Assembly (NCBI GenBank): GCA_902616005.1
Contig: CACMRG010000004.1
Span: 1-64,000 of the forward strand
Length of the DNA: 64,000 bases
Reading direction: 5' to 3'
From: an uncultured SAR116 cluster alpha proteobacterium
GTDB taxonomy: Bacteria; Pseudomonadota; Alphaproteobacteria; Puniceispirillales; Marisalimonadaceae
Within the stretch, counting starts at the first letter, position 1; each line of letters begins with the position of its first letter. The notes beneath the pieces were generated by a model. The model worked only from the letters and a program-made list of their open reading frames with translations, had not been told where the DNA came from and did no database searches. The position numbers and the translations under genes were made by a program. Below, piece by piece: positions 1-64,000 of this stretch.

Positions 1-1664
1 GGTGTAGGAAAAAAACTAAACTGTACCCTGCTACTTTTCATCATCCCTATGGAAATAAAAAACATACCAAAAACCGTTACCATAGTTAAATATCTATAGT
101 CATAACAGTAAGTTATTATTTTTTTAAAAATACCTTGTTGAAAATTTTTAAACTTATTATCAAACCAATTTCTGAATTTTCCAGGTGAATAAGTGCCCTT
201 ATCAAAATGAGCTAAATGTGCTGGCAAAACCAAAAAACATTCAATCAAACTTGCTATTAGAACAGCACAAATAACCATAGGAATTGCAATGATTATTTGA
301 CCTATTATTCCTTTAATTAAAAATAAAGGTAGGAACGCGCCTACAGTCGTTAACATAGCACAAATTACTGGAGCAGACATTCTTGTGGCTGCTACTATAG
401 GTGCATCATTATAATTAAGATTTCTGTTTTCTCTTAAATGATTAGAATGTTCACCTACTACAATGGCATCATCAACTACTATACCTAAAGCCATTATTAA
501 TCCAAATAATGAAATCATATTTATTGACTGACCAGAAAAAAACATGACGCCAAATGTTGCTAAAAACGCAATTGGAATGCCTAATGCCACCCATACAGCA
601 GTTTTCCAAGCAAGAAAGACAAACAAAACAATTAAAACAATAATTAATCCTGAAATTCCATTTTTAACTAATAAAGATATTCTTTCTTTAATTAAATTTG
701 AGGCTGTATTGTAAGTCATCACCTCTATAAAGTTTGATTTTTCTTTTTTAAACTTAATTAATTCTTGATCAACGATTGCAGCTGTATTAAGGGCATCACT
801 TGTTTTACTTCTACGAACTGAAATTTCAACAGCCGGATTTCCGTTTACATATTGTAATATACTTGAATCATCAAAAGTTTCCTTAATTTCTGCAATATCT
901 TTTAGAATTATTTTTCCACCATCATTAAAACTTTTGATTTGCAAATTTTCAAAATGTTCTACTAACCTTTTATCACCTGAAGTTCTAATACGTAATGAGC
1001 CATCTGCAAAACTTCCTCCTGGTATGTCTTTAGATTGCATAGAGATTAGTTTTGAAATTTCATTTAAAGATAATTTAAATTTTGATATCTCACTTTGAGG
1101 AATCTCAATAAGTATCTCTTCATCTGGAAGACCGATTAAATCAACTTTATCAACTCCAGCATTTAATAAATTTTCTTTAAATATTTTTGCTTCATTTCTG
1201 AGTTGGGATAAGTTTATATTACCTGATAAAACTATTCTGGTAACAGTATCGTAAAACTCTGCTTTAGTAATTTTAGGTTTTTTTGTGTCATCAGGAAAAT
1301 CAATTCTTGAAATTGCATTTTCTACATCAGACATTGCTTTTTGCATATCTGTTCCAAAGTTAAATTCTATGATTGAATAACCAAGCCCTTCAACTGATTT
1401 AGATATCACCTTTTTAACGCCAGATATTGGACGTAAGTCAGGTTCTAATAGTTGAACAATGTTGTTATCAACTTCTTCTGCAGTTGCTCCAGGCCATTCT
1501 ATAGAAACAGATATTGTTTCAACATCAAAATTTGGAAAAAATTGTCTATTTAATTTATTTATTGATAAAAAACCAGCTAATAACATCAAAAACATAATAA
1601 TGTTTGCTGCAGTTTTATGTTTTACAAAAAAAGCTAGAATCGAAGATTGAGGAAATTTAATCAA
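1..1664 (-). CDS. RND-family efflux transporter, inner-membrane subunit (C-terminal part outside window)
   Basis: Reading the minus strand from 1664 to the window edge gives about 554 uninterrupted codons of an AcrB/MexF-type proton-driven exporter. It shows the first membrane helix, then a periplasmic porter region with the motif EWPGATAEEVDNNIVQLLEP. Next comes the helix block around GIPIAFLATFGVMFF, then MALGIVVDDAIVVGEH with the paired acidic residues typical of RND helix 4, and finally VQFSFFPTP at the start of the second half. The first in-frame start after an upstream stop is TTG at 1664, 17 bp after the adaptor gene, so the two form an operon. The substrate cannot be told. Confidence 0.9.
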   Translation of the reverse strand, partial: MIKFPQSSILAFFVKHKTAANIIMFLMLLAGFLSINKLNRQFFPNFDVETISVSIEWPGATAEEVDNNIVQLLEPDLRPISGVKKVISKSVEGLGYSIIEFNFGTDMQKAMSDVENAISRIDFPDDTKKPKITKAEFYDTVTRIVLSGNINLSQLRNEAKIFKENLLNAGVDKVDLIGLPDEEILIEIPQSEISKFKLSLNEISKLISMQSKDIPGGSFADGSLRIRTSGDKRLVEHFENLQIKSFNDGGKIILKDIAEIKETFDDSSILQYVNGNPAVEISVRRSKTSDALNTAAIVDQELIKFKKEKSNFIEVMTYNTASNLIKERISLLVKNGISGLIIVLIVLFVFLAWKTAVWVALGIPIAFLATFGVMFFSGQSINMISLFGLIMALGIVVDDAIVVGEHSNHLRENRNLNYNDAPIVAATRMSAPVICAMLTTVGAFLPLFLIKGIIGQIIIAIPMVICAVLIASLIECFLVLPAHLAHFDKGTYSPGKFRNWFDNKFKNFQQGIFKKIITYCYDYRYLTMVTVFGMFFISIGMMKSSRVQFSFFPT

Positions 1665-1681
1665 GTTTTACTCGTTAAAAA

Positions 1682-2800
1682 TTAATTTAGTTTTATTTTA
1701 GTTCCTTCAATATTTGAAGAAAATCTGTTCAAGATGATATCTACTCCATCCAAATTATCATTTTTTAATAAATAATATCCTGTATTAGAATGAACAACAT
1801 TTACTTTAATTTTATTTGCTCTTCCGTTTTTAATTACAAATATATATTGCTTATTAAACAGTGCTGTTTCAGGAATTTTTATAACTGATTCAAATCTTTC
1901 TAATGGGTAAATAATTTTGACAAAGCTATCAAGCGGAATCAATTCATTAGTATTATCATTAAATTTTGCAAAAATTTTTCCTCCTCCACTATCATCATTT
2001 ATTATACCTTGAAACCTAGTTATTATTGCATTTTTTCTGATTAATTTTTCACTGCCTGTTTCCCATAAGACCTCAATTTTTTTTCCAATTAATTTTTCTG
2101 AAATAGAGAAAATTCTTGCGGGGACAATAAATTCAATTTCAACATGATCTAGAGATCTAAAAGTTCCTAACATTGAAGTGCTTGAAACAAGTAAACCCTC
2201 ATGAGCATTTACATCTGATATTATTCCATTGTTTTTTGCAATTAATGTTGCGTCCTTCAAATCTTTTTCTGCTAAACCAAGATTTATTCTTGAATTATTT
2301 AAAGTTTGTAGACTCTGTGAATATTTTATTAACTCTTCGTCATAAACAGATGGACTAATAACTTTTTTTTCTAACATTATTTTATTTCTATCAAGTTGTT
2401 TTTTTCTTAAGAAAATTTGTTTTGTTAATTCCTTAATATCTGTTTGAAGTCTCTGAACAATTAGGATAAATTTTTCTTCATTTAATTTACCTAAAACCTC
2501 ACCTTTTTTAACCTTTCCACCATTTACAAATTTTTCTGATAAATAAGAAATTGTTCCAGGAACTCCAAAACTAAGGTTTCCTGTCCTTTGGGTTTTTACT
2601 CTTCCAAAAGCTGAGAGAAAAGGTTCATGATCTTCAATTTTTGCAACTAATGAATTAACAATTATTTCATTTTCTTTTTGAACTTTAACCTTAGGCACTG
2701 GTTTTGTCATTTGTAGATAAAAATTTATTAAGAAAATAATTATTACAACAACGACTATAATTATTATTTTGAAACTATTTTTTTTTAGCCAATTTAACAT
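1682..2800 (-). CDS. RND efflux periplasmic adaptor (HlyD/MFP family)
   Basis: This 372-residue protein has one N-terminal membrane anchor (about residues 10-30, KIIIIVVVVIIIFLINF). A barrel-sandwich half-motif follows, then a coiled-coil hairpin (about 115-175, rich in K, Q and L) and a second lipoyl half (LKDATLIAKNNGIISDVNAHEGLLVS). The C-terminal beta-barrel contains PETALF. It would bridge the inner-membrane RND pump to an outer-membrane channel. The pump gene lies 17 bp downstream and DUF1489 overlaps its start by one base, so all three are probably co-transcribed. No TolC-type gene is present in the window. Confidence 0.88.
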   Translation of the reverse strand: MLNWLKKNSFKIIIIVVVVIIIFLINFYLQMTKPVPKVKVQKENEIIVNSLVAKIEDHEPFLSAFGRVKTQRTGNLSFGVPGTISYLSEKFVNGGKVKKGEVLGKLNEEKFILIVQRLQTDIKELTKQIFLRKKQLDRNKIMLEKKVISPSVYDEELIKYSQSLQTLNNSRINLGLAEKDLKDATLIAKNNGIISDVNAHEGLLVSSTSMLGTFRSLDHVEIEFIVPARIFSISEKLIGKKIEVLWETGSEKLIRKNAIITRFQGIINDDSGGGKIFAKFNDNTNELIPLDSFVKIIYPLERFESVIKIPETALFNKQYIFVIKNGRANKIKVNVVHSNTGYYLLKNDNLDGVDIILNRFSSNIEGTKIKLN

Positions 2801-3219
2801 TAATAAAGTCCTAATTTGTTAAGTTCATTGTTAAATTCATCATTAAATCCATCATTAAATCCATCATCTGTTATGTCAGGTGGAACGTCTTCATTTTCAA
2901 AATATCTCCAACCTTGAAATGGTTTCATAGGTGTAGGTCTAACTCTAATTATTTTATTTTCAAGTAAAATACCAGCAAACAATTTATTATCATCTCCAAC
3001 TATTTGTTTAATATTTAAAATCTTTTGCCTTACTAAAACTCTTCTATTTATAACCCAATACAAAGAACCTCCATTGCACAATTCTTCTGATCTTTTTGGT
3101 TTATTCCTTGTAATGTGAATAAGTTCACCATTTTTTTCTATATTGTACTTTAATCTTACTTCAAGATCTTCTATTGATCGGATGCCTACTGCCAATTTTT
3201 TTAGATTTACTGTACTCAT
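2800..3219 (-). CDS. DUF1489 family protein
   Basis: This 139-residue protein matches the alphaproteobacterial DUF1489 family: an N-terminal VGIRSIEDLE, then ITRNKPKRSEEL, GGSLYWVI, VRQ and PFQGWRY followed by acidic EDVPPDI. The family has no established function. It sits upstream of and overlaps the RND adaptor (TAATG junction). The C-terminus is unusual: it ends in a short repeated run of F-N-D-G/E units encoded by a 12-bp tandem repeat, beyond the usual family end. Confidence 0.8.
   Translation of the reverse strand: MSTVNLKKLAVGIRSIEDLEVRLKYNIEKNGELIHITRNKPKRSEELCNGGSLYWVINRRVLVRQKILNIKQIVGDDNKLFAGILLENKIIRVRPTPMKPFQGWRYFENEDVPPDITDDGFNDGFNDEFNNELNKLGLY
2824..2871. repeat. four 12-bp tandem units inside the DUF1489 gene
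   Basis: Four consecutive 12-base units of the form TTCATCATTAAA or TCCATCATTAAA can be read, the outer two degenerate. They are in frame and code on the minus strand for the repeated F-N-D-G/E tail of the DUF1489 protein. A run of this kind can gain or lose units by replication slippage without changing frame. Confidence 0.75.
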
Positions 3220-3251
3220 TTTGTATTTTACTATTAATATATATAATCAAT

Positions 3252-4661
3252 TTACAAAATTACCCAAGCAGCAAGACCTAAAAATGTAAAAAAACCTATC
3301 ACATCTGTTGCAGTAGTAAGCAAAATTGTACTTGAAATTGCAGGATCAATTTTAAACTTATTTAAAGAAAGAGGGATCAATGTTCCTAAAATACCTGCTA
3401 ACAAAAGATTTATGACCATAGATGCAGACATAATTATTGCAATTTGAAAATCATTAAACCAAAGATAAGCTAAAATAGAAGAAAATATTGCAAAAAGAAC
3501 ACCATTAAACATGCCAACCCATGACTCTCTTAGTACAAACTTTTGTAAATTAATGTAACTTAGCTGCCTAGTAGCTAAAGCTCTGACTGCCACTGTTACA
3601 GTTTGGGTTCCAGCATTACCTCCCATTGAAGCTACAATTGGCATTAATACAGCTAATGCTACAATTTTTTCTATTTCTTCCTGAAATAAACCAATAACCG
3701 TAGAAGCTATTATTGCGGTCACTAAATTTACTAATAACCATGAAAACCTATCTTTTAATGTTTTAAATATAGATGTGCGTATAGAACCGTCACTAACTCC
3801 ACCTAACCCAAAAAAATCTTCTTCTGCTTCTTCTTTGATAACGTCAACAATATCATCAAATATTATTACACCAATTATTCTATCTGCTTTATCTGTAACA
3901 GCCAAATCAACAAGAGCATATTGCTGAAACAATAAAGCTATTTCTTCTTGATCTTTCTCAACATCAACTGATTGAAAATTGCTATTCATTATATCTTTTA
4001 ATCTAATAGACCTTTTATTTGAAAGAAGTTTACTAAGAGATAATACGCCTAATAATCTTTGTCCCGGATCGATTATAAATATTGAATAAAAATTTTCATC
4101 TTCAACAAATTCTTTATTCCTCATATGATCTATTGTTTGCCCAACAGTCCAATAATCAGGAAAAGATAAAAACTCTCTTTGCATCAAACGTCCAGCAGAA
4201 TTTTCTGGATATGTAAATGCTTCTTCAACAAGTATTCTGTCAGCTTTTGGTAATTTCTTGATGATTGTGTCTCTTTGATCTTCTTGAAGATTTTCTAAAA
4301 TTTCGACTTCATCATCAGTATTTAACTCTGGTAGAGCCTTAGCAATTGCATTAGGCCCAATTCCTTTAATCACGTCCTCTTGAACTGTATCCTCAAGATA
4401 AACTAAAGTTTCAGGATCAAGTCTCTTTGATAATAATCTTAAACAATTATCAAGTTGATCTTTTGAGAGCCTTTCCAACATATCTGCTTGATCAGCTGGA
4501 TGTAACAAATCAAAAAGAAAAACAAGTCTTTTTTTACGATTATTTTTAATACAGAATTTTATTTCTGTTTCTACTTCAGAGGTTAGTCCAAAAAGATTAT
4601 TAATAGTATCTTCTTTAGTTGAATCTATTGTTGAAACATCATTTTCGTTTTGAATAGACAT
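3252..4661 (-). CDS. mgtE: magnesium transporter MgtE
   Basis: This 469-residue protein has the full MgtE layout. An N-terminal helical MgtE_N domain comes first (FLFDLLHPADQADMLERL). A CBS pair follows (about residues 150-270: AGRLMQREFLSFPDYWTVGQ..., VDVEKDQEEIALLFQQY), then a five-helix channel domain. The pore signature PIVASMGGNAGTQTVTVAVRALA is intact. The family is a Mg2+-gated channel in the inner membrane. A clear Shine-Dalgarno (AGGAGAG) precedes the ATG. An 83-bp gap separates it from the gene upstream, so it may have its own promoter. Confidence 0.95.
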   Translation of the reverse strand: MSIQNENDVSTIDSTKEDTINNLFGLTSEVETEIKFCIKNNRKKRLVFLFDLLHPADQADMLERLSKDQLDNCLRLLSKRLDPETLVYLEDTVQEDVIKGIGPNAIAKALPELNTDDEVEILENLQEDQRDTIIKKLPKADRILVEEAFTYPENSAGRLMQREFLSFPDYWTVGQTIDHMRNKEFVEDENFYSIFIIDPGQRLLGVLSLSKLLSNKRSIRLKDIMNSNFQSVDVEKDQEEIALLFQQYALVDLAVTDKADRIIGVIIFDDIVDVIKEEAEEDFFGLGGVSDGSIRTSIFKTLKDRFSWLLVNLVTAIIASTVIGLFQEEIEKIVALAVLMPIVASMGGNAGTQTVTVAVRALATRQLSYINLQKFVLRESWVGMFNGVLFAIFSSILAYLWFNDFQIAIIMSASMVINLLLAGILGTLIPLSLNKFKIDPAISSTILLTTATDVIGFFTFLGLAAWVIL

Positions 4662-4744
4662 AACTCTCCTAAAAAAGATTTAAATAACATTTACTATTTT
4701 ATGTTCTTAACTCTGAAAATTGTTAAAAAAAAGACAATCAGAAT

Positions 4745-5122
4745 TTAAATATTTAATTCTTTGAATACTTTTCTAGCTATTCTCATTGAATCAATACCTG
4801 CAGGAGCGCCACAATAAACAGTTACTTGCAGAAAAATATCTTTTATTTGCTCTTTAGTCAGTCCATTATTTAAAGCACCTTTAATATGTAATTCTAACTC
4901 ATGAGGTCTATTTAAAGCTGAAATCATTCCTAAATTAATCATAGATCTTTCTTTATCTGACAATGCTTCCTTATTCCAAACTTCACCCCATGCATATTCA
5001 GTAATTAGTTTTTGAAGATCTGCTCCAAATTCGTCAGCTGTAGCAAGAGCCTTATCAACATATTCATCACCAAGAACTTTTCTTCTTTTGCTAAGGCCTT
5101 TATTAAACATTTCACTATTCAT
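4745..5122 (-). CDS. carboxymuconolactone decarboxylase family protein
   Basis: This 125-residue protein has the alpha-helical CMD/AhpD fold signature, including NKEALSDKERSMINLGMISALNRPHELELHIKGALNNGLTKEQI and a C-terminal YCGAPAGIDSMR. It resembles PcaC (4-carboxymuconolactone decarboxylase). No other protocatechuate-pathway gene is nearby, so the substrate is open. AGGAGAAAATT precedes the ATG. It lies 9 bp downstream of the TSUP permease gene and is probably co-transcribed with it. Confidence 0.85.
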   Translation of the reverse strand: MNSEMFNKGLSKRRKVLGDEYVDKALATADEFGADLQKLITEYAWGEVWNKEALSDKERSMINLGMISALNRPHELELHIKGALNNGLTKEQIKDIFLQVTVYCGAPAGIDSMRIARKVFKELNI

Positions 5123-5131
5123 AATTTTCTC

Positions 5132-5932
5132 CTAAAAATATCCTTTTATAAATAAATTTATACCACATAAGAATAACGCCATGTGCGTAACATGATAAAA
5201 TATTTTATCTGATAACTTTAAATTTAACCATTTACCAAAAAATATTCCAATAGGAATTATAGGAATTAACAAAATAGTTATAGCAATTGTCTCTATTGTA
5301 AAAATATCTAATTCCCAAAAAAATGGGATTTTAGTAAAATTCACAAAAAAGAAATAAAAACTCATTATACTTACAAAATTCTCTCTCTTTAATTTTAAGG
5401 GTAGTAAAAAAATATGAGCAGGTATTGCACCTGATAACGCAATAAAACTTGAAAAACCTGATAACGAAGACCAAGCAACACCTTTCTTGTAATTAACTTT
5501 CACTTTTGTTTCATTAGCGACCTTTTTTTTATATAAATTTTTAAAATATCTTAATGATGTTATTATGGCTAATGATGCAATTATATATAAAATGGTTTGA
5601 TCATCTAAATATTTAAAAAAATACCAACCAGCGATTTGTCCAATGAACCCTCCAAGACACATTATTAAAATAATTTTATAAATTGGAAATTTTCGCCAAA
5701 CATAAATTACCCATAAATCCATCAAAACAATAAGAGGTAAAAATACAGCTAAAACTATTTTTGCAGGAAGTATAAACAACATTATCGGCACGCCCAATCC
5801 CCCTAAGCCACCCCCAAACCCAGATTTAGATATAGCTACAACTGAGACAGATAAAAATGCGGTTAAATAAAATAAGACTGAATAATCAAAGTTAGAATAA
5901 GTTGTAAATAAATTTTCTAAAAAATTTTCCAT
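5132..5932 (-). CDS. TSUP family permease (TauE/SafE-type anion exporter)
   Basis: This 266-residue hydrophobic protein with about eight predicted helices carries the N-terminal TSUP glycine signature SKSGFGGGLGGLGVPIMLFI. The second half-repeat contains GVAWSSLSGFSSFIALSGA. The family moves sulfonate- or sulfite-like organic anions across the inner membrane. No sulfonate catabolic gene is adjacent, so the substrate is unknown. It is divergent from the pirin gene, with 53 bp between the two start codons. Confidence 0.88.
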   Translation of the reverse strand: MENFLENLFTTYSNFDYSVLFYLTAFLSVSVVAISKSGFGGGLGGLGVPIMLFILPAKIVLAVFLPLIVLMDLWVIYVWRKFPIYKIILIMCLGGFIGQIAGWYFFKYLDDQTILYIIASLAIITSLRYFKNLYKKKVANETKVKVNYKKGVAWSSLSGFSSFIALSGAIPAHIFLLPLKLKRENFVSIMSFYFFFVNFTKIPFFWELDIFTIETIAITILLIPIIPIGIFFGKWLNLKLSDKIFYHVTHMALFLCGINLFIKGYF

Positions 5933-5971
5933 GATGAAAACTTATTTATATTTAATTTATTTTATTTATTC

Positions 5972-5977
5972 TATATA
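5972..5977 (+). promoter_or_regulatory. candidate -10 box for a leaderless pirin transcript
   Basis: TATATA lies 8 nt before the ATG of the pirin gene, and no Shine-Dalgarno is visible in between. Transcription would then begin at or within a few bases of the start codon. No convincing -35 box is seen. Confidence 0.35.
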
Positions 5978-5985
5978 AAAAAAGT

Positions 5986-6891
5986 ATGACTATAAGACCA
6001 ATTAAACAAACTTCAATTTCTAAACCAACACTTGAGGGCGCTGGAGTTAAACTGAATAGAGTATTTGGATTTGGAGATACATCAATATCAGACCCTTTTT
6101 TACTGTTAGATGATTTTAGAAATAATATAAAAGAAGATTATATGAATGGATTTCCGTGGCATCCCCATAGAGGAATAGAAACAATAACATATATTTTAAA
6201 AGGTAATGTTGAACACGGCGATAGTTTGGGAAATGTAGGAACTTTAAAAACTGGAGACGTTCAGTGGATGACTGCAGGCTCAGGTATTCTTCATCAAGAA
6301 ATGCCAAAAGGAAACGAAAAAGGTGAAATGCATGGATTTCAATTGTGGGCAAATCTTCCATCTTCATTAAAGATGACTTCACCAAACTACCAAGATATCC
6401 CATCTAATGAAATTAAAAAAATTCATGATGATGATGGATCAATAATTAGAATTATAATTGGAAATTACAGGGGATATTCTGGTCCTGTTAAAGGAATATC
6501 ATCTGACCCAACTTATTTGGATATTTTTATTCCAGCTAATAAAATTAAATCGATACCTATCGAAGTTAATAAAAATGTGCTTGCCTATATCTTTGAGGGT
6601 TCGGCAAATTTTGAATATGCATCAAAACCACAAGGAGTAATGGTTGAAAAAATGATTAATGGACAGGAAGTTAACATACAGGATATGACTGGAAACAGAA
6701 CATTGATTAATTTTGATAGAGGCGATGAGATTAATATTAAAACCTCAAGTGATGGTGTACGTTTCCTTCTTATTGGAGGTACACCTATACAAGAACCAGT
6801 TGCTTGGCACGGACCAATTGTTATGAATACAAATGAAGAATTAATGCAAGCAATGAAAGAACTTAACAATGGGACTTTTATTAAAAAATAA
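5986..6891 (+). CDS. pirin family protein
   Basis: This 301-residue bicupin has the pirin metal site in the N-terminal cupin: FPWHPHRGIETITYIL, EHGDS and GSGILHQEM supply the usual His/His/His/Glu ligands. The motif FQLWANLPSSLKM is also typical. The C-terminal cupin holds GGTPIQEPVAWHGPIVMN. Bacterial pirins include quercetinases and regulators of metabolic enzymes. It opens a six-gene plus-strand operon, with a 13-bp gap to the next gene. The true substrate or partner is unknown. Confidence 0.92.
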   Translation: MTIRPIKQTSISKPTLEGAGVKLNRVFGFGDTSISDPFLLLDDFRNNIKEDYMNGFPWHPHRGIETITYILKGNVEHGDSLGNVGTLKTGDVQWMTAGSGILHQEMPKGNEKGEMHGFQLWANLPSSLKMTSPNYQDIPSNEIKKIHDDDGSIIRIIIGNYRGYSGPVKGISSDPTYLDIFIPANKIKSIPIEVNKNVLAYIFEGSANFEYASKPQGVMVEKMINGQEVNIQDMTGNRTLINFDRGDEINIKTSSDGVRFLLIGGTPIQEPVAWHGPIVMNTNEELMQAMKELNNGTFIKK

Positions 6892-6904
6892 TTAGGAGAA
6901 TGAC

Positions 6905-7831
6905 ATGAAAGTTAGCGTGATAGGCACTGGTGCAATGGGATCTATTTATGGATCCTTTTTTGCTAAAAATAATTTTGATGTCTTATGTTATGATGTTTGG
7001 GATGAACATGTTGATGCCATAAACAATAAAGGTTTAAGAGTTTCTGGTATAAGTGGAGATCATACTGAAAAAAAAATTAGAGCAACAACCAATTTTAACG
7101 AACTCAAGGATAGAGACCTTTATATCATTGCTACAAAAGGTGATGCAGTTGGATCAGTAGCCTCAAAACTCGCTGACTTTGATTTAAGTAGTGCTATTGT
7201 TTTGACAATACAAAATGGCTTAGGTGCAGCTAAAAGAATAGAAAAATTCATGCCAACTGAAAATGTTCTCTTAGGAGTTGCTCAGGGTTTTGGCGCATCA
7301 ATCAAAGCTCCTGGCCATGCTCATCATAACGGAATGAGCATGATTAGAGTAGGCGAAATAAACGGTGGTTTAACCGATAGATTGACAACAATAGTTAATG
7401 CCTGGAAAGAAGCCGGTTTTACTTCTAAAGGATTTGAAGATATTCAACAATTAATTTGGGAAAAATTTATTTGTAATGTAGCTTATAGTGGACCTTGTTC
7501 TGTTTTTAAAAAAACCATTGGTGAAATTTTAAATGATAAAGACATGACAGAAGTATCAATTCAATGTGCACTTGAAGCAAGAAAATTAGGTGATCTAAAA
7601 AAAATTAATTTTTCATTTGATAATACTGAAAAATATATTATCGATTTTGGAAATAAAATGCCTTTATCTAAACCTTCAATGCTTCAAGATGTTGAGGCAA
7701 AAAGAAAATGCGAACTTAGCTCCATCAATGGAATGGTTGTAACTTTAGGAAAAGAGTTAAATGTCAAAACACCTTACAATTCAGTTGTTAGTAACATCAT
7801 TTCAGCAAGAGAAAAAGAATATTTACAGTAA
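6905..7831 (+). CDS. 2-dehydropantoate 2-reductase family oxidoreductase
   Basis: This 308-residue enzyme has an N-terminal Rossmann domain (VIGTGAMGSIYGSFFAKNNF) binding NAD(P)H. Its C-terminal helical ApbA_C domain contains WEKFICNVAYSGPCSVFKKTIGEI and the conserved PSMLQDVEAKRKCEL, matching the PSMxQDxxxxRxTE motif. A Shine-Dalgarno (AGGAGAATGAC) precedes the ATG. Many PanE-like proteins outside pantothenate gene clusters act on other 2-keto acids. The operon context (pirin, chorismate enzymes) does not support pantothenate synthesis specifically. Confidence 0.85.
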   Translation: MKVSVIGTGAMGSIYGSFFAKNNFDVLCYDVWDEHVDAINNKGLRVSGISGDHTEKKIRATTNFNELKDRDLYIIATKGDAVGSVASKLADFDLSSAIVLTIQNGLGAAKRIEKFMPTENVLLGVAQGFGASIKAPGHAHHNGMSMIRVGEINGGLTDRLTTIVNAWKEAGFTSKGFEDIQQLIWEKFICNVAYSGPCSVFKKTIGEILNDKDMTEVSIQCALEARKLGDLKKINFSFDNTEKYIIDFGNKMPLSKPSMLQDVEAKRKCELSSINGMVVTLGKELNVKTPYNSVVSNIISAREKEYLQ

Positions 7832-7839
7832 AAAATACT

Positions 7840-9201
7840 ATGGATAAAATCGAGCTAATTGGTAAGCCGAATTACAAAAAATTAACTGAAGACTATAATT
7901 TTTTTAGGCTTTTTAAAAAAATTGAAAAAAAATTTGATACTTGTTTTCTCTTTGAATCGCTCGGAGAAGAAAGTTATATTTCAAGATATCATATTTTAGG
8001 ATTTGACCCTAAATACATAATTTATCCAACTCATGAAAATCTAATTATAGAAAATAAAAATGGTAAGATTGATAAAATACGATGTAAAAACCCTTACTAT
8101 AAAATTAGAGATGTAATCCCAAGTAATATTATTTCGAAAAAATATGCTGGAGGATTAATCGGTTACTTAGGTTATGATTGCGTTAATTATTTTGAACCAA
8201 GTTTAAATATAAAAAATAATGATGACTTCGAATCATTTAAATTTGGAGTTTTTTTAGATGGCCTTGTATATGATCAAGTTACAGGTGAGATATTTTACTA
8301 TTATTATGATGAAGACAGATATGATCTGATTGAAAAAATTTTAAATGAAAACTTTGAAGATAATTCTAAATTGTTTTGTAGCTTTCTAAACAACTCAATG
8401 ACTAACGATGAACATAAGCAGCATGTAAAACAAGTTAAAGAAAAAATAATTGATGGCTATATATTTCAATGTGAAGTTGGATTTAAAAGTTTTTATAAAT
8501 TGGATGGTGACACTACTAAAATTTATGAAAAGCTTAGAATTGTTAATCCATCTCCACATATGTATTATCTAAAATTTAAAGATCAAAAAATTATTGGCGC
8601 TTCTCCCGAACTTTTATTTAGATTAAAAAATGGCGAAATGGAAACCTATCCATTAGCAGGAACAACAAAAAGAGGGAAGAATTCTCAAGAGGATACCCAG
8701 CTTGCACGTGAATTACTCAATGACCCTAAAGAGATTGCAGAGCATAACATGCTTGTTGATCTCCATAGAAATGATATTGGAAAAGTTGCAAAGTTTGGAA
8801 CTGTAAAAGTTAGAAATTTAATGGACATAAAACGTTATTCTCATGTTCAACATATATCTTCTGAAATTGTTGGAATTATTGATGATAAAAATGATATGTT
8901 TTCTGCATTGGCATCAAATTTTCCAGCTGGAACTTTAACTGGTGCACCAAAAATTGAAGCAATGAAGATTATCAATGAAATTGAAACCTCTGGTCGAGGT
9001 CCATATGGAGGTGCCATTGGTCAATTTGGATTTAATGGTGATTGTACTTTTGCAATTCCTATAAGATCAATTTTCATTAAAGGCAAAAATGGTTTTATTC
9101 AAACATGTGGTGGTATAGTCCATGACTCTATTCCTGAAAATGAACTACTTGAAATTGAAAGAAAACTTGCTGCAATGAAATCAGTTTTAGAAAGTTTTTA
9201 A
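7840..9201 (+). CDS. chorismate-utilising enzyme, anthranilate synthase component I-like
   Basis: This 453-residue protein has an N-terminal Anth_synt_I_N region and a C-terminal chorismate-binding domain. Visible motifs are [55 protein letters not shown] and TCGGIVHDS. The PLAGT loop (A, not the K of PIKGT) fits anthranilate synthase rather than aminodeoxychorismate synthase. The usual DLGRND/DLARND is DLHRND here. It lies 1 bp upstream of its glutamine amidotransferase partner. No trpD, trpC or trpBA is in the window, so either tryptophan synthesis or a specialised chorismate pathway is possible. Confidence 0.85.
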
Positions 9202-9202
9202 C

Positions 9203-9850
9203 ATGAAAGTGTTAATAATTGATAATTATGATTCATTCACTTTTAATCTTTATCAACTCACTGGTGAAGTTTTGTATGAAGAATTTTCTAATGAGATAAA
9301 CGACATTATTGTAAAAAGAAATGATGAAGTTAGTTTATCTGAAATTAAAAAAAATAATTTCGATAAAATAATTATTTCACCTGGCCCAGGATCACCTGTT
9401 GATGATAGTTATTTTGGAATTTGTAAAGAAGTAATAAAAGAACTTGGGAATGAAAATATTCCTATTTTAGGGATATGTCTAGGAATGCAAGGAATAGTTC
9501 ATGTTTTAGGAGGTGAAATTGTACATTCTAAATCTCCAATGCATGGAAAATCTTCTTTTCTTATTCACAATGAAGAAGGAATTCATGCTGAGATCCCTCA
9601 AAGAATTGAAATCATGAGATATCATTCATTAATTGTCGATTGTTTAAAACTACCCAAAAGTTTAAAAGTTACTGCTTTTTGTAAAAACGAAGACAGTTAT
9701 TTCACATTAAAAGATTTTAACCCAAATGAAGATGAAATCATGGCAGTTGAACATGAGAGTAGACCAATTTTTGGAATTCAGTATCATCCAGAGTCTTTTG
9801 CAACAGAAGGTGGAAAAAAAATAATTTTAAATTTTCTAAAATTAACTTAA
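9203..9850 (+). CDS. anthranilate/aminodeoxychorismate synthase glutamine amidotransferase component
   Basis: This 215-residue class I glutamine amidotransferase starts IIDNYDSFTFNLYQ and has the oxyanion segment ISPGPGSP. The triad is visible: Cys92 in GICLGMQ, with His195 and Glu197 in QYHPES. It would feed ammonia from glutamine to the component I protein encoded 1 bp upstream. An insertion around residues 155-185 (TAFCKNEDSYFTLKDFNPNE) is somewhat longer than in typical TrpG. Whether it is TrpG or PabA cannot be decided from this subunit alone. Confidence 0.88.
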   Translation: MKVLIIDNYDSFTFNLYQLTGEVLYEEFSNEINDIIVKRNDEVSLSEIKKNNFDKIIISPGPGSPVDDSYFGICKEVIKELGNENIPILGICLGMQGIVHVLGGEIVHSKSPMHGKSSFLIHNEEGIHAEIPQRIEIMRYHSLIVDCLKLPKSLKVTAFCKNEDSYFTLKDFNPNEDEIMAVEHESRPIFGIQYHPESFATEGGKKIILNFLKLT

Positions 9851-9859
9851 AATTTCAAT

Positions 9860-10837
9860 ATGAAAACTAAATCAATAAGAATATATGAACAGGGTTCATA
9901 TGATGTTTTGAAAATTGAAGAAACAAATATACCAATCCTAAAATCAAATGAAGTGTTAATCAAACATCATTATTTAGGTTTAAATTACATAGATATAAAT
10001 CAAAGAAATGGCTCTTATAAAATTAAAGAGTTACCAACCAATGTTGGTATGGAAGCTTCAGGTATAATCGAAGAAGTGGGAAAGGATGTTAAAAGATTTA
10101 AAGTTGGTGATAAAATTACACATTGTATGAATTTAGGTTCATTCACTGAGTATTTTGTTCTAAATGAAAATCGTCTGGTTAAACTGAAAAACATTATTGA
10201 TTTAAAACTTGCTGCTGCATCAACATTACAAGGTTTGACTGCTCAATATTTAACTCAAAAATCATGGGAAGTAAAAAATCAAGATTATGTTCTTATTCAT
10301 GCCGCCTCTGGAGGAGTAGGGCAAATTTTAACGCAATGGTCTAAAATTATAGGAGCAACTGTAATAGGAACAGTTGGCAATGATTATAAAGCTTCAATTG
10401 CAAAAAATAATGGTTGTGATTTTGTGATAAATTATTCAAATGAAAACTTTGAAAGTAAAGTAAAAGAATATACTAACAACTATGGTGCTGATGTAATTTA
10501 TGATGCCGTAGGAAAAAATACTTTTGAAAAAGGATTAAATTGCCTTGCAAAGCGTGGACGAATAGTCAGTTATGGAATATCCTCTGGTAAAATTGATCCA
10601 ATAGATATCAATAAGTTAAGACCATTATCTGCGTCAATTGCTACTGGAGGTCTTCTTGAATATACAAAAAATATAGATGAATATCAAAAAAATGCTGATG
10701 ATTTATTTGATCTTGTTCATAAATCAAAAATTAAAATTCAAATACATAAAGAATATAACTTTGATGAAATTCAAAATGCGCATGTTGAACTTGAACAAAG
10801 AAAAAGCGTTGGTAAAATTATAATCAATTTGGGATAG
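9860..10837 (+). CDS. quinone oxidoreductase-like zinc-free MDR
   Basis: This 325-residue medium-chain reductase is of the NADPH:quinone oxidoreductase (QorA) type. The N-terminal GroES-like domain contains HHYLGLNYIDINQRNG and NVGMEASGIIEEVGKDV. The cofactor domain has YVLIHAASGGVGQILTQWSKIIGATVIGTV. Zinc-ligand cysteines of alcohol dehydrogenases are absent. It is the fifth gene of the operon, with a 9-bp gap from the amidotransferase gene. Substrate is unknown, quinones or enones being family-typical. Confidence 0.88.
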   Translation: MKTKSIRIYEQGSYDVLKIEETNIPILKSNEVLIKHHYLGLNYIDINQRNGSYKIKELPTNVGMEASGIIEEVGKDVKRFKVGDKITHCMNLGSFTEYFVLNENRLVKLKNIIDLKLAAASTLQGLTAQYLTQKSWEVKNQDYVLIHAASGGVGQILTQWSKIIGATVIGTVGNDYKASIAKNNGCDFVINYSNENFESKVKEYTNNYGADVIYDAVGKNTFEKGLNCLAKRGRIVSYGISSGKIDPIDINKLRPLSASIATGGLLEYTKNIDEYQKNADDLFDLVHKSKIKIQIHKEYNFDEIQNAHVELEQRKSVGKIIINLG

Positions 10838-10844
10838 TGAATTA

Positions 10845-11960
10845 ATGTTAAAACTTGGAATTTTCATGATGCCAATACATCCAGCTAATAAAAATTTAGT
10901 TGATTGTTTGGAAGAAGATAGAAATCTTGTAATAAAAGCAGATAAATTAAATTATTCTGAAGCTTGGATGGGAGAACATTATAGCTCTTCAGCTGAACCA
11001 GTGCCATCACCATTTATATTTAATGCAAGTTTAATTTCAGAAACCAAAAATATTAAGTTTGGAACAGGTGTTATATCACTTCCTCAACAACACCCAGCTA
11101 TTGTAGCTGGCCATGCAGCTTTATTTGATAATCTGTCAAAAGGAAGATTTTTGTTTGGTGTAGGAGCAGGAGGATTAGTAAGTGACTGGGAACTTTTTGA
11201 TAATCTTGATGGAAAAACAAGGGCTCTTAAAATGCTAGACAGCATTGATGCAATTTTAAGTATATGGAACAGTAATGAATCACTTAATTATAAAAGTGAT
11301 TTCATAAACTTTAAAGTTGAAAATAACTATATACCAGAACTTGGAATTGGAACATTTATAAAACCATTTCAAAAACCTCATCCACCCATAGCAGTTTCTC
11401 TAAAAAATGCAAATTCGATGACCGCTAAATTTGCTGGTAAAAGGGGGTGGATGCCTATTTCGGGAAATTTTGTTCCTGCTGAAGATATTGCAACTCACTG
11501 GCCAACATATCTTGAAGGCGCTAGAGAAAGTGGAAAAAAAGGTGATTATGATTTATGGAGAGTTGGAAGAAGTGTTCTTATAACTGAAACATCACAACAA
11601 GCTCATGAAATCTTAGATGACTCTGAAGGTATTTTTACAGACTATTTTTTATACTTAAATACTGTAGGAAAACTTGCTTCAGGAATTTCAAAAAATGAAA
11701 TTAACATTGAGGAAGAAAAAAAAGCGTCGATTGTAAAAGCTAAGGAATTGATAATTATTGGCACTGAAAAAGAAGTTTTAGAAAAACTTATTAACTTTAT
11801 TGATATTGTTGGACCTTTTGGAACATTACTTCTTACCGGTCATGATCATTATGGTTGGAAAGAATTATGGTCTAATACATTAGTGCAAATGTCTGAAAAT
11901 GTAAGGCCCAAATTAGATAACTACATAAGAAATCTAAAAACTCTCCCAGCGGCTGAATAA
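10845..11960 (+). CDS. LLM-class flavin-dependent oxidoreductase (bacterial luciferase-like)
   Basis: This 371-residue TIM-barrel protein of the luciferase-like monooxygenase family starts LGIFMMPIHPANKN and contains WMGEHYSSSAEPVPSPFIF, FGTGVISLPQQHPAIVAGHAALFDNLSKGRFLFGVGAGG and PHPPIAVSLKNANSM. Family members use FMNH2 and oxygen to oxygenate organic substrates. It closes the six-gene operon that starts with pirin and ends 2 bp from the convergent membrane cassette. The substrate is not predictable from sequence. Confidence 0.87.
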   Translation: MLKLGIFMMPIHPANKNLVDCLEEDRNLVIKADKLNYSEAWMGEHYSSSAEPVPSPFIFNASLISETKNIKFGTGVISLPQQHPAIVAGHAALFDNLSKGRFLFGVGAGGLVSDWELFDNLDGKTRALKMLDSIDAILSIWNSNESLNYKSDFINFKVENNYIPELGIGTFIKPFQKPHPPIAVSLKNANSMTAKFAGKRGWMPISGNFVPAEDIATHWPTYLEGARESGKKGDYDLWRVGRSVLITETSQQAHEILDDSEGIFTDYFLYLNTVGKLASGISKNEINIEEEKKASIVKAKELIIIGTEKEVLEKLINFIDIVGPFGTLLLTGHDHYGWKELWSNTLVQMSENVRPKLDNYIRNLKTLPAAE

Positions 11961-11962
11961 TT

Positions 11963-12442
11963 TTATTTTGGCATAATTTCTTGAAATGGAAATTTGTAGG
12001 TTTTTAACGTAAACTCATTATTTCTAGAACGCTTATCTCTGTCCCCTTCTTTTTTTGGAATAACTTCACCCATTTGAGGAATACCAAATTGTTCTTGATT
12101 TCTTCTAGCTTGATCTAAACTATCTTCGTTTTCTTCAGTCCATGGAAATTTGTATAATCTATTTTCTTTATTTTGAAGTGCCCATAATATAATCCATCTT
12201 TCACCTTTTTCGTAAATTACACTATGATACTGGTAAACAAATTTTGAAGGTGGTCTCTCATAAAGTGGTTTTCCAATAAAGTCATAATTTGTTATGAAAC
12301 TTATATATATTGATAGAAATATAATTGGAACAGTTACAAAATATTGCCATCTTTTTTTAATAAAAAAAGGAAGACAACAAATAGCTCCAGCAAATGCCCA
12401 TATTAACATTAACTGACCGCCACTAATTGAAAAATCTAACAA
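11963..12442 (-). CDS. uncharacterised membrane protein, third gene of ExbB/ExbD-like cassette
   Basis: I do not recognise this 159-residue protein. It has two or three hydrophobic helices in the first 55 residues (LMLIWAFAGAICCLPFF and YFVTVPIIFLSIYISFI). A soluble part follows, with YQYHSVIYEKGERWIILWAL and a charged, proline-containing tail. The start used is TTG at 12442, which directly abuts the TAA of the preceding gene and has GAGGG about 9 nt upstream. An internal ATG at 12409 is the alternative. Its tight coupling to the two genes before it implies a shared complex. Confidence 0.6.
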   Translation of the reverse strand: MLDFSISGGQLMLIWAFAGAICCLPFFIKKRWQYFVTVPIIFLSIYISFITNYDFIGKPLYERPPSKFVYQYHSVIYEKGERWIILWALQNKENRLYKFPWTEENEDSLDQARRNQEQFGIPQMGEVIPKKEGDRDKRSRNNEFTLKTYKFPFQEIMPK

Positions 12443-13060
12443 TTAGGCACCCTCTTTCCTAATAATTTCATCTTTAATTATCAATTCTTCGGTTGGTTTA
12501 ACATGAACACTTTGATTATAATCTATTCTAAATGTCATTGCAGGCAATTCTTGTCCCTCTTGACTGAAAAAAAGTTTTTTGTGGAACTCTTCTCTATAAG
12601 GGTTAATTTTTATAAGCTTTACGGATGCATGAATTAAGGGTGCAGGATTTTTTCTAGCATTGTAAAAGTGAACTGTGACAAGGTAAGATCTAGGATCATT
12701 AGTCCTAATAGCAACAGTTTCTCTATTTTCTTTTAAATAAACTAATTTACCATCAGCATCATAATAAGTGTCATTAATCGTACCCAAATCATCTCTCTCT
12801 AGATGGATTAAAGCATCATCTGGTCGTCTAAAACTAACAACATGTCCTAAATTGTCTTTTACCCACAAATCTAAATCATAAGGTTTTTCACCATCCCATT
12901 CTAATATTATAAAGTACTCTGCTTTAGGTTTAATTGTTTCTTTTTTTGCTACTGGATTTATCAACATGAAAGCCAACATGAATAAAAAAACAAATCCTAT
13001 AAGAAGATTAAATAATAAATCTATAAATCCAAAAGATGATCTATATCTTGGATCATTCAT
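12443..13060 (-). CDS. ExbD/MotB-like single-pass membrane protein with a periplasmic beta domain
   Basis: This 205-residue protein begins with a short cytoplasmic tail and one membrane helix (FGFIDLLFNLLIGFVFLFMLAFML). The position and the Asp before the helix recall ExbD, TolR and MotB. The periplasmic part (about 45-185) is predicted beta-rich, with YDLDLWVKDNLGHVVSF and LERDDLG, then NDPRSYLVTVHFYNARKN. This resembles the DLDLxV...G pattern of DUF2135/YfaP-like domains. It has neither an OmpA-type peptidoglycan-binding domain nor a TolR-like fold that I can recognise. It overlaps the channel gene by 8 bp. Confidence 0.65.
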   Translation of the reverse strand: MNDPRYRSSFGFIDLLFNLLIGFVFLFMLAFMLINPVAKKETIKPKAEYFIILEWDGEKPYDLDLWVKDNLGHVVSFRRPDDALIHLERDDLGTINDTYYDADGKLVYLKENRETVAIRTNDPRSYLVTVHFYNARKNPAPLIHASVKLIKINPYREEFHKKLFFSQEGQELPAMTFRIDYNQSVHVKPTEELIIKDEIIRKEGA

Positions 13061-13514
13061 GATTGTTATTCTCTAAGATTACCATTTGAATTTTTGTTAA
13101 TACACTTGATACTAGACCGACAAGAGTAGTACACAGAGCTGTACTCATTCCTAAAGACATATCTGTAATAACTTCTTGAACATTCTCAACATTTTTAACA
13201 TCAAGATTATCGAAAGCTGAACTTAACATTAAAAGAAAACCAGCAACGGTTCCAATCAAACCCAAAGTAACCATGGTTTCAGAAGAAAACCAAACATAAT
13301 TGGATAGAACGTTTCTATTAGATAGGTTTTTGTAGCTTAAAACACCTACAGTTAATGTAGCTCCGATAAATACAATTATTATTAAAAAACTTATTTTTGT
13401 TTGATCTGCATCATAAAGTGCTTCAAACCAGTTAAAAGTATATATAAAAAAGGATGCAAATGAAATGGTAACAATTTGTATCCACCACAATAAAAATGGT
13501 TTTGTTATTTTCAT
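13053..13514 (-). CDS. MotA/TolQ/ExbB-type proton channel family protein
   Basis: This protein of 153 residues from the ATG at 13514 has two N-terminal helices (about 8-25 and 40-60), then the conserved channel region. SETMVTLGLIGTVAGFLLMLSSAF is followed by a loop and MSLGMSTALCTTLVGLVSSVLTKI, matching the core of MotA/TolQ/ExbB channels. An upstream in-frame ATG at 13565 exists, but AAGGAGAATTTA sits directly before the ATG at 13514, so the shorter form is chosen. Such channels use the proton gradient to drive a partner, here probably the overlapping ExbD-like gene. Confidence 0.75.
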   Translation of the reverse strand: MKITKPFLLWWIQIVTISFASFFIYTFNWFEALYDADQTKISFLIIIVFIGATLTVGVLSYKNLSNRNVLSNYVWFSSETMVTLGLIGTVAGFLLMLSSAFDNLDVKNVENVQEVITDMSLGMSTALCTTLVGLVSSVLTKIQMVILENNNHE

Positions 13515-13759
13515 TAAATTCTCCTTATCATAATAATTACAACATTTAATAGTCAAATTAAACAAGCGTTAAATAATTTTAAAATGAATATTTTAAATTT
13601 TGATTAATATTTTCCCAAATACTATTTCTTCTAAATTAGAAATAATATATCTAATATTTATAAATAGTTTCCAAAATAGAAATAATTATTTTCTATTATT
13701 GTGTATTCTCTTTTATACAAGCAACAATTATAAATATCAAATAATCAAAAGGAACAGGC

Positions 13760-13984
13760 ATGACTAATAATAAGTTTATAAATACTATAACTTCTATTTT
13801 CGAAAAAATTGCGATTAATAGAACAAGACAAGCTTTGGCATTCTTATCAGACAATGAGCTTGAAGCAATGGGAATAACTAGAACTTCTTTAGATACAGGT
13901 GATTTCTACAATTACAAAGAAGTAGCAAATTTTCCAACTAAGAAAATAAGTAGAATTAAATCTACAAAATCTAAAGCTGCTTAA
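13760..13984 (+). CDS. DUF1127 family small protein
   Basis: This 74-residue basic protein carries the DUF1127 helix-pair signature (about residues 20-45: NRTRQALAFLSDNELEAMGITRTSL). An AAGGAAC ribosome site lies 7 nt before the ATG, and a 190-bp very AT-rich region upstream probably holds its promoter. In Rhodobacter a DUF1127 protein (CcaF1) is co-transcribed with CcsR small RNAs and has been linked to RNA binding. The same arrangement is visible here, with a CU-rich hairpin and terminator directly downstream. Confidence 0.88.
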   Translation: MTNNKFINTITSIFEKIAINRTRQALAFLSDNELEAMGITRTSLDTGDFYNYKEVANFPTKKISRIKSTKSKAA

Positions 13985-14072
13985 CTACAATTTTTTTTTC
14001 TAGATATATATTCCTCCTCCTCTTCTTATCTAGATTAAATAAAAAAAGGGTGAATAACTTCACCCTTTTTTA
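13985..14072 (+). ncRNA. candidate cuckoo/CcsR-like small RNA downstream of DUF1127
   Basis: The 3' region of the DUF1127 transcript forms two hairpins. In the first, TCTAGATA (13999-14006) pairs perfectly with TATCTAGA (14027-14034) and exposes a 20-nt loop containing CCTCCTCCTC (14013-14022), complementary to Shine-Dalgarno GGAGG. The second is a perfect terminator. This layout of DUF1127 gene, CCUCC-loop hairpin and terminator matches the alphaproteobacterial cuckoo RNA family by structure. There is no sequence-database comparison behind this call, and transcription is not shown. Confidence 0.6.
14041..14072 (+). terminator. Rho-independent terminator after DUF1127/small RNA
   Basis: AAAAAGGGTGAA and TTCACCCTTTTT pair perfectly around a TAAC tetraloop, and the stem ends in a T run. 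It closes the DUF1127 transcription unit before the DMT transporter gene. Confidence 0.92.
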
Positions 14073-14092
14073 TTGCATTGAACTTAAATAAA

Positions 14093-14098
14093 TATAAT
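14093..14098 (+). promoter_or_regulatory. consensus -10 box for a likely leaderless DMT-transporter mRNA
   Basis: A perfect TATAAT lies 8 nt before the ATG of the transporter gene, with no ribosome binding site in between. Transcription would start at or next to the ATG. The -35 is weak (TTGCAT is only 14 nt upstream). Confidence 0.5.
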
Positions 14099-14106
14099 TT
14101 TATTAG

Positions 14107-14988
14107 ATGAATTCTATTATCAAATTGTTTGAAGTTTCATCAAATAGATCAAAAGGTTTCTTTTTAATAGTAGCTACATACTTCATTTTTTCAATTATGG
14201 AACTTATAGCTAAAGACTTAGGTCAACGTTATGATCCTCTTTTTATTGTATTCACAAGATATATATCTCAGTTAATTTTTTTAATATTATTATTTAATAA
14301 AGATTTTAGTAAATTTTTAAAATCAGACATGCCTAAATTACAACTAGGCAGAGGTGCTCTTTTAATGCTAACAACATGTTGTATGTTTGCTGGATTAGCA
14401 ACTCTTCCTTTTGCAGATCACATAGCAATTTATATGATAGGACCAATATTGACTATGATCCTAGCAATTATTTTTTTAAAAGAAAAAGTTTCAAACAAAC
14501 AAATATTTCTGATTATTATAGGTTTAGTTGGAGCTATAATTATTGCAAATCCTGGTTCTAAAATTTTTAATCTATATATAATTTTTCCTTTTTTAGCAGC
14601 ATTATTTTTTGCATTATTTACAATTTCAACAAAATACTTAAATAAAAATGATAAGTCATCCACTACTTTAATTTATACAGCAATTTCAGGATCTTTTTTA
14701 GCAATCCCTTTTGGGGTTTATTTTTTTGAAATCCCTTCTTTTTTTGATCTTTGTTTAATGATACTTATGGGGGTCTTAGTTACTTTAGGACATTTTTTCT
14801 TTATTAAATCATTGAATTATATTAACGCCTCAGTTGCTTCACCATTTGTAAATATAACCCTTATACTAGCTGCATTTTGGGGATATGTAATTTATGATGA
14901 AGTTCCAGAAAACTCAACAATTCTAGGATCTATACTGATAGTTGTTTCGGGATATTATCTTACAAAGTTAAAAAATATATCTAATTAA
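14107..14988 (+). CDS. EamA/DMT-family transporter
   Basis: This 293-residue protein has about ten predicted helices in two EamA half-repeats. The first half contains SIMELIAKDLGQRYDPLFIVFTRYI and IYMIGPILTMILAIIFLKEKVS. The second half has FTISTKYLNK and GHFFFIKSLNYINASVASPF followed by IYDEVP. The family exports or imports small metabolites (amino acids, nucleosides and others), so no substrate can be assigned. It follows a terminator and is monocistronic, convergent with the cupin gene (4-bp overlap of the 3' ends). Confidence 0.9.
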   Translation: MNSIIKLFEVSSNRSKGFFLIVATYFIFSIMELIAKDLGQRYDPLFIVFTRYISQLIFLILLFNKDFSKFLKSDMPKLQLGRGALLMLTTCCMFAGLATLPFADHIAIYMIGPILTMILAIIFLKEKVSNKQIFLIIIGLVGAIIIANPGSKIFNLYIIFPFLAALFFALFTISTKYLNKNDKSSTTLIYTAISGSFLAIPFGVYFFEIPSFFDLCLMILMGVLVTLGHFFFIKSLNYINASVASPFVNITLILAAFWGYVIYDEVPENSTILGSILIVVSGYYLTKLKNISN

Positions 14989-15563
14989 TTATTTAATCCT
15001 GCATTAAATTTAAAACCAACATCTTCAAATTTTTTAGACAAATTTAATTCAATTTTTTCCATTTGATCTTTTGCAACTTTTGTAAAAGCTATATCATTCA
15101 TATCGTGAACACCTCCAGAAATTATAACTTGAAGCAACCCTTCTTCATTTGAAATATTTTTAAAAGATCTGCAGACACCAGGAGGAATTGAAATTGTGTC
15201 TAATTCATTTAATATAATTTCTTCTGACCCATCATCATTCCAAGCAATTAAAAATTTACCTTTTAAAACTGTAAAAGTTTCAAAAGTAGCCTGATGATTA
15301 TGTAAACCTGGCCCTTGATTAGGTGGACATTTTGCAATTGTCATTGTAATTCCAGCAGCTCCTTTTATTGGAGCATTTTTATTAATTGGCGTATTGTGTG
15401 AATTATTCTCTAAGCCAATTATTGAAAGTAATTCTCTGGCATAAACAATATCTTTACCTTCTTGAGGAATATTTTTATCAAGTTGAATTGGCAAAGGCTT
15501 TAAGTCCTTAAAAACAGATACTCTTTTTAACATTTCTTCTTTTGAAATTTTAAGTGTCTTCAT
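14985..15563 (-). CDS. cupin-domain protein
   Basis: This 192-residue protein has a single cupin barrel with metal-binding motifs GPGLHNHQATFETFTVLKG (cupin motif 1) and ISIPPGVCRSFKNIS (motif 2). The start at 15563 is preceded by a full AGGAGGT site; an upstream in-frame ATG at 15590 would run into the hydrolase gene. It lies 4 bp after the dehalogenase-like hydrolase and is probably its operon partner. Possible roles are dioxygenase or sensor; none can be chosen. Confidence 0.8.
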   Translation of the reverse strand: MKTLKISKEEMLKRVSVFKDLKPLPIQLDKNIPQEGKDIVYARELLSIIGLENNSHNTPINKNAPIKGAAGITMTIAKCPPNQGPGLHNHQATFETFTVLKGKFLIAWNDDGSEEIILNELDTISIPPGVCRSFKNISNEEGLLQVIISGGVHDMNDIAFTKVAKDQMEKIELNLSKKFEDVGFKFNAGLNN

Positions 15564-15567
15564 AAAT

Positions 15568-16473
15568 TTACCTCCTAAAAAAATGTTCAAACCATTTTAT
15601 AATTTCTTTTGGGTTTTCTTCTTGGATGTAATGCCCTCCATTTATACTACTTCCAACAACTTTATTAGTACAATATTTTCTCCAAGTTTCTAAAACATTG
15701 CCATCAGAAACTTCTGTATGACTTTTCTTACCCCACAAAACTAACAAAGGACAATCAACGTGGTTATTATTTTCAAAATCCTTATTCTCCATATCTAAAT
15801 CACAAGTTGGTGAGGCTCTATAATCCTCACATGAAGCACAAATAGTTTTCCAATTAAAACATCTCACATATTCCTTAAATGTTTTTTTACAAAAATGTAG
15901 ACCCACCCCCGGTTTTGATAGTTTTTTCTTCATAAAATAGGAGGGTGAAACACTACTCATTAACTTTTCCGGAAAATCATAAGGTTGCAACATAAATACC
16001 CAGTGCCAATAAGCCATTGACCAATCTTTATTTACATTTCTCCATAAATGTCGATTTGGCAATATGTCAATGACTGCAGCTTTAGTGATATTATTTTTAT
16101 AATCTAAACATAATCTATGAGTTACCCGAGCGCCTCTATCATGACCAGCCACGTAGAATTTATCGAACCCTAGCTTTTCCATGATAAATTTGAAGTCATC
16201 ACCCATAGCTCTAAAAGAATAATTAATATGGTTTTCTCCACCTGCTTTTGGCCCTTCACTGTCGCCATAACCACGAATATCTACAGCTACAATATAAAAA
16301 TTTTTTATAAGATCTGGTAAAATTTTGTGCCATGTTAGTTGACACATTGGGTTGCCATGAATTAGCAATAAAGGTGAGCCATTCCCACCATGGCTTGTAT
16401 AAATTTTTGACTTGCCAAAACCTCTATCGGGAACATTTATAAACTCAGACTTCAATTTTGGGTGTAGTCTCAT
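15568..16473 (-). CDS. alpha/beta hydrolase, fluoroacetate dehalogenase-like
   Basis: This 301-residue alpha/beta hydrolase carries what I recall as the whole active-site set of the Rhodopseudomonas fluoroacetate dehalogenase (RPA1163). Nucleophile Asp112 with Arg113 and Arg116 (HDRGAR) bind the carboxylate, acid Asp136 is in VIDILPN, His157-Trp158 and Tyr218 form the halide pocket, and the base is His281 (GGHYIQEENP). The oxyanion segment is HGNPMCQLTWHK. Residue numbers are shifted by only one or two from that enzyme. It would hydrolyse 2-haloacids to hydroxyacids, although the natural substrate in this organism is unknown. It lies in an operon with cspA, DUF1330 and cupin genes. Confidence 0.82.
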   Translation of the reverse strand: MRLHPKLKSEFINVPDRGFGKSKIYTSHGGNGSPLLLIHGNPMCQLTWHKILPDLIKNFYIVAVDIRGYGDSEGPKAGGENHINYSFRAMGDDFKFIMEKLGFDKFYVAGHDRGARVTHRLCLDYKNNITKAAVIDILPNRHLWRNVNKDWSMAYWHWVFMLQPYDFPEKLMSSVSPSYFMKKKLSKPGVGLHFCKKTFKEYVRCFNWKTICASCEDYRASPTCDLDMENKDFENNNHVDCPLLVLWGKKSHTEVSDGNVLETWRKYCTNKVVGSSINGGHYIQEENPKEIIKWFEHFFRR

Positions 16474-16775
16474 TATTTAGTTACATCTCCAGATTCCACT
16501 AAAATTAAATCAACTAATCCAGATCCATTTTTTCTAAACGATGAAGCTTCTTGATATTCTTTTGATGACCAACATTTTTCCTCATCCTCAAATGAGGGGG
16601 ATTCTATAATCACAAATCTATGGAATTGATCGGTGCCTTCTAGAACTTTAAAATAACCTCCACGGGCCAAAATTTTACCGTTATATTTTTTAATTATATT
16701 GGGAACTAAATCTGTATATTTTTTATAATTTACTTTATTTATAATTTTAGATCTGGCTACCCAATAGGCCTTCAT
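16473..16775 (-). CDS. DUF1330 family protein
   Basis: This 100-residue ferredoxin-like (dimeric alpha-beta barrel) protein has the DUF1330 motifs AYWVARSKIINKVNYKKY, ILARGGYFKVLEG, RFVIIESPSFEDEEKCWSSKEYQEA and the C-terminal DLILVE. The function of the family is not established. It lies 9 bp after the cold-shock gene, and its stop overlaps the hydrolase start by one base. Confidence 0.83.
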   Translation of the reverse strand: MKAYWVARSKIINKVNYKKYTDLVPNIIKKYNGKILARGGYFKVLEGTDQFHRFVIIESPSFEDEEKCWSSKEYQEASSFRKNGSGLVDLILVESGDVTK

Positions 16776-16784
16776 TCTTGGTTT

Positions 16785-16994
16785 TTAAGCCTTACTTAAC
16801 TTTACTGCTGATATTTTACCATTCTCACCAGTTTCAAGCTCATAAGTCAATTTATCACCTTCATCTAAATTAAATAATCCAGCTTCCTTGACTGCTGAAA
16901 TATGAACAAATACATCTTTTTCATTTTCAGTTTCAGGTTCTATAAAACCATAACCTTTTTTTTTGTTAAACCATTTTACGGTACCGTTAGGCAT
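16785..16994 (-). CDS. CspA-family cold-shock protein
   Basis: This 69-residue single-OB-fold RNA chaperone has both RNP motifs: KGYGFIEP and VFVHISAV, after GTVKWFNKKK. An AAAGGAG site lies before the ATG. Its upstream gap of about 150 bp is the longest leader on this strand nearby, which fits the long 5' UTRs of cold-shock genes. The next gene starts 9 bp after its stop with no terminator seen, so it appears to head the DUF1330-hydrolase-cupin operon. Confidence 0.95.
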   Translation of the reverse strand: MPNGTVKWFNKKKGYGFIEPETENEKDVFVHISAVKEAGLFNLDEGDKLTYELETGENGKISAVKLSKA

Positions 16995-17143
16995 AAAAAC
17001 TCCTTTACATGTTTATGCTAAACTTAAGACTAGTTTGAACAAAAAACTTGAGCAAGTTAGTCTCATAGAGATATTCTCTATTTAATTTAGTATATATTTA
17101 AAATATAAAATTAAATTTAATTATGCAATTTTTTTATATGTTT

Positions 17144-17428
17144 TTATGCTCTTAAACAACTTTTAATTTCCAAAACATCTGGAAACATTTTTTTTAACCT
17201 ATACTCTGCCTCTTTATTTGATAAAGAAGGTATAAATGCAATGCCACTAGAATGTTCTATTTCAAAACTTATGTCAGAATTATCTTCTCCTCTTACCAGG
17301 GAACACAATTTTGGAAGCTTGAACTCTAATTTCCATAGAGGGACTTTTCTTGGATAACCTAGGTATCTAGTTGTATTAGAAGAATCAATTGATAGTTTTT
17401 CTACAGTATTAATTTTTATAATTTCCAT
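17144..17428 (-). CDS. uncharacterised 94-residue protein
   Basis: I do not recognise this protein. It is soluble, with alternating charged and hydrophobic stretches (YPRKVPLWKLEFKLPKLCSLV, DISFEIEHSSGIAFIPSL) and a C-terminal helix with KEAEYRLKKMFPDVLEI. It contains two cysteines and no signal peptide. It is separated by 149 bp from cspA downstream and is divergent from the NIPSNAP gene. No strong ribosome site is visible, so coding status is likely but not certain. Confidence 0.5.
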   Translation of the reverse strand: MEIIKINTVEKLSIDSSNTTRYLGYPRKVPLWKLEFKLPKLCSLVRGEDNSDISFEIEHSSGIAFIPSLSNKEAEYRLKKMFPDVLEIKSCLRA

Positions 17429-17482
17429 ATAAGAAGCGATGATATATAAATTATTAATATATAATTAATTTTTGAGGATACA

Positions 17483-17815
17483 ATGCTTTTAGATATTAGA
17501 ACTTATAGATGCAAACCAGGAACTATAAAAAAACATTTAGAACTTTATGAAAAAATGGGAAAAAAGCCACAATCTAGAAATCTAGGACAACCCCTATTGT
17601 TTGCAATATGTGAAACAGGTGATCCTAATGAGTATACTCATATTTGGGTTTATGTAAATGCCGATGATAGAGAAAAGAAGAGAGCACAAATGTGGTTAGA
17701 TCCAGATTGGATAAATTATACACAAGAAAGTGCTAAGTTAGGAGCATTAGAATCTCAAAAAAATAAGCTAGTAAAAACTGTTGATTTTTATGATTTTAAA
17801 AACCCTAATAACTGA
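17483..17815 (+). CDS. NIPSNAP-family protein
   Basis: This 110-residue protein starts with the family signature LLDIRTYRCKPGTIKKHLELYEKMG and contains EYTHIWVYVNADDREKKRAQMWLDPDWINY. These are dimeric alpha-beta barrel proteins of unclear role, often found beside catabolic oxidoreductases. TGAGGAT precedes the ATG. It ends immediately before the convergent old yellow enzyme gene. Confidence 0.85.
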   Translation: MLLDIRTYRCKPGTIKKHLELYEKMGKKPQSRNLGQPLLFAICETGDPNEYTHIWVYVNADDREKKRAQMWLDPDWINYTQESAKLGALESQKNKLVKTVDFYDFKNPNN

Positions 17816-18952
17816 TTAAGCTGGTTTTGCAGATCTGTCGAGGTAATCGTCTCTTCTACTTAAGAAAAAAGAGTAACTATCTGGCAAAAAATCTTTAGAA
17901 TTAGATAAACCAAACTTCGTTGCTGCTTTATAAACCCATTGCGTGTCAGCAAGAAGTTCTCGACCTATTGCTATTAAATCAGCTCTACCATTAGTTATTA
18001 TTTCTTCAGCTTGATCTGGTTCAATTATTGCTCCAACTGCCATCGTATTAATATTAGCTTCTTTCTTAATTCTTTCTGAATAAGGCACTTGAAAGCCTGG
18101 AATAATTTTAGATTTTGTTAAAACAGGTGAGCCTCCGATACCCCCTGAAGAACAGTCGATAATATCAACACCAGCTTTTTTAAGTTCTCTTGCGTAAGAT
18201 ATATTTTCTTCAAACTTTGTTCCATTTTCAGCACCATCCACAGAGGATATTCTAAAAAATAATGGAATATTATCAGGTAAAATTGACTTTATTAATTGTA
18301 CAACCTCTAATCCAAAACGCATTCTATTTTCCAGACTTCCTCCATAGTTGTCAGTTCTTTTATTTGATAATGGAGAGAAAAATGAATGTAATAAATATCC
18401 ATGCGCACCATGAATTTCTATCATGTCAAAGCCAGCTTTAATAGATCTTATAGCTGCATTTTTAAAATCTTCTTTAACTCTGTTGATATCGTCTAAACTC
18501 ATTTCCAAAGGTGTTGGAGTATCAGTATTTACTGCAATAGCACTAGGTCCAATTGTCTGCCATTTACTTTCATCACCATCATTTGTTTCAATTGGTTTAG
18601 CTCCATCCCATGGTCTTAAAAAACTTGCTTTTCTCCCTGCATGAGCCAATTGTATTCCACTTCTACAATTATATTCTCTAAAAATTTTGGTTATTTTTTT
18701 TAATCCTTCAATATGGTCATCATTCCATATACCTGTACAACCATAACCTATTCTACCTTCAGATGAGACTGCTGTTGCTTCAATAAACGCGCCTCCCAAA
18801 CCAGAGAAAGCAAATCTAGAATAATGTTGTAAATGCCATTCATCTATAAAACCATTATTGGCTTTATACTGACACATTGGTGATAGTATAATTCTATTTC
18901 TAAAAATTTTATTATTTAGACTAAAAGCTGAAAATAAATTCGATTCCATCAT
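17816..18952 (-). CDS. NADH:flavin oxidoreductase, YqjM/NamA-type old yellow enzyme
   Basis: This 378-residue FMN-dependent TIM barrel shows the YqjM-class signature: NRIILSPMCQYKA with the Cys that contacts FMN, GIQLAHAGRKA, GFDMIEIHGAHGYLLHSFFSPLSNKRTD (His pair binding the substrate) and DLIAIGRELLADTQW. The family reduces activated C=C bonds of enals, enones and aromatic breakdown products. It lies 4 bp downstream of the HpcH-type aldolase gene and is convergent with the NIPSNAP gene. Confidence 0.92.
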   Translation of the reverse strand: MMESNLFSAFSLNNKIFRNRIILSPMCQYKANNGFIDEWHLQHYSRFAFSGLGGAFIEATAVSSEGRIGYGCTGIWNDDHIEGLKKITKIFREYNCRSGIQLAHAGRKASFLRPWDGAKPIETNDGDESKWQTIGPSAIAVNTDTPTPLEMSLDDINRVKEDFKNAAIRSIKAGFDMIEIHGAHGYLLHSFFSPLSNKRTDNYGGSLENRMRFGLEVVQLIKSILPDNIPLFFRISSVDGAENGTKFEENISYARELKKAGVDIIDCSSGGIGGSPVLTKSKIIPGFQVPYSERIKKEANINTMAVGAIIEPDQAEEIITNGRADLIAIGRELLADTQWVYKAATKFGLSNSKDFLPDSYSFFLSRRDDYLDRSAKPA

Positions 18953-18956
18953 ATAT

Positions 18957-19736
18957 CTAACCTTTATTTTTTAAATTATTTAAACGGTCCTCAGCACCTT
19001 TTACTAGAAAAGATAAATCTGATCCAGATAATATAAACTTCATTCCTAAATCGATGTATTCATACATTAAAGTCTCATCATAAACACCACCCATTCCTGG
19101 TAGAATATTATTATTGTCACAAGCTTGAATAACTTTTTTATACGCTTCTTTAACGTCATTATGATTAAACTCACCAGGGATTCCCATTTCCATACAAAGA
19201 TCATTTGTTCCCACTAGTAATACATCAATTCCAGGAACAGATGCAATTTCTTCCACATTAAGTATTGCTTTAGGTGTCTCTAGCATTACTACAATAATTA
19301 TATCGTCGTTGATTATTTTGGATACTTCACCAACAGGATATTTTTTAAAATCTAACTGAGGCAGTAATCCTGTCATTGATCTATGACCTTTTGGAGGAAA
19401 AAGGCAATTAGAGACTAAACGTTCTGCTGTTTCTTTGTCATCTACATGAGGAAAAACTATACCTTGTGAACCACAATCTAAAACTCTTGTTGCATGATGA
19501 TGAGCAAAATCAGGCACTCTTACAATAGGGGTAATGCCAGTATCTTGCGCGGCCATAGAAATCTGAGTTGCCATGTCAATATCCATACTATTATGCTCTA
19601 AATCAATAAACAGCCAATCGTATCCACATGTTTTCATGATTTTTCCAATATCAACAGTTCTTGCTTGCCTTATACCAACACCAAAAGATATTTCTTTGTT
19701 CAGTATTTTTGATTTTGTAATATTTTTAAGCTTCAT
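18957..19736 (-). CDS. HpcH/HpaI-family class II aldolase
   Basis: This 259-residue aldolase is of the 2-keto-3-deoxy / 4-hydroxy-2-oxoheptanedioate aldolase type. Key motifs are WLFIDLEHNSMD, the metal-site region VVMLETPKAILNVEEIASVPGIDVLLVGTNDL and the pocket TPIVRVPD. It cleaves a hydroxylated 2-keto acid to pyruvate plus an aldehyde. It is co-transcribed with the old yellow enzyme and divergent from an HpaR-like regulator, which supports an aromatic-acid or sugar-acid catabolic role. Confidence 0.88.
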   Translation of the reverse strand: MKLKNITKSKILNKEISFGVGIRQARTVDIGKIMKTCGYDWLFIDLEHNSMDIDMATQISMAAQDTGITPIVRVPDFAHHHATRVLDCGSQGIVFPHVDDKETAERLVSNCLFPPKGHRSMTGLLPQLDFKKYPVGEVSKIINDDIIIVVMLETPKAILNVEEIASVPGIDVLLVGTNDLCMEMGIPGEFNHNDVKEAYKKVIQACDNNNILPGMGGVYDETLMYEYIDLGMKFILSGSDLSFLVKGAEDRLNNLKNKG

Positions 19737-19799
19737 CGCAATTCCTCCACAAAAAGCTTATACAGTTAAACTTTCATATCAAGCTTATTTATTTAATAT

Positions 19800-19828
19800 T
19801 TGCACGATTTTTATATTTTTAATAAAAT
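19800..19828 (+). promoter_or_regulatory. candidate promoter of the HpaR-like gene (leaderless)
   Basis: A TTGCAC -35 candidate (19800-19805) is 17 nt from a TAAAAT -10 (19823-19828). The ATG follows only 6 nt later, so the mRNA would begin at the start codon. There is no ribosome site. Confidence 0.45.
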
Positions 19829-19834
19829 TAAATT

Positions 19835-20299
19835 ATGAAAGAGGAAAATAAAAATTCAAATAGTCTAATATCCCTATTTGAAACTAAAAAATCCTTAACT
19901 ATCACTTTACTAAGAGCCCGTGAATCTTTAATGATGTCATTTCGGCCACTTTTAGCAAAACATAATTTTACCGAACAGCAATGGAGAGTCCTTAGAGTGT
20001 TGGGTGAAAAAGGACCTTGCGATGCAGGTCAATTAGCTGCAGAAGCATGTATATTATCACCGAGTTTGTCTAGAATCATAAATACACTTATTGAAAATAA
20101 ATTTATCATCAAAAAAGAAGATAAATTAGATAAAAGAAAAATTATTCTTGAGATTTCAGATGAAGGTAAATTAAAACTAGAATCCATCAAACCTGAATAT
20201 CTTGCGATTTTGAAATCAATTCAAAAAAGATATGGTGAGGATAAAATAAACAAAATACTTGATCTTCTCACAGAAGTGATAGAATGGAGATCTAGATAA
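19835..20299 (+). CDS. MarR-family regulator, HpaR-like
   Basis: This 154-residue winged-helix protein has the HpaR-type pattern: RARESLMMSFRPLLAKHNFTEQQWRVLRVLGEKGP, the recognition region LSPSLSRIINTLIENKFI and the wing KEDKLDKRKIILEIS. HpaR represses homoprotocatechuate catabolic genes in enteric bacteria. Here it faces the HpcH-type aldolase and old yellow enzyme genes across 98 bp and probably controls them. The effector is unknown. Confidence 0.88.
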   Translation: MKEENKNSNSLISLFETKKSLTITLLRARESLMMSFRPLLAKHNFTEQQWRVLRVLGEKGPCDAGQLAAEACILSPSLSRIINTLIENKFIIKKEDKLDKRKIILEISDEGKLKLESIKPEYLAILKSIQKRYGEDKINKILDLLTEVIEWRSR

Positions 20300-20304
20300 T
20301 AAAA

Positions 20305-21327
20305 TTAAAACTTTTCATCAAATCTTGTACTTAACTTTTTCATTGAAGATTTAGTTACCTTACTTAAAAAAATTCCATTTTTCAGAGCTTCTTGTCTTTT
20401 CTTTAAAGCTCGCTCTCCTGGTATATAAATAGTTTTTCCAGAAATGGGTTTATTTGCTTTTGCTTTTGAGACAGTATGTGACATTTGTTTTTTGAATTCA
20501 TTTAAGCCAGAGAAAAATTCAGGATCTATAATTTGTATAAATGTTGATAAATTCATGCTTTTAGGATTATCTACTCTTCCAAATCCAGACAAACCTTGGG
20601 ATAAAGCTTCAATGCCTAAAGCCAGGCCATATCCCTTATGCCCATACTCCATCCCTCCCACAGGAAGAACTGTTCCACTTTTATCTCTAACTTCTAATGG
20701 ATCATTACTTGGAATTCCTTCAGATGTTAATAAGCAATTGAAATCAAATTTTTGTCCATTTGCAATCTTTTCTGCAATCATATTATTTGTTGTTATAGAT
20801 GCACTTATATCAATAATTACAGGCAAATTATTTGTTGGGAAACCTATTGCCATTGGATTTGGAGTAAAAAGAGGTTCAGTGCCACCGAAAGGTGCAACTG
20901 TTGAATTTGAAGGAACAGAACTTTTTATAATTGCAATGAAACCTTTATCTACAATATTTTTTAAATATGCTGCAAGTGCTCCATTGTGATGACTATTTCC
21001 AATTGTTACAGTTGAGACACCAAAGTCTTTAGCTTTCTCAATTCCAATTTTTAATCCCTCTTGGGTTAGCCAAATTCCTGGTAGTAATTTTCCATCTATT
21101 CTTAAATTTGAATTTTTTTCAGAAATAATTTTGTAATTACCATTGACCTTCATTATCCCTTTTTCAATATCACTGACATAGTTCGGTAAAAGTCTAACTC
21201 CGTGAGTACTATGTCCCATCATATCAGCTTCAACTAGTATCTCAGAGGTGGTATGAGCTTTATCAGAATCCATATTTAATTTTATTAAAATATTTTTACA
21301 GAATTTTATTAAATTTTCTTTTTGCAT
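20305..21327 (-). CDS. Ldh-family oxidoreductase (malate/lactate/ureidoglycolate dehydrogenase type), first copy
   Basis: This 340-residue NAD(P)-dependent dehydrogenase of the Ldh_2 fold has the signatures ILVEADMMGHSTHGVRLLPNYVSDI, GVSTVTIGNSHHNGALAAYLK with the catalytic His, and GHKGYGLALGIEALSQGLSG. Family members oxidise 2-hydroxy acids (malate, sulfolactate, ureidoglycolate) or reduce imines. It is the last gene of a five-gene minus-strand run that begins with the aminotransferase at 25.1 kb. The substrate cannot be assigned. A second family member lies at 56.9 kb. Confidence 0.87.
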   Translation of the reverse strand: MQKENLIKFCKNILIKLNMDSDKAHTTSEILVEADMMGHSTHGVRLLPNYVSDIEKGIMKVNGNYKIISEKNSNLRIDGKLLPGIWLTQEGLKIGIEKAKDFGVSTVTIGNSHHNGALAAYLKNIVDKGFIAIIKSSVPSNSTVAPFGGTEPLFTPNPMAIGFPTNNLPVIIDISASITTNNMIAEKIANGQKFDFNCLLTSEGIPSNDPLEVRDKSGTVLPVGGMEYGHKGYGLALGIEALSQGLSGFGRVDNPKSMNLSTFIQIIDPEFFSGLNEFKKQMSHTVSKAKANKPISGKTIYIPGERALKKRQEALKNGIFLSKVTKSSMKKLSTRFDEKF

Positions 21328-21350
21328 AATTTTTATTTGAAAACATTAGT

Positions 21351-22247
21351 CTAATTTTTATTAAATGGTTTTGTAGCTGCTATAAAAATACTTGAAACAA
21401 TGAAAATGACAGCAACTATATCAAAATTTGTTAAAAACACTCCCATGAAAAAAAAATCTATTAAGATTGCTAAAACAGGAACCATCATAACAGAAATAGA
21501 TGTAACATTAACTGAAAATTTTTGTAAAACCGTAAAATAAGCCCAATAGGTATATGCACTTGAAAAAAATATTGCATAAAAAATTATTAGGTAATGAATA
21601 TAATGAGGATTTCCAAAGTTATTTAAGTCAAAATAAAGAGCAAAGGGAATTAATGGTAATACACCAATAAGTTGTTGCCAACCAGCTACCAACATGCCAT
21701 CTGATTTGAATCCACCATATTTTACTATCATGGTACCAATGCCCCATGATAAACCTGCTAATAATGTTAAAAATAATCCTAAAATATTATCTACAACACC
21801 AATTCCTATAGATAATGAAAAAATTCCTAACATTCCAAAAATTAAAGCAAGAGTTACTGATAAATTGATTTTTTCATAACCAATTAGTCCAGCTGATATT
21901 GTAGCCCAAACGGGCATAGTGTAGGCGAGAACTGCTGCCCTTCCTCCACCAAGTAAGGACAAACCATAGAGCATTAAAACTTGCCATAATGTAACATTGA
22001 AAAAACTTATAAGTAATAAAGATCTCCAGTTTTCTCTGGGGATAAATAAAGATTTTTTTTTATTCAAAACAAAAACAAATAATAAAAAACCTGCAGGCAC
22101 TCCTGTCATTACCCTAAAACTTAATGGTGGAATTTCTTCAAGTGCTATTTTGAATAAAGACCAAACAGAACTCCAAACAATTATCAAAAAAATTAATAAG
22201 ATAACCGTTAATAAGTTTTTATTATTTTTAATTTTATTTTTTATCAC
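21351..22247 (-). CDS. EamA/DMT-family transporter
   Basis: This 298-residue membrane protein has about ten helices and both EamA halves: IVWSSVWSLFKIALEEIPPLSFRVMTG in the first, LAGLSWGIGTMIVKYGGFKSDGMLVAGWQQLIG in the second. Its start overlaps the end of the small exported-protein gene by 14 bp. The substrate is unknown; operon context suggests a product or substrate of the aminotransferase and malonyl-CoA decarboxylase genes. Confidence 0.88.
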   Translation of the reverse strand: MIKNKIKNNKNLLTVILLIFLIIVWSSVWSLFKIALEEIPPLSFRVMTGVPAGFLLFVFVLNKKKSLFIPRENWRSLLLISFFNVTLWQVLMLYGLSLLGGGRAAVLAYTMPVWATISAGLIGYEKINLSVTLALIFGMLGIFSLSIGIGVVDNILGLFLTLLAGLSWGIGTMIVKYGGFKSDGMLVAGWQQLIGVLPLIPFALYFDLNNFGNPHYIHYLIIFYAIFFSSAYTYWAYFTVLQKFSVNVTSISVMMVPVLAILIDFFFMGVFLTNFDIVAVIFIVSSIFIAATKPFNKN

Positions 22248-22605
22248 ACAGGTATCTAGAAATGGAACTATTTACTGCCATAACAAAAGAAAGTTGTCCA
22301 TTATCTAGTACTGTAATATCTTGAAAATGCACCCAAGCTCTTTCAGGTGAAAAAGCAAAAGCTCTACCTCCTGCTTCATATAATTTATACTTCATATCAT
22401 TAGTTTCTAAAAAACCTTTATATATAGAAAGTAATACAGGTTTTTCATTACCTTTAATTTTAAAAGTTTGTATGCCATTAGAACGAATAGCTGCAGCATG
22501 CTTTGGCTTACAAGAGTATTGATCTTTATTTTCAGAAGCAATTAAGCTATTATTAGAAAAAAAAGTTAATAAAATAGTTGTTAGCAAGTAAATAATTTTT
22601 TTCAT
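22234..22605 (-). CDS. small exported protein of unknown function
   Basis: This 123-residue protein has a clear Sec signal peptide (KKIIYLLTTILLTFFSNNSLIAS, cleavage near residue 24). A short mature domain follows with two cysteines, one near each end, which could form a disulfide. I do not recognise the family. It starts 2 bp after malonyl-CoA decarboxylase and overlaps the DMT transporter gene, so it is a real operon member. Confidence 0.6.
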   Translation of the reverse strand: MKKIIYLLTTILLTFFSNNSLIASENKDQYSCKPKHAAAIRSNGIQTFKIKGNEKPVLLSIYKGFLETNDMKYKLYEAGGRAFAFSPERAWVHFQDITVLDNGQLSFVMAVNSSISRYLCDKK

Positions 22606-22607
22606 TT

Positions 22608-23912
22608 TTATCCTATCTCAATATTTAATTTTACAAATTCTTTTTCTAGACTTTTAGAGGTATTAATTTTTTTATCAATAACATATTTTTCATGATTTAT
22701 CTCAACCTCTTCCAAATTATATAAATAATTGACCATAAAACCCAAAGATTGTTCTAATCCTTTTTCAGAAGTGTCAGATAGAAAATTAATTCTTTCTAAA
22801 ATTGCTCCATTTCCTATATGAAATCTTGCAACAGGATCATTTGGCAAATAATCTAATCTATTGGAGATAAAGAAATATTTTAAAATACTTTCGTTCAATA
22901 TAATGTCATTTTTTTGAATTTTAGTAGTAGATAATTTATTATGCATTTTATCAAACAAAGTCGTATCATTCGATTTTAACCAATTACTAAATCCTGGGAC
23001 TGGTGACAAGGTCACAAATTTAGATAAATTTTCAAAATTATTTTGTAAATCTTTGGCAACCTGCTTTATTAAAAAATTGCCAAATGAAATTCCTTGTAAA
23101 CCTTTTTGGCAGTTGGAAATTGAATAAAAAACAGCTGTTGTCGCTTCTTCACTATTAATCATTGTCCTATCTGGATTAAGAATTTGATTTATTTTTTCAG
23201 GTATATCTTTAGTTAAAGCGACTTCTATAAATATTAAAGGTTCATCTTCCATAGCTGGATGAAAGAATGCAAAGCACTTTCTGTCTTGTGGCTCTAACCT
23301 AGATCTTAACTCGTCCCAAGATTTTATTTGATGAACAGCTTCATATTCAATAATTTTTTCTAAAATATTAGCAGGTGTCTCCCAATCAATTGGTTTTAAT
23401 ATCAAAAAACCTCTATTAAACCAATCTTTGAATAAAGATGATAAATCAAAATCAATTTTTTGAAAATTTGGATGTTTATCTAAAAGTTCAAGCAACTTTT
23501 CTCTTAATCTTACTAGGTTGATCGTTCCATGTTGAGTTGAATTCAAACGTCGGAATATCTCTGAGCGTTTTGATTCAGAAATCTTTTTTATGTCTTTGTA
23601 AAAGTTGTATTCTTTTTTCTTGTTATAATTTTTTAAAACTTCTTCTATTGAATTAATTTCTAAATCATAATCTTTTTCCAAATATTCAAAAAAACTAATT
23701 AAAGTCTTTAGATCACATTTACTTAAAATGTCCAATAGTTCTTCTGAATAATTTAATGCAGAAATCTCTCCTTTAGCATCATTGACATTTTCTATATATT
23801 CTAAAAGAGACTTATTTTGTTTTTTTTCAAAAAGAGAACTAAAATTTTTTTTTCTATTCTTTTTATCAAATAAAGTATTTACTAAATCGCTAAAAAAACT
23901 AAATTTACTCAT
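22608..23912 (-). CDS. malonyl-CoA decarboxylase
   Basis: This 434-residue protein has the two-domain MCD architecture: a helical N-terminal domain to about residue 180, then the acyltransferase-like catalytic domain. Motifs include CFAFFHPAMEDEPLIFIEVAL, FYSISNCQKGLQGISFGNFLIKQV, TLSPVPGFSNWL and PNDPVARFHIGNGA with the catalytic His. It converts malonyl-CoA to acetyl-CoA and CO2. It begins 2 bp after the aminotransferase gene. No malonyl-CoA synthetase (MatB) is in the window, so the malonyl-CoA source is unclear. Confidence 0.92.
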   Translation of the reverse strand: MSKFSFFSDLVNTLFDKKNRKKNFSSLFEKKQNKSLLEYIENVNDAKGEISALNYSEELLDILSKCDLKTLISFFEYLEKDYDLEINSIEEVLKNYNKKKEYNFYKDIKKISESKRSEIFRRLNSTQHGTINLVRLREKLLELLDKHPNFQKIDFDLSSLFKDWFNRGFLILKPIDWETPANILEKIIEYEAVHQIKSWDELRSRLEPQDRKCFAFFHPAMEDEPLIFIEVALTKDIPEKINQILNPDRTMINSEEATTAVFYSISNCQKGLQGISFGNFLIKQVAKDLQNNFENLSKFVTLSPVPGFSNWLKSNDTTLFDKMHNKLSTTKIQKNDIILNESILKYFFISNRLDYLPNDPVARFHIGNGAILERINFLSDTSEKGLEQSLGFMVNYLYNLEEVEINHEKYVIDKKINTSKSLEKEFVKLNIEIG

Positions 23913-23914
23913 AT

Positions 23915-25093
23915 TTATAAATTTTCTTTTAAGTACTCTCTTGCCTTTTCAACTCCAGCTTCTCTAATAGGTATTTGTATTAAATCTAAACCCATTTCGA
24001 CTCCACTTAATGTTCCTAAAAGACTTATATCATTAAAGTCACCTAGATGACCAATTCTAAAGACTTTACCTTTTAGTTTGGATAATCCATTTCCCAAGGA
24101 CATATTAAAATTTTCTAATATAATTTTTCTTAACTGATCAGCATCTTTATTTTCAGGTACTAATACTGCAGTTAACACATCAGAAAAACTTTTGTAATTT
24201 TGACAATAAACTTCTAAACCCCATGCCTCAACAGCTATTCTAGTAGCTTTTGAATACCTTGCATGTCTTTTAAAAACATTATTAAGTCCCTCTTCATGAA
24301 GCATATCAATAGCTTCTTTGAGTCCAAACAGCAGATTTGTAGCGGGAGTGTATGGAAAAAAACCTGTCTTATTAAATTCTAGATGTTCATTCCAATCCCA
24401 ATAAGATTTTTTAAGAGTTGATTTGTTTGAGACTTTAATTGCTTTTTCAGAAATTGCATTAAATGATAGCCCAGGTGGCAGCATTAATCCCTTTTGAGAT
24501 CCTGAAATAGTAATATCAACACCCCATTCATCATGTTCATAATTTATAGATCCTAAACCGGAAATTGTGTCAACCATTAATAATGCATCATGGTTTAAAT
24601 CATCTAAAATATCCCTAACAGCTTTTACATTAGCAATACATCCTGTTGAAGTTTCATTATGAACTATACAAACAGCTTTAATTTTATTATCAATATCAAG
24701 TCTTAATCTTTTTTCTATTTCGTTAGGATCTAAACCTTGTCTCCAATCTGTCTTCAAAAGTTCTACCTGAAGACCTAATTTTAGTGCCATATTGTTCCAA
24801 AGAGATGCGAAATGTCCAGTTTCAACCATTAAAACGTTATCTCCATCATTTAATGTGTTAACTAAAGCAGCTTCCCAAGCTCCTGTTCCTGATGCTGGAA
24901 AAATAATAACAGGGTTCTCTGTTTTAAAGATTGTTTTGATACCACCAAGACATTTCAATGCTAACTCTGAAAACTCTGGACCTCTGTGATCAATTGTAGG
25001 ATAACACATAGCATTCAAAATTCTATCTGGTACATTAGATGGTCCAGGCAATTGTAAAAAGTGTTTACCAGGTTTGTATTTTCGATCACTCAT
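23915..25093 (-). CDS. class V aminotransferase, serine/alanine-glyoxylate aminotransferase type
   Basis: This 392-residue PLP enzyme has the AGT/SGAT signatures LQLPGPSNVPDRIL, TIDHRGPEF, FPASGTGAWEAAL, the cofactor Asp in MVDTISGLGS and Lys201 in ISGSQKGLMLPPG. It transfers an amino group from serine or alanine to glyoxylate, giving glycine. The purine island downstream releases glyoxylate through ureidoglycolate lyase, which this enzyme could consume. The related ureidoglycine-glyoxylate transaminase (PucG) is an alternative, but the allantoicase route here does not make ureidoglycine. It starts the five-gene operon. Confidence 0.9.
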   Translation of the reverse strand: MSDRKYKPGKHFLQLPGPSNVPDRILNAMCYPTIDHRGPEFSELALKCLGGIKTIFKTENPVIIFPASGTGAWEAALVNTLNDGDNVLMVETGHFASLWNNMALKLGLQVELLKTDWRQGLDPNEIEKRLRLDIDNKIKAVCIVHNETSTGCIANVKAVRDILDDLNHDALLMVDTISGLGSINYEHDEWGVDITISGSQKGLMLPPGLSFNAISEKAIKVSNKSTLKKSYWDWNEHLEFNKTGFFPYTPATNLLFGLKEAIDMLHEEGLNNVFKRHARYSKATRIAVEAWGLEVYCQNYKSFSDVLTAVLVPENKDADQLRKIILENFNMSLGNGLSKLKGKVFRIGHLGDFNDISLLGTLSGVEMGLDLIQIPIREAGVEKAREYLKENL

Positions 25094-25183
25094 TATTAAT
25101 CCTTGTTAAATCTTTAATATTATAAGAATATATATATATTTATTAAATACAAATAACACCTTTTTTAAAACATAAGATTTTAA

Positions 25184-28135
25184 ATGCCAAAAGATTTCGC
25201 ACCAGTACCTCTTTCTGAATTAAAAACCCTTACCAATGGAGAATTTTATGATGACGAATTTTCAAAAGGAAGGTATTCAACAGATGCATCAATTTATCAA
25301 ATTCAACCCTTAGCTGTATTTATTCCTAAATCTAAAGATGATGTAATTAAAGCAGTTAATTTTTGTCTTAATAATAATATTTCAATTCTTCCACGTGGAG
25401 GGGGCACTTCACAATGTGGTCAAACAGTTAATCGTTCACTTGTAATTGATAATTCAAAATATTTTAATAAGATTATTGATTTTAATGAAAAAAATAAAAC
25501 TTGTACTGTCGAACCAGGAATTGTTTTAGATGAACTTAACAAATTTTTAAAACCCTTTGGTCTTTGGTTTCCAGTAGATGTATCAACATCTAGTAGAGCT
25601 ACCATTGGAGGAATGGCTGGAAATAATAGCTGTGGTGGAAGATCTCTTAAATACGGAATGATGAGAGATAATGTATTGTCAATTCAAGCAATACTAAATG
25701 ACGGAAAAGAATATTGTTTTGATGATATAGATATTGATAAACTAAGAAATAATTCTGATTTGAATGTCTTTAACAAAAACATTTTTAAATTGTGTGAACA
25801 GGTAAAGAAAAATAAGAATGTAATTTTAAATGATTTCCCAAAAGTATTACGAAGAGTCGCAGGATATAATGTAGATGCTCTTTTGCCAGATGCTATGTCC
25901 TACAGACCAAATGGTAAAAAAGGTGATGGTATAAACCTATCTCATTTTCTAGTTGGATCTGAAGGGACCTTGGGATACTTCACAAAAATTAAACTTAAAT
26001 TGTCAGAATTACCTAGTAAAAAAGTAATGGGAGTATGTCATTTTCCTTCATTTTATGAGTCAATGGACGCTGCTCAGCATATTGTAAAATTGAATCCAGT
26101 TTCCGTAGAATTAATAGATGACACAATGTTAAAATTGGCCAATGATATTCAAATTTTTAAACAAACTGTTAAAGATATTGTCGTGGGAAATCCAGCATCA
26201 TTACTCGTTGTTGAGTTTGCGGATAAAAATCAAACTAAAAACTTAGATAAATTAAATGAATTAGAAAAAATGATGCAAGACCTTGGTTTTAGTTGGGATA
26301 GTAAAGCTAAAACTGGCGGAGTTGTAAAAATACTAAATGACAAAGATCAATCTCGCCTCACAGAAATGAGAAAATCTGGATTGAATATAATGATGTCTAT
26401 GAAAAGTGAAGGTAAACCCGTTTCTTTTGTAGAAGATTGTGCTGTAAATCTTGAGAACCTAGCTGAATATACCGATGGTTTAACGAAAATTTTTAAAAAA
26501 TACAATGTGCACGGCACTTGGTACGCTCACGCTTCAGTAGGATGTTTGCACGTCCGCCCTGTTTTAAATATGAAAATTAATGAAGATGTTAAAAAAATGA
26601 GAATGATTGCAGAAGAAGCTTGTACATTAGTTAAAAAATTTGGAGGCTCTTTTTCAGGTGAGCATGGAGATGGGATTGTCAGATCAGAATTCATTGAAAA
26701 AATGTTTGATAAAAAAGTTAATAATATTTTTAGACAGGCAAAAGATTTATTTGACCCTAATAGAATTTTTAATCCAGAAAAAATAATAGATGCACCAAAC
26801 ATGGATGATAGAAATTTATTTCGATATTCTCCTGCTTACTCAGCCTTGGACATAAAAACGGTTATGGATTGGTCTTCATGGCCAGGAAAATCTGATGGTT
26901 TTCAAGGCGCTATTGAAATGTGTAATAATAATGGTTCATGCCGTAAATTAGAAAATGGAGTTATGTGTCCTTCGTACAGAGTGACTAAAGATGAAAAAGA
27001 TTCACCACGAGGAAGAGCTAACACTCTTAGATTAGCTTTAACTGGTCAGTTTAAAAATGATGCACTTACTTCAAAAGAAATGTTTGAAACTATGAAACTT
27101 TGTGTTTCATGCAAAGCATGTAAGAAAGAATGTCCTACGAGTGTTGACATTTCAAAAATGAAAATTGAAATAGAAAGACTACGTCACGAAAAATATGGGC
27201 TTTCTTTATCACAAAAATTGGTAGCATACTTACCAAAATACAGTAAATACCTGAGTTATTTTTATCCAATTTTAAAACTTTTACAGAAGTTAAAAATTTT
27301 AAATTTTATTAATGAGGCTTTCTTAAATATTTCAGCAAAAAGAGATATTCCTTTAACTAAAATGAATTATTTTAAAGATAATGAATTAAATTCTGAACTT
27401 GATAAAAACATGACAAATCCTGTAATTGTTTTTCCAGATAGTTTTAATAGGTTCCATGAACCTGAAAATATAAGAGCTGCAATAAGGGTTCTAAAGAAAT
27501 TGGGTTTTAGTCCATTTCTTCCAAAAATTAATTATAAAAATTTATGTTGCGGTAGAACTTTTCTAACTTATGGATTAATAGACAAAACAAAAAATGAATA
27601 CGAAAATATTTTAAAAACATTTTTGCCTTTTTTAAAAAAAGGCATTCCAGTTGTTGGATTAGAACCATCTTGCATTTTATCTTTCAGAGACGAGTTGCCC
27701 TCTTTGATTAAAAGTAAAGAAGCGCTTTTACTTTCACAAAATAGTTTCACATTTGAAGAACTCTTATTTAAAAAAATACCCAACTTCAATTTTAAACCAT
27801 ACAATAATAAAGTTTTACTTCATGGACATTGTCACCAAAAAGCCTTTGATGTTGTAAATCCAATTGTAGAAATTTTGAAAAAAATTCCTAAAATTCAGTT
27901 GGAAAATATAGAAACAAGCTGTTGTGGAATGGCCGGTTCATTTGGGTACAATAAAGAAACTTATGAGGTATCAATAAAGATGGCAATGGCGAAGCTAATA
28001 CCTTCTATTTTAAAGTATAAAAATCCAACTGTTATAGCTGATGGTACTTCGTGCCGAGCTCAAATCAAAGACCAATCTGCAATTAAAGCTGTTCATATAG
28101 CAAACTTTTTAGAACCATTAATTATAGAAAAATAA
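25184..28135 (+). CDS. FAD- and 4Fe-4S-containing D-2-hydroxyacid dehydrogenase (YdiJ/GlcD-GlcF-like fusion)
   Basis: This 983-residue multidomain protein starts with an FAD_binding_4 domain (PRGGGTSQCGQTV near residue 70, IGGMAGNNSCGGRSLKYG near 145). An FAD-oxidase C-terminal domain ends around 540 with SFSGEHGDGIVRSEF and DPNRIFNPEKI. Two 4Fe-4S cysteine clusters follow at about 580-600 and 640-651 (CVSCKACKKECP), then two CCG domains (LCCGRTF and SCCGMAGSFG near 912). The family oxidises D-lactate, glycolate or D-2-hydroxyglutarate and passes electrons onward. It lies 7 bp upstream of a BisC-like molybdoenzyme and forms an operon with it. Confidence 0.9.
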   Translation: MPKDFAPVPLSELKTLTNGEFYDDEFSKGRYSTDASIYQIQPLAVFIPKSKDDVIKAVNFCLNNNISILPRGGGTSQCGQTVNRSLVIDNSKYFNKIIDFNEKNKTCTVEPGIVLDELNKFLKPFGLWFPVDVSTSSRATIGGMAGNNSCGGRSLKYGMMRDNVLSIQAILNDGKEYCFDDIDIDKLRNNSDLNVFNKNIFKLCEQVKKNKNVILNDFPKVLRRVAGYNVDALLPDAMSYRPNGKKGDGINLSHFLVGSEGTLGYFTKIKLKLSELPSKKVMGVCHFPSFYESMDAAQHIVKLNPVSVELIDDTMLKLANDIQIFKQTVKDIVVGNPASLLVVEFADKNQTKNLDKLNELEKMMQDLGFSWDSKAKTGGVVKILNDKDQSRLTEMRKSGLNIMMSMKSEGKPVSFVEDCAVNLENLAEYTDGLTKIFKKYNVHGTWYAHASVGCLHVRPVLNMKINEDVKKMRMIAEEACTLVKKFGGSFSGEHGDGIVRSEFIEKMFDKKVNNIFRQAKDLFDPNRIFNPEKIIDAPNMDDRNLFRYSPAYSALDIKTVMDWSSWPGKSDGFQGAIEMCNNNGSCRKLENGVMCPSYRVTKDEKDSPRGRANTLRLALTGQFKNDALTSKEMFETMKLCVSCKACKKECPTSVDISKMKIEIERLRHEKYGLSLSQKLVAYLPKYSKYLSYFYPILKLLQKLKILNFINEAFLNISAKRDIPLTKMNYFKDNELNSELDKNMTNPVIVFPDSFNRFHEPENIRAAIRVLKKLGFSPFLPKINYKNLCCGRTFLTYGLIDKTKNEYENILKTFLPFLKKGIPVVGLEPSCILSFRDELPSLIKSKEALLLSQNSFTFEELLFKKIPNFNFKPYNNKVLLHGHCHQKAFDVVNPIVEILKKIPKIQLENIETSCCGMAGSFGYNKETYEVSIKMAMAKLIPSILKYKNPTVIADGTSCRAQIKDQSAIKAVHIANFLEPLIIEK

Positions 28136-28142
28136 ATTAATT

Positions 28143-30482
28143 ATGAAAATTAAAACAACAAGTGCTCATTGGGGAAGTTATTACCCTCAAGTAAAAAATA
28201 ATAAGCTTATATCTCTTGATCCTTACGAAAAAGATGAAAACCCCTCTTTAATTTCAGAAGGCATGATTGATGCTGTAAATGATAAATTAAGAATTCAAAA
28301 TCCTTGCGTTAGAGCTGGTTGGTATCATGATTATTTAAATGAAAGTGAAAATAATAATATAGCCTCTAATAGAGCAAGAGAAACAAGAGGAAATGATGAA
28401 TTTATTGAGATTTCATGGGCAGAGGCTATAGATATAGTTTCAAAAGAATTAAATAGAGTTAAAACTAGTTTTACTAATAAATCTATTTTTGCAGGATCTT
28501 ATGGTTGGGCATCGGCAGGAAGATTTCATCATGCTCAAAGTCAATTACACCGTTTTTTTAATTGTTTTGGTGGTTATGTTAAATCCGTAACCACGTATTC
28601 TTATGCAGCAAGTGAAACAATTATTCCACACGTGATAGGAATGTCTTATAGAAAATTTTTAGATCAACATACTGATTGGAATAGTATTTCAAAGAATACA
28701 GACGTTATCTTAATGTTTGGTAGTTTGCCATTAAAAAACTCTCAAGTGACTTCAGGAGGTGTAGGCTTTCATACAACAAAAACTTTTTTAAAAAAATGTA
28801 AAAAGAGAAATGTAAAATTTTTTAATATAAGTCCTACAAATTTTGAGGCTGATAAATTAGTTAATGCTGAGTGGTTAAAGATCAGACCAGGCACCGATAC
28901 AGCCTTTATGCTTGGTCTTGCTTATTTATTAGAAAAAAAAAATCTATGTAATAGAGAATTTTTAAAAACACATTGTCATGGTTATGATAAATTTAAAGAT
29001 TATCTTCTTGGCAGTAATGATAGTATCAAAAAGGACCCTCAATGGGCTCAAACAATAACAGGACTTGATAAAACAGTTTTTTACAAGATTATTGATATAA
29101 TTCAAAATAAAAAAGTTCTTATTTCTGGCTCATGGTCACTTCAGAGACAACAATATGGTGAACAACCACATTGGATGATAGTTGTTTTAGCAGCAATGAT
29201 AGGACAAATTGGTCAACCTGGTGGTGGTTTTGGTTTAGGTTATAGTGCTGAAAATGGAATTGGAAATCCCGTTGAACATTTTAAATGGCCTGCATTGGAT
29301 CAATTCAAAAATAAGATAACAGATTTCATCCCTGTCGCAAGATATTCAGATATGTTACTCAATCCTGGAAAAAACTTTACATTTAACGGTCAAACATATC
29401 AATATCCAAATATAAAATTAGTTTACTGGGCTGGAGGTAACCCATTCCATCATCAAATGAACTTATCAAAATTAAGAAAAGCTACATTTAAACCTGATAC
29501 AATTATTACAAATGAAATATGGTGGAATAGCCTTGCAAGACATGCTGATATAATATTACCAACTACAACAACACTTGAAAGAAATGATATTGGTTTCAGA
29601 CATTGGGAACAAACTGTTTCCCCAATGCATAAGGCAATAGATCCTATAGGAAATTCAAGAAATGATTTTGATATATTTTCTTTAATTTCAAAAAAACTAG
29701 GTTTTAAAGAGCAATTTACAGAAAATAAAAATGAAGAAGAATGGCTCAAGACTTTGTGGGACGAGGCAAAGGAAAATGCAAAAGAAAATAATTTTTACCT
29801 TCCTGATTTTGATGAATTTTGGAATGGAGGATTCTTTGAAGTTTTAAAACCTACACATGAACAAATATTAATGGAAGATTTTGTTAAAAAGCCTGAAAAA
29901 TTTCCTTTATCAAATCATTCTAAAAAAATTGAAATTTTTTCAGATGAGGTAGATAGCTTTAATTACTCTGATTGCCCTGGTCATCCTAAATGGTTAGAAC
30001 CAAAGGAGTGGTTAGGCTCAAATATAACAAAAAAATATCCATTGCATCTAATTTCCGGCCAACCTGAAAATAGACTACATAGTCAACTTGATAACGGTAA
30101 ACATAGTAAAAAATCTAAAATCCATGGAAGAGAACCACTTTTAATAAATCCAAATGACGCAAAAATAAGAAATTTAAAAAATGATGATATTGTTAAAGTT
30201 TTTAATGATAGAGGCTCATGCCTGGCAGGTATAAAAATTACTGATGATGTAATGGAAGGAATTGTATTTCTTCCAGTTGGTGCTTGGTATAATCCTGCAA
30301 CTGATGATGACACATTTTGTATTCATGGCAACCCTAATGTTCTGACTGATGATATTGGTTGCTCATCTTTAAGTCAGGGTCCATCGGCTCATTCTACTCT
30401 AGTTGAAATATATAAATGGGAAAAAGATTTGCCTTCTATTACAATATTTGATGCACCAAAATTAAAAAAACTAAAGCTCTAG
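28143..30482 (+). CDS. molybdopterin oxidoreductase, BisC/DMSO-reductase type, cytoplasmic
   Basis: This 779-residue single-subunit Mo-bis(MGD) enzyme begins TTSAHWGSYYPQV and contains IFAGSYGWASAGRFHH. It also has TTYSYAASETIIPHVIG, where Ser153 should be the molybdenum ligand as in DMSO/TMAO/biotin-sulfoxide reductases. Cofactor-binding stretches include AALIGQIGQPGGGFGLGY-like AAMIGQIGQPGGGFGLGY and the C-terminal LHLISGQPENRLHSQLD. No Tat signal or N-terminal 4Fe-4S motif is present, so it is cytoplasmic like BisC. Its role in the purine island is unknown. Its 3' end overlaps the convergent uraD gene by 12 bp. Confidence 0.88.
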   Translation: MKIKTTSAHWGSYYPQVKNNKLISLDPYEKDENPSLISEGMIDAVNDKLRIQNPCVRAGWYHDYLNESENNNIASNRARETRGNDEFIEISWAEAIDIVSKELNRVKTSFTNKSIFAGSYGWASAGRFHHAQSQLHRFFNCFGGYVKSVTTYSYAASETIIPHVIGMSYRKFLDQHTDWNSISKNTDVILMFGSLPLKNSQVTSGGVGFHTTKTFLKKCKKRNVKFFNISPTNFEADKLVNAEWLKIRPGTDTAFMLGLAYLLEKKNLCNREFLKTHCHGYDKFKDYLLGSNDSIKKDPQWAQTITGLDKTVFYKIIDIIQNKKVLISGSWSLQRQQYGEQPHWMIVVLAAMIGQIGQPGGGFGLGYSAENGIGNPVEHFKWPALDQFKNKITDFIPVARYSDMLLNPGKNFTFNGQTYQYPNIKLVYWAGGNPFHHQMNLSKLRKATFKPDTIITNEIWWNSLARHADIILPTTTTLERNDIGFRHWEQTVSPMHKAIDPIGNSRNDFDIFSLISKKLGFKEQFTENKNEEEWLKTLWDEAKENAKENNFYLPDFDEFWNGGFFEVLKPTHEQILMEDFVKKPEKFPLSNHSKKIEIFSDEVDSFNYSDCPGHPKWLEPKEWLGSNITKKYPLHLISGQPENRLHSQLDNGKHSKKSKIHGREPLLINPNDAKIRNLKNDDIVKVFNDRGSCLAGIKITDDVMEGIVFLPVGAWYNPATDDDTFCIHGNPNVLTDDIGCSSLSQGPSAHSTLVEIYKWEKDLPSITIFDAPKLKKLKL

Positions 30483-30992
30483 AGCATCCAGTCTAATTTT
30501 AGCAATTTTATGAACTTCATTAATTGCAGTCAAAAATTCTTCCTCATAATTATTATTAACTCTTTTTTTCATTGATTTAATTATATCTAGTCTATTTAGT
30601 CCTTTAACTGCTATAATAAATGGAAACATAAACTTTTCTTTATATAATTTGTTAAGTGATTTAATTTCCTTATATTCTTCTTCTGAACACTGATCTAAGC
30701 CAGCAGATTTTTGTTCTTCTTGCGATGATTCTGTAAGGCTAGATAACTGATTTTTTTTAATTCCAAGTTCTGGATGAGCTCTTAGTAACTTTAGTTTTAA
30801 AATATCAGGGCTTTTATTTACTACTTTTTTCATAGCTGATCTAAGCTCATTTATAGTATTTGGAATATTAGATTTATCCTCAATAATGCTTTTAATTACC
30901 CAATCAGAATGTTCGTATATCGATTCAAATAAAGATACAAATTTTGATTTTCTAAAATTTATATTTTCAAAATTAATAATTTCATTTTCCAT
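30471..30992 (-). CDS. uraD: 2-oxo-4-hydroxy-4-carboxy-5-ureidoimidazoline (OHCU) decarboxylase
   Basis: This 173-residue helical protein has the OHCU decarboxylase motifs: LFESIYEHSDWV near the N-terminus, LLRAHPELG with catalytic His73 and Glu75, the LTESSQEEQKSAGLD segment and FPFIIAVKG. It performs the third step from urate, giving S-allantoin. Start has GAGG 8 nt upstream. It is divergent from HIU hydrolase, with only 33 bp between their start codons. Confidence 0.93.
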   Translation of the reverse strand: MENEIINFENINFRKSKFVSLFESIYEHSDWVIKSIIEDKSNIPNTINELRSAMKKVVNKSPDILKLKLLRAHPELGIKKNQLSSLTESSQEEQKSAGLDQCSEEEYKEIKSLNKLYKEKFMFPFIIAVKGLNRLDIIKSMKKRVNNNYEEEFLTAINEVHKIAKIRLDALEL

Positions 30993-31006
30993 TTGTTTGC
31001 CTCAAC

Positions 31007-31020
31007 ATATATGATATAAA
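31007..31020. promoter_or_regulatory. near-symmetric AT element, possible shared -10 region of uraD and uraH
   Basis: The sequence ATATATGATATAAA contains TATGAT (31010-31015) reading right toward uraH and TATATC reading left toward uraD. It sits in a 33-bp gap that must hold both promoters. The uraH ATG comes 10 nt after TATGAT without a ribosome site, so its mRNA may be leaderless. The -35 boxes would fall inside the opposing coding starts and are weak. Confidence 0.4.
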
Positions 31021-31025
31021 AATTT

Positions 31026-31376
31026 ATGGCTGGGTTAACTACACATGTATTGGATACAAGCATTGGTAAACCTGCACATAATATTTTAATAGAATTATTT
31101 TTTTTAAACAATGAAGTTAAAAATAAAATTTTAGAATGTACTACAAATAAAGATGGTCGTGTTGACAGACCTTTAATTTCGAATGAAAATTTTAAGTTTG
31201 GGAATTACCAACTTGTGTTCCATGTAAAAGATTATTTTTTAAAAAATGAGATTGTAAATTCCGACTATTCTTTCTACGACAAAATTAGTATCGATTTTTC
31301 TATTTACGATCAAAGTCATTATCATATTCCTTTGTTAGTTTCTCCATTTGGTTATAGTACATATAGAGGAAGCTAA
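31026..31376 (+). CDS. uraH: 5-hydroxyisourate hydrolase (transthyretin-like)
   Basis: This 116-residue transthyretin-related protein has the N-terminal LTTHVLDTSIGKPA (catalytic His). It also has TTNKDGRVDRPL with the substrate Arg and the C-terminal signature HIPLLVSPFGYSTYRGS ending in YRGS. It hydrolyses 5-hydroxyisourate, the product of the urate oxidase encoded one base downstream, to OHCU. It lacks a signal peptide. Confidence 0.95.
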   Translation: MAGLTTHVLDTSIGKPAHNILIELFFLNNEVKNKILECTTNKDGRVDRPLISNENFKFGNYQLVFHVKDYFLKNEIVNSDYSFYDKISIDFSIYDQSHYHIPLLVSPFGYSTYRGS

Positions 31377-31377
31377 A

Positions 31378-32595
31378 GTGTCTTATATTTTAATTGAATG
31401 GACTGAATTTTTAGTTAGGTGGCTACATGTTATTGCAGGAATAGCATGGATTGGATCAAGTTTTTATTTTATTGCTTTAGATTTAAGTTTACTAAAGAGA
31501 AAAGATATTCCTAAAGAAGCTCATGGTGAAGCTTGGCAAGTTCATGGTGGAGGCTTCTACCAAATAGTAAAATATCTTGTAGCCCCAGATAAACTTCCAT
31601 CTCAACTAACGTGGTTTAAATGGGAGGCGTACGCCACTTGGATTTCTGGATTTTTACTTTTAATTCTGATTTATTATATTAGTGCTGATCTTTATATGAT
31701 TGAAATTGAAAAATTTGATCTTTCAAATTTAGAAGCAATCTCACTTTCATTAATTGGAATTGTTTTAGGATGGGTTTTTTACAATTATATTTGTAAGAAA
31801 ACAGTAAATAAAAATAATATAATGCTATCAATCTTTATACTTCTAGTATTTACATTTTTTAGTTGGTTATATTTTCAAGTTTTTTCACACCGAGGTGCTT
31901 ACATGCAAATTGGTTCAATGTTAGGAACTATAATGGTAGCTAATGTTTTAATGATTATAATTCCTGGACAAAAGAAAGTGGTGCAGAGTTTACTAGAAAA
32001 TAAAAAACCTGATTCGATTCACGGTATAACTGCGAAACAAAGATCTTTACATAATAATTATTTAACTCTTCCTGTGATATTTATAATGATAAGTAATCAC
32101 TACCCAACAATATACGCTACTGATTATTCCTGGATAACAATTTCATTAATAATAATTACTGGTGCATTGATTAGACAATTTTTCAATATAAAACATTCTG
32201 GAAAGAAACCTCCTTACTTACTCTGGGTTCCTGTATTAATGATAATTCTATTTTCAGTTTATTTGTCTGAAAAAGGTAAGCCAAACCTTCCAAATAATAA
32301 TGAAAGAGCAAATGCAATCATAGAACAAATTCCAAAAGATCTAATATTGGCATCAGAAGAAATAATTGTTTCTAAATGTTCTATGTGTCATGCACAAGAA
32401 CCACTCTGGGAAAATATGACACACGCTCCAAAGAAAATTCATCTTGAAAATGCAAACGATATAATAAAACATATTGACAATATCTATTCACAAGCAATTG
32501 TATCTTATGCAATGCCTCCAGGAAACATTACTGGCTTAGAAAACTCTGAAAGAAAAATATTATCGAAGCTACATAGATTTGTAAAAAATCTTTAG
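31378..32595 (+). CDS. puuD: membrane urate oxidase/hydroxylase PuuD with cytochrome c domain
   Basis: This protein is 405 residues from GTG at 31378, chosen because AGAGGAAG lies just upstream and the start aligns with the family (IEWTEFLVRWLHVIAGIAWIGSSFYF). An in-frame ATG at 31348 would overlap uraH. About eight helices form the membrane urate oxidase domain, with HGEAWQVHGGGFYQIVKY early and many conserved His. A cytochrome c motif CSMCH lies near residue 335. PuuD-type enzymes oxidise urate to 5-hydroxyisourate and pass electrons to the respiratory chain rather than making peroxide. Confidence 0.92.
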   Translation: MSYILIEWTEFLVRWLHVIAGIAWIGSSFYFIALDLSLLKRKDIPKEAHGEAWQVHGGGFYQIVKYLVAPDKLPSQLTWFKWEAYATWISGFLLLILIYYISADLYMIEIEKFDLSNLEAISLSLIGIVLGWVFYNYICKKTVNKNNIMLSIFILLVFTFFSWLYFQVFSHRGAYMQIGSMLGTIMVANVLMIIIPGQKKVVQSLLENKKPDSIHGITAKQRSLHNNYLTLPVIFIMISNHYPTIYATDYSWITISLIIITGALIRQFFNIKHSGKKPPYLLWVPVLMIILFSVYLSEKGKPNLPNNNERANAIIEQIPKDLILASEEIIVSKCSMCHAQEPLWENMTHAPKKIHLENANDIIKHIDNIYSQAIVSYAMPPGNITGLENSERKILSKLHRFVKNL

Positions 32596-32655
32596 TCTAA
32601 GTAATTATAATTTTTTAATAAATTTTTGTAATTTATATTCTAAATTATTTCATAT

Positions 32656-33636
32656 TTATGACAATAAATGAATTTGGTTCTTATCCCACTGAACATTAAC
32701 GTTTTGACCAATTTCCAACTTTTCTTTATAAAATTTTTTATCCTTTATAAGAATTTGTAACTTACTTGTCTTATTTGAACATATTAATTTTACATTTTCA
32801 CCCTGAAATTCTAAATCATCAACTACCATAGTGTTATTATTTATTATGGAAGTTTTAGAAATTTGGATTTGATCCATTCTAATTGCAAATTTTTTCTTGT
32901 TTTGAGAAATAACGTTATGACTACCTACAAAATTAGCTACAAATTCATTCTTTGGTTTGTTAAAAATTGTATAAGGTGAATCATTCTGTTCAATCAGTCC
33001 ATTATTCATAACAACAACTATATCAGCCAATGCCAATGCTTCTTCTTGAGAGTGAGTTACATGAATAAAAGTAATACCAAGTTTTTTTTGAATATTTTTG
33101 AGTTCTGATCGCATTTTAACCCTTAAAAAGGGATCTAACGCAGATAGGGGCTCATCTAACAATAAAATTGATGGACTTGTTATCAGAGAACGAGCAAGAG
33201 CTACTCTTTGTTGTTGACCTCCTGAAAGTTGGTGTGGATATCGCATTAAATACTCATCCATTTGAACCATGTTTAAAATTTTTTCAGCACTCTCATGTCT
33301 TTGCTTTTTTGTTTCTCCTTTTATTTTTAATGGAAAGGCAACATTATCAAGACAATGTAAATGCGGGAAAAGAGCGTAATTTTGAAACATCATTGATGTA
33401 CCTCTTTTAGATGGAGGTAAACCATTTATAATTGTATTACCTAATAGTATATCACCATCTGTAATTTCTTCATGACCAGCAATCATTCGAAGAGTTGAAG
33501 TTTTTCCACATCCTGAAGGTCCCAACAAACAACAATATGATCCAGCTTTAATTTTTAAATCAATGTTATTAACTGCCGTGGTGTTATCATATTTCTTTAG
33601 CAGTTTTGCTAATTCTAAATCTAGAGGTTGAGACAT
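32656..33636 (-). CDS. ABC transporter ATPase, polyamine/spermidine (PotA) subfamily
   Basis: This 326-residue protein has an N-terminal nucleotide-binding domain: Walker A GPSGCGKTST, signature LSGGQQQRVALARSL, Walker B ILLLDEPLSALD and the switch His in HVTHSQEE. A short TOBE-like C-terminal region (about 240-326) follows. It is transcribed away from its likely partners, the binding protein and two permeases at 33.8-36.9 kb, across a 202-bp gap. The context of urate and allantoin genes suggests ureide or purine uptake rather than polyamines; that is inference. Confidence 0.9.
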   Translation of the reverse strand: MSQPLDLELAKLLKKYDNTTAVNNIDLKIKAGSYCCLLGPSGCGKTSTLRMIAGHEEITDGDILLGNTIINGLPPSKRGTSMMFQNYALFPHLHCLDNVAFPLKIKGETKKQRHESAEKILNMVQMDEYLMRYPHQLSGGQQQRVALARSLITSPSILLLDEPLSALDPFLRVKMRSELKNIQKKLGITFIHVTHSQEEALALADIVVVMNNGLIEQNDSPYTIFNKPKNEFVANFVGSHNVISQNKKKFAIRMDQIQISKTSIINNNTMVVDDLEFQGENVKLICSNKTSKLQILIKDKKFYKEKLEIGQNVNVQWDKNQIHLLS

Positions 33637-33838
33637 GATTATTTATAACCGATTCGAAAATGTAGTCTTAAAATTTTTTTTATGAACATTAATAGATCTT
33701 ATTATAATCATAACTTAATTTTATTAAACTATTTATGCAAAAAAATTAATCAATTAGTAAAAAAAATCTGTAAGAACCTCGTTAATGATTAAATTAGTGT
33801 CAACATGTAATATATTTAAACTTTACAAAGGAGTTGAT

Positions 33839-35122
33839 ATGTCTAAAAAAATGAACAAAAAAATAACTAGAAGGAGCATGCTTAAGTCAACAACTGCATT
33901 GGCTGGAGCAGCTCTTGGTTCTGGCTTAATAACTGGATTTCCAGCAATACATGCTTCTGGTACTCCTACTATTCGATATTTGGGTACCGCTGTAAACATG
34001 GGATCAGAACCTGAAAAAAAATTATTTGAGGATACTGGAATCAAAGTTAAATACATTTCTAAAACTACCGATGAAGTTGTTAAAACAATTCTTACACAAC
34101 CAAACAGCTTCGATATTGTTGATTCTGAATATTTTAGCATGCCCAAACTTGTACCATCAGGAAGTCTTTTAGGTATGGATACAAATAGGATTAAGGAATG
34201 GAGTAATGTAGTAACTGCATTCACCGAAGGAAAAGTAAATGGAAAAACTATTGGTGATCAGGGAACAGCTCCAAAGAAAGTTTTATACCTTAAAGGTCCA
34301 AATTCAACAGAATTTTCTAAAGAACCTACTAGATACGCAACTTTAATACCAACTGTATATAACGCTGATACTCTAGGTATAAGACCAGATCTTATTAAAA
34401 GACCAATAAATACTTGGGCTGAACTATTAAACCCAGAATTTAAAGGTAAAGCTTGTATTCTTAATATTCCATCAATTGGAATTATGGATGCAGCAATGGT
34501 AGTTGAAGCTATGGGTGAATATACTTATCCAGATAAAGGTAATATGACAAAGGCTGAAATTGACTTAACTATGAAAATTTTCACTGAAGCAAAAAAGGCT
34601 GGTCAATTTAGAGCATTTTGGAGCGACTTTAATGAAAGTGTTAATTTAATGGCATCAGGAGAGGTCGTAATTCAATCAATGTGGTCTCCAGCAATCACAG
34701 CTGTAAGATCACAAGGTATTCCATGTATTTATCAACCACTTAAGGAAGGTTATAGAGCGTGGGCAGCTGGTTTTGCACTACCTTCAACTGCTAAAGGAAG
34801 ACAAGCTGACATATGTTATGAGTACATTAATTGGTTTTTATCAGGATGGATGGGAGCTTATTTAAACAGACAAGGTTATTACTCTGCTGTTTTATCAACT
34901 GCAGAGAAAAATATGAAAGCATATGAGTGGGATTATTGGATGAACGGCAAACCTGCCGCTCAGGATATACTTTCACCGACTGGAAAAAAGCTTGCATCTA
35001 AAGGTGAGATAAGAGACGGTGGATCTTATAATGACCGAATGGGTGCAGTTGCATGTTGGAACGCTACCATGGATGAAAACAAATACATGGTCAGAAAATG
35101 GAATGAGATGATAGCTTCCTAA
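33839..35122 (+). CDS. ABC transporter substrate-binding protein, PotD-like, Tat-exported
   Basis: This protein is 427 residues from ATG 33839, preceded by AAGGAG; an in-frame upstream ATG at 33785 lacks such a site. The N-terminus has a twin-arginine signal (ITRRSMLKSTTALAGAALGSGLI, with A-X-A-like cleavage near HASG). The mature part is a type II periplasmic binding fold with PTVYNADTLGIRPDLI, TWAELLNPEFKGKACI and INWFLSGWMGAYLNRQGYYSAV. It is followed by an intercistronic hairpin and two permease genes. Confidence 0.88.
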   Translation: MSKKMNKKITRRSMLKSTTALAGAALGSGLITGFPAIHASGTPTIRYLGTAVNMGSEPEKKLFEDTGIKVKYISKTTDEVVKTILTQPNSFDIVDSEYFSMPKLVPSGSLLGMDTNRIKEWSNVVTAFTEGKVNGKTIGDQGTAPKKVLYLKGPNSTEFSKEPTRYATLIPTVYNADTLGIRPDLIKRPINTWAELLNPEFKGKACILNIPSIGIMDAAMVVEAMGEYTYPDKGNMTKAEIDLTMKIFTEAKKAGQFRAFWSDFNESVNLMASGEVVIQSMWSPAITAVRSQGIPCIYQPLKEGYRAWAAGFALPSTAKGRQADICYEYINWFLSGWMGAYLNRQGYYSAVLSTAEKNMKAYEWDYWMNGKPAAQDILSPTGKKLASKGEIRDGGSYNDRMGAVACWNATMDENKYMVRKWNEMIAS

Positions 35123-35128
35123 TTTTAA

Positions 35129-35162
35129 ATGTAGAGAGTGATTTAATCATTGCTCTCTACAT
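35129..35162 (+). other. intercistronic hairpin after the binding-protein gene
   Basis: ATGTAGAGAG and CTCTCTACAT form a perfect 10-bp stem that extends by G-U and A-U pairs to about 14 bp around a short loop, with no T run behind it. It lies between the binding-protein and permease genes. Such stems commonly protect the upstream mRNA and raise binding-protein output over permease output. A partial terminator is the alternative. Confidence 0.65.
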
Positions 35163-35184
35163 AATTTCCATCTAAAAATTAGAT

Positions 35185-36054
35185 ATGAAAATTAACAAAC
35201 ACTTTTTACTGGCTTTGCCATTTTATCTAATTTTCATATTTTTTTTTATAATACCTCTTATCTTAACTATTATAGTAAGTTTTTGGGATTATACTGAGTA
35301 CTCCATAATTCCTGATTTTATTTTTGATAATTATAAATATATTTTCAATAAATGCTTTAAATTTTCAACCGACCTTTGCGTTACTTTCAAAACTTATTTA
35401 TCAACTTTTTATTTTTGTTTTATGGCATGGTTTTTTACATTAATTATTGGATTCACCGTTGCTTATTTTTTAGTATTTCATGTCAGATCTGTAGGAATGC
35501 AAATCGTCTTATTTTTAATTTGTACAATTCCATTTTGGACTTCAAATGTAATAAGAATGATTTCATGGATACCACTTCTTGGAAGAAATGGTTTATTCAA
35601 TTCTTTTTTGATCTCAACTGGTGTGATTGATGAGCCTCAAGAGTGGTTTTTATATTCTCATTTTTCTGTCATTTTAGCTTTTGTACACCTTTATACATTA
35701 TTTATGATTGTGCCGATATTTAACTCCTTAATAAGAATAGACAAATCTCTTATCGAAGCAGCTTATGATTCTGGTGCAAATGGTTTCCAAATTTTGACAA
35801 ATATTATTATTCCACTATGTAAACCTGGCATTATAATTGGATCAATTTTTGTAATAACTGTTGTAATGGGTGATTTCTTAACCATTGGAATAATGGGAGG
35901 ACAGCAAATAGCTTCAATTGGAAAAATCATTCAAGTAGAAATGAGTTATTTACAATTGCCCTCTGCAGCCGCTAATGCTGTAATTCTTTTAATAATTACA
36001 CTACTTTTAATTTGGACTATGACCAAATTCATAGATATTAGAAAAGAATTATAA
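35185..36054 (+). CDS. ABC transporter permease, PotB-like
   Basis: This 289-residue membrane protein has six predicted helices. The permease coupling loop is seen as EAAYDSGANGFQILTNIIIPLCKPGIIIG, matching the EAA...G...P motif. It begins 23 bp after the hairpin that follows the binding-protein gene and abuts the second permease gene directly (TAA then ATG). Confidence 0.9.
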   Translation: MKINKHFLLALPFYLIFIFFFIIPLILTIIVSFWDYTEYSIIPDFIFDNYKYIFNKCFKFSTDLCVTFKTYLSTFYFCFMAWFFTLIIGFTVAYFLVFHVRSVGMQIVLFLICTIPFWTSNVIRMISWIPLLGRNGLFNSFLISTGVIDEPQEWFLYSHFSVILAFVHLYTLFMIVPIFNSLIRIDKSLIEAAYDSGANGFQILTNIIIPLCKPGIIIGSIFVITVVMGDFLTIGIMGGQQIASIGKIIQVEMSYLQLPSAAANAVILLIITLLLIWTMTKFIDIRKEL

Positions 36055-36918
36055 ATGTTAAATAAAAAAGGAAAATCTTACTATTTTTGTTGGGGCTTTT
36101 TTTTAGCTTTTGTAATTTTCTTGTATGGACCTACTTTTACTATTGTGGTTCTCAGCTTTCAAGGTCCCGAAGGAGGATTAACTTTTCCTATGAATGGGTT
36201 CTCATTCCATTGGTTTCATAAGCTTTGGGAAGGAGGAGGTTATGTCGATATTGGCTCAGCATTCAGGAGATCAATATTGCTAGGTCTAATTTTAATGGTT
36301 CTAACAGTCTTACTTTCTGTATCCGCTGGAATGGCTTTTAGAAAAAAATTTTTTGGAGCAAATTTTTTATTTCTTATAACAGTTTCAAGTTTAATCGTCC
36401 CATCAATTATATTAAGTCTTGGTATTGCGCTAGAATTTAGACTTCTTGACGAAACCTTAAAATTTTTAGGAGATAAATATAGTATTCAATGGATAATCAA
36501 TGATTTCCAAACAACATTAAATATGTATTCTAGCGGGCTTGGAGCACAACTTACTTGGACACTACCTTTTGGTTTATTAATTATGTTTGCGATTTTTAAT
36601 AGATTTGATAAATCATTTGAGGAAGCATCAATGGATCTTGGTGCATCGTCTTGGCAAACGTTTAAATTTGTTGTTTTGCCTATCATAGCACCTAGTGTAA
36701 TTGGAATAGCGCTTTTTGGTTTTACATTATCGTATGATGAATTGGCTCGTTCATCACAAGTTATGGGAGCAACAAACACATTGCCACTAGAATTAAAAGG
36801 TCTTACAACGACAGTTACTACTCCTGTTATTTATGCACTAGGCACTTTAACAACAGGAATTTCTTTTCTTGCAATATTCATAGCAATAATTTTATTTATG
36901 ATTATGAGAAAAAAATAA
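36055..36918 (+). CDS. ABC transporter permease, PotC-like
   Basis: This 287-residue protein has six helices, with the coupling motif EEASMDLGASSWQTFKFVVLPIIAPSVIG. It forms the second transmembrane half of the importer with the gene immediately upstream. The segment FSFHWFHKLWEGGGYVD resembles PotC-family periplasmic loops. Confidence 0.9.
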   Translation: MLNKKGKSYYFCWGFFLAFVIFLYGPTFTIVVLSFQGPEGGLTFPMNGFSFHWFHKLWEGGGYVDIGSAFRRSILLGLILMVLTVLLSVSAGMAFRKKFFGANFLFLITVSSLIVPSIILSLGIALEFRLLDETLKFLGDKYSIQWIINDFQTTLNMYSSGLGAQLTWTLPFGLLIMFAIFNRFDKSFEEASMDLGASSWQTFKFVVLPIIAPSVIGIALFGFTLSYDELARSSQVMGATNTLPLELKGLTTTVTTPVIYALGTLTTGISFLAIFIAIILFMIMRKK

Positions 36919-36934
36919 AAGAGAGATTATTATT

Positions 36935-37663
36935 TTGAAAAAAATTTGCGTAATAAATCCAAATACATCAAATTTGATGACAAACAATATCGATAAGGTT
37001 GCAAAATCTTTTGCATCAAATAATACAAAAATATTTTCAATTAATCCTAAATTTGGTCCCGAAAGCATTGAAGGTTACTATGATGAAGCCTTTTGCATTC
37101 CAGGTATTATATCTGAAATAAGAGCTAATCCTGAATATGACGCATACATTGTCGCATGTTTTGATGACACGGGATTAGATGCATGCAGAACCATTACAGA
37201 CAAACCAGTTATTGGCATAGGCGAAGCCTCTTATCATGCCGCAAATATGTTAGGTGGTCATTTTTCAGTAATTACAACTCTAAAAAGATCAATACCAGCA
37301 TTAAAAAAGAATTTAAAAAATTATGGACTTTATGATAATTGTGTTTCTTTAAGTTCCGTTGATATACCAGTTTTAGAATTAGAGAGTAATTTGAATTTAA
37401 CTGAGCAAAAGATTGAAGAAAAAATTAAAGAAATTTTAGATAATTCTGATACTGAAATTTTTGTTCTAGGATGTGCTGGAATGGCTGATTTTGCTATTAA
37501 AATGAAAAAAAAATATAATATTCCTGTTATTGAAGGTATTTCAGTTGCAGTTAAATTCGCAGAATCATTTATTGATTTAGATTTAAAAACATCCTCTCGA
37601 AATAGCTTTGCAACGCCAAGAAGTAAGAAATTTACTGGTATATTTAAAAATTTTGAAGTTTAA
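36935..37663 (+). CDS. Asp/Glu/hydantoin racemase family, probable allantoin racemase
   Basis: This 242-residue protein starts at TTG 36935, with GAGAG about 11 nt upstream. It opens ICVINPNTSNLMTNNI and has the two catalytic cysteines of the family: Cys75 in VACFDDTG and Cys180 in LGCAGMAD, 105 residues apart. That spacing matches what I recall for the allantoin racemase HpxA. OHCU decarboxylase makes S-allantoin, and a racemase would let an R-selective ring-opening enzyme use it. Hydantoin racemase is the alternative. Confidence 0.82.
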   Translation: MKKICVINPNTSNLMTNNIDKVAKSFASNNTKIFSINPKFGPESIEGYYDEAFCIPGIISEIRANPEYDAYIVACFDDTGLDACRTITDKPVIGIGEASYHAANMLGGHFSVITTLKRSIPALKKNLKNYGLYDNCVSLSSVDIPVLELESNLNLTEQKIEEKIKEILDNSDTEIFVLGCAGMADFAIKMKKKYNIPVIEGISVAVKFAESFIDLDLKTSSRNSFATPRSKKFTGIFKNFEV

Positions 37664-37669
37664 ATTATT

Positions 37670-38293
37670 ATGAATGTTACAGTTTTAGATCATCCATTAA
37701 TCAATCACTTTATGACTATTATTCGAAATAAAAATACATCGAGTAGTGAATTTAAATCTTTAGCTAAAAAAGTTTCTGTTTTGATGGGATTTGAAGTGTT
37801 TAAGGAATTATTGGTAAATAATCATAAAATTGAAACACCAATTGAAAATTATAGAGGTATAAAAATTCATGAGCCATACCCATGCCTTGTATCTATCTTA
37901 AGAGCAGGCTCAATTATAGTTGATGGTTTATCTGAAATTTTTCCATATTGTTCAACGGGTTATATAGGTATTTTTAGAGATGAAAAATCATTAAGACCTC
38001 AAACTTATTTCGAAAAATTTCCAAAGAATATATCAAAAAGAAAAGTATTTTTATGTGATCCAATGCTTGCTACTGGAGGAAGTATTATTAAATCCATCCA
38101 AATTTTAAATAGTTATGATTGTAATGACATATCTATAGTTACTCTTTTATCAAGTGAAATTGGTATAAAAAATGTTGTTACAAAATATCCTAATTATAGG
38201 ATTTATACTGCACAGAAAGACTTTGATTTAAATGATAAAGGTTTTATTGTTCCTGGATTGGGTGATGCTGGCGATAGATTGTATGATACTTAA
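37670..38293 (+). CDS. upp: uracil phosphoribosyltransferase
   Basis: This 207-residue protein shows UPRTase motifs: LDHPLINHFMTIIRNKNTSS, ILRAGSIIVDGL, GYIGIFRDE, the PRPP loop DPMLATGGS and the uracil-binding C-terminus FIVPGLGDAGDRLYDT. It turns uracil and PRPP into UMP. It lies 6 bp after the racemase gene and is the last gene of the transporter-racemase run. The protein lacks the typical basic stretch between residues 60 and 80 and is somewhat divergent, but key residues are present. Confidence 0.9.
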   Translation: MNVTVLDHPLINHFMTIIRNKNTSSSEFKSLAKKVSVLMGFEVFKELLVNNHKIETPIENYRGIKIHEPYPCLVSILRAGSIIVDGLSEIFPYCSTGYIGIFRDEKSLRPQTYFEKFPKNISKRKVFLCDPMLATGGSIIKSIQILNSYDCNDISIVTLLSSEIGIKNVVTKYPNYRIYTAQKDFDLNDKGFIVPGLGDAGDRLYDT

Positions 38294-38914
38294 TTAAAAA
38301 CAATTCAAACCACCTTCTAATTCTAAAAACTTTGAAACTTCTTCTATACCAACTTTATTCTTCATTTGACCGAAAATATAAGGTAAACCATCTCTAGTCT
38401 TTTCAACATCAGTTTTCATTTCTTCAAGATTAACATCTACATATGGTGCCAAATCAGTTTTATTTATGATTAAAAGATCAGATTTTTTTAAGGCAAGACC
38501 TCCTTTTCTTGGAATATCACCTCCCATTCCAACATCAATAACATAGATAGTTAAATCTACAAGTTCCGGACTAAATGTTGCTGCTAAGTTGTCGCCTCCA
38601 GATTCTATCAAAATCAAATCTAGATCTGGAAATTTATTTTTCATTTCATCAACTGCTAACAAGTTTATTGATGCATCTTCTCTTATTGCAGTATGAGGAC
38701 ATCCACCAGTTTCAACGCCTTTTATTCTTTCAATAGGCAAGGCTTGTTTTTTCATTAAGTATTCTGCATCCTCAACGGTATAAATATCATTTGAAATTAC
38801 AGCCATAGATATCTTATTTGATAATGCATTACATAAGCCCTCAGTTAAACTAGTCTTACCAGCTCCTACTGGGCCTCCAATACCTATCCTCAATGGACCA
38901 TTGAAACTTTTCAT
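38294..38914 (-). CDS. ureG: urease accessory GTPase UreG
   Basis: This 206-residue GTPase has the P-loop [18 protein letters not shown], the metal-binding [15 protein letters not shown] (Cys-Pro-His), [21 protein letters not shown] and base-recognition NKTDLAP. It powers nickel delivery to urease in complex with UreF and UreD. It overlaps ureF by 4 bp and is the last gene of the minus-strand urease operon. Its stop abuts the convergent upp stop. Confidence 0.96.
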
Positions 38915-39564
38915 GAAATATAAATCCTTGATGTTAATTTTTCATGATGAATACTATGTAAATCTAAATTAAAAGTTATCCCACCGATATCTTTTAATTT
39001 TAATTTTTTAGAATTTTTAAAAAAATTTTCAACAATAGATGTTGATTTTAATAGGCAGTCCTGTCCAATTTTTTGTCCTAATGGGATATGCTTTACACAA
39101 ATATTTATTAAATTTGAAATAAATGACTGAAAATAAAACGTAATAAGTTTATCAAAAGGGATCTTAAAATATAAACCAGCTTTTCCAATACATATTGGAT
39201 AAGATAAATTTGGTTCTAAATCAAAACCCCACGTTTCCTTGAGTATTTTACTAAAAGATTTGCCTAAAGAAATTGTTTCAAAATATCTCTCTTTGCTCGC
39301 TGCATTAGCTAGAACGATATCATTTAATTCATAGCCTTCATACGTTTCTTTTATATAAATAAAATCATTTTTTAAAGTGCCGTGATTAGTCAGTACATCA
39401 ATACATTTCAAAATATCTTTTTCATCTTTAATATATTTATTATTTATCATAGCTTCTATTCCGTGAGAATAGGCAAATGATCCTATTGGAAAAGATGATG
39501 AAAACCATATCTGTAATATTTGATTCTGTTTGATATCATCTGAAAAATTAGTGTCTATGGCCAT
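38911..39564 (-). CDS. ureF: urease accessory protein UreF
   Basis: This protein is 217 residues from the ATG at 39564 (GGAAG nearby). A longer in-frame form from 39603 would overlap ureE by 56 bp rather than 17 and is less likely. Motifs include [20 protein letters not shown] and [14 protein letters not shown]. UreF is the GTPase-activating/gating subunit of the nickel insertion complex. Lower sequence conservation is normal for this family. Confidence 0.9.
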
Positions 39565-39991
39565 GTGTTCTTCCAATTCCGTAGGCTCCTCCCTCAGGAT
39601 CAAATGCTTCTAGAACTACTTTTGTTTGCCCATTTAACCTCAATATCATTTCTTCAATGACTTTATCATTCTGAATTAAAATTCTATTTTCTTCAATTTG
39701 ACATGGAATATGTCTATTTCCAATATGCCAGATTAAATGCATTAAATTATTACCCTTAATTTCTAAAAGTTCTTCTATTTTATATCTAACATTTATAAGT
39801 AAACCACTATCTAGCTTGAACATATCGTCTTTTTTAAGTGATATTGTATTTTTTAAATCTACAAGAAATTCAATACCATTATAAGATATTAATTTTTTTC
39901 TTCTTAAAAATCTCTCATCATAAGAAAGTTCAATAAAATCTTTATGACTAGCAACGCCTGTATTATGTAAAATTGAATTACAAATTTCCAT
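39548..39991 (-). CDS. ureE: urease nickel metallochaperone UreE
   Basis: This 147-residue protein has an N-terminal peptide-binding domain (SYDERFLRRKKLISYNGIEFLVDL) and a C-terminal ferredoxin-like metal domain with HLIWHIGNRHIPCQIEE. The nickel tail is short, ending GRTHGHRH, instead of the long polyhistidine tail of enteric UreE. It starts 3 bp after ureC and overlaps ureF. Confidence 0.92.
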   Translation of the reverse strand: MEICNSILHNTGVASHKDFIELSYDERFLRRKKLISYNGIEFLVDLKNTISLKKDDMFKLDSGLLINVRYKIEELLEIKGNNLMHLIWHIGNRHIPCQIEENRILIQNDKVIEEMILRLNGQTKVVLEAFDPEGGAYGIGRTHGHRH

Positions 39992-39994
39992 GAC

Positions 39995-41701
39995 TTAATA
40001 CATAAAATATCTTTGTGCCATTGGTAAAATGTTAGCAGGTTCACATGTAATTAATTTTCCGTCAGCCTTAACTTCATATGTTTCTGGATTAACCTCGATT
40101 TTTGGACATGTGTTATTAAAAACCATATCTTTTTTTGATATGTTTCTGGTATTTTTTACTGCTACAAATTCTTTCTTGGTATCATTATTTTTCAGAATAT
40201 CGTTTTCTAAAGATAATTCACTAGTAAATATAACTGAAGATTTTTCTAATGATCTTCCAAAAGATCCAAACATTGGACGCGTATATACCGGTTGAGGTGT
40301 TGGTATAGAAGCATTAGGATCTCCCATTTGCGCACATGCTATACTGCCTCCAATTAAAACCATTTCTGGTTTTACTCCAAAAAATGCAGGATCCCACAAT
40401 ACTAAATCACCTCTTTTTTTCTCTTCAACACTCCCAATATACTTTGAAATTCCATGTGTAATTGCTGGATTAATTGTATATTTGGCAATATATCTTTTAA
40501 CCCTAAAGTTATCATTGTCTCCTTGTTCTTCAGGCAATTTGCCTCTTTGTACTTTCATTTTATGAGCAGTTTGCCATGTTCTTATAATTACTTCACCTAC
40601 TCGGCCCATTGCTTGACTGTCTGACGCAATTATTGAAAATGCGCCCATATCGTGAAGAATATCTTCCGCAGCAATCGTTTCTTTTCGAATTCTGCTTTCT
40701 GCGAATGCAACATCTTCAGGTATAGATTTGTCAAGGTGATGACAAACCATAAGCATATCTAAATGCTCTTCTATTGTATTAACAGTATATGGTCTTGTTG
40801 GGTTGGTAGACGATGGTATAATATTTTCTTCACCACATACTTTTATAATATCTGGAGCATGCCCACCACCTGCGCCCTCAGTATGAAAGGCGTGAATAAT
40901 TCTTTTATTGATTGCTTTAAGTGTATTTTCAACAAAACCACTCTCATTTAAGGTATCAGTATGTATCATTACTTGTATATCAAATTTATCGGCCATCGAT
41001 AGACAATTATCAATTGCTCCTGGAGTGGTACCCCAATCTTCATGAAGTTTTAGAGCACAAGCACCTGCCATGATTTGTTCCTTCAAACCCTCTGGCAATG
41101 ATGAGTTACCTTTACCAGCAAAACCTAAATTCATTGGGAAAGCATCTGAGGCTTGAATCATTCTTTGAATATGCCATGGACCTGGAGTACACGTTGTTGC
41201 AAGAGTTCCATGAGCTGGTCCAGTTCCGCCCCCTAACATAGTAGTTAATCCTGAATGCAAAGCATCATCTATTTGTTGTGGGCATATAAAATGTATATGA
41301 CTATCAAATCCTCCAGCAGTTAAAATTTTACCTTCACCTGCAATAACTTCTGTGCCAGGACCAACGACTATATCAACATTTGGTTGAGTATCTGGGTTTC
41401 CACCTTTACCAATTTTATTTATTTTTCCGTCTTTTAACCCTACATCTGCTTTATAAATTCCTGTTACATCTACAATCAGAGCATTAGTGATAATTGTATC
41501 TACAGCGCCATCTTTATTAGTTACTTGAGATTGCCCCATTCCATCTCGAATTACTTTTCCACCACCAAATTTTACTTCCTCGCCATATGTTGTAAGATCT
41601 TTTTCAACTTCTATAAATAGTTCTGTATCTGCTAACCTTATTTTATCACCGGTAGTTGGTCCATACATATCAGAATAAGATTGTCTGGTAATTTTCTTCA
41701 T
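39995..41701 (-). CDS. ureC: urease subunit alpha
   Basis: This 568-residue catalytic subunit is of normal family length. Nickel and catalytic residues are visible in [24 protein letters not shown] (carbamylated Lys near 220), [47 protein letters not shown] (catalytic His) and [14 protein letters not shown]. It hydrolyses urea to ammonia and carbamate. It overlaps ureB by 4 bp. Confidence 0.98.
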
Positions 41702-42006
41702 TTTAAAGAGCCCATTATTTTTTTATTAAATCCATAAATATTTCGACCTCCGAGGAAATCGATTAACTCAACATCCCTAGTTTGTCCTGGTTCAAATCGA
41801 ACAGCTGTACCCGATGGAATGTTTAGTCTTTTTCCTCTTGATTTAAGTCTGTCAAATTCTAAAAATTCGTTTACTTCTTCAAAATGATAATGACTTCCAA
41901 CTTGAATAGGTCTGTCGCCTTTATTAGAAACTTTAATTGTAATAGAATTTGATATTTTATTTAACTCTATAAAACCTTCTTTATTTATAATTTCACCTGG
42001 TTTCAT
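41698..42006 (-). CDS. ureB: urease subunit beta
   Basis: This 102-residue beta subunit has [35 protein letters not shown] and the C-terminal [24 protein letters not shown]. It packs on the alpha subunit in the trimeric urease. Spacing is 10 bp from ureA and a 4-bp overlap with ureC. Confidence 0.97.
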
Positions 42007-42016
42007 TTATAAATCC

Positions 42017-42319
42017 TTATCGTATTGGATGATGAACAGTTACCAATTTAGTGCCATCAGGGAATGTTGCTTCTACCTGAACTTCATGTATCATATCCTT
42101 AATTCCCTCCATACACTGATCTATCTTAACGACATGAGCACCCTCTTCCATTAAATCAGCTACTGATTTGCCATCTCGTGCTCCTTCAATAACAAAATCT
42201 GAGATGATGGCAATAGCCTCTGGGTAATTAAGTTTTACACCTCTCTTAAGCCTGTCTTTAGCTACCATGGCAGCCAAACTAACTAATAACTTTTCTTTTT
42301 CTCTAGGTGACAATTTCAT
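42017..42319 (-). CDS. ureA: urease subunit gamma
   Basis: This 100-residue gamma subunit starts [20 protein letters not shown] and contains [28 protein letters not shown] and [21 protein letters not shown]. It is a separate protein, not fused to beta as in Helicobacter. It begins directly after the ureD stop. Confidence 0.97.
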
Positions 42320-43120
42320 TTAAAATTTCCACATTTTTGGTAATTCATTATTATAAAAATAAGGTAATATTTTTTGAAGAGCAATTCTTAAATCGTAATT
42401 ATCTTCAGAAACCGATCTTATGATGAATTTTTCATCCCAAATTGAAATAGCCATATCAGTATTTTCATGATTAAGTAAATTCTTATCAATTGTTTCTGCT
42501 TTATTAATAAGTGATTCTCCATAACCAAATATAAAATTAAAAGCACAATTATTTGAAAGGGCTGATTTGTTTTTAAAATAATCTCTTAAAACGCCTTTAA
42601 AATTAACAGTTTCAAAATGCTTAATTTTATCATTAATTTTAATTTCCCATTGATCAGAAATTAAAATATTTTCTATATTTTCATTCATTGATCTTCTTCC
42701 AAAAATGATGGTTTCACAAATGAGTAAATTTGAATTAGTTTTTAAATCAAAATATGAATGTCTTTCTAACTTCGAGTTATTAAATAATATTAACTCTTGA
42801 GGCATCCAAAATAGTGTACTTGAATCATCAACAATTACTTTATTTTCTACTCTTGCAGGATAACCATAACCAGAATATATTTTTTCAGCTGCTTGGGTTG
42901 AAATACAAATCTTTGAGTTATTTAATTTAAAATTAGTTACAAAATTATCACCCGATGTTAAACCTCCCGCTGTATTTAATGTTACTAATTCAGTAGTTGA
43001 ATTATCATTTTTAGGAATAAAAGATTTTGCACAGCCCTTTTGAAAAAATTTTTTTAATTCGTTATTTTTTACTTCTACATCAAGTTTTCCAAACGACTTT
43101 TGTGAATTATTATCATGCAT
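42320..43120 (-). CDS. ureD: urease accessory protein UreD
   Basis: This 266-residue protein has the UreD motifs CAKSFIPKND, VTLNTAGGLTSGDNF, ISTQAAEKIYSG, TLFWMPQELILFNNSKLERHS and ETIIFGRRSMNE. It is the scaffold on which UreF-UreG load nickel into apo-urease. It is first in the ureDABCEFG operon, and its promoter must lie in the 87-bp gap shared with the divergent hydantoinase gene. Confidence 0.93.
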   Translation of the reverse strand: MHDNNSQKSFGKLDVEVKNNELKKFFQKGCAKSFIPKNDNSTTELVTLNTAGGLTSGDNFVTNFKLNNSKICISTQAAEKIYSGYGYPARVENKVIVDDSSTLFWMPQELILFNNSKLERHSYFDLKTNSNLLICETIIFGRRSMNENIENILISDQWEIKINDKIKHFETVNFKGVLRDYFKNKSALSNNCAFNFIFGYGESLINKAETIDKNLLNHENTDMAISIWDEKFIIRSVSEDNYDLRIALQKILPYFYNNELPKMWKF

Positions 43121-43207
43121 TAAAATAATTTTTCCTTTGCATTTAAAATTATATCAAAACATGTTAACCTTATATATCTTTATAACAATCTTTATATTGA
43201 GTGATAA

Positions 43208-44614
43208 ATGAATAATTTAGATACGCTAATTGAAAATGGTTTAGTTGTTACTGAAAATGAAATTGGTCACCTTAATATTGGAATTAAAGATGGTGAAATA
43301 GCTTATCTTGGTGATGAAAATCTAAATGCAAAATTTAAAATCAATGCCAGTGATCTAATTGTTTTACCTGGAGGCATTGACCCTCATGTCCATGTAGATC
43401 AGCCATCAGGAGATGATGTCATTATGGCTGACAATTTTCAATCAGCAACAAAATCTGCAGCTGCAGGTGGAAATACAACTATTTTACCTTTTGCCATGCA
43501 AATAAAAGGACAATCCTTACGAAAATGTGTTGAGGATTACCATAAAAAGGCTCAAGGGAATATGTATATAGATACCTCTTTTCATTTGATAATTAGCGAC
43601 CCAACTCCTCAAGTTTTAGGTCAAGAGTTACCGGCCCTGTCAAAAGATGGCTATACGTCTTTTAAAGTATTTATGACATACGATGATTTAGTTTTAAACG
43701 ACAAAGAATTAATTGAAGTTTTTGACGTTGCAAAACAATTAAAAACCTTAGTGATGGTTCATGCAGAAGGCTATGATTCTATAAAATATTTATCAGATAA
43801 GTTTGAAAAAGAAGGAAAAACAGCGCCTTATTATCATGCTCCTACCAGACCTCAAATTGTTGAAAGAGAAGCTACACACAGAGCTATAAGTCATGCTCAA
43901 ATAGTTGATATTCCTCTTATGATTGTTCATGTTTCAGGAGAAGAAGCGCTAAACCAAATTAGATGGGCAAAAGATAAAGGTATAAAAGTTTTTTCAGAAA
44001 CATGTCCTCAATACATTTGTCTAACTGAAGATGACCTCAAAGGTTTAAATATGGACTTTGAAGGTGCAAAATATGTTTGCTCTCCTCCGCCAAGAGATAA
44101 AAAAAGTCAAGAAGCCATTTGGTCAGGGTTAATCGATGGTACATTTGAAATATTCTCCTCAGATCACTGCCCATTTAGATTTAAAGATAAACAAGGGAAA
44201 GATAGACCTGGTGCAAGAACTTCATTTAAATGGGTACCAAATGGAATTCCTGGAGTAGAGACAAGAATGCCCATTTTGTTTTCAGAAGGTGTTACAAAAA
44301 ACAAAATTGATCTAAAAAGATTTGTAGAATTAACTTCTACAAACCCTGCTAAGATGTATGGTATGTACCCTCAAAAAGGGGTTATAAAAGTTGGTTCAGA
44401 TGCGGATCTTACATTTTGGGATCCAAATTTAAAAAAGAAAATTTCTCAAAATGATCTTAATCATGGTTCTGACTATACCCCATATGAAGGATTAGAAATA
44501 ACAGGATGGCCAGTTCAAACTTGGTTACGTGGTAATAAAATTTTTGATAATGGAGAGTTTACTACAGTAAACAATCTTGGCAAATATATGAGCAGAGATT
44601 TCTCATCATTTTAA
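43208..44614 (+). CDS. dihydropyrimidinase/hydantoinase-family amidohydrolase, probable allantoinase
   Basis: This 468-residue cyclic amidohydrolase has the binuclear metal site of D-hydantoinases: GGIDPHVHVDQP, the carbamylated Lys in SFKVFMTYDD, MVHAEG, MIVHVSGEEA and SDHCPFRFKDKQ with the final Asp. It lies directly before allantoicase and ureidoglycolate lyase (10-bp gap), and no other allantoinase candidate is in the window. Allantoin ring opening to allantoate is therefore its best predicted role. Dihydropyrimidinase is the sequence-based alternative, and the nearby upp makes pyrimidine turnover possible too. Confidence 0.88.
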   Translation: MNNLDTLIENGLVVTENEIGHLNIGIKDGEIAYLGDENLNAKFKINASDLIVLPGGIDPHVHVDQPSGDDVIMADNFQSATKSAAAGGNTTILPFAMQIKGQSLRKCVEDYHKKAQGNMYIDTSFHLIISDPTPQVLGQELPALSKDGYTSFKVFMTYDDLVLNDKELIEVFDVAKQLKTLVMVHAEGYDSIKYLSDKFEKEGKTAPYYHAPTRPQIVEREATHRAISHAQIVDIPLMIVHVSGEEALNQIRWAKDKGIKVFSETCPQYICLTEDDLKGLNMDFEGAKYVCSPPPRDKKSQEAIWSGLIDGTFEIFSSDHCPFRFKDKQGKDRPGARTSFKWVPNGIPGVETRMPILFSEGVTKNKIDLKRFVELTSTNPAKMYGMYPQKGVIKVGSDADLTFWDPNLKKKISQNDLNHGSDYTPYEGLEITGWPVQTWLRGNKIFDNGEFTTVNNLGKYMSRDFSSF

Positions 44615-44624
44615 GGAATTAGTT

Positions 44625-45602
44625 ATGAATGAAAATATTTTAAAACTTGTAAATCTAGCATCACCAAAATTAGGTACTAAAATCATCGATTTTTCTGATG
44701 ATTTTTTTGGTGATGTTTCAAGAATGCTCAATGATAAAGAACCTGTTTTTATTGAAGATAAATATGATGACCATGGCAAATGGATGGATGGATGGGAAAG
44801 TAGAAGAAAAAGAACTGAAGGGAATGATTGGTGTATTATTAAATTAGGTTCACCTGGAAAAATCAGTGAAATAGAAATTGATACAGCATATTTCACTGGA
44901 AATTTTCCTCCTTATGCTTCCTTAGAGGGTATTTATTCAAGTGAAAATCCAAACTTTGATGATAATTGGATATCTATTTTAAAAAAATCTGAATTAAAAG
45001 GAGACCACTCTCAAAAATTTGAAGTAGTATCAGAGATAGTCAATTATGTAAGATTTCAAATTTTTCCTGATGGCGGTGTTGCAAGGTTAAGGCTTAATGG
45101 AGAAGTAATTTACAACTTTGATATAAACAAAAAAAATAACTACGAACTTTCTTCTCTAAATTTAGGTGGAAAAATAATAACTTACAATAATGCTCATTAT
45201 GGGGATGTATCTGCTTTACTTTCTAGTGGAAGAGGTAAAACCATGGGTGATGGATGGGAGACAAGAAGGCGAAGAACTCCTGGAAATGATTGGATTATTA
45301 TTAAACTAGCTCACGTTGGTATCATAAATAAAATAGAGATTGATACTGCACATTTCAAAGGAAATTATCCTGATAGAGCTTCAGTGCAATGTGCTTTAGT
45401 TAAAGATAAAATGACTGATGATGAGATAATTGATAATTCTTCAAATTGGACAGAAATTTTGTCTTCACAAAAATTAGAGGCAGATAAAATCCACACTTAT
45501 TTAGACTTAAATCAATGCGGCCCAGTAAATTATGTTAAGCTAAATATTTATCCAGATGGAGGTGTATCCAGACTTAGAATTTTTGGAGATTTGTCAAGTT
45601 GA
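44625..45602 (+). CDS. alc: allantoicase
   Basis: This 325-residue protein has two homologous beta-jelly-roll repeats. Each carries the WESRRKRTEGNDWCIIKLG / WETRRRRTPGNDWIIIKLA core and the EIDTAYFTGN / EIDTAHFKGN strand, then an RFQIFPDGGVARLRL-type end. It hydrolyses allantoate to ureidoglycolate and urea. The urea can go to the adjacent urease. It overlaps the next gene by 4 bp (TTGA). Confidence 0.95.
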   Translation: MNENILKLVNLASPKLGTKIIDFSDDFFGDVSRMLNDKEPVFIEDKYDDHGKWMDGWESRRKRTEGNDWCIIKLGSPGKISEIEIDTAYFTGNFPPYASLEGIYSSENPNFDDNWISILKKSELKGDHSQKFEVVSEIVNYVRFQIFPDGGVARLRLNGEVIYNFDINKKNNYELSSLNLGGKIITYNNAHYGDVSALLSSGRGKTMGDGWETRRRRTPGNDWIIIKLAHVGIINKIEIDTAHFKGNYPDRASVQCALVKDKMTDDEIIDNSSNWTEILSSQKLEADKIHTYLDLNQCGPVNYVKLNIYPDGGVSRLRIFGDLSS

Positions 45603-46117
45603 ATGAACTGCCAATAGAAACTGTTAACCAAGAAGCATTTTTACCTTTTGGAGATATAATAGAAAAAACAAATTCAAACAAAAAACTTACTATTAATCAA
45701 GGTACAACTATTAGACATAGTGAAATTTCGAAATTAAATCTTAATACAAATAATGGTGAGAGTTATATTTCAATTTTTTCTGGCGAACCAAGAAAATTTC
45801 CAATTGAAATAAAAATATTAGAAAAACATCCCTTAGCAACACAAACTTTTTTGCCTATTCAAAATTTTGATTGGTTAGTCGTTGTAGCAGAAGAAAAAAA
45901 TAATGCTCCAAACCTTGAGAGTTTAAGGTGTTTTAAAATTAATTCTGAATTTGGCGTAACTTATAGAACAAATGTATGGCACCATCCTCTTTTAGTTCTT
46001 AAAAAGCAGGATTTTTGGATAGTTGATCGTATTAATAATAAAGAAAGTAACAATGAAAATTTAATTGAATTTAATTTTAATGAAAATGATTATGCGTACA
46101 TAAATTTAAATACTTAG
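45599..46117 (+). CDS. allA: ureidoglycolate lyase
   Basis: This 172-residue protein starts at TTG 45599 overlapping the allantoicase stop. It has the AllA cupin-like motifs LPIETVNQEAFLPFGDII, SIFSGEPRKFP, EKHPLATQTFLPIQ and GVTYRTNVWHHPLLVL. It splits ureidoglycolate into glyoxylate and urea, finishing ureide breakdown. Its 3' end overlaps the convergent deaminase gene by 12 bp. Confidence 0.93.
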   Translation: MNELPIETVNQEAFLPFGDIIEKTNSNKKLTINQGTTIRHSEISKLNLNTNNGESYISIFSGEPRKFPIEIKILEKHPLATQTFLPIQNFDWLVVVAEEKNNAPNLESLRCFKINSEFGVTYRTNVWHHPLLVLKKQDFWIVDRINNKESNNENLIEFNFNENDYAYINLNT

Positions 46118-47458
46118 CAATCTTTTACTTGCTAATTTATGATCTTCAAGTGAAATGTTTAAATCAAAATTTTTCATATGTCCAGTTTCAGCTATTATCG
46201 AGCCATTACATATTGTGTATTTTGTTTTAATTGGGCCACAAAATATTAATGCAGCTATTGGATCAGATAATGTTCCAGACATATCAATCTGATTTAAATC
46301 ATAGATAGCAAAATCTGCTGCTTTTCCAACTGAAATTTCCCCAATATCTCTTCTGCACAATGTTTCTGCACCACCTTTAGTAGCTATTTTAAGAGCCTCT
46401 CTTGCTGAAAAACTTTCAGCACCATGTTTTACTCTTTGAAGAAGCATAGTTTGTCTTGCTTCAGCAAGTAGATGTCCGCTGTCATTTGAACTAGATCCAT
46501 CTACACCTAACCCCACTTTTACTCCTAAATCTATCCAATTTCTCACAGGTGCAATTCCACTAGCTAATCTCATATTCGAAGTTGGACAATGAGAAATACC
46601 TGTACAAGTTTTTGAAAATAATTTTGATTCTGATCTACTTAACTTTACACAATGCGCATGCCATACATCATCTCCTAACCATCCTAAATCTTTCGCATAT
46701 TCTCCAGGAGATTTATTAAAATGTTTCATAGAATATTCAATGTCTTCATCATTTTCAGCTAAATGGGTGTGAAGTGTAACATTATAACTTCTTGCCATTT
46801 CAGCTGTTATTTTCATTAGATTTTCACTCACTGAAAATGGTGAACATGGAGCAAGTACAACTCTTAGCATAGAAAAGGGATCAGGATTATTAAACTCTTC
46901 AACTACCCTTTGACAATCTTTCATAATAAAGTTTTCATTCTCAGTTAGGCTATCCGGAGGTAATCCTCCTTTACTTTCTCCCACACTCATAAAGCCTCTG
47001 GCAGCATGAAAACGACACCCCACTAATTTTGCTGCTTCAATCTGATCTTCTAATTTACTTCCATTGGGAAATAAATATAAATGATCACTTGTTGTTGTAC
47101 ACCCTGTTAAAACCATTTCTGAAATTCCAATTAAAGAAGAAATGTAAATATCAGAGGGAATTATATTTTGCCATATTGGATACAAACTTGTAAGCCAACT
47201 AAACAAAGGCTTATTTTGAGCTGGTTTATACACTCTTGTAAGATTTTGAAAAAGATGATGATGTGTATTTATAAGACCAGGAATTACTATTAAATCATTT
47301 GCATCAATTACTTTATCTATATTTTTAACAATATTTTTACAATTACCTACTTCTTTAATAACCCCATTTTCACAAAAAATTGAAACATCTCTAAGTTCAT
47401 TTTCATTTTTGTCCATTGTAGCTACAAAGGAAGCATTTTTGATCAGTAAGGTACTCAT
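46106..47458 (-). CDS. 8-oxoguanine deaminase-like amidohydrolase
   Basis: This 450-residue protein of the ATZ/TRZ-like deaminase group has metal and catalytic motifs PGLINTHHHLFQNLTR, LHTHLAENDEDIEY, VWHAHCVKLS and GVDGSSSNDSGHLL. The segment FMSVGESKGGLPPDSLTE is, from memory, typical of 8-oxoguanine deaminases, which convert 8-oxoguanine to urate. Guanine or cytosine-type deamination is possible. It lies 45 bp after xdhB in the minus-strand purine operon, so its product would join the urate pathway. Confidence 0.85.
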   Translation of the reverse strand: MSTLLIKNASFVATMDKNENELRDVSIFCENGVIKEVGNCKNIVKNIDKVIDANDLIVIPGLINTHHHLFQNLTRVYKPAQNKPLFSWLTSLYPIWQNIIPSDIYISSLIGISEMVLTGCTTTSDHLYLFPNGSKLEDQIEAAKLVGCRFHAARGFMSVGESKGGLPPDSLTENENFIMKDCQRVVEEFNNPDPFSMLRVVLAPCSPFSVSENLMKITAEMARSYNVTLHTHLAENDEDIEYSMKHFNKSPGEYAKDLGWLGDDVWHAHCVKLSRSESKLFSKTCTGISHCPTSNMRLASGIAPVRNWIDLGVKVGLGVDGSSSNDSGHLLAEARQTMLLQRVKHGAESFSAREALKIATKGGAETLCRRDIGEISVGKAADFAIYDLNQIDMSGTLSDPIAALIFCGPIKTKYTICNGSIIAETGHMKNFDLNISLEDHKLASKRLLSI

Positions 47459-47503
47459 AAATTAAATTTTAAAATTTAAAAACTATTAATCATACTTGAT
47501 AAG

Positions 47504-49810
47504 TCATTGATTGAATACTTTTAAAAGTTCCATCGGGGTGATTGGACTATTTAAAGTTGAAGTATTTGATTTTTTCCCAGAATTTTCTATTGCATTTTTT
47601 ATAGCTAAAAATTGAGATATAGCTAAAAGTAAAGGTGGTTCTCCGACCGCTTTTGACCTAAATATTGTTTTTTCTTCATTTGGACTATTTTTAAGAAGTC
47701 TGACTTTAAATTCCAGTGGTATATCTCTACTTCCTGGAATTTTATATGTTGAAGGCCCAATAGTAAGATTTTTTCCATCTTCATTTGAATATAATTCTTC
47801 GCAGGTTAGCCATCCTAGTCCTTGTATAAACCCTCCTTCAATCTGACCAATATCAATTGACTGATTAAGGGATTCTCCGCAATCTTCTATTATATGAGCT
47901 TTTAAAATTCTATTTTCTCCAGTGTCTATATCTATTAAAGCTTCGGAAATTGCAGCTCCCCATGTATAATAAAAATATGGCCTACCTTTTAATTTAACTT
48001 GGTCCCAAAATATTTTAGGAGTTTTGTAAAATCCAGTTGATGATAATGAAACCCTATTTTCCCAACATTTAAAACAAAGCTCTTTAAAAGAAACGCTTTT
48101 ATTACCATAAAAAACAAGATTATCTCTAAACAATATATTGTTTCTTTTAACATTAAATAACTTTATAACTAAATCTTCCATTCTATTTTTTATTACTTTA
48201 GATGCATTCCACGCTGCCATACCATTAAGATCCGATCCAGATGATGCAGCGGTTGCAGATGTATTTGGAATCTCTGAAGTGTTGGTTGGGCTTAGGAAGA
48301 CCTTGTCTAAAGTTACACCAAAACATTCCGCAACAACTTGGGCTACTTTAATAAACAAACCTTGACCCATTTCAGTTCCACCATGGTTTAATCTTATTGA
48401 CCCATCCATATATACATTAACAAGAGCACCTGCCTGGTTTAAAGATGGTTTATTAAAAGAAATTCCAAATTTAGCTGGCATCATTGCTATCCCTTTTCTA
48501 AGAGATTTTCCATTTTTAATTTGGTGTTCATTAAATGTTTGTATTTCTTTAAATCGTGAAGAAAAATTACTAAATTTTTCGATCTCATTTAATATTTTTT
48601 GCAACTTTGAATTTTTAACTAATTGCCCATATGGTGTTTTAAGACCATTTTTTTTGTTATAATAATTTATTGCTCTGACATCGTTTAGCGGCTTTTTAAG
48701 ATATTTTGAAATTTCGTCTAAAATATTTTCAATTGCAAGCATACCTTGAGGACCACCAAAACCTCTAAAAGCAGTATTTGAAACTGTATTTGTTTTACAA
48801 ATATATCCTTTTGCAAAAAAGTTTTTAAATGAATAACAGTTATCTAGGTGAGTTAAAGCTCTAGTCATAACTGGACCAGACAAATCTAATACATTTCCAC
48901 CATTACTTAATAAAATAATTTTTATTCCATTAATTTTTCCATTTTCAGAAAAACCCACATTATATCTAACTTGAAAGTCATGTCTTTTACCACTAACCGT
49001 CATGTCTGTTTTTCTGTCTAATCTTAATTTTACAGGGTGTTTTAATTTATAAGTTGCCAAAGCACTTATACAAGCAAAAATTGTCGCCTGACTTTCTTTG
49101 CCGCCAAATCCGCCACCTAATCTTCTAGTTTTTGATTCAACTTTAGCATAAGGGATATTTAATACTTTACTTACACCATGTTGGACCTCGGTTGGATGTT
49201 GAGTACTTGACCAAACAGTTAATTCGTCATTTTCACCGATTGATGATATAGCAACATGTGTTTCAAGATAAAAATGATCTTGCCCACCAATTGTGAATAC
49301 TCCTTTTAGTTTGTTAGAGGAGTTTTTTATACTTTTATCTGCATCTCCATTTTCAATTACTTGAGGTTTGGCAAGAAAGGACTTTTTTTTAAAAGCATCA
49401 TTTACATTTAAAATTGGCTTATTATTTTTTTTTGTTTTAACTTTAACTAATTTCGAAGCATATTTAGCTTTTTGGAAACTGTCAGCAACAACAACTCCAA
49501 TCGGTTGACCATAATAGCTAATTTCTTTTTCTGCTAATATAGGTTCTCCAGAAAAAATAGGCCCTACATCATTTTTTCCTGGAATATCGTTTGCGGTAAT
49601 GAAGTAAGTTTTAAAAGGTAACTCTTTTAACTTAGAAATGTCAATCTTCAAAATAGTTCCACAAGCTATGTCAGACGTGACGAGTGATGCATGCATCAAT
49701 TCAGAATTTTTAATCATGTCATCTATATAAATAGCCTCACCTGAGACTTGCAAGGAAGCCGAATCATGATGAAAATCTTTACCAACATTTATTTTTTTTT
49801 GATAATTCAT
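47504..49810 (-). CDS. xdhB: xanthine dehydrogenase, molybdopterin subunit
   Basis: This 768-residue large subunit has KLRLDRKTDMTVSGKRHDF, RRLGGGFGGKESQAT, the substrate Arg in NTAFRGFGGPQGM and EMGQGLFIKVAQ. A C-terminal KAVGEPPLLLA supplies the catalytic Glu, as in xanthine dehydrogenases. It oxidises hypoxanthine and xanthine to urate with XdhA. The maturation factor gene xdhC, often adjacent, is not in the window. Confidence 0.94.
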   Translation of the reverse strand: MNYQKKINVGKDFHHDSASLQVSGEAIYIDDMIKNSELMHASLVTSDIACGTILKIDISKLKELPFKTYFITANDIPGKNDVGPIFSGEPILAEKEISYYGQPIGVVVADSFQKAKYASKLVKVKTKKNNKPILNVNDAFKKKSFLAKPQVIENGDADKSIKNSSNKLKGVFTIGGQDHFYLETHVAISSIGENDELTVWSSTQHPTEVQHGVSKVLNIPYAKVESKTRRLGGGFGGKESQATIFACISALATYKLKHPVKLRLDRKTDMTVSGKRHDFQVRYNVGFSENGKINGIKIILLSNGGNVLDLSGPVMTRALTHLDNCYSFKNFFAKGYICKTNTVSNTAFRGFGGPQGMLAIENILDEISKYLKKPLNDVRAINYYNKKNGLKTPYGQLVKNSKLQKILNEIEKFSNFSSRFKEIQTFNEHQIKNGKSLRKGIAMMPAKFGISFNKPSLNQAGALVNVYMDGSIRLNHGGTEMGQGLFIKVAQVVAECFGVTLDKVFLSPTNTSEIPNTSATAASSGSDLNGMAAWNASKVIKNRMEDLVIKLFNVKRNNILFRDNLVFYGNKSVSFKELCFKCWENRVSLSSTGFYKTPKIFWDQVKLKGRPYFYYTWGAAISEALIDIDTGENRILKAHIIEDCGESLNQSIDIGQIEGGFIQGLGWLTCEELYSNEDGKNLTIGPSTYKIPGSRDIPLEFKVRLLKNSPNEEKTIFRSKAVGEPPLLLAISQFLAIKNAIENSGKKSNTSTLNSPITPMELLKVFNQ

Positions 49811-49816
49811 TAAATT

Positions 49817-51253
49817 TTAATCCATTATAGATTGTAAATTAACTTTATTAATTAAATGATTTTTGAGTTTTATAAAAACACCTTTGAAGGTGTTGATTCT
49901 ATATTCAGAAGATCCTCTTAAATCCGAAATTGGATTGATATATTGTTTTATATCAGCAATTAAAGTTTCAAAAGATGTATCTATACTTTTTCCTATTATT
50001 TGCCTTGATATATTTTTTAATAAGACAGGTTTTTCAGCAATTCCCCCAGCAGCAATTTGAAACTCTTTTATTATATTATTCTCTAACACATATAAAATAC
50101 ATACTGATAAGGTTGATATATCCTGATCATATCTTTTAGAAAACTTCCAACTTAACAATTTTTGATTTTTTTTTGGTAAATGAATAATTATTTTTTCAAT
50201 AATTTCATCTTTGTATAATATATTTTTTCTATAACTTTTGAAAAATTTTTCTATTGGTATTTTTCGTTGTCCTTTTGTGCTAAATGTTATTATTTCTGAA
50301 CTTAAAGTTAATAATATTGGAGCTATATCTCCAATCGGGCTTGAAGTGCAAATATTTCCACCGATAGTTGCTTGATTTCTTATCAAAGGAGAACCAAATC
50401 TTTTTATAATTTCAGTTATTTGTGGAATTTTATGTTTTGCAATTTTCAAAAATTCCTCTAGAGAAACACATGAGCCTAAAATTATCTTATTTTTATCGAT
50501 CGAAACCTTTTTCAATTCATTGACATTTTCAAGACAAACGAGATTACTTTCCTTTAAATCATAAATTTCTCTTTCTAAATTAAGATCTGTACCTCCAGCA
50601 ATAAATTGAAAATGATCTAAATTAAATAAAATATTTTTTAACTCTTTTAGATTTTTAGGATGAAAATAAGTGCTATTTCCTATCTTTATCTTTGGTGAAG
50701 TTATTACATCATTATAGATTAGTTTTGGAGGAACAAAATTTTTTACATCCATTAAAGCTCTTATTATAGGCACATATCCTGTACATCTACATAAATTTCC
50801 AGATAAAGCATCATGAATGGTTTCATAATCTATTTTCTCATTTTCATAAAAAATTGAAGTCCCAGCAACCACAAATCCTGGGGTACAATAACCACATTGA
50901 GAAGCGTGATTTTTTACAAAAGATTTTTGAACAGGGTTAAGTTTCTTTGAAGAACCAAGTCCTTCAACTGTTATAACATTTTTTTTGTAAAGTTGACCTA
51001 AGCGAACTAAACAAGAGTTGATAGGTTTAGGGAACTTATCGTTTTTATCATAAACTAAAACAGAACAAGCACCACAATCCCCCTCATTACATCCTTCTTT
51101 TGTTCCTTTAAAAGGGGTATTATCTCTTATCCAATCAAGTAGATTTATATCACAATCTAAACTATCAACTTTGTATGTAATATTGTTGACCGAAATTTCA
51201 TTATGATTTTTAATTTCCAAAATTTTTCTTGCTCCATGCGCTTTATGATCCAA
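49817..51253 (-). CDS. xdhA: xanthine dehydrogenase, Fe-S/FAD subunit
   Basis: This 478-residue subunit has a plant-type 2Fe-2S domain (GCNEGDCGACSV) and a second helical 2Fe-2S domain (CGYCTPGFV and LCRCTGY). The FAD domain has FIAGGTDLNLE and ATIGGNICTSSPIGDIAPILL with a C-terminal CO_deh_flav_C region. Its start overlaps the upstream ABC permease gene by 11 bp, showing translational coupling. xdhB begins 6 bp after its stop. Confidence 0.94.
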   Translation of the reverse strand: MDHKAHGARKILEIKNHNEISVNNITYKVDSLDCDINLLDWIRDNTPFKGTKEGCNEGDCGACSVLVYDKNDKFPKPINSCLVRLGQLYKKNVITVEGLGSSKKLNPVQKSFVKNHASQCGYCTPGFVVAGTSIFYENEKIDYETIHDALSGNLCRCTGYVPIIRALMDVKNFVPPKLIYNDVITSPKIKIGNSTYFHPKNLKELKNILFNLDHFQFIAGGTDLNLEREIYDLKESNLVCLENVNELKKVSIDKNKIILGSCVSLEEFLKIAKHKIPQITEIIKRFGSPLIRNQATIGGNICTSSPIGDIAPILLTLSSEIITFSTKGQRKIPIEKFFKSYRKNILYKDEIIEKIIIHLPKKNQKLLSWKFSKRYDQDISTLSVCILYVLENNIIKEFQIAAGGIAEKPVLLKNISRQIIGKSIDTSFETLIADIKQYINPISDLRGSSEYRINTFKGVFIKLKNHLINKVNLQSIMD

Positions 51254-52019
51254 ATTGAGATCGATGAGCCCAAAATGTAAACTTTTTCTCTATTAAAGCC
51301 ATAATAGCATACATACCAATTCCCTCAATAGCTAGTGCAACTAGGCCTGCGAAAACTAAAGGAACCTCAAAATTTGATTGTGCAGTTAACATCATGTGGC
51401 CTATTCCAGAATTAGCAGCTACAGTTTCTGAAATAACTGATCCAACAAAAGCTAGTGTAATAGCAATTTTTAAAGATCCAAAAAAATATGGTAATGATCT
51501 GGGTATACCGACTTTGGTCATGATTTGGTAACGATTAGCACCTAAAGCTCTTAGTACATCTTCCAGTTCAGGTTCAATTGTAGCTAGACCAGTTGCAACA
51601 TTAACAACTATTGGAAAAAAAGAAATTAAAAATGCAGTTAAAACTGCTGGAACATCTCCAATACCAAACCATAAAACTAGTATTGGTACGACTGCAACTT
51701 TTGGAATGGAGTTAAAACCAACCATTATAGGGTATAGACCTGCATAAATATTATTAGACCATCCAATTAATATGCCTATCATTAATCCAAATATAATTGC
51801 CATTCCAAAACCAACGAAAGTCGTATAGAAAGTTTGAATTGAGTTCTCAATTATTGCCTCTGAAAATTCACTAAATGCGTCAATAATATCTATCGGACTT
51901 GGCAAAAAATAAACTGGTATTTTAAAGATAAAACAAGATATTTCCCAAAATAAAAAGAATATGATCATATAAATGGTTGGATAGTAAATTTGTTTTTGGG
52001 ATTGTGATAAATTTTTCAT
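51243..52019 (-). CDS. ABC transporter permease, SsuC/TauC type
   Basis: This 258-residue protein has six predicted helices and the coupling motif EDVLRALGANRYQIMTKVGIPRSLPYFFG. It belongs to the nitrate/sulfonate/pyrimidine-precursor importer group. It overlaps the ATPase gene by 4 bp and xdhA by 11 bp, so the importer and xanthine dehydrogenase are one operon. A purine substrate is the natural inference. Confidence 0.9.
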   Translation of the reverse strand: MKNLSQSQKQIYYPTIYMIIFFLFWEISCFIFKIPVYFLPSPIDIIDAFSEFSEAIIENSIQTFYTTFVGFGMAIIFGLMIGILIGWSNNIYAGLYPIMVGFNSIPKVAVVPILVLWFGIGDVPAVLTAFLISFFPIVVNVATGLATIEPELEDVLRALGANRYQIMTKVGIPRSLPYFFGSLKIAITLAFVGSVISETVAANSGIGHMMLTAQSNFEVPLVFAGLVALAIEGIGMYAIMALIEKKFTFWAHRSQFGS

Positions 52020-52783
52020 GATCTGTTATTTGATATTTCTTTTCTAAGATTTTGAGTTAGCTTTACAAATTTTTCACTATAAGTAATTTTTAAATCTCTT
52101 TTATGTTTAAAATTTACATTATGAACATTAGTAATTTTTCCTGGTCTTGCACTCATCACAAATATCTTATCTGCTAAAAAAGCAGCTTCTCTTAGATCAT
52201 GTGTCACTAGAAGAGTAGTGAATTTATGATCTATCCACAAATCTCTTAAAACACACCATAATTCTTCTCTTGTAAATGCATCAAGAGCAGCGAAAGGTTC
52301 ATCTAAAACTAATAATTTAGGTTTGTGAACTAAAGCTCTACATAAAGAAGCTCTTTGTTGCATTCCGCCAGACAGTTGCCAAGGATAAGAATCAATAAAA
52401 TCACCTAAACCTACAATTTTTAAAAGTTTAATTGCTTCTTCAATATTCTCTTTTTTTGATTTATTTTGTTTTAAAATTTCAAATGGTATTAAGACATTTT
52501 CTAATGTTTTTCTCCATGGCATCATAACAGGGTTTTGAAAAGCCATACCAACAAAATTTTGCGGTCCAGTAACTTCAAAGTTATTAATTTTTACATTTCC
52601 AGTTGTTGGTTTTATCAAACCTGATAAAATTTTCATTAATGTAGATTTTCCGCACCCTGAAGGGCCAACAACAGCTGAGAAAGAACCGGACTTAATTTTC
52701 ATATCAAGTCCGGATACTGCTAATAAATTGTTTATTTCATAATTTACTGAAACATCATTAATTTCAATAAATTCATTTGTCAT
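52016..52783 (-). CDS. ABC transporter ATPase, SsuB/TauB type
   Basis: This 255-residue ATPase has Walker A GPSGCGKSTLMK, signature LSGGMQQRASLCRAL, Walker B LLVLDEPFAALD and the switch His in VTHDLREAA. It is encoded between the binding protein (5-bp gap) and the permease (4-bp overlap) of the importer coupled to xanthine dehydrogenase. Confidence 0.93.
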   Translation of the reverse strand: MTNEFIEINDVSVNYEINNLLAVSGLDMKIKSGSFSAVVGPSGCGKSTLMKILSGLIKPTTGNVKINNFEVTGPQNFVGMAFQNPVMMPWRKTLENVLIPFEILKQNKSKKENIEEAIKLLKIVGLGDFIDSYPWQLSGGMQQRASLCRALVHKPKLLVLDEPFAALDAFTREELWCVLRDLWIDHKFTTLLVTHDLREAAFLADKIFVMSARPGKITNVHNVNFKHKRDLKITYSEKFVKLTQNLRKEISNNRS

Positions 52784-52788
52784 TTAGA

Positions 52789-53793
52789 TTATAGCTTTCT
52801 TTTAAAACTATCTGGTAAGTAACTGTCATCAAACACTTTAGATCCATCCATTTTAGTTTTAAAGCTATATGTCTCGCTTAATTGTTTGATGCTTTCATTT
52901 AGTCTGTTCATGTCAACACTTCCAATTCCATTAGCTTTAACTGCATCAGTTACAATATTATCTCTAATCGCCATTTTCAATCTTGTAGTTTCAGTTTTTG
53001 CTTTTGCAATTTTGTTATATTTTAAAACATATGGAATTGTTGAAGCTGGATCAGCAATCATTTCTTTCATTCCTTTAATAGTTGTAGAAAGAAAGGTTTT
53101 TACAATATTTGGCTTTGCTTTAGCAAAATCTGTATTGACAATCACTGCATTGCCATACAATTTTAATCCATAGTCAGCCATTAACATTAAACTAATATCA
53201 TCTTCAGATACACCTTTACTTGCCAAATTTATATATGAAGAGAAAGAAAAACCAGTAATTGCTTGAACTTTTCCAGAAGCTAACATTGGTTCTCGAACTG
53301 GAAAGCCAACATTTTCAATTTTAACTTTACTAGCATTTATATTGTTAGCTTTTACAAAGGATTTCCATTGGGCATAAGCACCATCTGGAGCAGGAGCTCC
53401 AAGAATTTTACCTTCAAGGTCTTTTGGCTTTACCACACCAAGACTTTTTCTACCTATAATTGCAAATGGAGGTCTATCATATACCATCATAATAGCTTTT
53501 ACTTTAGCTTTTGGGTTTTGGTCTAAAAATTTAATTACAGAATTAATATCTGCAAATCCTAATGGATATGTTCCTGATGCTACTTTCGGAATTGCGTCTC
53601 TACTTCCTTTTCCAGAATCAATTGTTACATCTAAACCTGAACTTTTATAATATCCTCTTTCTTTACTCGTTAGAAAAATTGCTGATGGTCCCTCAAATTT
53701 CCAATCAAGTGAAAATTTTATCTTCTCATTTGCATTAGCTAAACTGGAGATAAAAAAGATTAAAGTTGAAATAAATATATTAAATGCTTTCAT
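52789..53793 (-). CDS. ABC transporter substrate-binding protein, NMT1/SsuA family
   Basis: This 334-residue protein has a Sec signal peptide (about residues 1-21, ending SLANA). The NMT1-type binding fold follows: IKFSLDWKFEGPSAIFLTSKERGYYKSSGLDV, GSRDAIPKVASGTYPLGFADI and KDLEGKILGAPAPDGAYAQW. Relatives bind sulfonates, pyrimidine thiamine precursors or purine-like compounds. AAAGGAG precedes the ATG. It leads the operon into the permease, xdhAB and 8-oxoguanine deaminase genes. The pocket residues cannot be read for specificity without a structure. Confidence 0.88.
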   Translation of the reverse strand: MKAFNIFISTLIFFISSLANANEKIKFSLDWKFEGPSAIFLTSKERGYYKSSGLDVTIDSGKGSRDAIPKVASGTYPLGFADINSVIKFLDQNPKAKVKAIMMVYDRPPFAIIGRKSLGVVKPKDLEGKILGAPAPDGAYAQWKSFVKANNINASKVKIENVGFPVREPMLASGKVQAITGFSFSSYINLASKGVSEDDISLMLMADYGLKLYGNAVIVNTDFAKAKPNIVKTFLSTTIKGMKEMIADPASTIPYVLKYNKIAKAKTETTRLKMAIRDNIVTDAVKANGIGSVDMNRLNESIKQLSETYSFKTKMDGSKVFDDSYLPDSFKRKL

Positions 53794-53931
53794 AACATTC
53801 TCCTTTCATAGGATAATTCTATAATTAAGAGATTACTATAACACCATAAATCTAAATTGAAAAAACAAATGGTTAAAAATTGATCAAATTAATAATTACG
53901 AAATTTATTTTGATTTGAATAACAAACTTAA

Positions 53932-54594
53932 CTATGCCTTCGGTATCCATGTATTTGTAGTCTTTATTTCACTAAATGTTTGAGCATCTTGATTAATTTC
54001 AATTTCAACACTTTTTGGTTTGTTATCAAATTCACCCTGAATTTTTACAATATCTTGTGGGCACGATGAAAATACAACATAACAATCCATCTCTGCTCTT
54101 AAAGTAATTTTATCACCTGGACTGGTTACTGTAGGTAAAGTTTTTAATGTTTTTTTATCCTCTTGCACCTCTATATTCATAAATATATTAAATGATGCAA
54201 GTATAGGTTTATTACAATTAATTTCATATTCTTTAAGGGCTTCAACAAGATTATCGCAGCAATTTCTATGATATTTTTTTACACCTAATAATTTATATCT
54301 TTTTTCATCGCATGCTGCCATGAAAGTATCATGAATGCCAGGAGATGTATCTTCAACAATTGTAAGAATTTTATTTCTATTATTGGTGACAAACGTGTCA
54401 CCTAGTATAGGATTTAATCTTTGAGACCAGACCCTGCTAGCTTCCATTGACATGTATTCATTTGTATTCGCTTTATTAAAAGCCCAACAATCAACAACTT
54501 GTGTTCCATATGTATTAATAACAGATATAGTTTGTGATTTATTTAAAATGAATGCTTTGCCATGACCAGCTGGTATTGTTGTTTTTTCTATCAT
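53932..54594 (-). CDS. DUF1989 (urea carboxylase-associated) family protein
   Basis: This 220-residue protein has the DUF1989 pattern: IPAGHGKAFILNKSQTISVINTYGTQVVDCWAFN, the metal-binding-type EDTSPGIHDTFMAACDEKRY, HRNCCDNLVEAL and a C-terminal VVFSSCPQDIVKIQGE. Two family members (CgdA/CgdB) are known as carboxyguanidine deiminase subunits in guanidine breakdown. Here a single copy is present and no urea/guanidine carboxylase or allophanate hydrolase is seen. A perfect hairpin lies just before its start. Confidence 0.87.
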   Translation of the reverse strand: MIEKTTIPAGHGKAFILNKSQTISVINTYGTQVVDCWAFNKANTNEYMSMEASRVWSQRLNPILGDTFVTNNRNKILTIVEDTSPGIHDTFMAACDEKRYKLLGVKKYHRNCCDNLVEALKEYEINCNKPILASFNIFMNIEVQEDKKTLKTLPTVTSPGDKITLRAEMDCYVVFSSCPQDIVKIQGEFDNKPKSVEIEINQDAQTFSEIKTTNTWIPKA

Positions 54595-54600
54595 AAGTAT

Positions 54601-54626
54601 GCCTAATCTAAATTAATAGATTAGGC
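54601..54626 (-). other. perfect hairpin between the binding-protein and DUF1989 genes
   Basis: GCCTAATCTA and TAGATTAGGC form a perfect 10-bp stem around 6 nt. On the minus strand it begins 14 nt after the binding-protein stop and ends 6 nt before the DUF1989 ATG. No T run follows on that strand. It may stabilise the importer mRNA or cover the DUF1989 ribosome site. Confidence 0.7.
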
Positions 54627-54640
54627 TATATTTTTCAAAT

Positions 54641-55417
54641 TTATAATGATGGCAACGGTGGTAAATCTTGACCTAACCATTTATTAGATATTTTGTTAAG
54701 ATCTCCACCTAATTTTTTATGAAGTATAAAAACATTTACCCATCTTAAAAGATCTTCGTTTCCTTTTTTTACTCCGATAAAACAAGGGCTATCTTTAATA
54801 ATAAACTTTCTTTGCAAATCAAAGTTGGGATCACTTTCTGTTATAGATGCTGCCGCTGTATTACCAGAAACTAATACCTGAACTTGCTTTGACTTTATAG
54901 CGCTTAAAGTTGCAGCATTATCTCCAAATCTAGTGATTTTTGTTCCTTTAGGAGCTCGTTTAGTCAATTCTAAGTCTTCTAAGGTTCCACCTGTAACTCC
55001 TACAGTTAAACCGTCTAAATCTGCATATGAATTGATCTTAATGGAGGACGGTGCAAATACACCAGAGTAAAAAGGAGCATAAGCACTTGAAAAATTTATT
55101 GATTTTGCTCTCTTTGGATTGGCACCCATTGTGGATATAACTAAATCAACTTTATCAGTTTCTAAAAAAGGGATTCTTTGTTTAGATACAACTGGAACTA
55201 TCTTTAACTTCACACCCAAATCTTTTGCGATTAACTTGGCAACGTCGACATCATAACCTTCATGCTCGCCAGATTTTCCAACAGCACCAAATGGAGGAAA
55301 AGCTTCAGGTACTGCAATTTTTACCTCACCTTTTTTTAATATATCACTTAAATCTGCAAATGCAGAACTTAAAGTAAATGTGAGGAATACAAAAAATAAT
55401 TTAATTAATTTTAACAT
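54641..55417 (-). CDS. polar amino-acid-type ABC transporter substrate-binding protein
   Basis: This protein is 258 residues from the ATG at 55417, which has AAAGGAG just upstream; a GTG at 55432 would place that site inside the gene. It has a Sec signal peptide (LKLIKLFFVFLTFTLSSAFA). The SBP_bac_3 fold follows: VKIAVPEAFPPFGAVGKSGEHEGYDVDVAKLIAKDLG, VDLVISTMGANPKRAKSINFSSAYAPF and LTVGVTGGTLED. It is transcribed after its two permease genes. An amino acid or small amine is the family-typical ligand. Confidence 0.9.
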   Translation of the reverse strand: MLKLIKLFFVFLTFTLSSAFADLSDILKKGEVKIAVPEAFPPFGAVGKSGEHEGYDVDVAKLIAKDLGVKLKIVPVVSKQRIPFLETDKVDLVISTMGANPKRAKSINFSSAYAPFYSGVFAPSSIKINSYADLDGLTVGVTGGTLEDLELTKRAPKGTKITRFGDNAATLSAIKSKQVQVLVSGNTAAASITESDPNFDLQRKFIIKDSPCFIGVKKGNEDLLRWVNVFILHKKLGGDLNKISNKWLGQDLPPLPSL

Positions 55418-55436
55418 AATTTCTCCTTTCACTAAT

Positions 55437-56120
55437 TTAATTATTTATTAATATTTTTTTCTCTAAATGCTTCGCATAAACAGCTAGAGGATAACAAAGA
55501 CAGAAATACATTACTGCCATAATTGGAAAGATTATAAAAGGTTCTGATCCTGGAACAGGAGCATTTGCCCATCTCTTTCCTAATAACATAAGATCTTGAA
55601 ATCCTATGATATAAGCTAAAGAAGTTCCTTTAATTATCTGTATTAAAAAACTTATAGTTGGTGCTACACTATATTTAAAAGCTTGAGGTATAATTATCAA
55701 AACTAAGCTTAGTGTAAAATTTAAATTTATACTTTTTGCTGCTTCCCATTGACCTTGAGATACAGCGATAATTGAACCTCTCCAAACTTCAGATAGATAG
55801 GCTGATGTGAAAATAACTAAGGATAATGTGGCAGCTATCCAAGGATCTATATCATACCCAAGCAATCTAGGAACTCCTAAACCTGACAAAAATAAAAGCA
55901 TTAAAAGCGGAACAGATTGAAACAACCAAACATAAGAAAAACTTAATTTGTTTAAGAGCTTATTTGGAATTATTCTTAAAAAAGTAATCAAAATTCCTAA
56001 AATTCCACCACCTACAAAAGCAATTAGTGATAAGTATATCGTAAATCTACAAGCTGCAATTAATTGGGATATAATGATGCCTTCAGGCTTACCTAAAATG
56101 TTTATTAATAAACCTTCCAT
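55437..56120 (-). CDS. amino-acid-type ABC transporter permease (HisM/GlnP family)
   Basis: This 227-residue protein has about five helices with the coupling motif GQWEAAKSINLNFTLSLVLIIIPQAFKYSVAPTISFLIQIIKGTSLAYIIG. It overlaps the other permease gene by one base. Both permeases and the binding protein are present, but no ATPase gene is in this operon. Confidence 0.92.
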   Translation of the reverse strand: MEGLLINILGKPEGIIISQLIAACRFTIYLSLIAFVGGGILGILITFLRIIPNKLLNKLSFSYVWLFQSVPLLMLLFLSGLGVPRLLGYDIDPWIAATLSLVIFTSAYLSEVWRGSIIAVSQGQWEAAKSINLNFTLSLVLIIIPQAFKYSVAPTISFLIQIIKGTSLAYIIGFQDLMLLGKRWANAPVPGSEPFIIFPIMAVMYFCLCYPLAVYAKHLEKKILINN

Positions 56121-56797
56121 TATAAAGCTCTTTTACCAAGTGAAATTTTAAAAATTATTTCTAAACATGATTTGTAAACTAGAGACATAATTATATAGAG
56201 AAAAGTAAGTACAATAAATATTTCAAATGATCGAAAAATCCTACTGTCTATAAAAAGTCCAGCGTGTGTTAAATCTGTAACTCCTATCTCGGATATTATA
56301 CCTGTTGTTAGAAAAATAAATATGAATTGGCTAGATAATGATGGAAACATTTTAATAATAGTTTGTGGCAATATTATTTTTCTAAAAACTATATTTTTGT
56401 TTAGATTTAAAGCAGAAGCAGCTTCAATTTGTCCTTTAGGTGTTGACTCGTAACCACTTCTTAATATTTCTGCAAAATATCCTGAAAAATTAATTGTTAA
56501 AGCTAATAAAGCGTGACACCAAAAAGGCCATACATAACCAAAAAGAGCTGGTAGGCCAAAAGTTATAAAAAATATTTGTACAATCAATGGAGTATTTCTT
56601 ATGAAATCAACATAACAAGTACTTATAAAACTTATGCCGAAAACTCTCCAATAAATTAAAGCTGCTAATATAAAAGCAATAACAAATCCGAATATACCGC
56701 CAAATATTGTTAGAGCTGTGCTTACCAAGATGCCATCAAGTAATAGAGATAAGTACTCTTGAGATCGATAAATTTCAAAAAATCTTAACTCAAACAT
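56120..56797 (-). CDS. amino-acid-type ABC transporter permease (HisQ/GlnP family)
   Basis: This protein is 225 residues from ATG 56797; a TTG two codons earlier is the alternative start and neither has a strong ribosome site. It has the coupling motif GQIEAASALNLNKNIVFRKIILPQTIIKMFPSLSSQFI and the family pattern CYVDFIRNTPLIVQIFFI. It is first in the permease-permease-binding protein-DUF1989 run. Confidence 0.9.
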   Translation of the reverse strand: MFELRFFEIYRSQEYLSLLLDGILVSTALTIFGGIFGFVIAFILAALIYWRVFGISFISTCYVDFIRNTPLIVQIFFITFGLPALFGYVWPFWCHALLALTINFSGYFAEILRSGYESTPKGQIEAASALNLNKNIVFRKIILPQTIIKMFPSLSSQFIFIFLTTGIISEIGVTDLTHAGLFIDSRIFRSFEIFIVLTFLYIIMSLVYKSCLEIIFKISLGKRAL

Positions 56798-56889
56798 AAG
56801 CAAACCAAATAGGTCATTCTAATGTATAATGATGTTAATGTGATTGCTTTTTATTCAACATTTTAATTATTTTAATTATTAAATCGTTT

Positions 56890-56908
56890 TTGATTAAATT
56901 TTAATCAA
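56890..56908. promoter_or_regulatory. 19-bp perfect palindrome upstream of the amino-acid ABC operon
   Basis: TTGATTAAA and TTTAATCAA flank a single central base, about 90 bp upstream of the first permease start. Its size and symmetry fit a dimeric repressor site. AT-rich DNA gives such palindromes by chance more often, so this is only a candidate operator. Confidence 0.35.
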
Positions 56909-56931
56909 TAATATTTGCTAAAGTTAACAAT

Positions 56932-58041
56932 TTATAAAATAGCATTTTGAAATCTATTTAAATCTTCAACACCTAAACTTTTTGCTCTTAACGTAATTAA
57001 ATTCCATGCTTCTTGAGCAATAGGAATTCCGTTTTGCATTCTATCTTTATAGATTTTTTTTTCGTTATCACCAGGTATCATAACTTTTTCAACACCTTCA
57101 GCTGGAGGTGATGATCTTACAAAGTTAGAATAAGCCTGAACTTCTTTTGAGAAATAATCTACATCAACAAACTTTTCGACATCTATGTAAATAGAAAGCA
57201 TACCGTTTGCAAATGGTCTAATATATTTATGATCTATTGCACAAGTATCATTACTTGTGAGTGCCCCACCTAAAATCTCCATCATAAAATTAATACCTGA
57301 ACCTTTATGCATACCAAATGCTGTTATTGCACCATCTCCTTTATCTGGATTTGGAACGTCATCTGGTCCAATTTTACCGTATAAAGCTTCTGTATTATTT
57401 GTAAGATTTCCTAAGTTGTCGATTAAAGCACTCATAGGTAATTTTTTACCACCTTTTTGAGCAACTAAAGCTTTGCCCTCAGCAACAGTAGATGTTGCCA
57501 TATCTAAAATTACATGTTCTTTTCCTTTTACAGGAATTCCAATTGATAGTGGAGATGTACTTCCTCGTCTATCTGAACCACCATAAGGAGCTACTAACAA
57601 ACTACCTCTTACATTAACAAAATGTAAAGAAACACAATTTTTGTCAGCAGCTAATTCTGACCAATCGCCAATTCTGCCAAGGTGACCTGAATTTTTCAAT
57701 CCAATGAGAGCGATTCCATGATTTTTTGCTCTATTAGTACCCTCCTGAACAGATTTTTCACCCATGATTTGACCAAAACCCTGATTAGCGTCTATCAAAG
57801 CAAGAGATCCAGAATCTAAAATTAAAGAATGTTGTTTATTAGGAAAAACTTTCCCTTCATCAACCCAATCACAATATCGAGGAACTCTTACAATCCCGTG
57901 ACTATCGTGGCCTTTTAGGTTTGAAAGGCATAATCTTTTAGAAATAAGATTTGCTTCTTCTTTAACACAACCTTTTTTTTCAAAAATCTCAGATATTAAT
58001 ATTTCGGCATCCCTGACATTTACTCTAAATTGATTATCCAT
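56932..58041 (-). CDS. Ldh-family oxidoreductase (malate/lactate/ureidoglycolate dehydrogenase type), second copy
   Basis: This 369-residue protein has GHDSHGIVRVPRYCDWV, HGIALIGLKNSGHLGRIGDWSELAADKN with catalytic His, LVAPYGGSDRRGSTSPLSIGIP and AFGMHKGSGINFMMEILGGAL. Its proximity to ureide genes raises ureidoglycolate dehydrogenase (AllD) as a possibility, but ureidoglycolate lyase is already present. Malate, lactate or sulfolactate dehydrogenase are equally possible. It differs in length from the copy at 20.3 kb (340 residues), so they are not a recent duplicate. Confidence 0.87.
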   Translation of the reverse strand: MDNQFRVNVRDAEILISEIFEKKGCVKEEANLISKRLCLSNLKGHDSHGIVRVPRYCDWVDEGKVFPNKQHSLILDSGSLALIDANQGFGQIMGEKSVQEGTNRAKNHGIALIGLKNSGHLGRIGDWSELAADKNCVSLHFVNVRGSLLVAPYGGSDRRGSTSPLSIGIPVKGKEHVILDMATSTVAEGKALVAQKGGKKLPMSALIDNLGNLTNNTEALYGKIGPDDVPNPDKGDGAITAFGMHKGSGINFMMEILGGALTSNDTCAIDHKYIRPFANGMLSIYIDVEKFVDVDYFSKEVQAYSNFVRSSPPAEGVEKVMIPGDNEKKIYKDRMQNGIPIAQEAWNLITLRAKSLGVEDLNRFQNAIL

Positions 58042-58118
58042 TTAACGAATTCTTTCCATTTAATTTTTTTTTAATTATGTTACTTAATAACCTTCCGTTA
58101 ATAACTTAGAGAAATAAA

Positions 58119-59177
58119 ATATTAACATCAATAAAATATATATTATACACACTACTTATTGGCTTTATTGGCGGAAGTATTTTTAACTATTTATTACTTC
58201 CTCTACCATGGGTTTTAGGGCCTGCGTTTTTAGTAGCAATCTTTGCTTTATTTAAAGTCAATGTTTTAATACCACCAAAATTTAGAAATCCATTTATTGG
58301 TATCCTTGGAGTTTGGTTGGGAGGATCTTTTGATTCCTCAATTCTTGATAATGTAGAAACCTGGTTTTTCACCCTATTATTGTTAGCTCTATATATACCT
58401 TTTGCATTTTTTATAACATTTCTAGTACTTCATAAAATTAGAAAAATTGAAAAACCAGAAGCATTTTTTATTGCTTCACCTGGTGGACTTCTCGAAATGG
58501 TTTTGGGAGCTGAAGAATGTGGCGCAGATTCTAAACAAGTCGGGATAATACATATGATTAGAATTTTCTTAACAGTATTTACAATTCCATCATTAATTTT
58601 GATATCGTTTCCAGGGACTTTTAAAAGAGAAGCTATTTGGCCAATAATGGATTTAGATCTAATTAATTTAATCATTTTATTCGTAATTGTTTATTTAGGT
58701 ATTTTTATTGGTAGGCTTATAAAATTACCTGGCCCTAGATTATTTGGACCACTCTTGTTAAGTGCAATTATAAGTATTTTTGAAATTTACAAAATTGAGA
58801 TGTCTATAACAGTGGTAATTTTTGCACAGTTGGTATCTGGAAGTTTCTTTGGTAGCAATTTCAACGGATTAAGTTGGAAAGTTGCTGGAAAATATATTGG
58901 TCATTCAGTTTCAGTAGTAATAACTTTAATTATATCATTATTACCTTTCATCTTGATTGTAAAATTAATTTCAGAAATAACTCCAGCTGCAATTTTTCTA
59001 GCATTTGCTCCTGGTGGTGTAAATGAAATGGGGCTACTAGCTTTTCTATTAAATATTGAGCCAGCATTTGTAATTACACACCATTTATTTAGATTGTCAG
59101 TTGTAGTTGTAATTTTAGGATTGGCACAAAAATTTTTGTATCCAAAATTTAAATTAATGGTAAAACAAAGGAAATAA
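58119..59177 (+). CDS. AbrB-family membrane protein (pfam05145 type) with no standard start codon
   Basis: The open frame from a stop at 58107 encodes a full-length two-repeat membrane protein of about 352 residues. The first repeat contains GFIGGSIFNYLLLPLPWVLGPA and GILGVWLGGSFDSS. The second has LIKLPGPRLFGPLLLSA and FAPGGVNEMGLLAFLLN. The N-terminal third is clearly coding by homology, yet the frame has no ATG, GTG or TTG before 58317. The start is therefore probably ATA at 58119 or 58131. The family is often mislabelled as transcription factors and likely transports small molecules. DapA-family and GFA genes follow. Confidence 0.8.
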   Translation: MLTSIKYILYTLLIGFIGGSIFNYLLLPLPWVLGPAFLVAIFALFKVNVLIPPKFRNPFIGILGVWLGGSFDSSILDNVETWFFTLLLLALYIPFAFFITFLVLHKIRKIEKPEAFFIASPGGLLEMVLGAEECGADSKQVGIIHMIRIFLTVFTIPSLILISFPGTFKREAIWPIMDLDLINLIILFVIVYLGIFIGRLIKLPGPRLFGPLLLSAIISIFEIYKIEMSITVVIFAQLVSGSFFGSNFNGLSWKVAGKYIGHSVSVVITLIISLLPFILIVKLISEITPAAIFLAFAPGGVNEMGLLAFLLNIEPAFVITHHLFRLSVVVVILGLAQKFLYPKFKLMVKQRK

Positions 59178-59193
59178 CATCTAGGAGGTATCT

Positions 59194-60093
59194 TTGATAA
59201 AAGGATTAATTGCACCCATTCTATCACCATTTGATAATGACTTAAAATTTAATCAAAACATGTATAATGACCTTGCTCAAGATTTACTTGAAAACGGATG
59301 CTCTGGATTAGCTCCTTTTGGTACAACTGGTGAAGCTTTATCTTTGAGTAATAAAGAAAGGATGAATGCACTAGAAGGGTTGTTAAATAGTGGTATTAAA
59401 GCTGATCAACTAATTCCTGGCACAGGTTTATGTAATTTTCCAGATACTGTAATGATTAGTAAACATGCACTAGATCTAGGTTGCCATGGTGTTATGACAT
59501 TACCACCTTTTTATTTCAAAGGCATGAGTGATGAAGGTCTATTTGATTATTTTGAAAAATTAATTGAAGAAATTAATCACAACAAACTAAAGATTTATTT
59601 ATACCATATACCTCAAGTTTCCGGAGTTGGACTTTCAATTGATTTAGTATCAAAACTTAAAAAAACTTATCCTGACATTGTTGTTGGAATTAAAGACAGT
59701 TCAGGCGACTGGGAAAATACAAAATCTCTATTAGGGATAGATGACCTTATTGTTTATCCAGGTGCAGAGCTACCAGTAATTCAAGCAATAAAGCTTGGAG
59801 CTCCAGGATGTATATCAGCTACTGCAAATTTAAACGGGGGTGATATATCAAAAGTTATAAATTTTTGTCATAGTAATGAATGGGAAAAAGCTGAAGATTT
59901 ACATAAAAAAGTTACAAAAGTAAGGTTGTTGTTTCAAGATTATGCTCCTATACCTGCACAAAAAGGTCTCTTAGCTAAAAAAACAAAAATTAGTGCGTGG
60001 TTAAATGTTAGACCACCGTTGAAATCTATCAATGATGATAAAGTATCAGAACTTGCTAATACGTTAAATAATGAGTTTGGTTATTCATATTAG
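59194..60093 (+). CDS. dihydrodipicolinate synthase family (DapA-like) lyase
   Basis: This 299-residue TIM barrel starts at TTG 59194, supported by AGGAGG 5 nt upstream. It shows GLIAPILSPFDNDL, FGTTGEALSLSNKER, the catalytic Tyr in IYLYHIPQ and the Schiff-base Lys in VVGIKDSSGDW (near residue 165). It is probably not the lysine-pathway DapA: the C-terminal and active-site context look like the catabolic aldolase/dehydratase branch, and the neighbour is a transporter. The substrate is unknown. Confidence 0.87.
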   Translation: MIKGLIAPILSPFDNDLKFNQNMYNDLAQDLLENGCSGLAPFGTTGEALSLSNKERMNALEGLLNSGIKADQLIPGTGLCNFPDTVMISKHALDLGCHGVMTLPPFYFKGMSDEGLFDYFEKLIEEINHNKLKIYLYHIPQVSGVGLSIDLVSKLKKTYPDIVVGIKDSSGDWENTKSLLGIDDLIVYPGAELPVIQAIKLGAPGCISATANLNGGDISKVINFCHSNEWEKAEDLHKKVTKVRLLFQDYAPIPAQKGLLAKKTKISAWLNVRPPLKSINDDKVSELANTLNNEFGYSY

Positions 60094-60107
60094 CTTAGGA
60101 AATCTTT

Positions 60108-60509
60108 ATGACTAAAAATCAAATTAAAGGTCAATGTCATTGTGGAAAAGTAAAGTTTACTATTAATTGTGAATTAAAAGAACTTAGAAGATGTAATTGC
60201 TCTCATTGCCGAAGAAAAGGTTATGTAATGACAACTGTCAATAAAGACGAATTTAATTTAGAAAGTGGAAAAGATTATTTGAGTATTTATCAATGGAACA
60301 CAAAAATTGCTAAACATTTTTTTTGTAAAATCTGTGGCATAAATACTCATAATAAAAGAAGAACAAATCCTAATGCTTTCGGAGTTAATGTTGGTTGTTT
60401 AGACGGATTTGATATGTCTTGGATTAAAAATGTTTCTGATTTTACAAATGGACAAGAGTTCACACTTGAAAATCAAAAGCAAGGAGAAGCTTCATTACAG
60501 AAAAAATAA
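60108..60509 (+). CDS. GFA (CENP-V) family zinc protein
   Basis: This 133-residue protein has the zinc-binding cysteines of the glutathione-dependent formaldehyde-activating family: GQCHCGKVKF, CNCSHCRRKG and FFCKICGINTHN. Most members have unknown substrates, S-hydroxymethylglutathione being one. It starts 14 bp after the DapA-like gene and ends near the convergent threonine-synthase-like gene. Confidence 0.88.
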   Translation: MTKNQIKGQCHCGKVKFTINCELKELRRCNCSHCRRKGYVMTTVNKDEFNLESGKDYLSIYQWNTKIAKHFFCKICGINTHNKRRTNPNAFGVNVGCLDGFDMSWIKNVSDFTNGQEFTLENQKQGEASLQKK

Positions 60510-60512
60510 ATT

Positions 60513-61733
60513 TTAAAATTTTGAATAATCAACCTTTTTATTTTTGTCAATATAAGAGTTTACATCAGATAGTGGATACTTAAGACCAGACGCACAGTTA
60601 AACAAAACAACTTTTTCATTACTAGAAACTAGTCCTTGTTTTAAAGATTTTTTAAGAGCTGAAAAAGTAGCAGCACCTTCGGGACACATTAAAAGTCCAT
60701 CTTGCTTAGATATAAAATCTCGGTCATTTAATATTTCTTCATCAGACACTGTGATAGAAAATCCATTACTTTCATTTAAAGCTCTAATAATTAGAAAATC
60801 TCCAACTGCTATTGGAACTCTAATTCCGGAAGCTACTGTTTTTGGATTTTCCCAGAGATCTGCAAATTCTTTATTTTCTTTCCATGCTTTATAAATTGGT
60901 GCACATCCATCTGATTGAACAGCAACCATTCTTGGTTTTTTTGAGATCCATCCAAGTTCCTCTAATTCATTAAATGCTTTCCACATACCTATTAAACCAG
61001 TTCCTCCACCAGTTGGATAAAAAATTACATCAGGTAACTTCCAGTTAAATTGTTCTGCAAGCTCAAGTCCCATAGTTTTTTTTCCTTCTATTCTGTAGGG
61101 CTCTTTTAAAGTTGATACATCAAACCACCCAGTTTCTTCCTTTCCTTCAAAAACTATTTTCCCACACTCATTAATAAAACCATTAACTAGATAAGTATCA
61201 GCTCCAAGCGCATTAATTTCTCTAACATTTATTTCAGGAGTATCCTCAGGACAAAATACAGTACATTTAATATTTGCTCTTGCGCAATATGCAGCTAATG
61301 CTGCGCCAGCATTTCCATTTGTTGGTATGGCCATATGTTTAATGCCAAGCTGTTTAGCCATAGAAACTGCTAAACAAAGTCCTCTAGCCTTAAAGGAGGC
61401 TGTTGGCAAATAACTCTCATCTTTAACAATAAGATCACCGCTGAAATCAATCTTCTTTTTTACGTTATTCAGGGTTACCAAAGGAGTTAAAACTTCATTT
61501 AGTGATACTCTATTTTCTTTTTCAACAGGTAGTAAAAAACTATATTTCCATAATCCATTTAAATTTGTTTGACTAATTTCTGGTTTGGTAATTCTCTCTT
61601 TAATTTGGTCTAAATGATAATTTACTAAAAGTGGTTTACCTACTTTAGAAAGGTTATGTATCTCACTTGCATCATATTTTTCTCCAGTTAAAGAGCAAGA
61701 TAAATGACTAACAAATGTTTGATTTAAATCCAT
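60513..61733 (-). CDS. threonine synthase-like PLP enzyme
   Basis: This protein is 406 residues from ATG 61733, chosen because the family begins near FVSHLSCSLTGEKYDASEIHNLSKVGKPLLVNYHLD. A longer in-frame start at 61802 adds 23 residues without family support. The PLP Lys is in SFKARGLCLAVS, the phosphate loop is PTGGGTGLIGMWKAF, and PTNGNAGAALAAYCARA is typical of fold-type II enzymes. The family includes threonine synthase and related beta-replacing enzymes. No thr genes are adjacent. Confidence 0.85.
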   Translation of the reverse strand: MDLNQTFVSHLSCSLTGEKYDASEIHNLSKVGKPLLVNYHLDQIKERITKPEISQTNLNGLWKYSFLLPVEKENRVSLNEVLTPLVTLNNVKKKIDFSGDLIVKDESYLPTASFKARGLCLAVSMAKQLGIKHMAIPTNGNAGAALAAYCARANIKCTVFCPEDTPEINVREINALGADTYLVNGFINECGKIVFEGKEETGWFDVSTLKEPYRIEGKKTMGLELAEQFNWKLPDVIFYPTGGGTGLIGMWKAFNELEELGWISKKPRMVAVQSDGCAPIYKAWKENKEFADLWENPKTVASGIRVPIAVGDFLIIRALNESNGFSITVSDEEILNDRDFISKQDGLLMCPEGAATFSALKKSLKQGLVSSNEKVVLFNCASGLKYPLSDVNSYIDKNKKVDYSKF

Positions 61734-61826
61734 TATTTGATCATAATTATCTTGATTAAAATTACTACCAATTAATAACTTTTCAATATATACATATAAC
61801 AAATTCTAAGATATATGAGATGAATA

Positions 61827-63467
61827 TTGCAAAATAAATACTATCTAAATGCGAACAATTTATTAATAAATAAATGGTTATTTATTAATATATTATTTTC
61901 TATATTTATTTTATGTCCAATAATATTTCTAATAACTAATTCATTTGCAAATACTTTAGATGTTTGGATTCACCTTAAAAATACTAAGTTATTTTTATAC
62001 ATTTATAACACTATAATACTAGTGTTTGGAGTTGGCATTTTGTCAACATTTTTGGGAGTATCATCAGCTTGGTTGACTACACAATATAATTTTTATTTCA
62101 AAAAATATATTGAGTGGCTTTTAATTTTACCATTAGCTATCCCAGGATATATTGTGGCCTATGCTTATACAGATTTTCTTGAATACAGTGGTGCTTTTCA
62201 AACTTTTATAAGATCATTATTTGGATTTTCTAATCCAAGTGAATATTATTTTCCATCTATTAGATCTCTAGGAGGAGCAATTTTTATATTATCTTTTTCT
62301 TTATATCCTTATGTTTATCTCCTGGTAAAATTTGCATTTAATACTACTCCAAAAAATCTAATAGAAACTTCTTTATTAAATCAGAAAAATCCTTTTTATA
62401 ATGTCATTTTACCTTTATCAAGGCCTGCAATTATTGCTGGATCAGCATTAGTCATAATGGAAACCATATCAGACTTTGGTACTGTCGATTACTTTGCTGT
62501 AGAAACACTGACATTAGCAATGTTTAATCTCTGGTTAGGTATGAACAATTTAGAAGCCGCCTCACAAATTTCATTAATAATTTTTTCATTTGTAATAATT
62601 ATTCTTTCTATTGAGTTAATAAATAGAAGAAATAAAAGATTTGATAGTAATGTTATTAGTAATGAATATGAATTTTCTAAAAAAATATCTCGTTCTCAAA
62701 AACTTTTAATTTTATTTCTTTGTTTAATTCCCATTATTATTGGTTTCATTATACCTGTTTTAATTTTGTTAAATTTAACTCTCTCCAATTTTGATTTTGA
62801 TGAATTATTATACTCTCTTATAATAACAAAAAACTCTTTTCTAATTGGTTTTTTAGGTGGAGCAAGTATTGTCATATCTTCATTATATTTTTGTTTATAC
62901 AAATTGTATGACAACTCCAGAGTATCTAATTTTCTACTACCCATTCTAGGTTCTGGATATGCTTTTCCAGGGGTTGTTATAGCTCTTGGAACTCTTTTCT
63001 TTTTAGGAAATTTACAGTTTCAAATTAATAGTTTTCTTGATTTTTTTGAATTTAATTTAAATTTTTCATTTATTGGTGGTTTTTTTGGTTTAATTTTAGC
63101 TCTTACTGTAAGATTTAATTCTATTGGTCTTGGTTCTATAAATACCGGTTTGTCTAGAATTCCTAAAAATTTAATTGAAGCTAATCTTACGCTTGGCCAA
63201 TCATTTATTCATGGAACAAAGAAAATTTTATTACCTTTACTTAAATCATCTATTTTAATCGGCTTTATACTTACATTTATTGACATTATCAAAGAATTAC
63301 CAATTACCTTATTGCTAAGGCCTTTTAACTTCGAAACCCTTACAACTCATATTTATCAATATGCTAGTGATGAAATGCTTGAAAAAGCTGCTTTACCATC
63401 CCTAATAATTATAATTGCTAGTTTATTACCCGTTTTTATAATTTATAAAACTTTTATTAAAAAATAA
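61827..63467 (+). CDS. ABC transporter permease, ferric iron (FbpB/AfuB) type
   Basis: This 546-residue protein has twelve predicted helices in two fused permease domains. Domain 1 has LPLAIPGYIVAYAYTDFL and a coupling loop near PLSRPAIIAGSALVIMETISDFGTVDYF. Domain 2 has GSGYAFPGVVIALGTLFF and LIEANLTLGQSFIHGTKKILLPLLKSSILIG with LPITLLLRPF. This is the Fe(III)-type permease layout. The start is TTG 61827; an ATG at 61820 is out of frame. Binding-protein and ATPase genes are not in the window. Fur follows by 51 bp. Confidence 0.88.
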   Translation: MQNKYYLNANNLLINKWLFINILFSIFILCPIIFLITNSFANTLDVWIHLKNTKLFLYIYNTIILVFGVGILSTFLGVSSAWLTTQYNFYFKKYIEWLLILPLAIPGYIVAYAYTDFLEYSGAFQTFIRSLFGFSNPSEYYFPSIRSLGGAIFILSFSLYPYVYLLVKFAFNTTPKNLIETSLLNQKNPFYNVILPLSRPAIIAGSALVIMETISDFGTVDYFAVETLTLAMFNLWLGMNNLEAASQISLIIFSFVIIILSIELINRRNKRFDSNVISNEYEFSKKISRSQKLLILFLCLIPIIIGFIIPVLILLNLTLSNFDFDELLYSLIITKNSFLIGFLGGASIVISSLYFCLYKLYDNSRVSNFLLPILGSGYAFPGVVIALGTLFFLGNLQFQINSFLDFFEFNLNFSFIGGFFGLILALTVRFNSIGLGSINTGLSRIPKNLIEANLTLGQSFIHGTKKILLPLLKSSILIGFILTFIDIIKELPITLLLRPFNFETLTTHIYQYASDEMLEKAALPSLIIIIASLLPVFIIYKTFIKK

Positions 63468-63518
63468 TTTGTCATTATAATTTATTTAATGTTGATTAAT
63501 TCTATTGTATAAAAAAAC

Positions 63519-63923
63519 ATGGCTGAATTGTACGATAAATGCTTAAAAGTTGGACTAAGAATGACTTTACCTAGAAAAGTTATTCTTGAAGTCATTGAAG
63601 CTTCAGAAGATCATCCAGATGTAGAAGAACTTTACAGAAGAGCTGTTGAAAAAGACAGATCCATCTCAATTGCCACTGTTTACAGAACAATTAAATTGTT
63701 TGAAGAAGCTGGTATAATTGAAAAACTTGATATAGGCGATGGAAGAGCGCGATATGAGGAAGCTGGTGAACATCATGAACATCTCATTGATGTTGAAACT
63801 GGTGAGATTATAGAATTTCAAAATGAAGAATTAGAAGAAATGAAGCGTCAAGTTGCATTAAATATGGGTTATGAATTAGTTGATCATAGACTTGAATTGT
63901 TTGGAAAAAAAATAAAAAAATAA
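63519..63923 (+). CDS. fur: Fur-family metalloregulator (Fur/Mur type)
   Basis: This 134-residue protein has the Fur winged helix (GLRMTLPRKVILEVIEASEDHPDVEELYRRAVEKDRSISIATVYRTIKLFEEAGIIEKL). The metal-site region is HHEHLIDVETGEIIEFQNEELEE. The structural CxxC zinc motif of enteric Fur is replaced by DVETG, as is usual in alphaproteobacterial Fur/Mur, where manganese or iron is sensed. It follows an iron-type permease gene. A TGTATAAA element lies a few bases before the ATG with no ribosome site. Confidence 0.93.
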   Translation: MAELYDKCLKVGLRMTLPRKVILEVIEASEDHPDVEELYRRAVEKDRSISIATVYRTIKLFEEAGIIEKLDIGDGRARYEEAGEHHEHLIDVETGEIIEFQNEELEEMKRQVALNMGYELVDHRLELFGKKIKK

Positions 63924-63934
63924 AACAGTTTTTA

Positions 63935-64000
63935 TCAATTTAAAAAATAGGTTAAAAGAGATCCACCAATTATTAGCCAGATTATTCCTTTAATTAAAAA
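63935..64000 (-). CDS. C-terminal end of an unidentified membrane protein (cut by window edge)
   Basis: The minus strand from the window edge to a TGA at 63935 reads 21 uninterrupted codons with a hydrophobic helix (KGIIWLIIGGSLLTYFLN). This looks like the end of a membrane protein converging on fur. It is too short to name. Confidence 0.35.
   Translation of the reverse strand, partial: FLIKGIIWLIIGGSLLTYFLN

Follow-up and report, generated by a model that had tools for sequence, protein, structure and literature searches.

The window, by which we mean the whole 64,000-nucleotide stretch of DNA analysed here, has a G+C content of approximately 30% and comes from a low-GC SAR116 (Puniceispirillales) lineage; its closest relatives with a name are single-cell genomes and MAGs of the SAR116 cluster. 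It contains a short gene for a 74-amino-acid protein, followed on the same strand by a hairpin whose loop displays an anti-Shine-Dalgarno (aSD) sequence and then by an intrinsic terminator. A first-pass annotation of this DNA had reported the gene, an 8-bp stem with a 20-nt loop and the terminator, and we confirmed all three at the positions it gave. The locus consists of the following features:

13668–13695, no strand assigned: promoter-proximal dyad TTTCCAAAATAGAAATAATTATTTTCTA, from alignments of upstream regions
13747–13755, + strand: Shine-Dalgarno region AAAAGGAAC of the small gene, conserved 4–9 nt before the ATG in the genus alignment
13760–13984, + strand: ORF of 74 aa, a divergent DUF1127 (PF06568) member of CcaF1-like size and position, from orthologues and the family alignment
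13985–13998, + strand: U-rich spacer of 14 nt from the stop codon to the hairpin, from the sequence, with a T run conserved in the genus alignment
13999–14034, + strand: aSD hairpin with a perfect 8-bp stem and a 20-nt loop, from the fold, an 11-genome consensus fold, relatives and an arm-swap control
14041–14071, + strand: intrinsic terminator with a 13-bp stem, a 4-nt loop and a T tract, from the fold and the 11-genome consensus fold

The arms of the aSD hairpin, TCTAGATA (13999–14006) and TATCTAGA (14027–14034), enclose the loop UAUAUUCCUCCUCCUCUUCU (14007–14026), in which the aSD stretch CCUCCUCCUC occupies positions 14013–14022. This loop and the tail of the host's own 16S rRNA, GATCACCTCCTTTCT, have CCUCCU in common. 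The terminator starts six nucleotides past the hairpin and, being symmetrical, may terminate transcription on the opposite strand too. The region 13985–14080 has a minimum free energy of -24 kcal/mol, compared with -7.9 in shuffles (z = -7.3); most of this stability is supplied by the terminator, and the fold alone is therefore little proof of the aSD hairpin. The U-rich spacer is a possible candidate for a processing region.

The 74-aa protein alone returned no match from Pfam at an E value of 0.1, and against PF06568 it scored 11.7 bits, under the 23.3-bit cut-off, although it was the sole match to this model in its genome. PF06568 was matched by 12 of the 18 family orthologues (best E value, 4e-8), and a same-genus orthologue with 69% identity matched it at 5e-6. 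Orthologues were found in 10 further genomes of the genus (69–99% identity) and in the family's other genera (43–59%), and the family aligns end to end, with T22, Q24-A25-L26, L29, D31, L34, G38 and R41 invariant. The earlier identification of a DUF1127 gene was thus upheld through the orthologues, including one of the same genus, and not through the window's own copy; on the basis of these sequence comparisons, we regard membership in DUF1127 as settled, with the name resting on the orthologues. Two genomes of the same genus (G006 and G011) are without the gene. The adjacent EamA gene is unmatched in G006 and has at most 30% identity in G011, which is consistent with the region being missing there rather than with loss of the hairpin.

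The first-pass annotation had argued that an exposed aSD sequence is unlikely to arise by chance here, because C-rich runs are rare. This argument did not hold: CCTCCTCC occurs 3 times in the window (0.38 expected from shuffles) and at 47 sites in the 1.66-Mb assembly, and rarity was accordingly dropped as the main argument against chance in favour of a conservation test. As many as 44 of the 47 sites lie inside long ORFs, many of them antisense to Gly-Gly codons, and the three non-ORF sites comprise two that resemble tRNA 3′ ends by sequence and the aSD hairpin itself. Because CCTCCTCC is the same read backwards, a reversed-pattern control tells nothing about it. In the conservation test, an aSD loop was found within 50 nt past the stop codon in each of the 33 named SAR116 loci that carry the orthologue, compared with CCTCC within 80 nt downstream of 1 of the 98 other ORFs in those loci. 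A relative that keeps DUF1127 and has lost the loop, the case that would have spoken against homology, was looked for in the family, and none was seen among the 33. The hairpin is present in one copy per genome and is always joined to the gene. From these comparisons, conservation is the strongest evidence against chance. The locus could instead consist of an unremarkable small gene and terminator, with a C-rich hairpin that arose by coincidence, as might be argued from the 47 genomic sites and from shuffled flanks; for each genus hairpin whose loop is CCTCCTCCT, these matched the stem quality in 0.4–1.1% of trials. Such a coincidence is already contradicted by the conservation in relatives relative to control ORFs, as well as by the two-hairpin versions in sister genera, and is hardly credible.

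Covariation of the stem around a fixed loop had also been proposed as a check, and it was seen between genera but not within the window's genus. Within the genus, the entire hairpin is almost invariant and no covariation was detected, 8/8 stem pairs being unchanged in 11 genomes. A single aSD hairpin is found in the window and in every genus member, and in the most divergent member, G010, the loop is shorter (ACCCUCCUCCCC) and sits on a 9-bp stem. Between genera, the stem sequences are wholly different and each is still paired, with the loop fixed. The sister genera g2 and g3 (e.g., L016 and L021) share the orthologous gene, the dyad, the aSD hairpin and the terminator, which is GC-richer there; unlike the window's genus, they have a second aSD hairpin. 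The first hairpin carries CCUCCUCCC in most g2 loci and the second carries UCCUCCCCC. Three stem pairs of the g2/g3 hairpins are altered on both sides. In genus g4, the stem is unrelated in sequence and 17 bp long, with a 25-nt loop around UUCCUCCUCCUC; this hairpin was identified by folding, since it exceeds the 22-nt loop maximum of the stem finder. In an arm-swap test of 12 lineages, each lineage's own arms formed 5/5 inner pairs in 12/12 cases and swapped combinations did so in 0/132, with the fair comparison being that among the f1 genera, since the f4 and class hairpins in the set had been selected by a pairing search.

The element also extends beyond the family. In the order-mate family f4, CCUCC lies within 60 nt past the stop codon in 16 of 21 DUF1127 loci, compared with 1 of 51 other ORFs, whereas an aSD element was found in 0/6 DUF1127 loci of family f2. 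The class-mate L224, with 58% G+C, carries several canonical UCUCCUCCUCCCU hairpins downstream of its DUF1127 gene. In one f4 genus (L107, L109–L112, L114, L115 and L118), CCUCC is located directly past the stop codon, unenclosed by any stem, and is followed by a terminator. CCUCC is also present in the 5′ leader of the DUF1127 gene in L103, L102, L090 and L094, as exemplified by TGGCTGG[ACCCTCCTCCCC]CCAGCCA, 40 nt ahead of the start in L103.

Upstream of the gene, the dyad TTTCCAAAATAGAAATAATTATTTTCTA is common to four genera despite divergence of the gene to about 45% identity, and is conserved more strongly than the protein. This genome has a single occurrence of its pattern, TTTCCANNNTRGAAANAATNAT; in most gene-bearing genomes of the family, the pattern is found upstream of the small gene and at few other sites. 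An RpoH-type reading (CTTG...CYTAT) of the conserved upstream block seems unlikely as judged by eye: no clear CTTG/CYTAT match was seen, and both spacing and sequence were a poor fit. Separately, g2 loci (e.g., L015 and L017) have a conserved inverted repeat, GAAGGAAT..CCTTC, about 40–60 nt before the start, in the position that the Shine-Dalgarno sequence takes up in the genes of genus g1.

The cuckoo RNAs, one of the known groups with which the locus can be compared, were reportedly defined in a 2015 paper by two to four adjacent hairpins. The window's motif, CCUCCUCCU, agrees with the cuckoo motif CCUCCUCCC at 8 of 9 bases, the last base being different, and the exact motif is found in G010 and, as described above, in g2. 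A further cuckoo trait, stems that vary while pairing is kept, is seen between SAR116 genera only. No Rfam model matched the locus at the gathering threshold, and a relaxed threshold gave matches at chance level. aSD hairpin RNAs are present in Rhizobiales, where cuckoo (RFMSmelA075, RFMSmelA099) has three or four hairpins, and RS0680a of Rhodobacter has two (PMC3927594). The SAR116 locus resembles the Rhizobiales RNAs in its aSD-motif loop and in the variation of stems between lineages (PMC3927594). It differs from them in carrying CCUCCUCCU on one hairpin in one copy, whereas Rhizobiales cuckoo RNAs carry CCUCCUCCC in several copies per genome. Strict cuckoo membership therefore fails on both hairpin number and exact motif, and the locus is better described as a reduced, single-copy variant of a known locus type, with one hairpin in place of two to four. 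The broader proposal, a lineage-divergent homologue of the DUF1127 and CcsR/cuckoo association, is well supported by the loop kept throughout the family, the re-paired stems and the two-hairpin sisters.

The association of DUF1127 with CcsR RNAs has been named the CIN1 locus, and in Rhodobacter the ccaF1-CcsR transcript is cut by RNase E with the assistance of CcaF1 (PMC10253847, PMC8625941). The CcsR RNAs bind Hfq and act in trans on flhR in the same organism (PMC8307010). Of the CIN1 traits, a short DUF1127 gene, a downstream aSD hairpin on the same strand and a Rho-independent terminator at the end were all found here. The arrangement resembles that of ccaF1-CcsR1-4 (RSP_6037) of R. sphaeroides, in which a small DUF1127 gene (71 aa, compared with 74 here) has the aSD RNA directly downstream on the same strand and an intrinsic terminator ends the unit (PMC10253847). 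It differs from the Rhodobacter locus, which has four CcsR RNAs and an RpoHI/RpoHII-type promoter, in having a single hairpin and a different conserved dyad upstream, with no RpoH promoter match recognised by eye; no Hfq was detected in the genus. SisA-D (alphaR8) of Caulobacter are comparable small RNAs that use a 10-mer aSD motif, but a term search of the paper on them gave no mention of a DUF1127 gene (PMC12559287).

We consider it probable that the locus is a reduced homologue of CIN1 (ccaF1-CcsR/cuckoo), that is, one transcription unit yielding an aSD small RNA with a protein partner. This explanation builds on the observed anatomy, conservation, change of stems between genera around a fixed loop, and near-uniqueness in the genome, and we infer beyond these the transcription as a single unit, the processing, the action in trans and the role of the protein. 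The unit would comprise a promoter with a dedicated dyad, the small DUF1127 gene, the aSD hairpin in the 3′UTR and the intrinsic terminator. By analogy with Rhodobacter, the mRNA most likely has a 3′ end (hairpin plus terminator, about 75–90 nt) that accumulates or is cleaved off as a small RNA, the CCUCCUCCUC loop of which would most likely pair with the Shine-Dalgarno sequences of other mRNAs and lower the rate at which these are translated. Processing or stabilisation of the RNA is probably aided by the small protein, as it is by CcaF1 in Rhodobacter.

Target prediction by extended Shine-Dalgarno complement gave nothing convincing and no enrichment: in 13 genomes, GAGGAGG followed by ATG occurred 126 times, compared with 117 for the reversed pattern. 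In this genome, only one start-proximal perfect GAGGAGGA site was found before a clear ATG gene, which encodes an AstE/AspA-like enzyme. Hfq (PF17209) was undetected in 13/13 genomes of the genus by a search that recovers it, among the control genomes, from Caulobacter and E. coli; with the completeness of each genome at 54–84%, joint absence through gaps alone is very unlikely, and a diverged Hfq is possible. Given that CcsR RNAs bind Hfq in Rhodobacter, the SAR116 unit would be Hfq-independent or would act differently. The unenriched targets, the undetected Hfq and the lack of an Rfam match all weigh against the preferred reading.

The unenriched complementary sites and the undetected Hfq, together with a single copy that is always attached to the gene, would also suit a role in cis only, in which the hairpin is a 3′UTR site for its own DUF1127 protein or a stability element tuning its own mRNA, with no trans-acting small RNA. 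DUF1127 proteins can bind RNA, as exemplified by CcaF1 (PMC10253847). Their role in RNA binding is debated, and Salmonella YjiS and Agrobacterium DUF1127 proteins work via protein contacts (PMC12501420). The conserved part of the hairpin, however, is an exact mimic of the ribosome tail in the loop, with stems free to change, which points to Shine-Dalgarno pairing, and the stemless CCUCCC past the stop codon in some f4 genomes argues against a shaped protein site. As the homologous CcsR RNAs, in addition, act in trans on flhR (PMC8307010), a purely cis-acting element is unlikely. The CCUCCU shared with the host 16S tail raises another alternative, a general decoy that rivals 16S rRNA for Shine-Dalgarno sequences and lowers initiation across many mRNAs instead of a small set of targets. 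The abundance of weak Shine-Dalgarno sequences and the scarcity of perfect complements fit such a decoy, but it would need very high expression from a single-copy locus, and the known effects of CcsR RNAs are target-specific (PMC8307010); we regard it as very unlikely.

Under the preferred reading of a reduced CIN1 homologue, marine SAR116 bacteria, which are abundant and streamlined, carry a minimal version of a stress-linked riboregulator locus, with one protein, one hairpin and one terminator in a single copy. Cooperation between DUF1127 and an aSD RNA should be easier to test there than where a genome holds many copies, and since Hfq appears to be lacking in the genus, it becomes a more pointed question which protein the aSD RNA relies on. 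More speculatively, and quite unlikely in our estimation, the aSD RNA and the DUF1127 protein might form a self-contained riboregulatory pair in this streamlined SAR116 lineage without detectable Hfq, with the protein as chaperone, and a multi-hairpin regulator might have shrunk to one hairpin and, in f4, to an unstructured CCUCCC past the stop codon.

Elsewhere in the window, the Rfam model 5_ureB_sRNA (RF02514) matched positions 41269–41548 on the + strand with 79 bits, antisense to a urease alpha-subunit ORF (39995–41701, - strand); this match probably reflects protein-coding similarity rather than an RNA gene.
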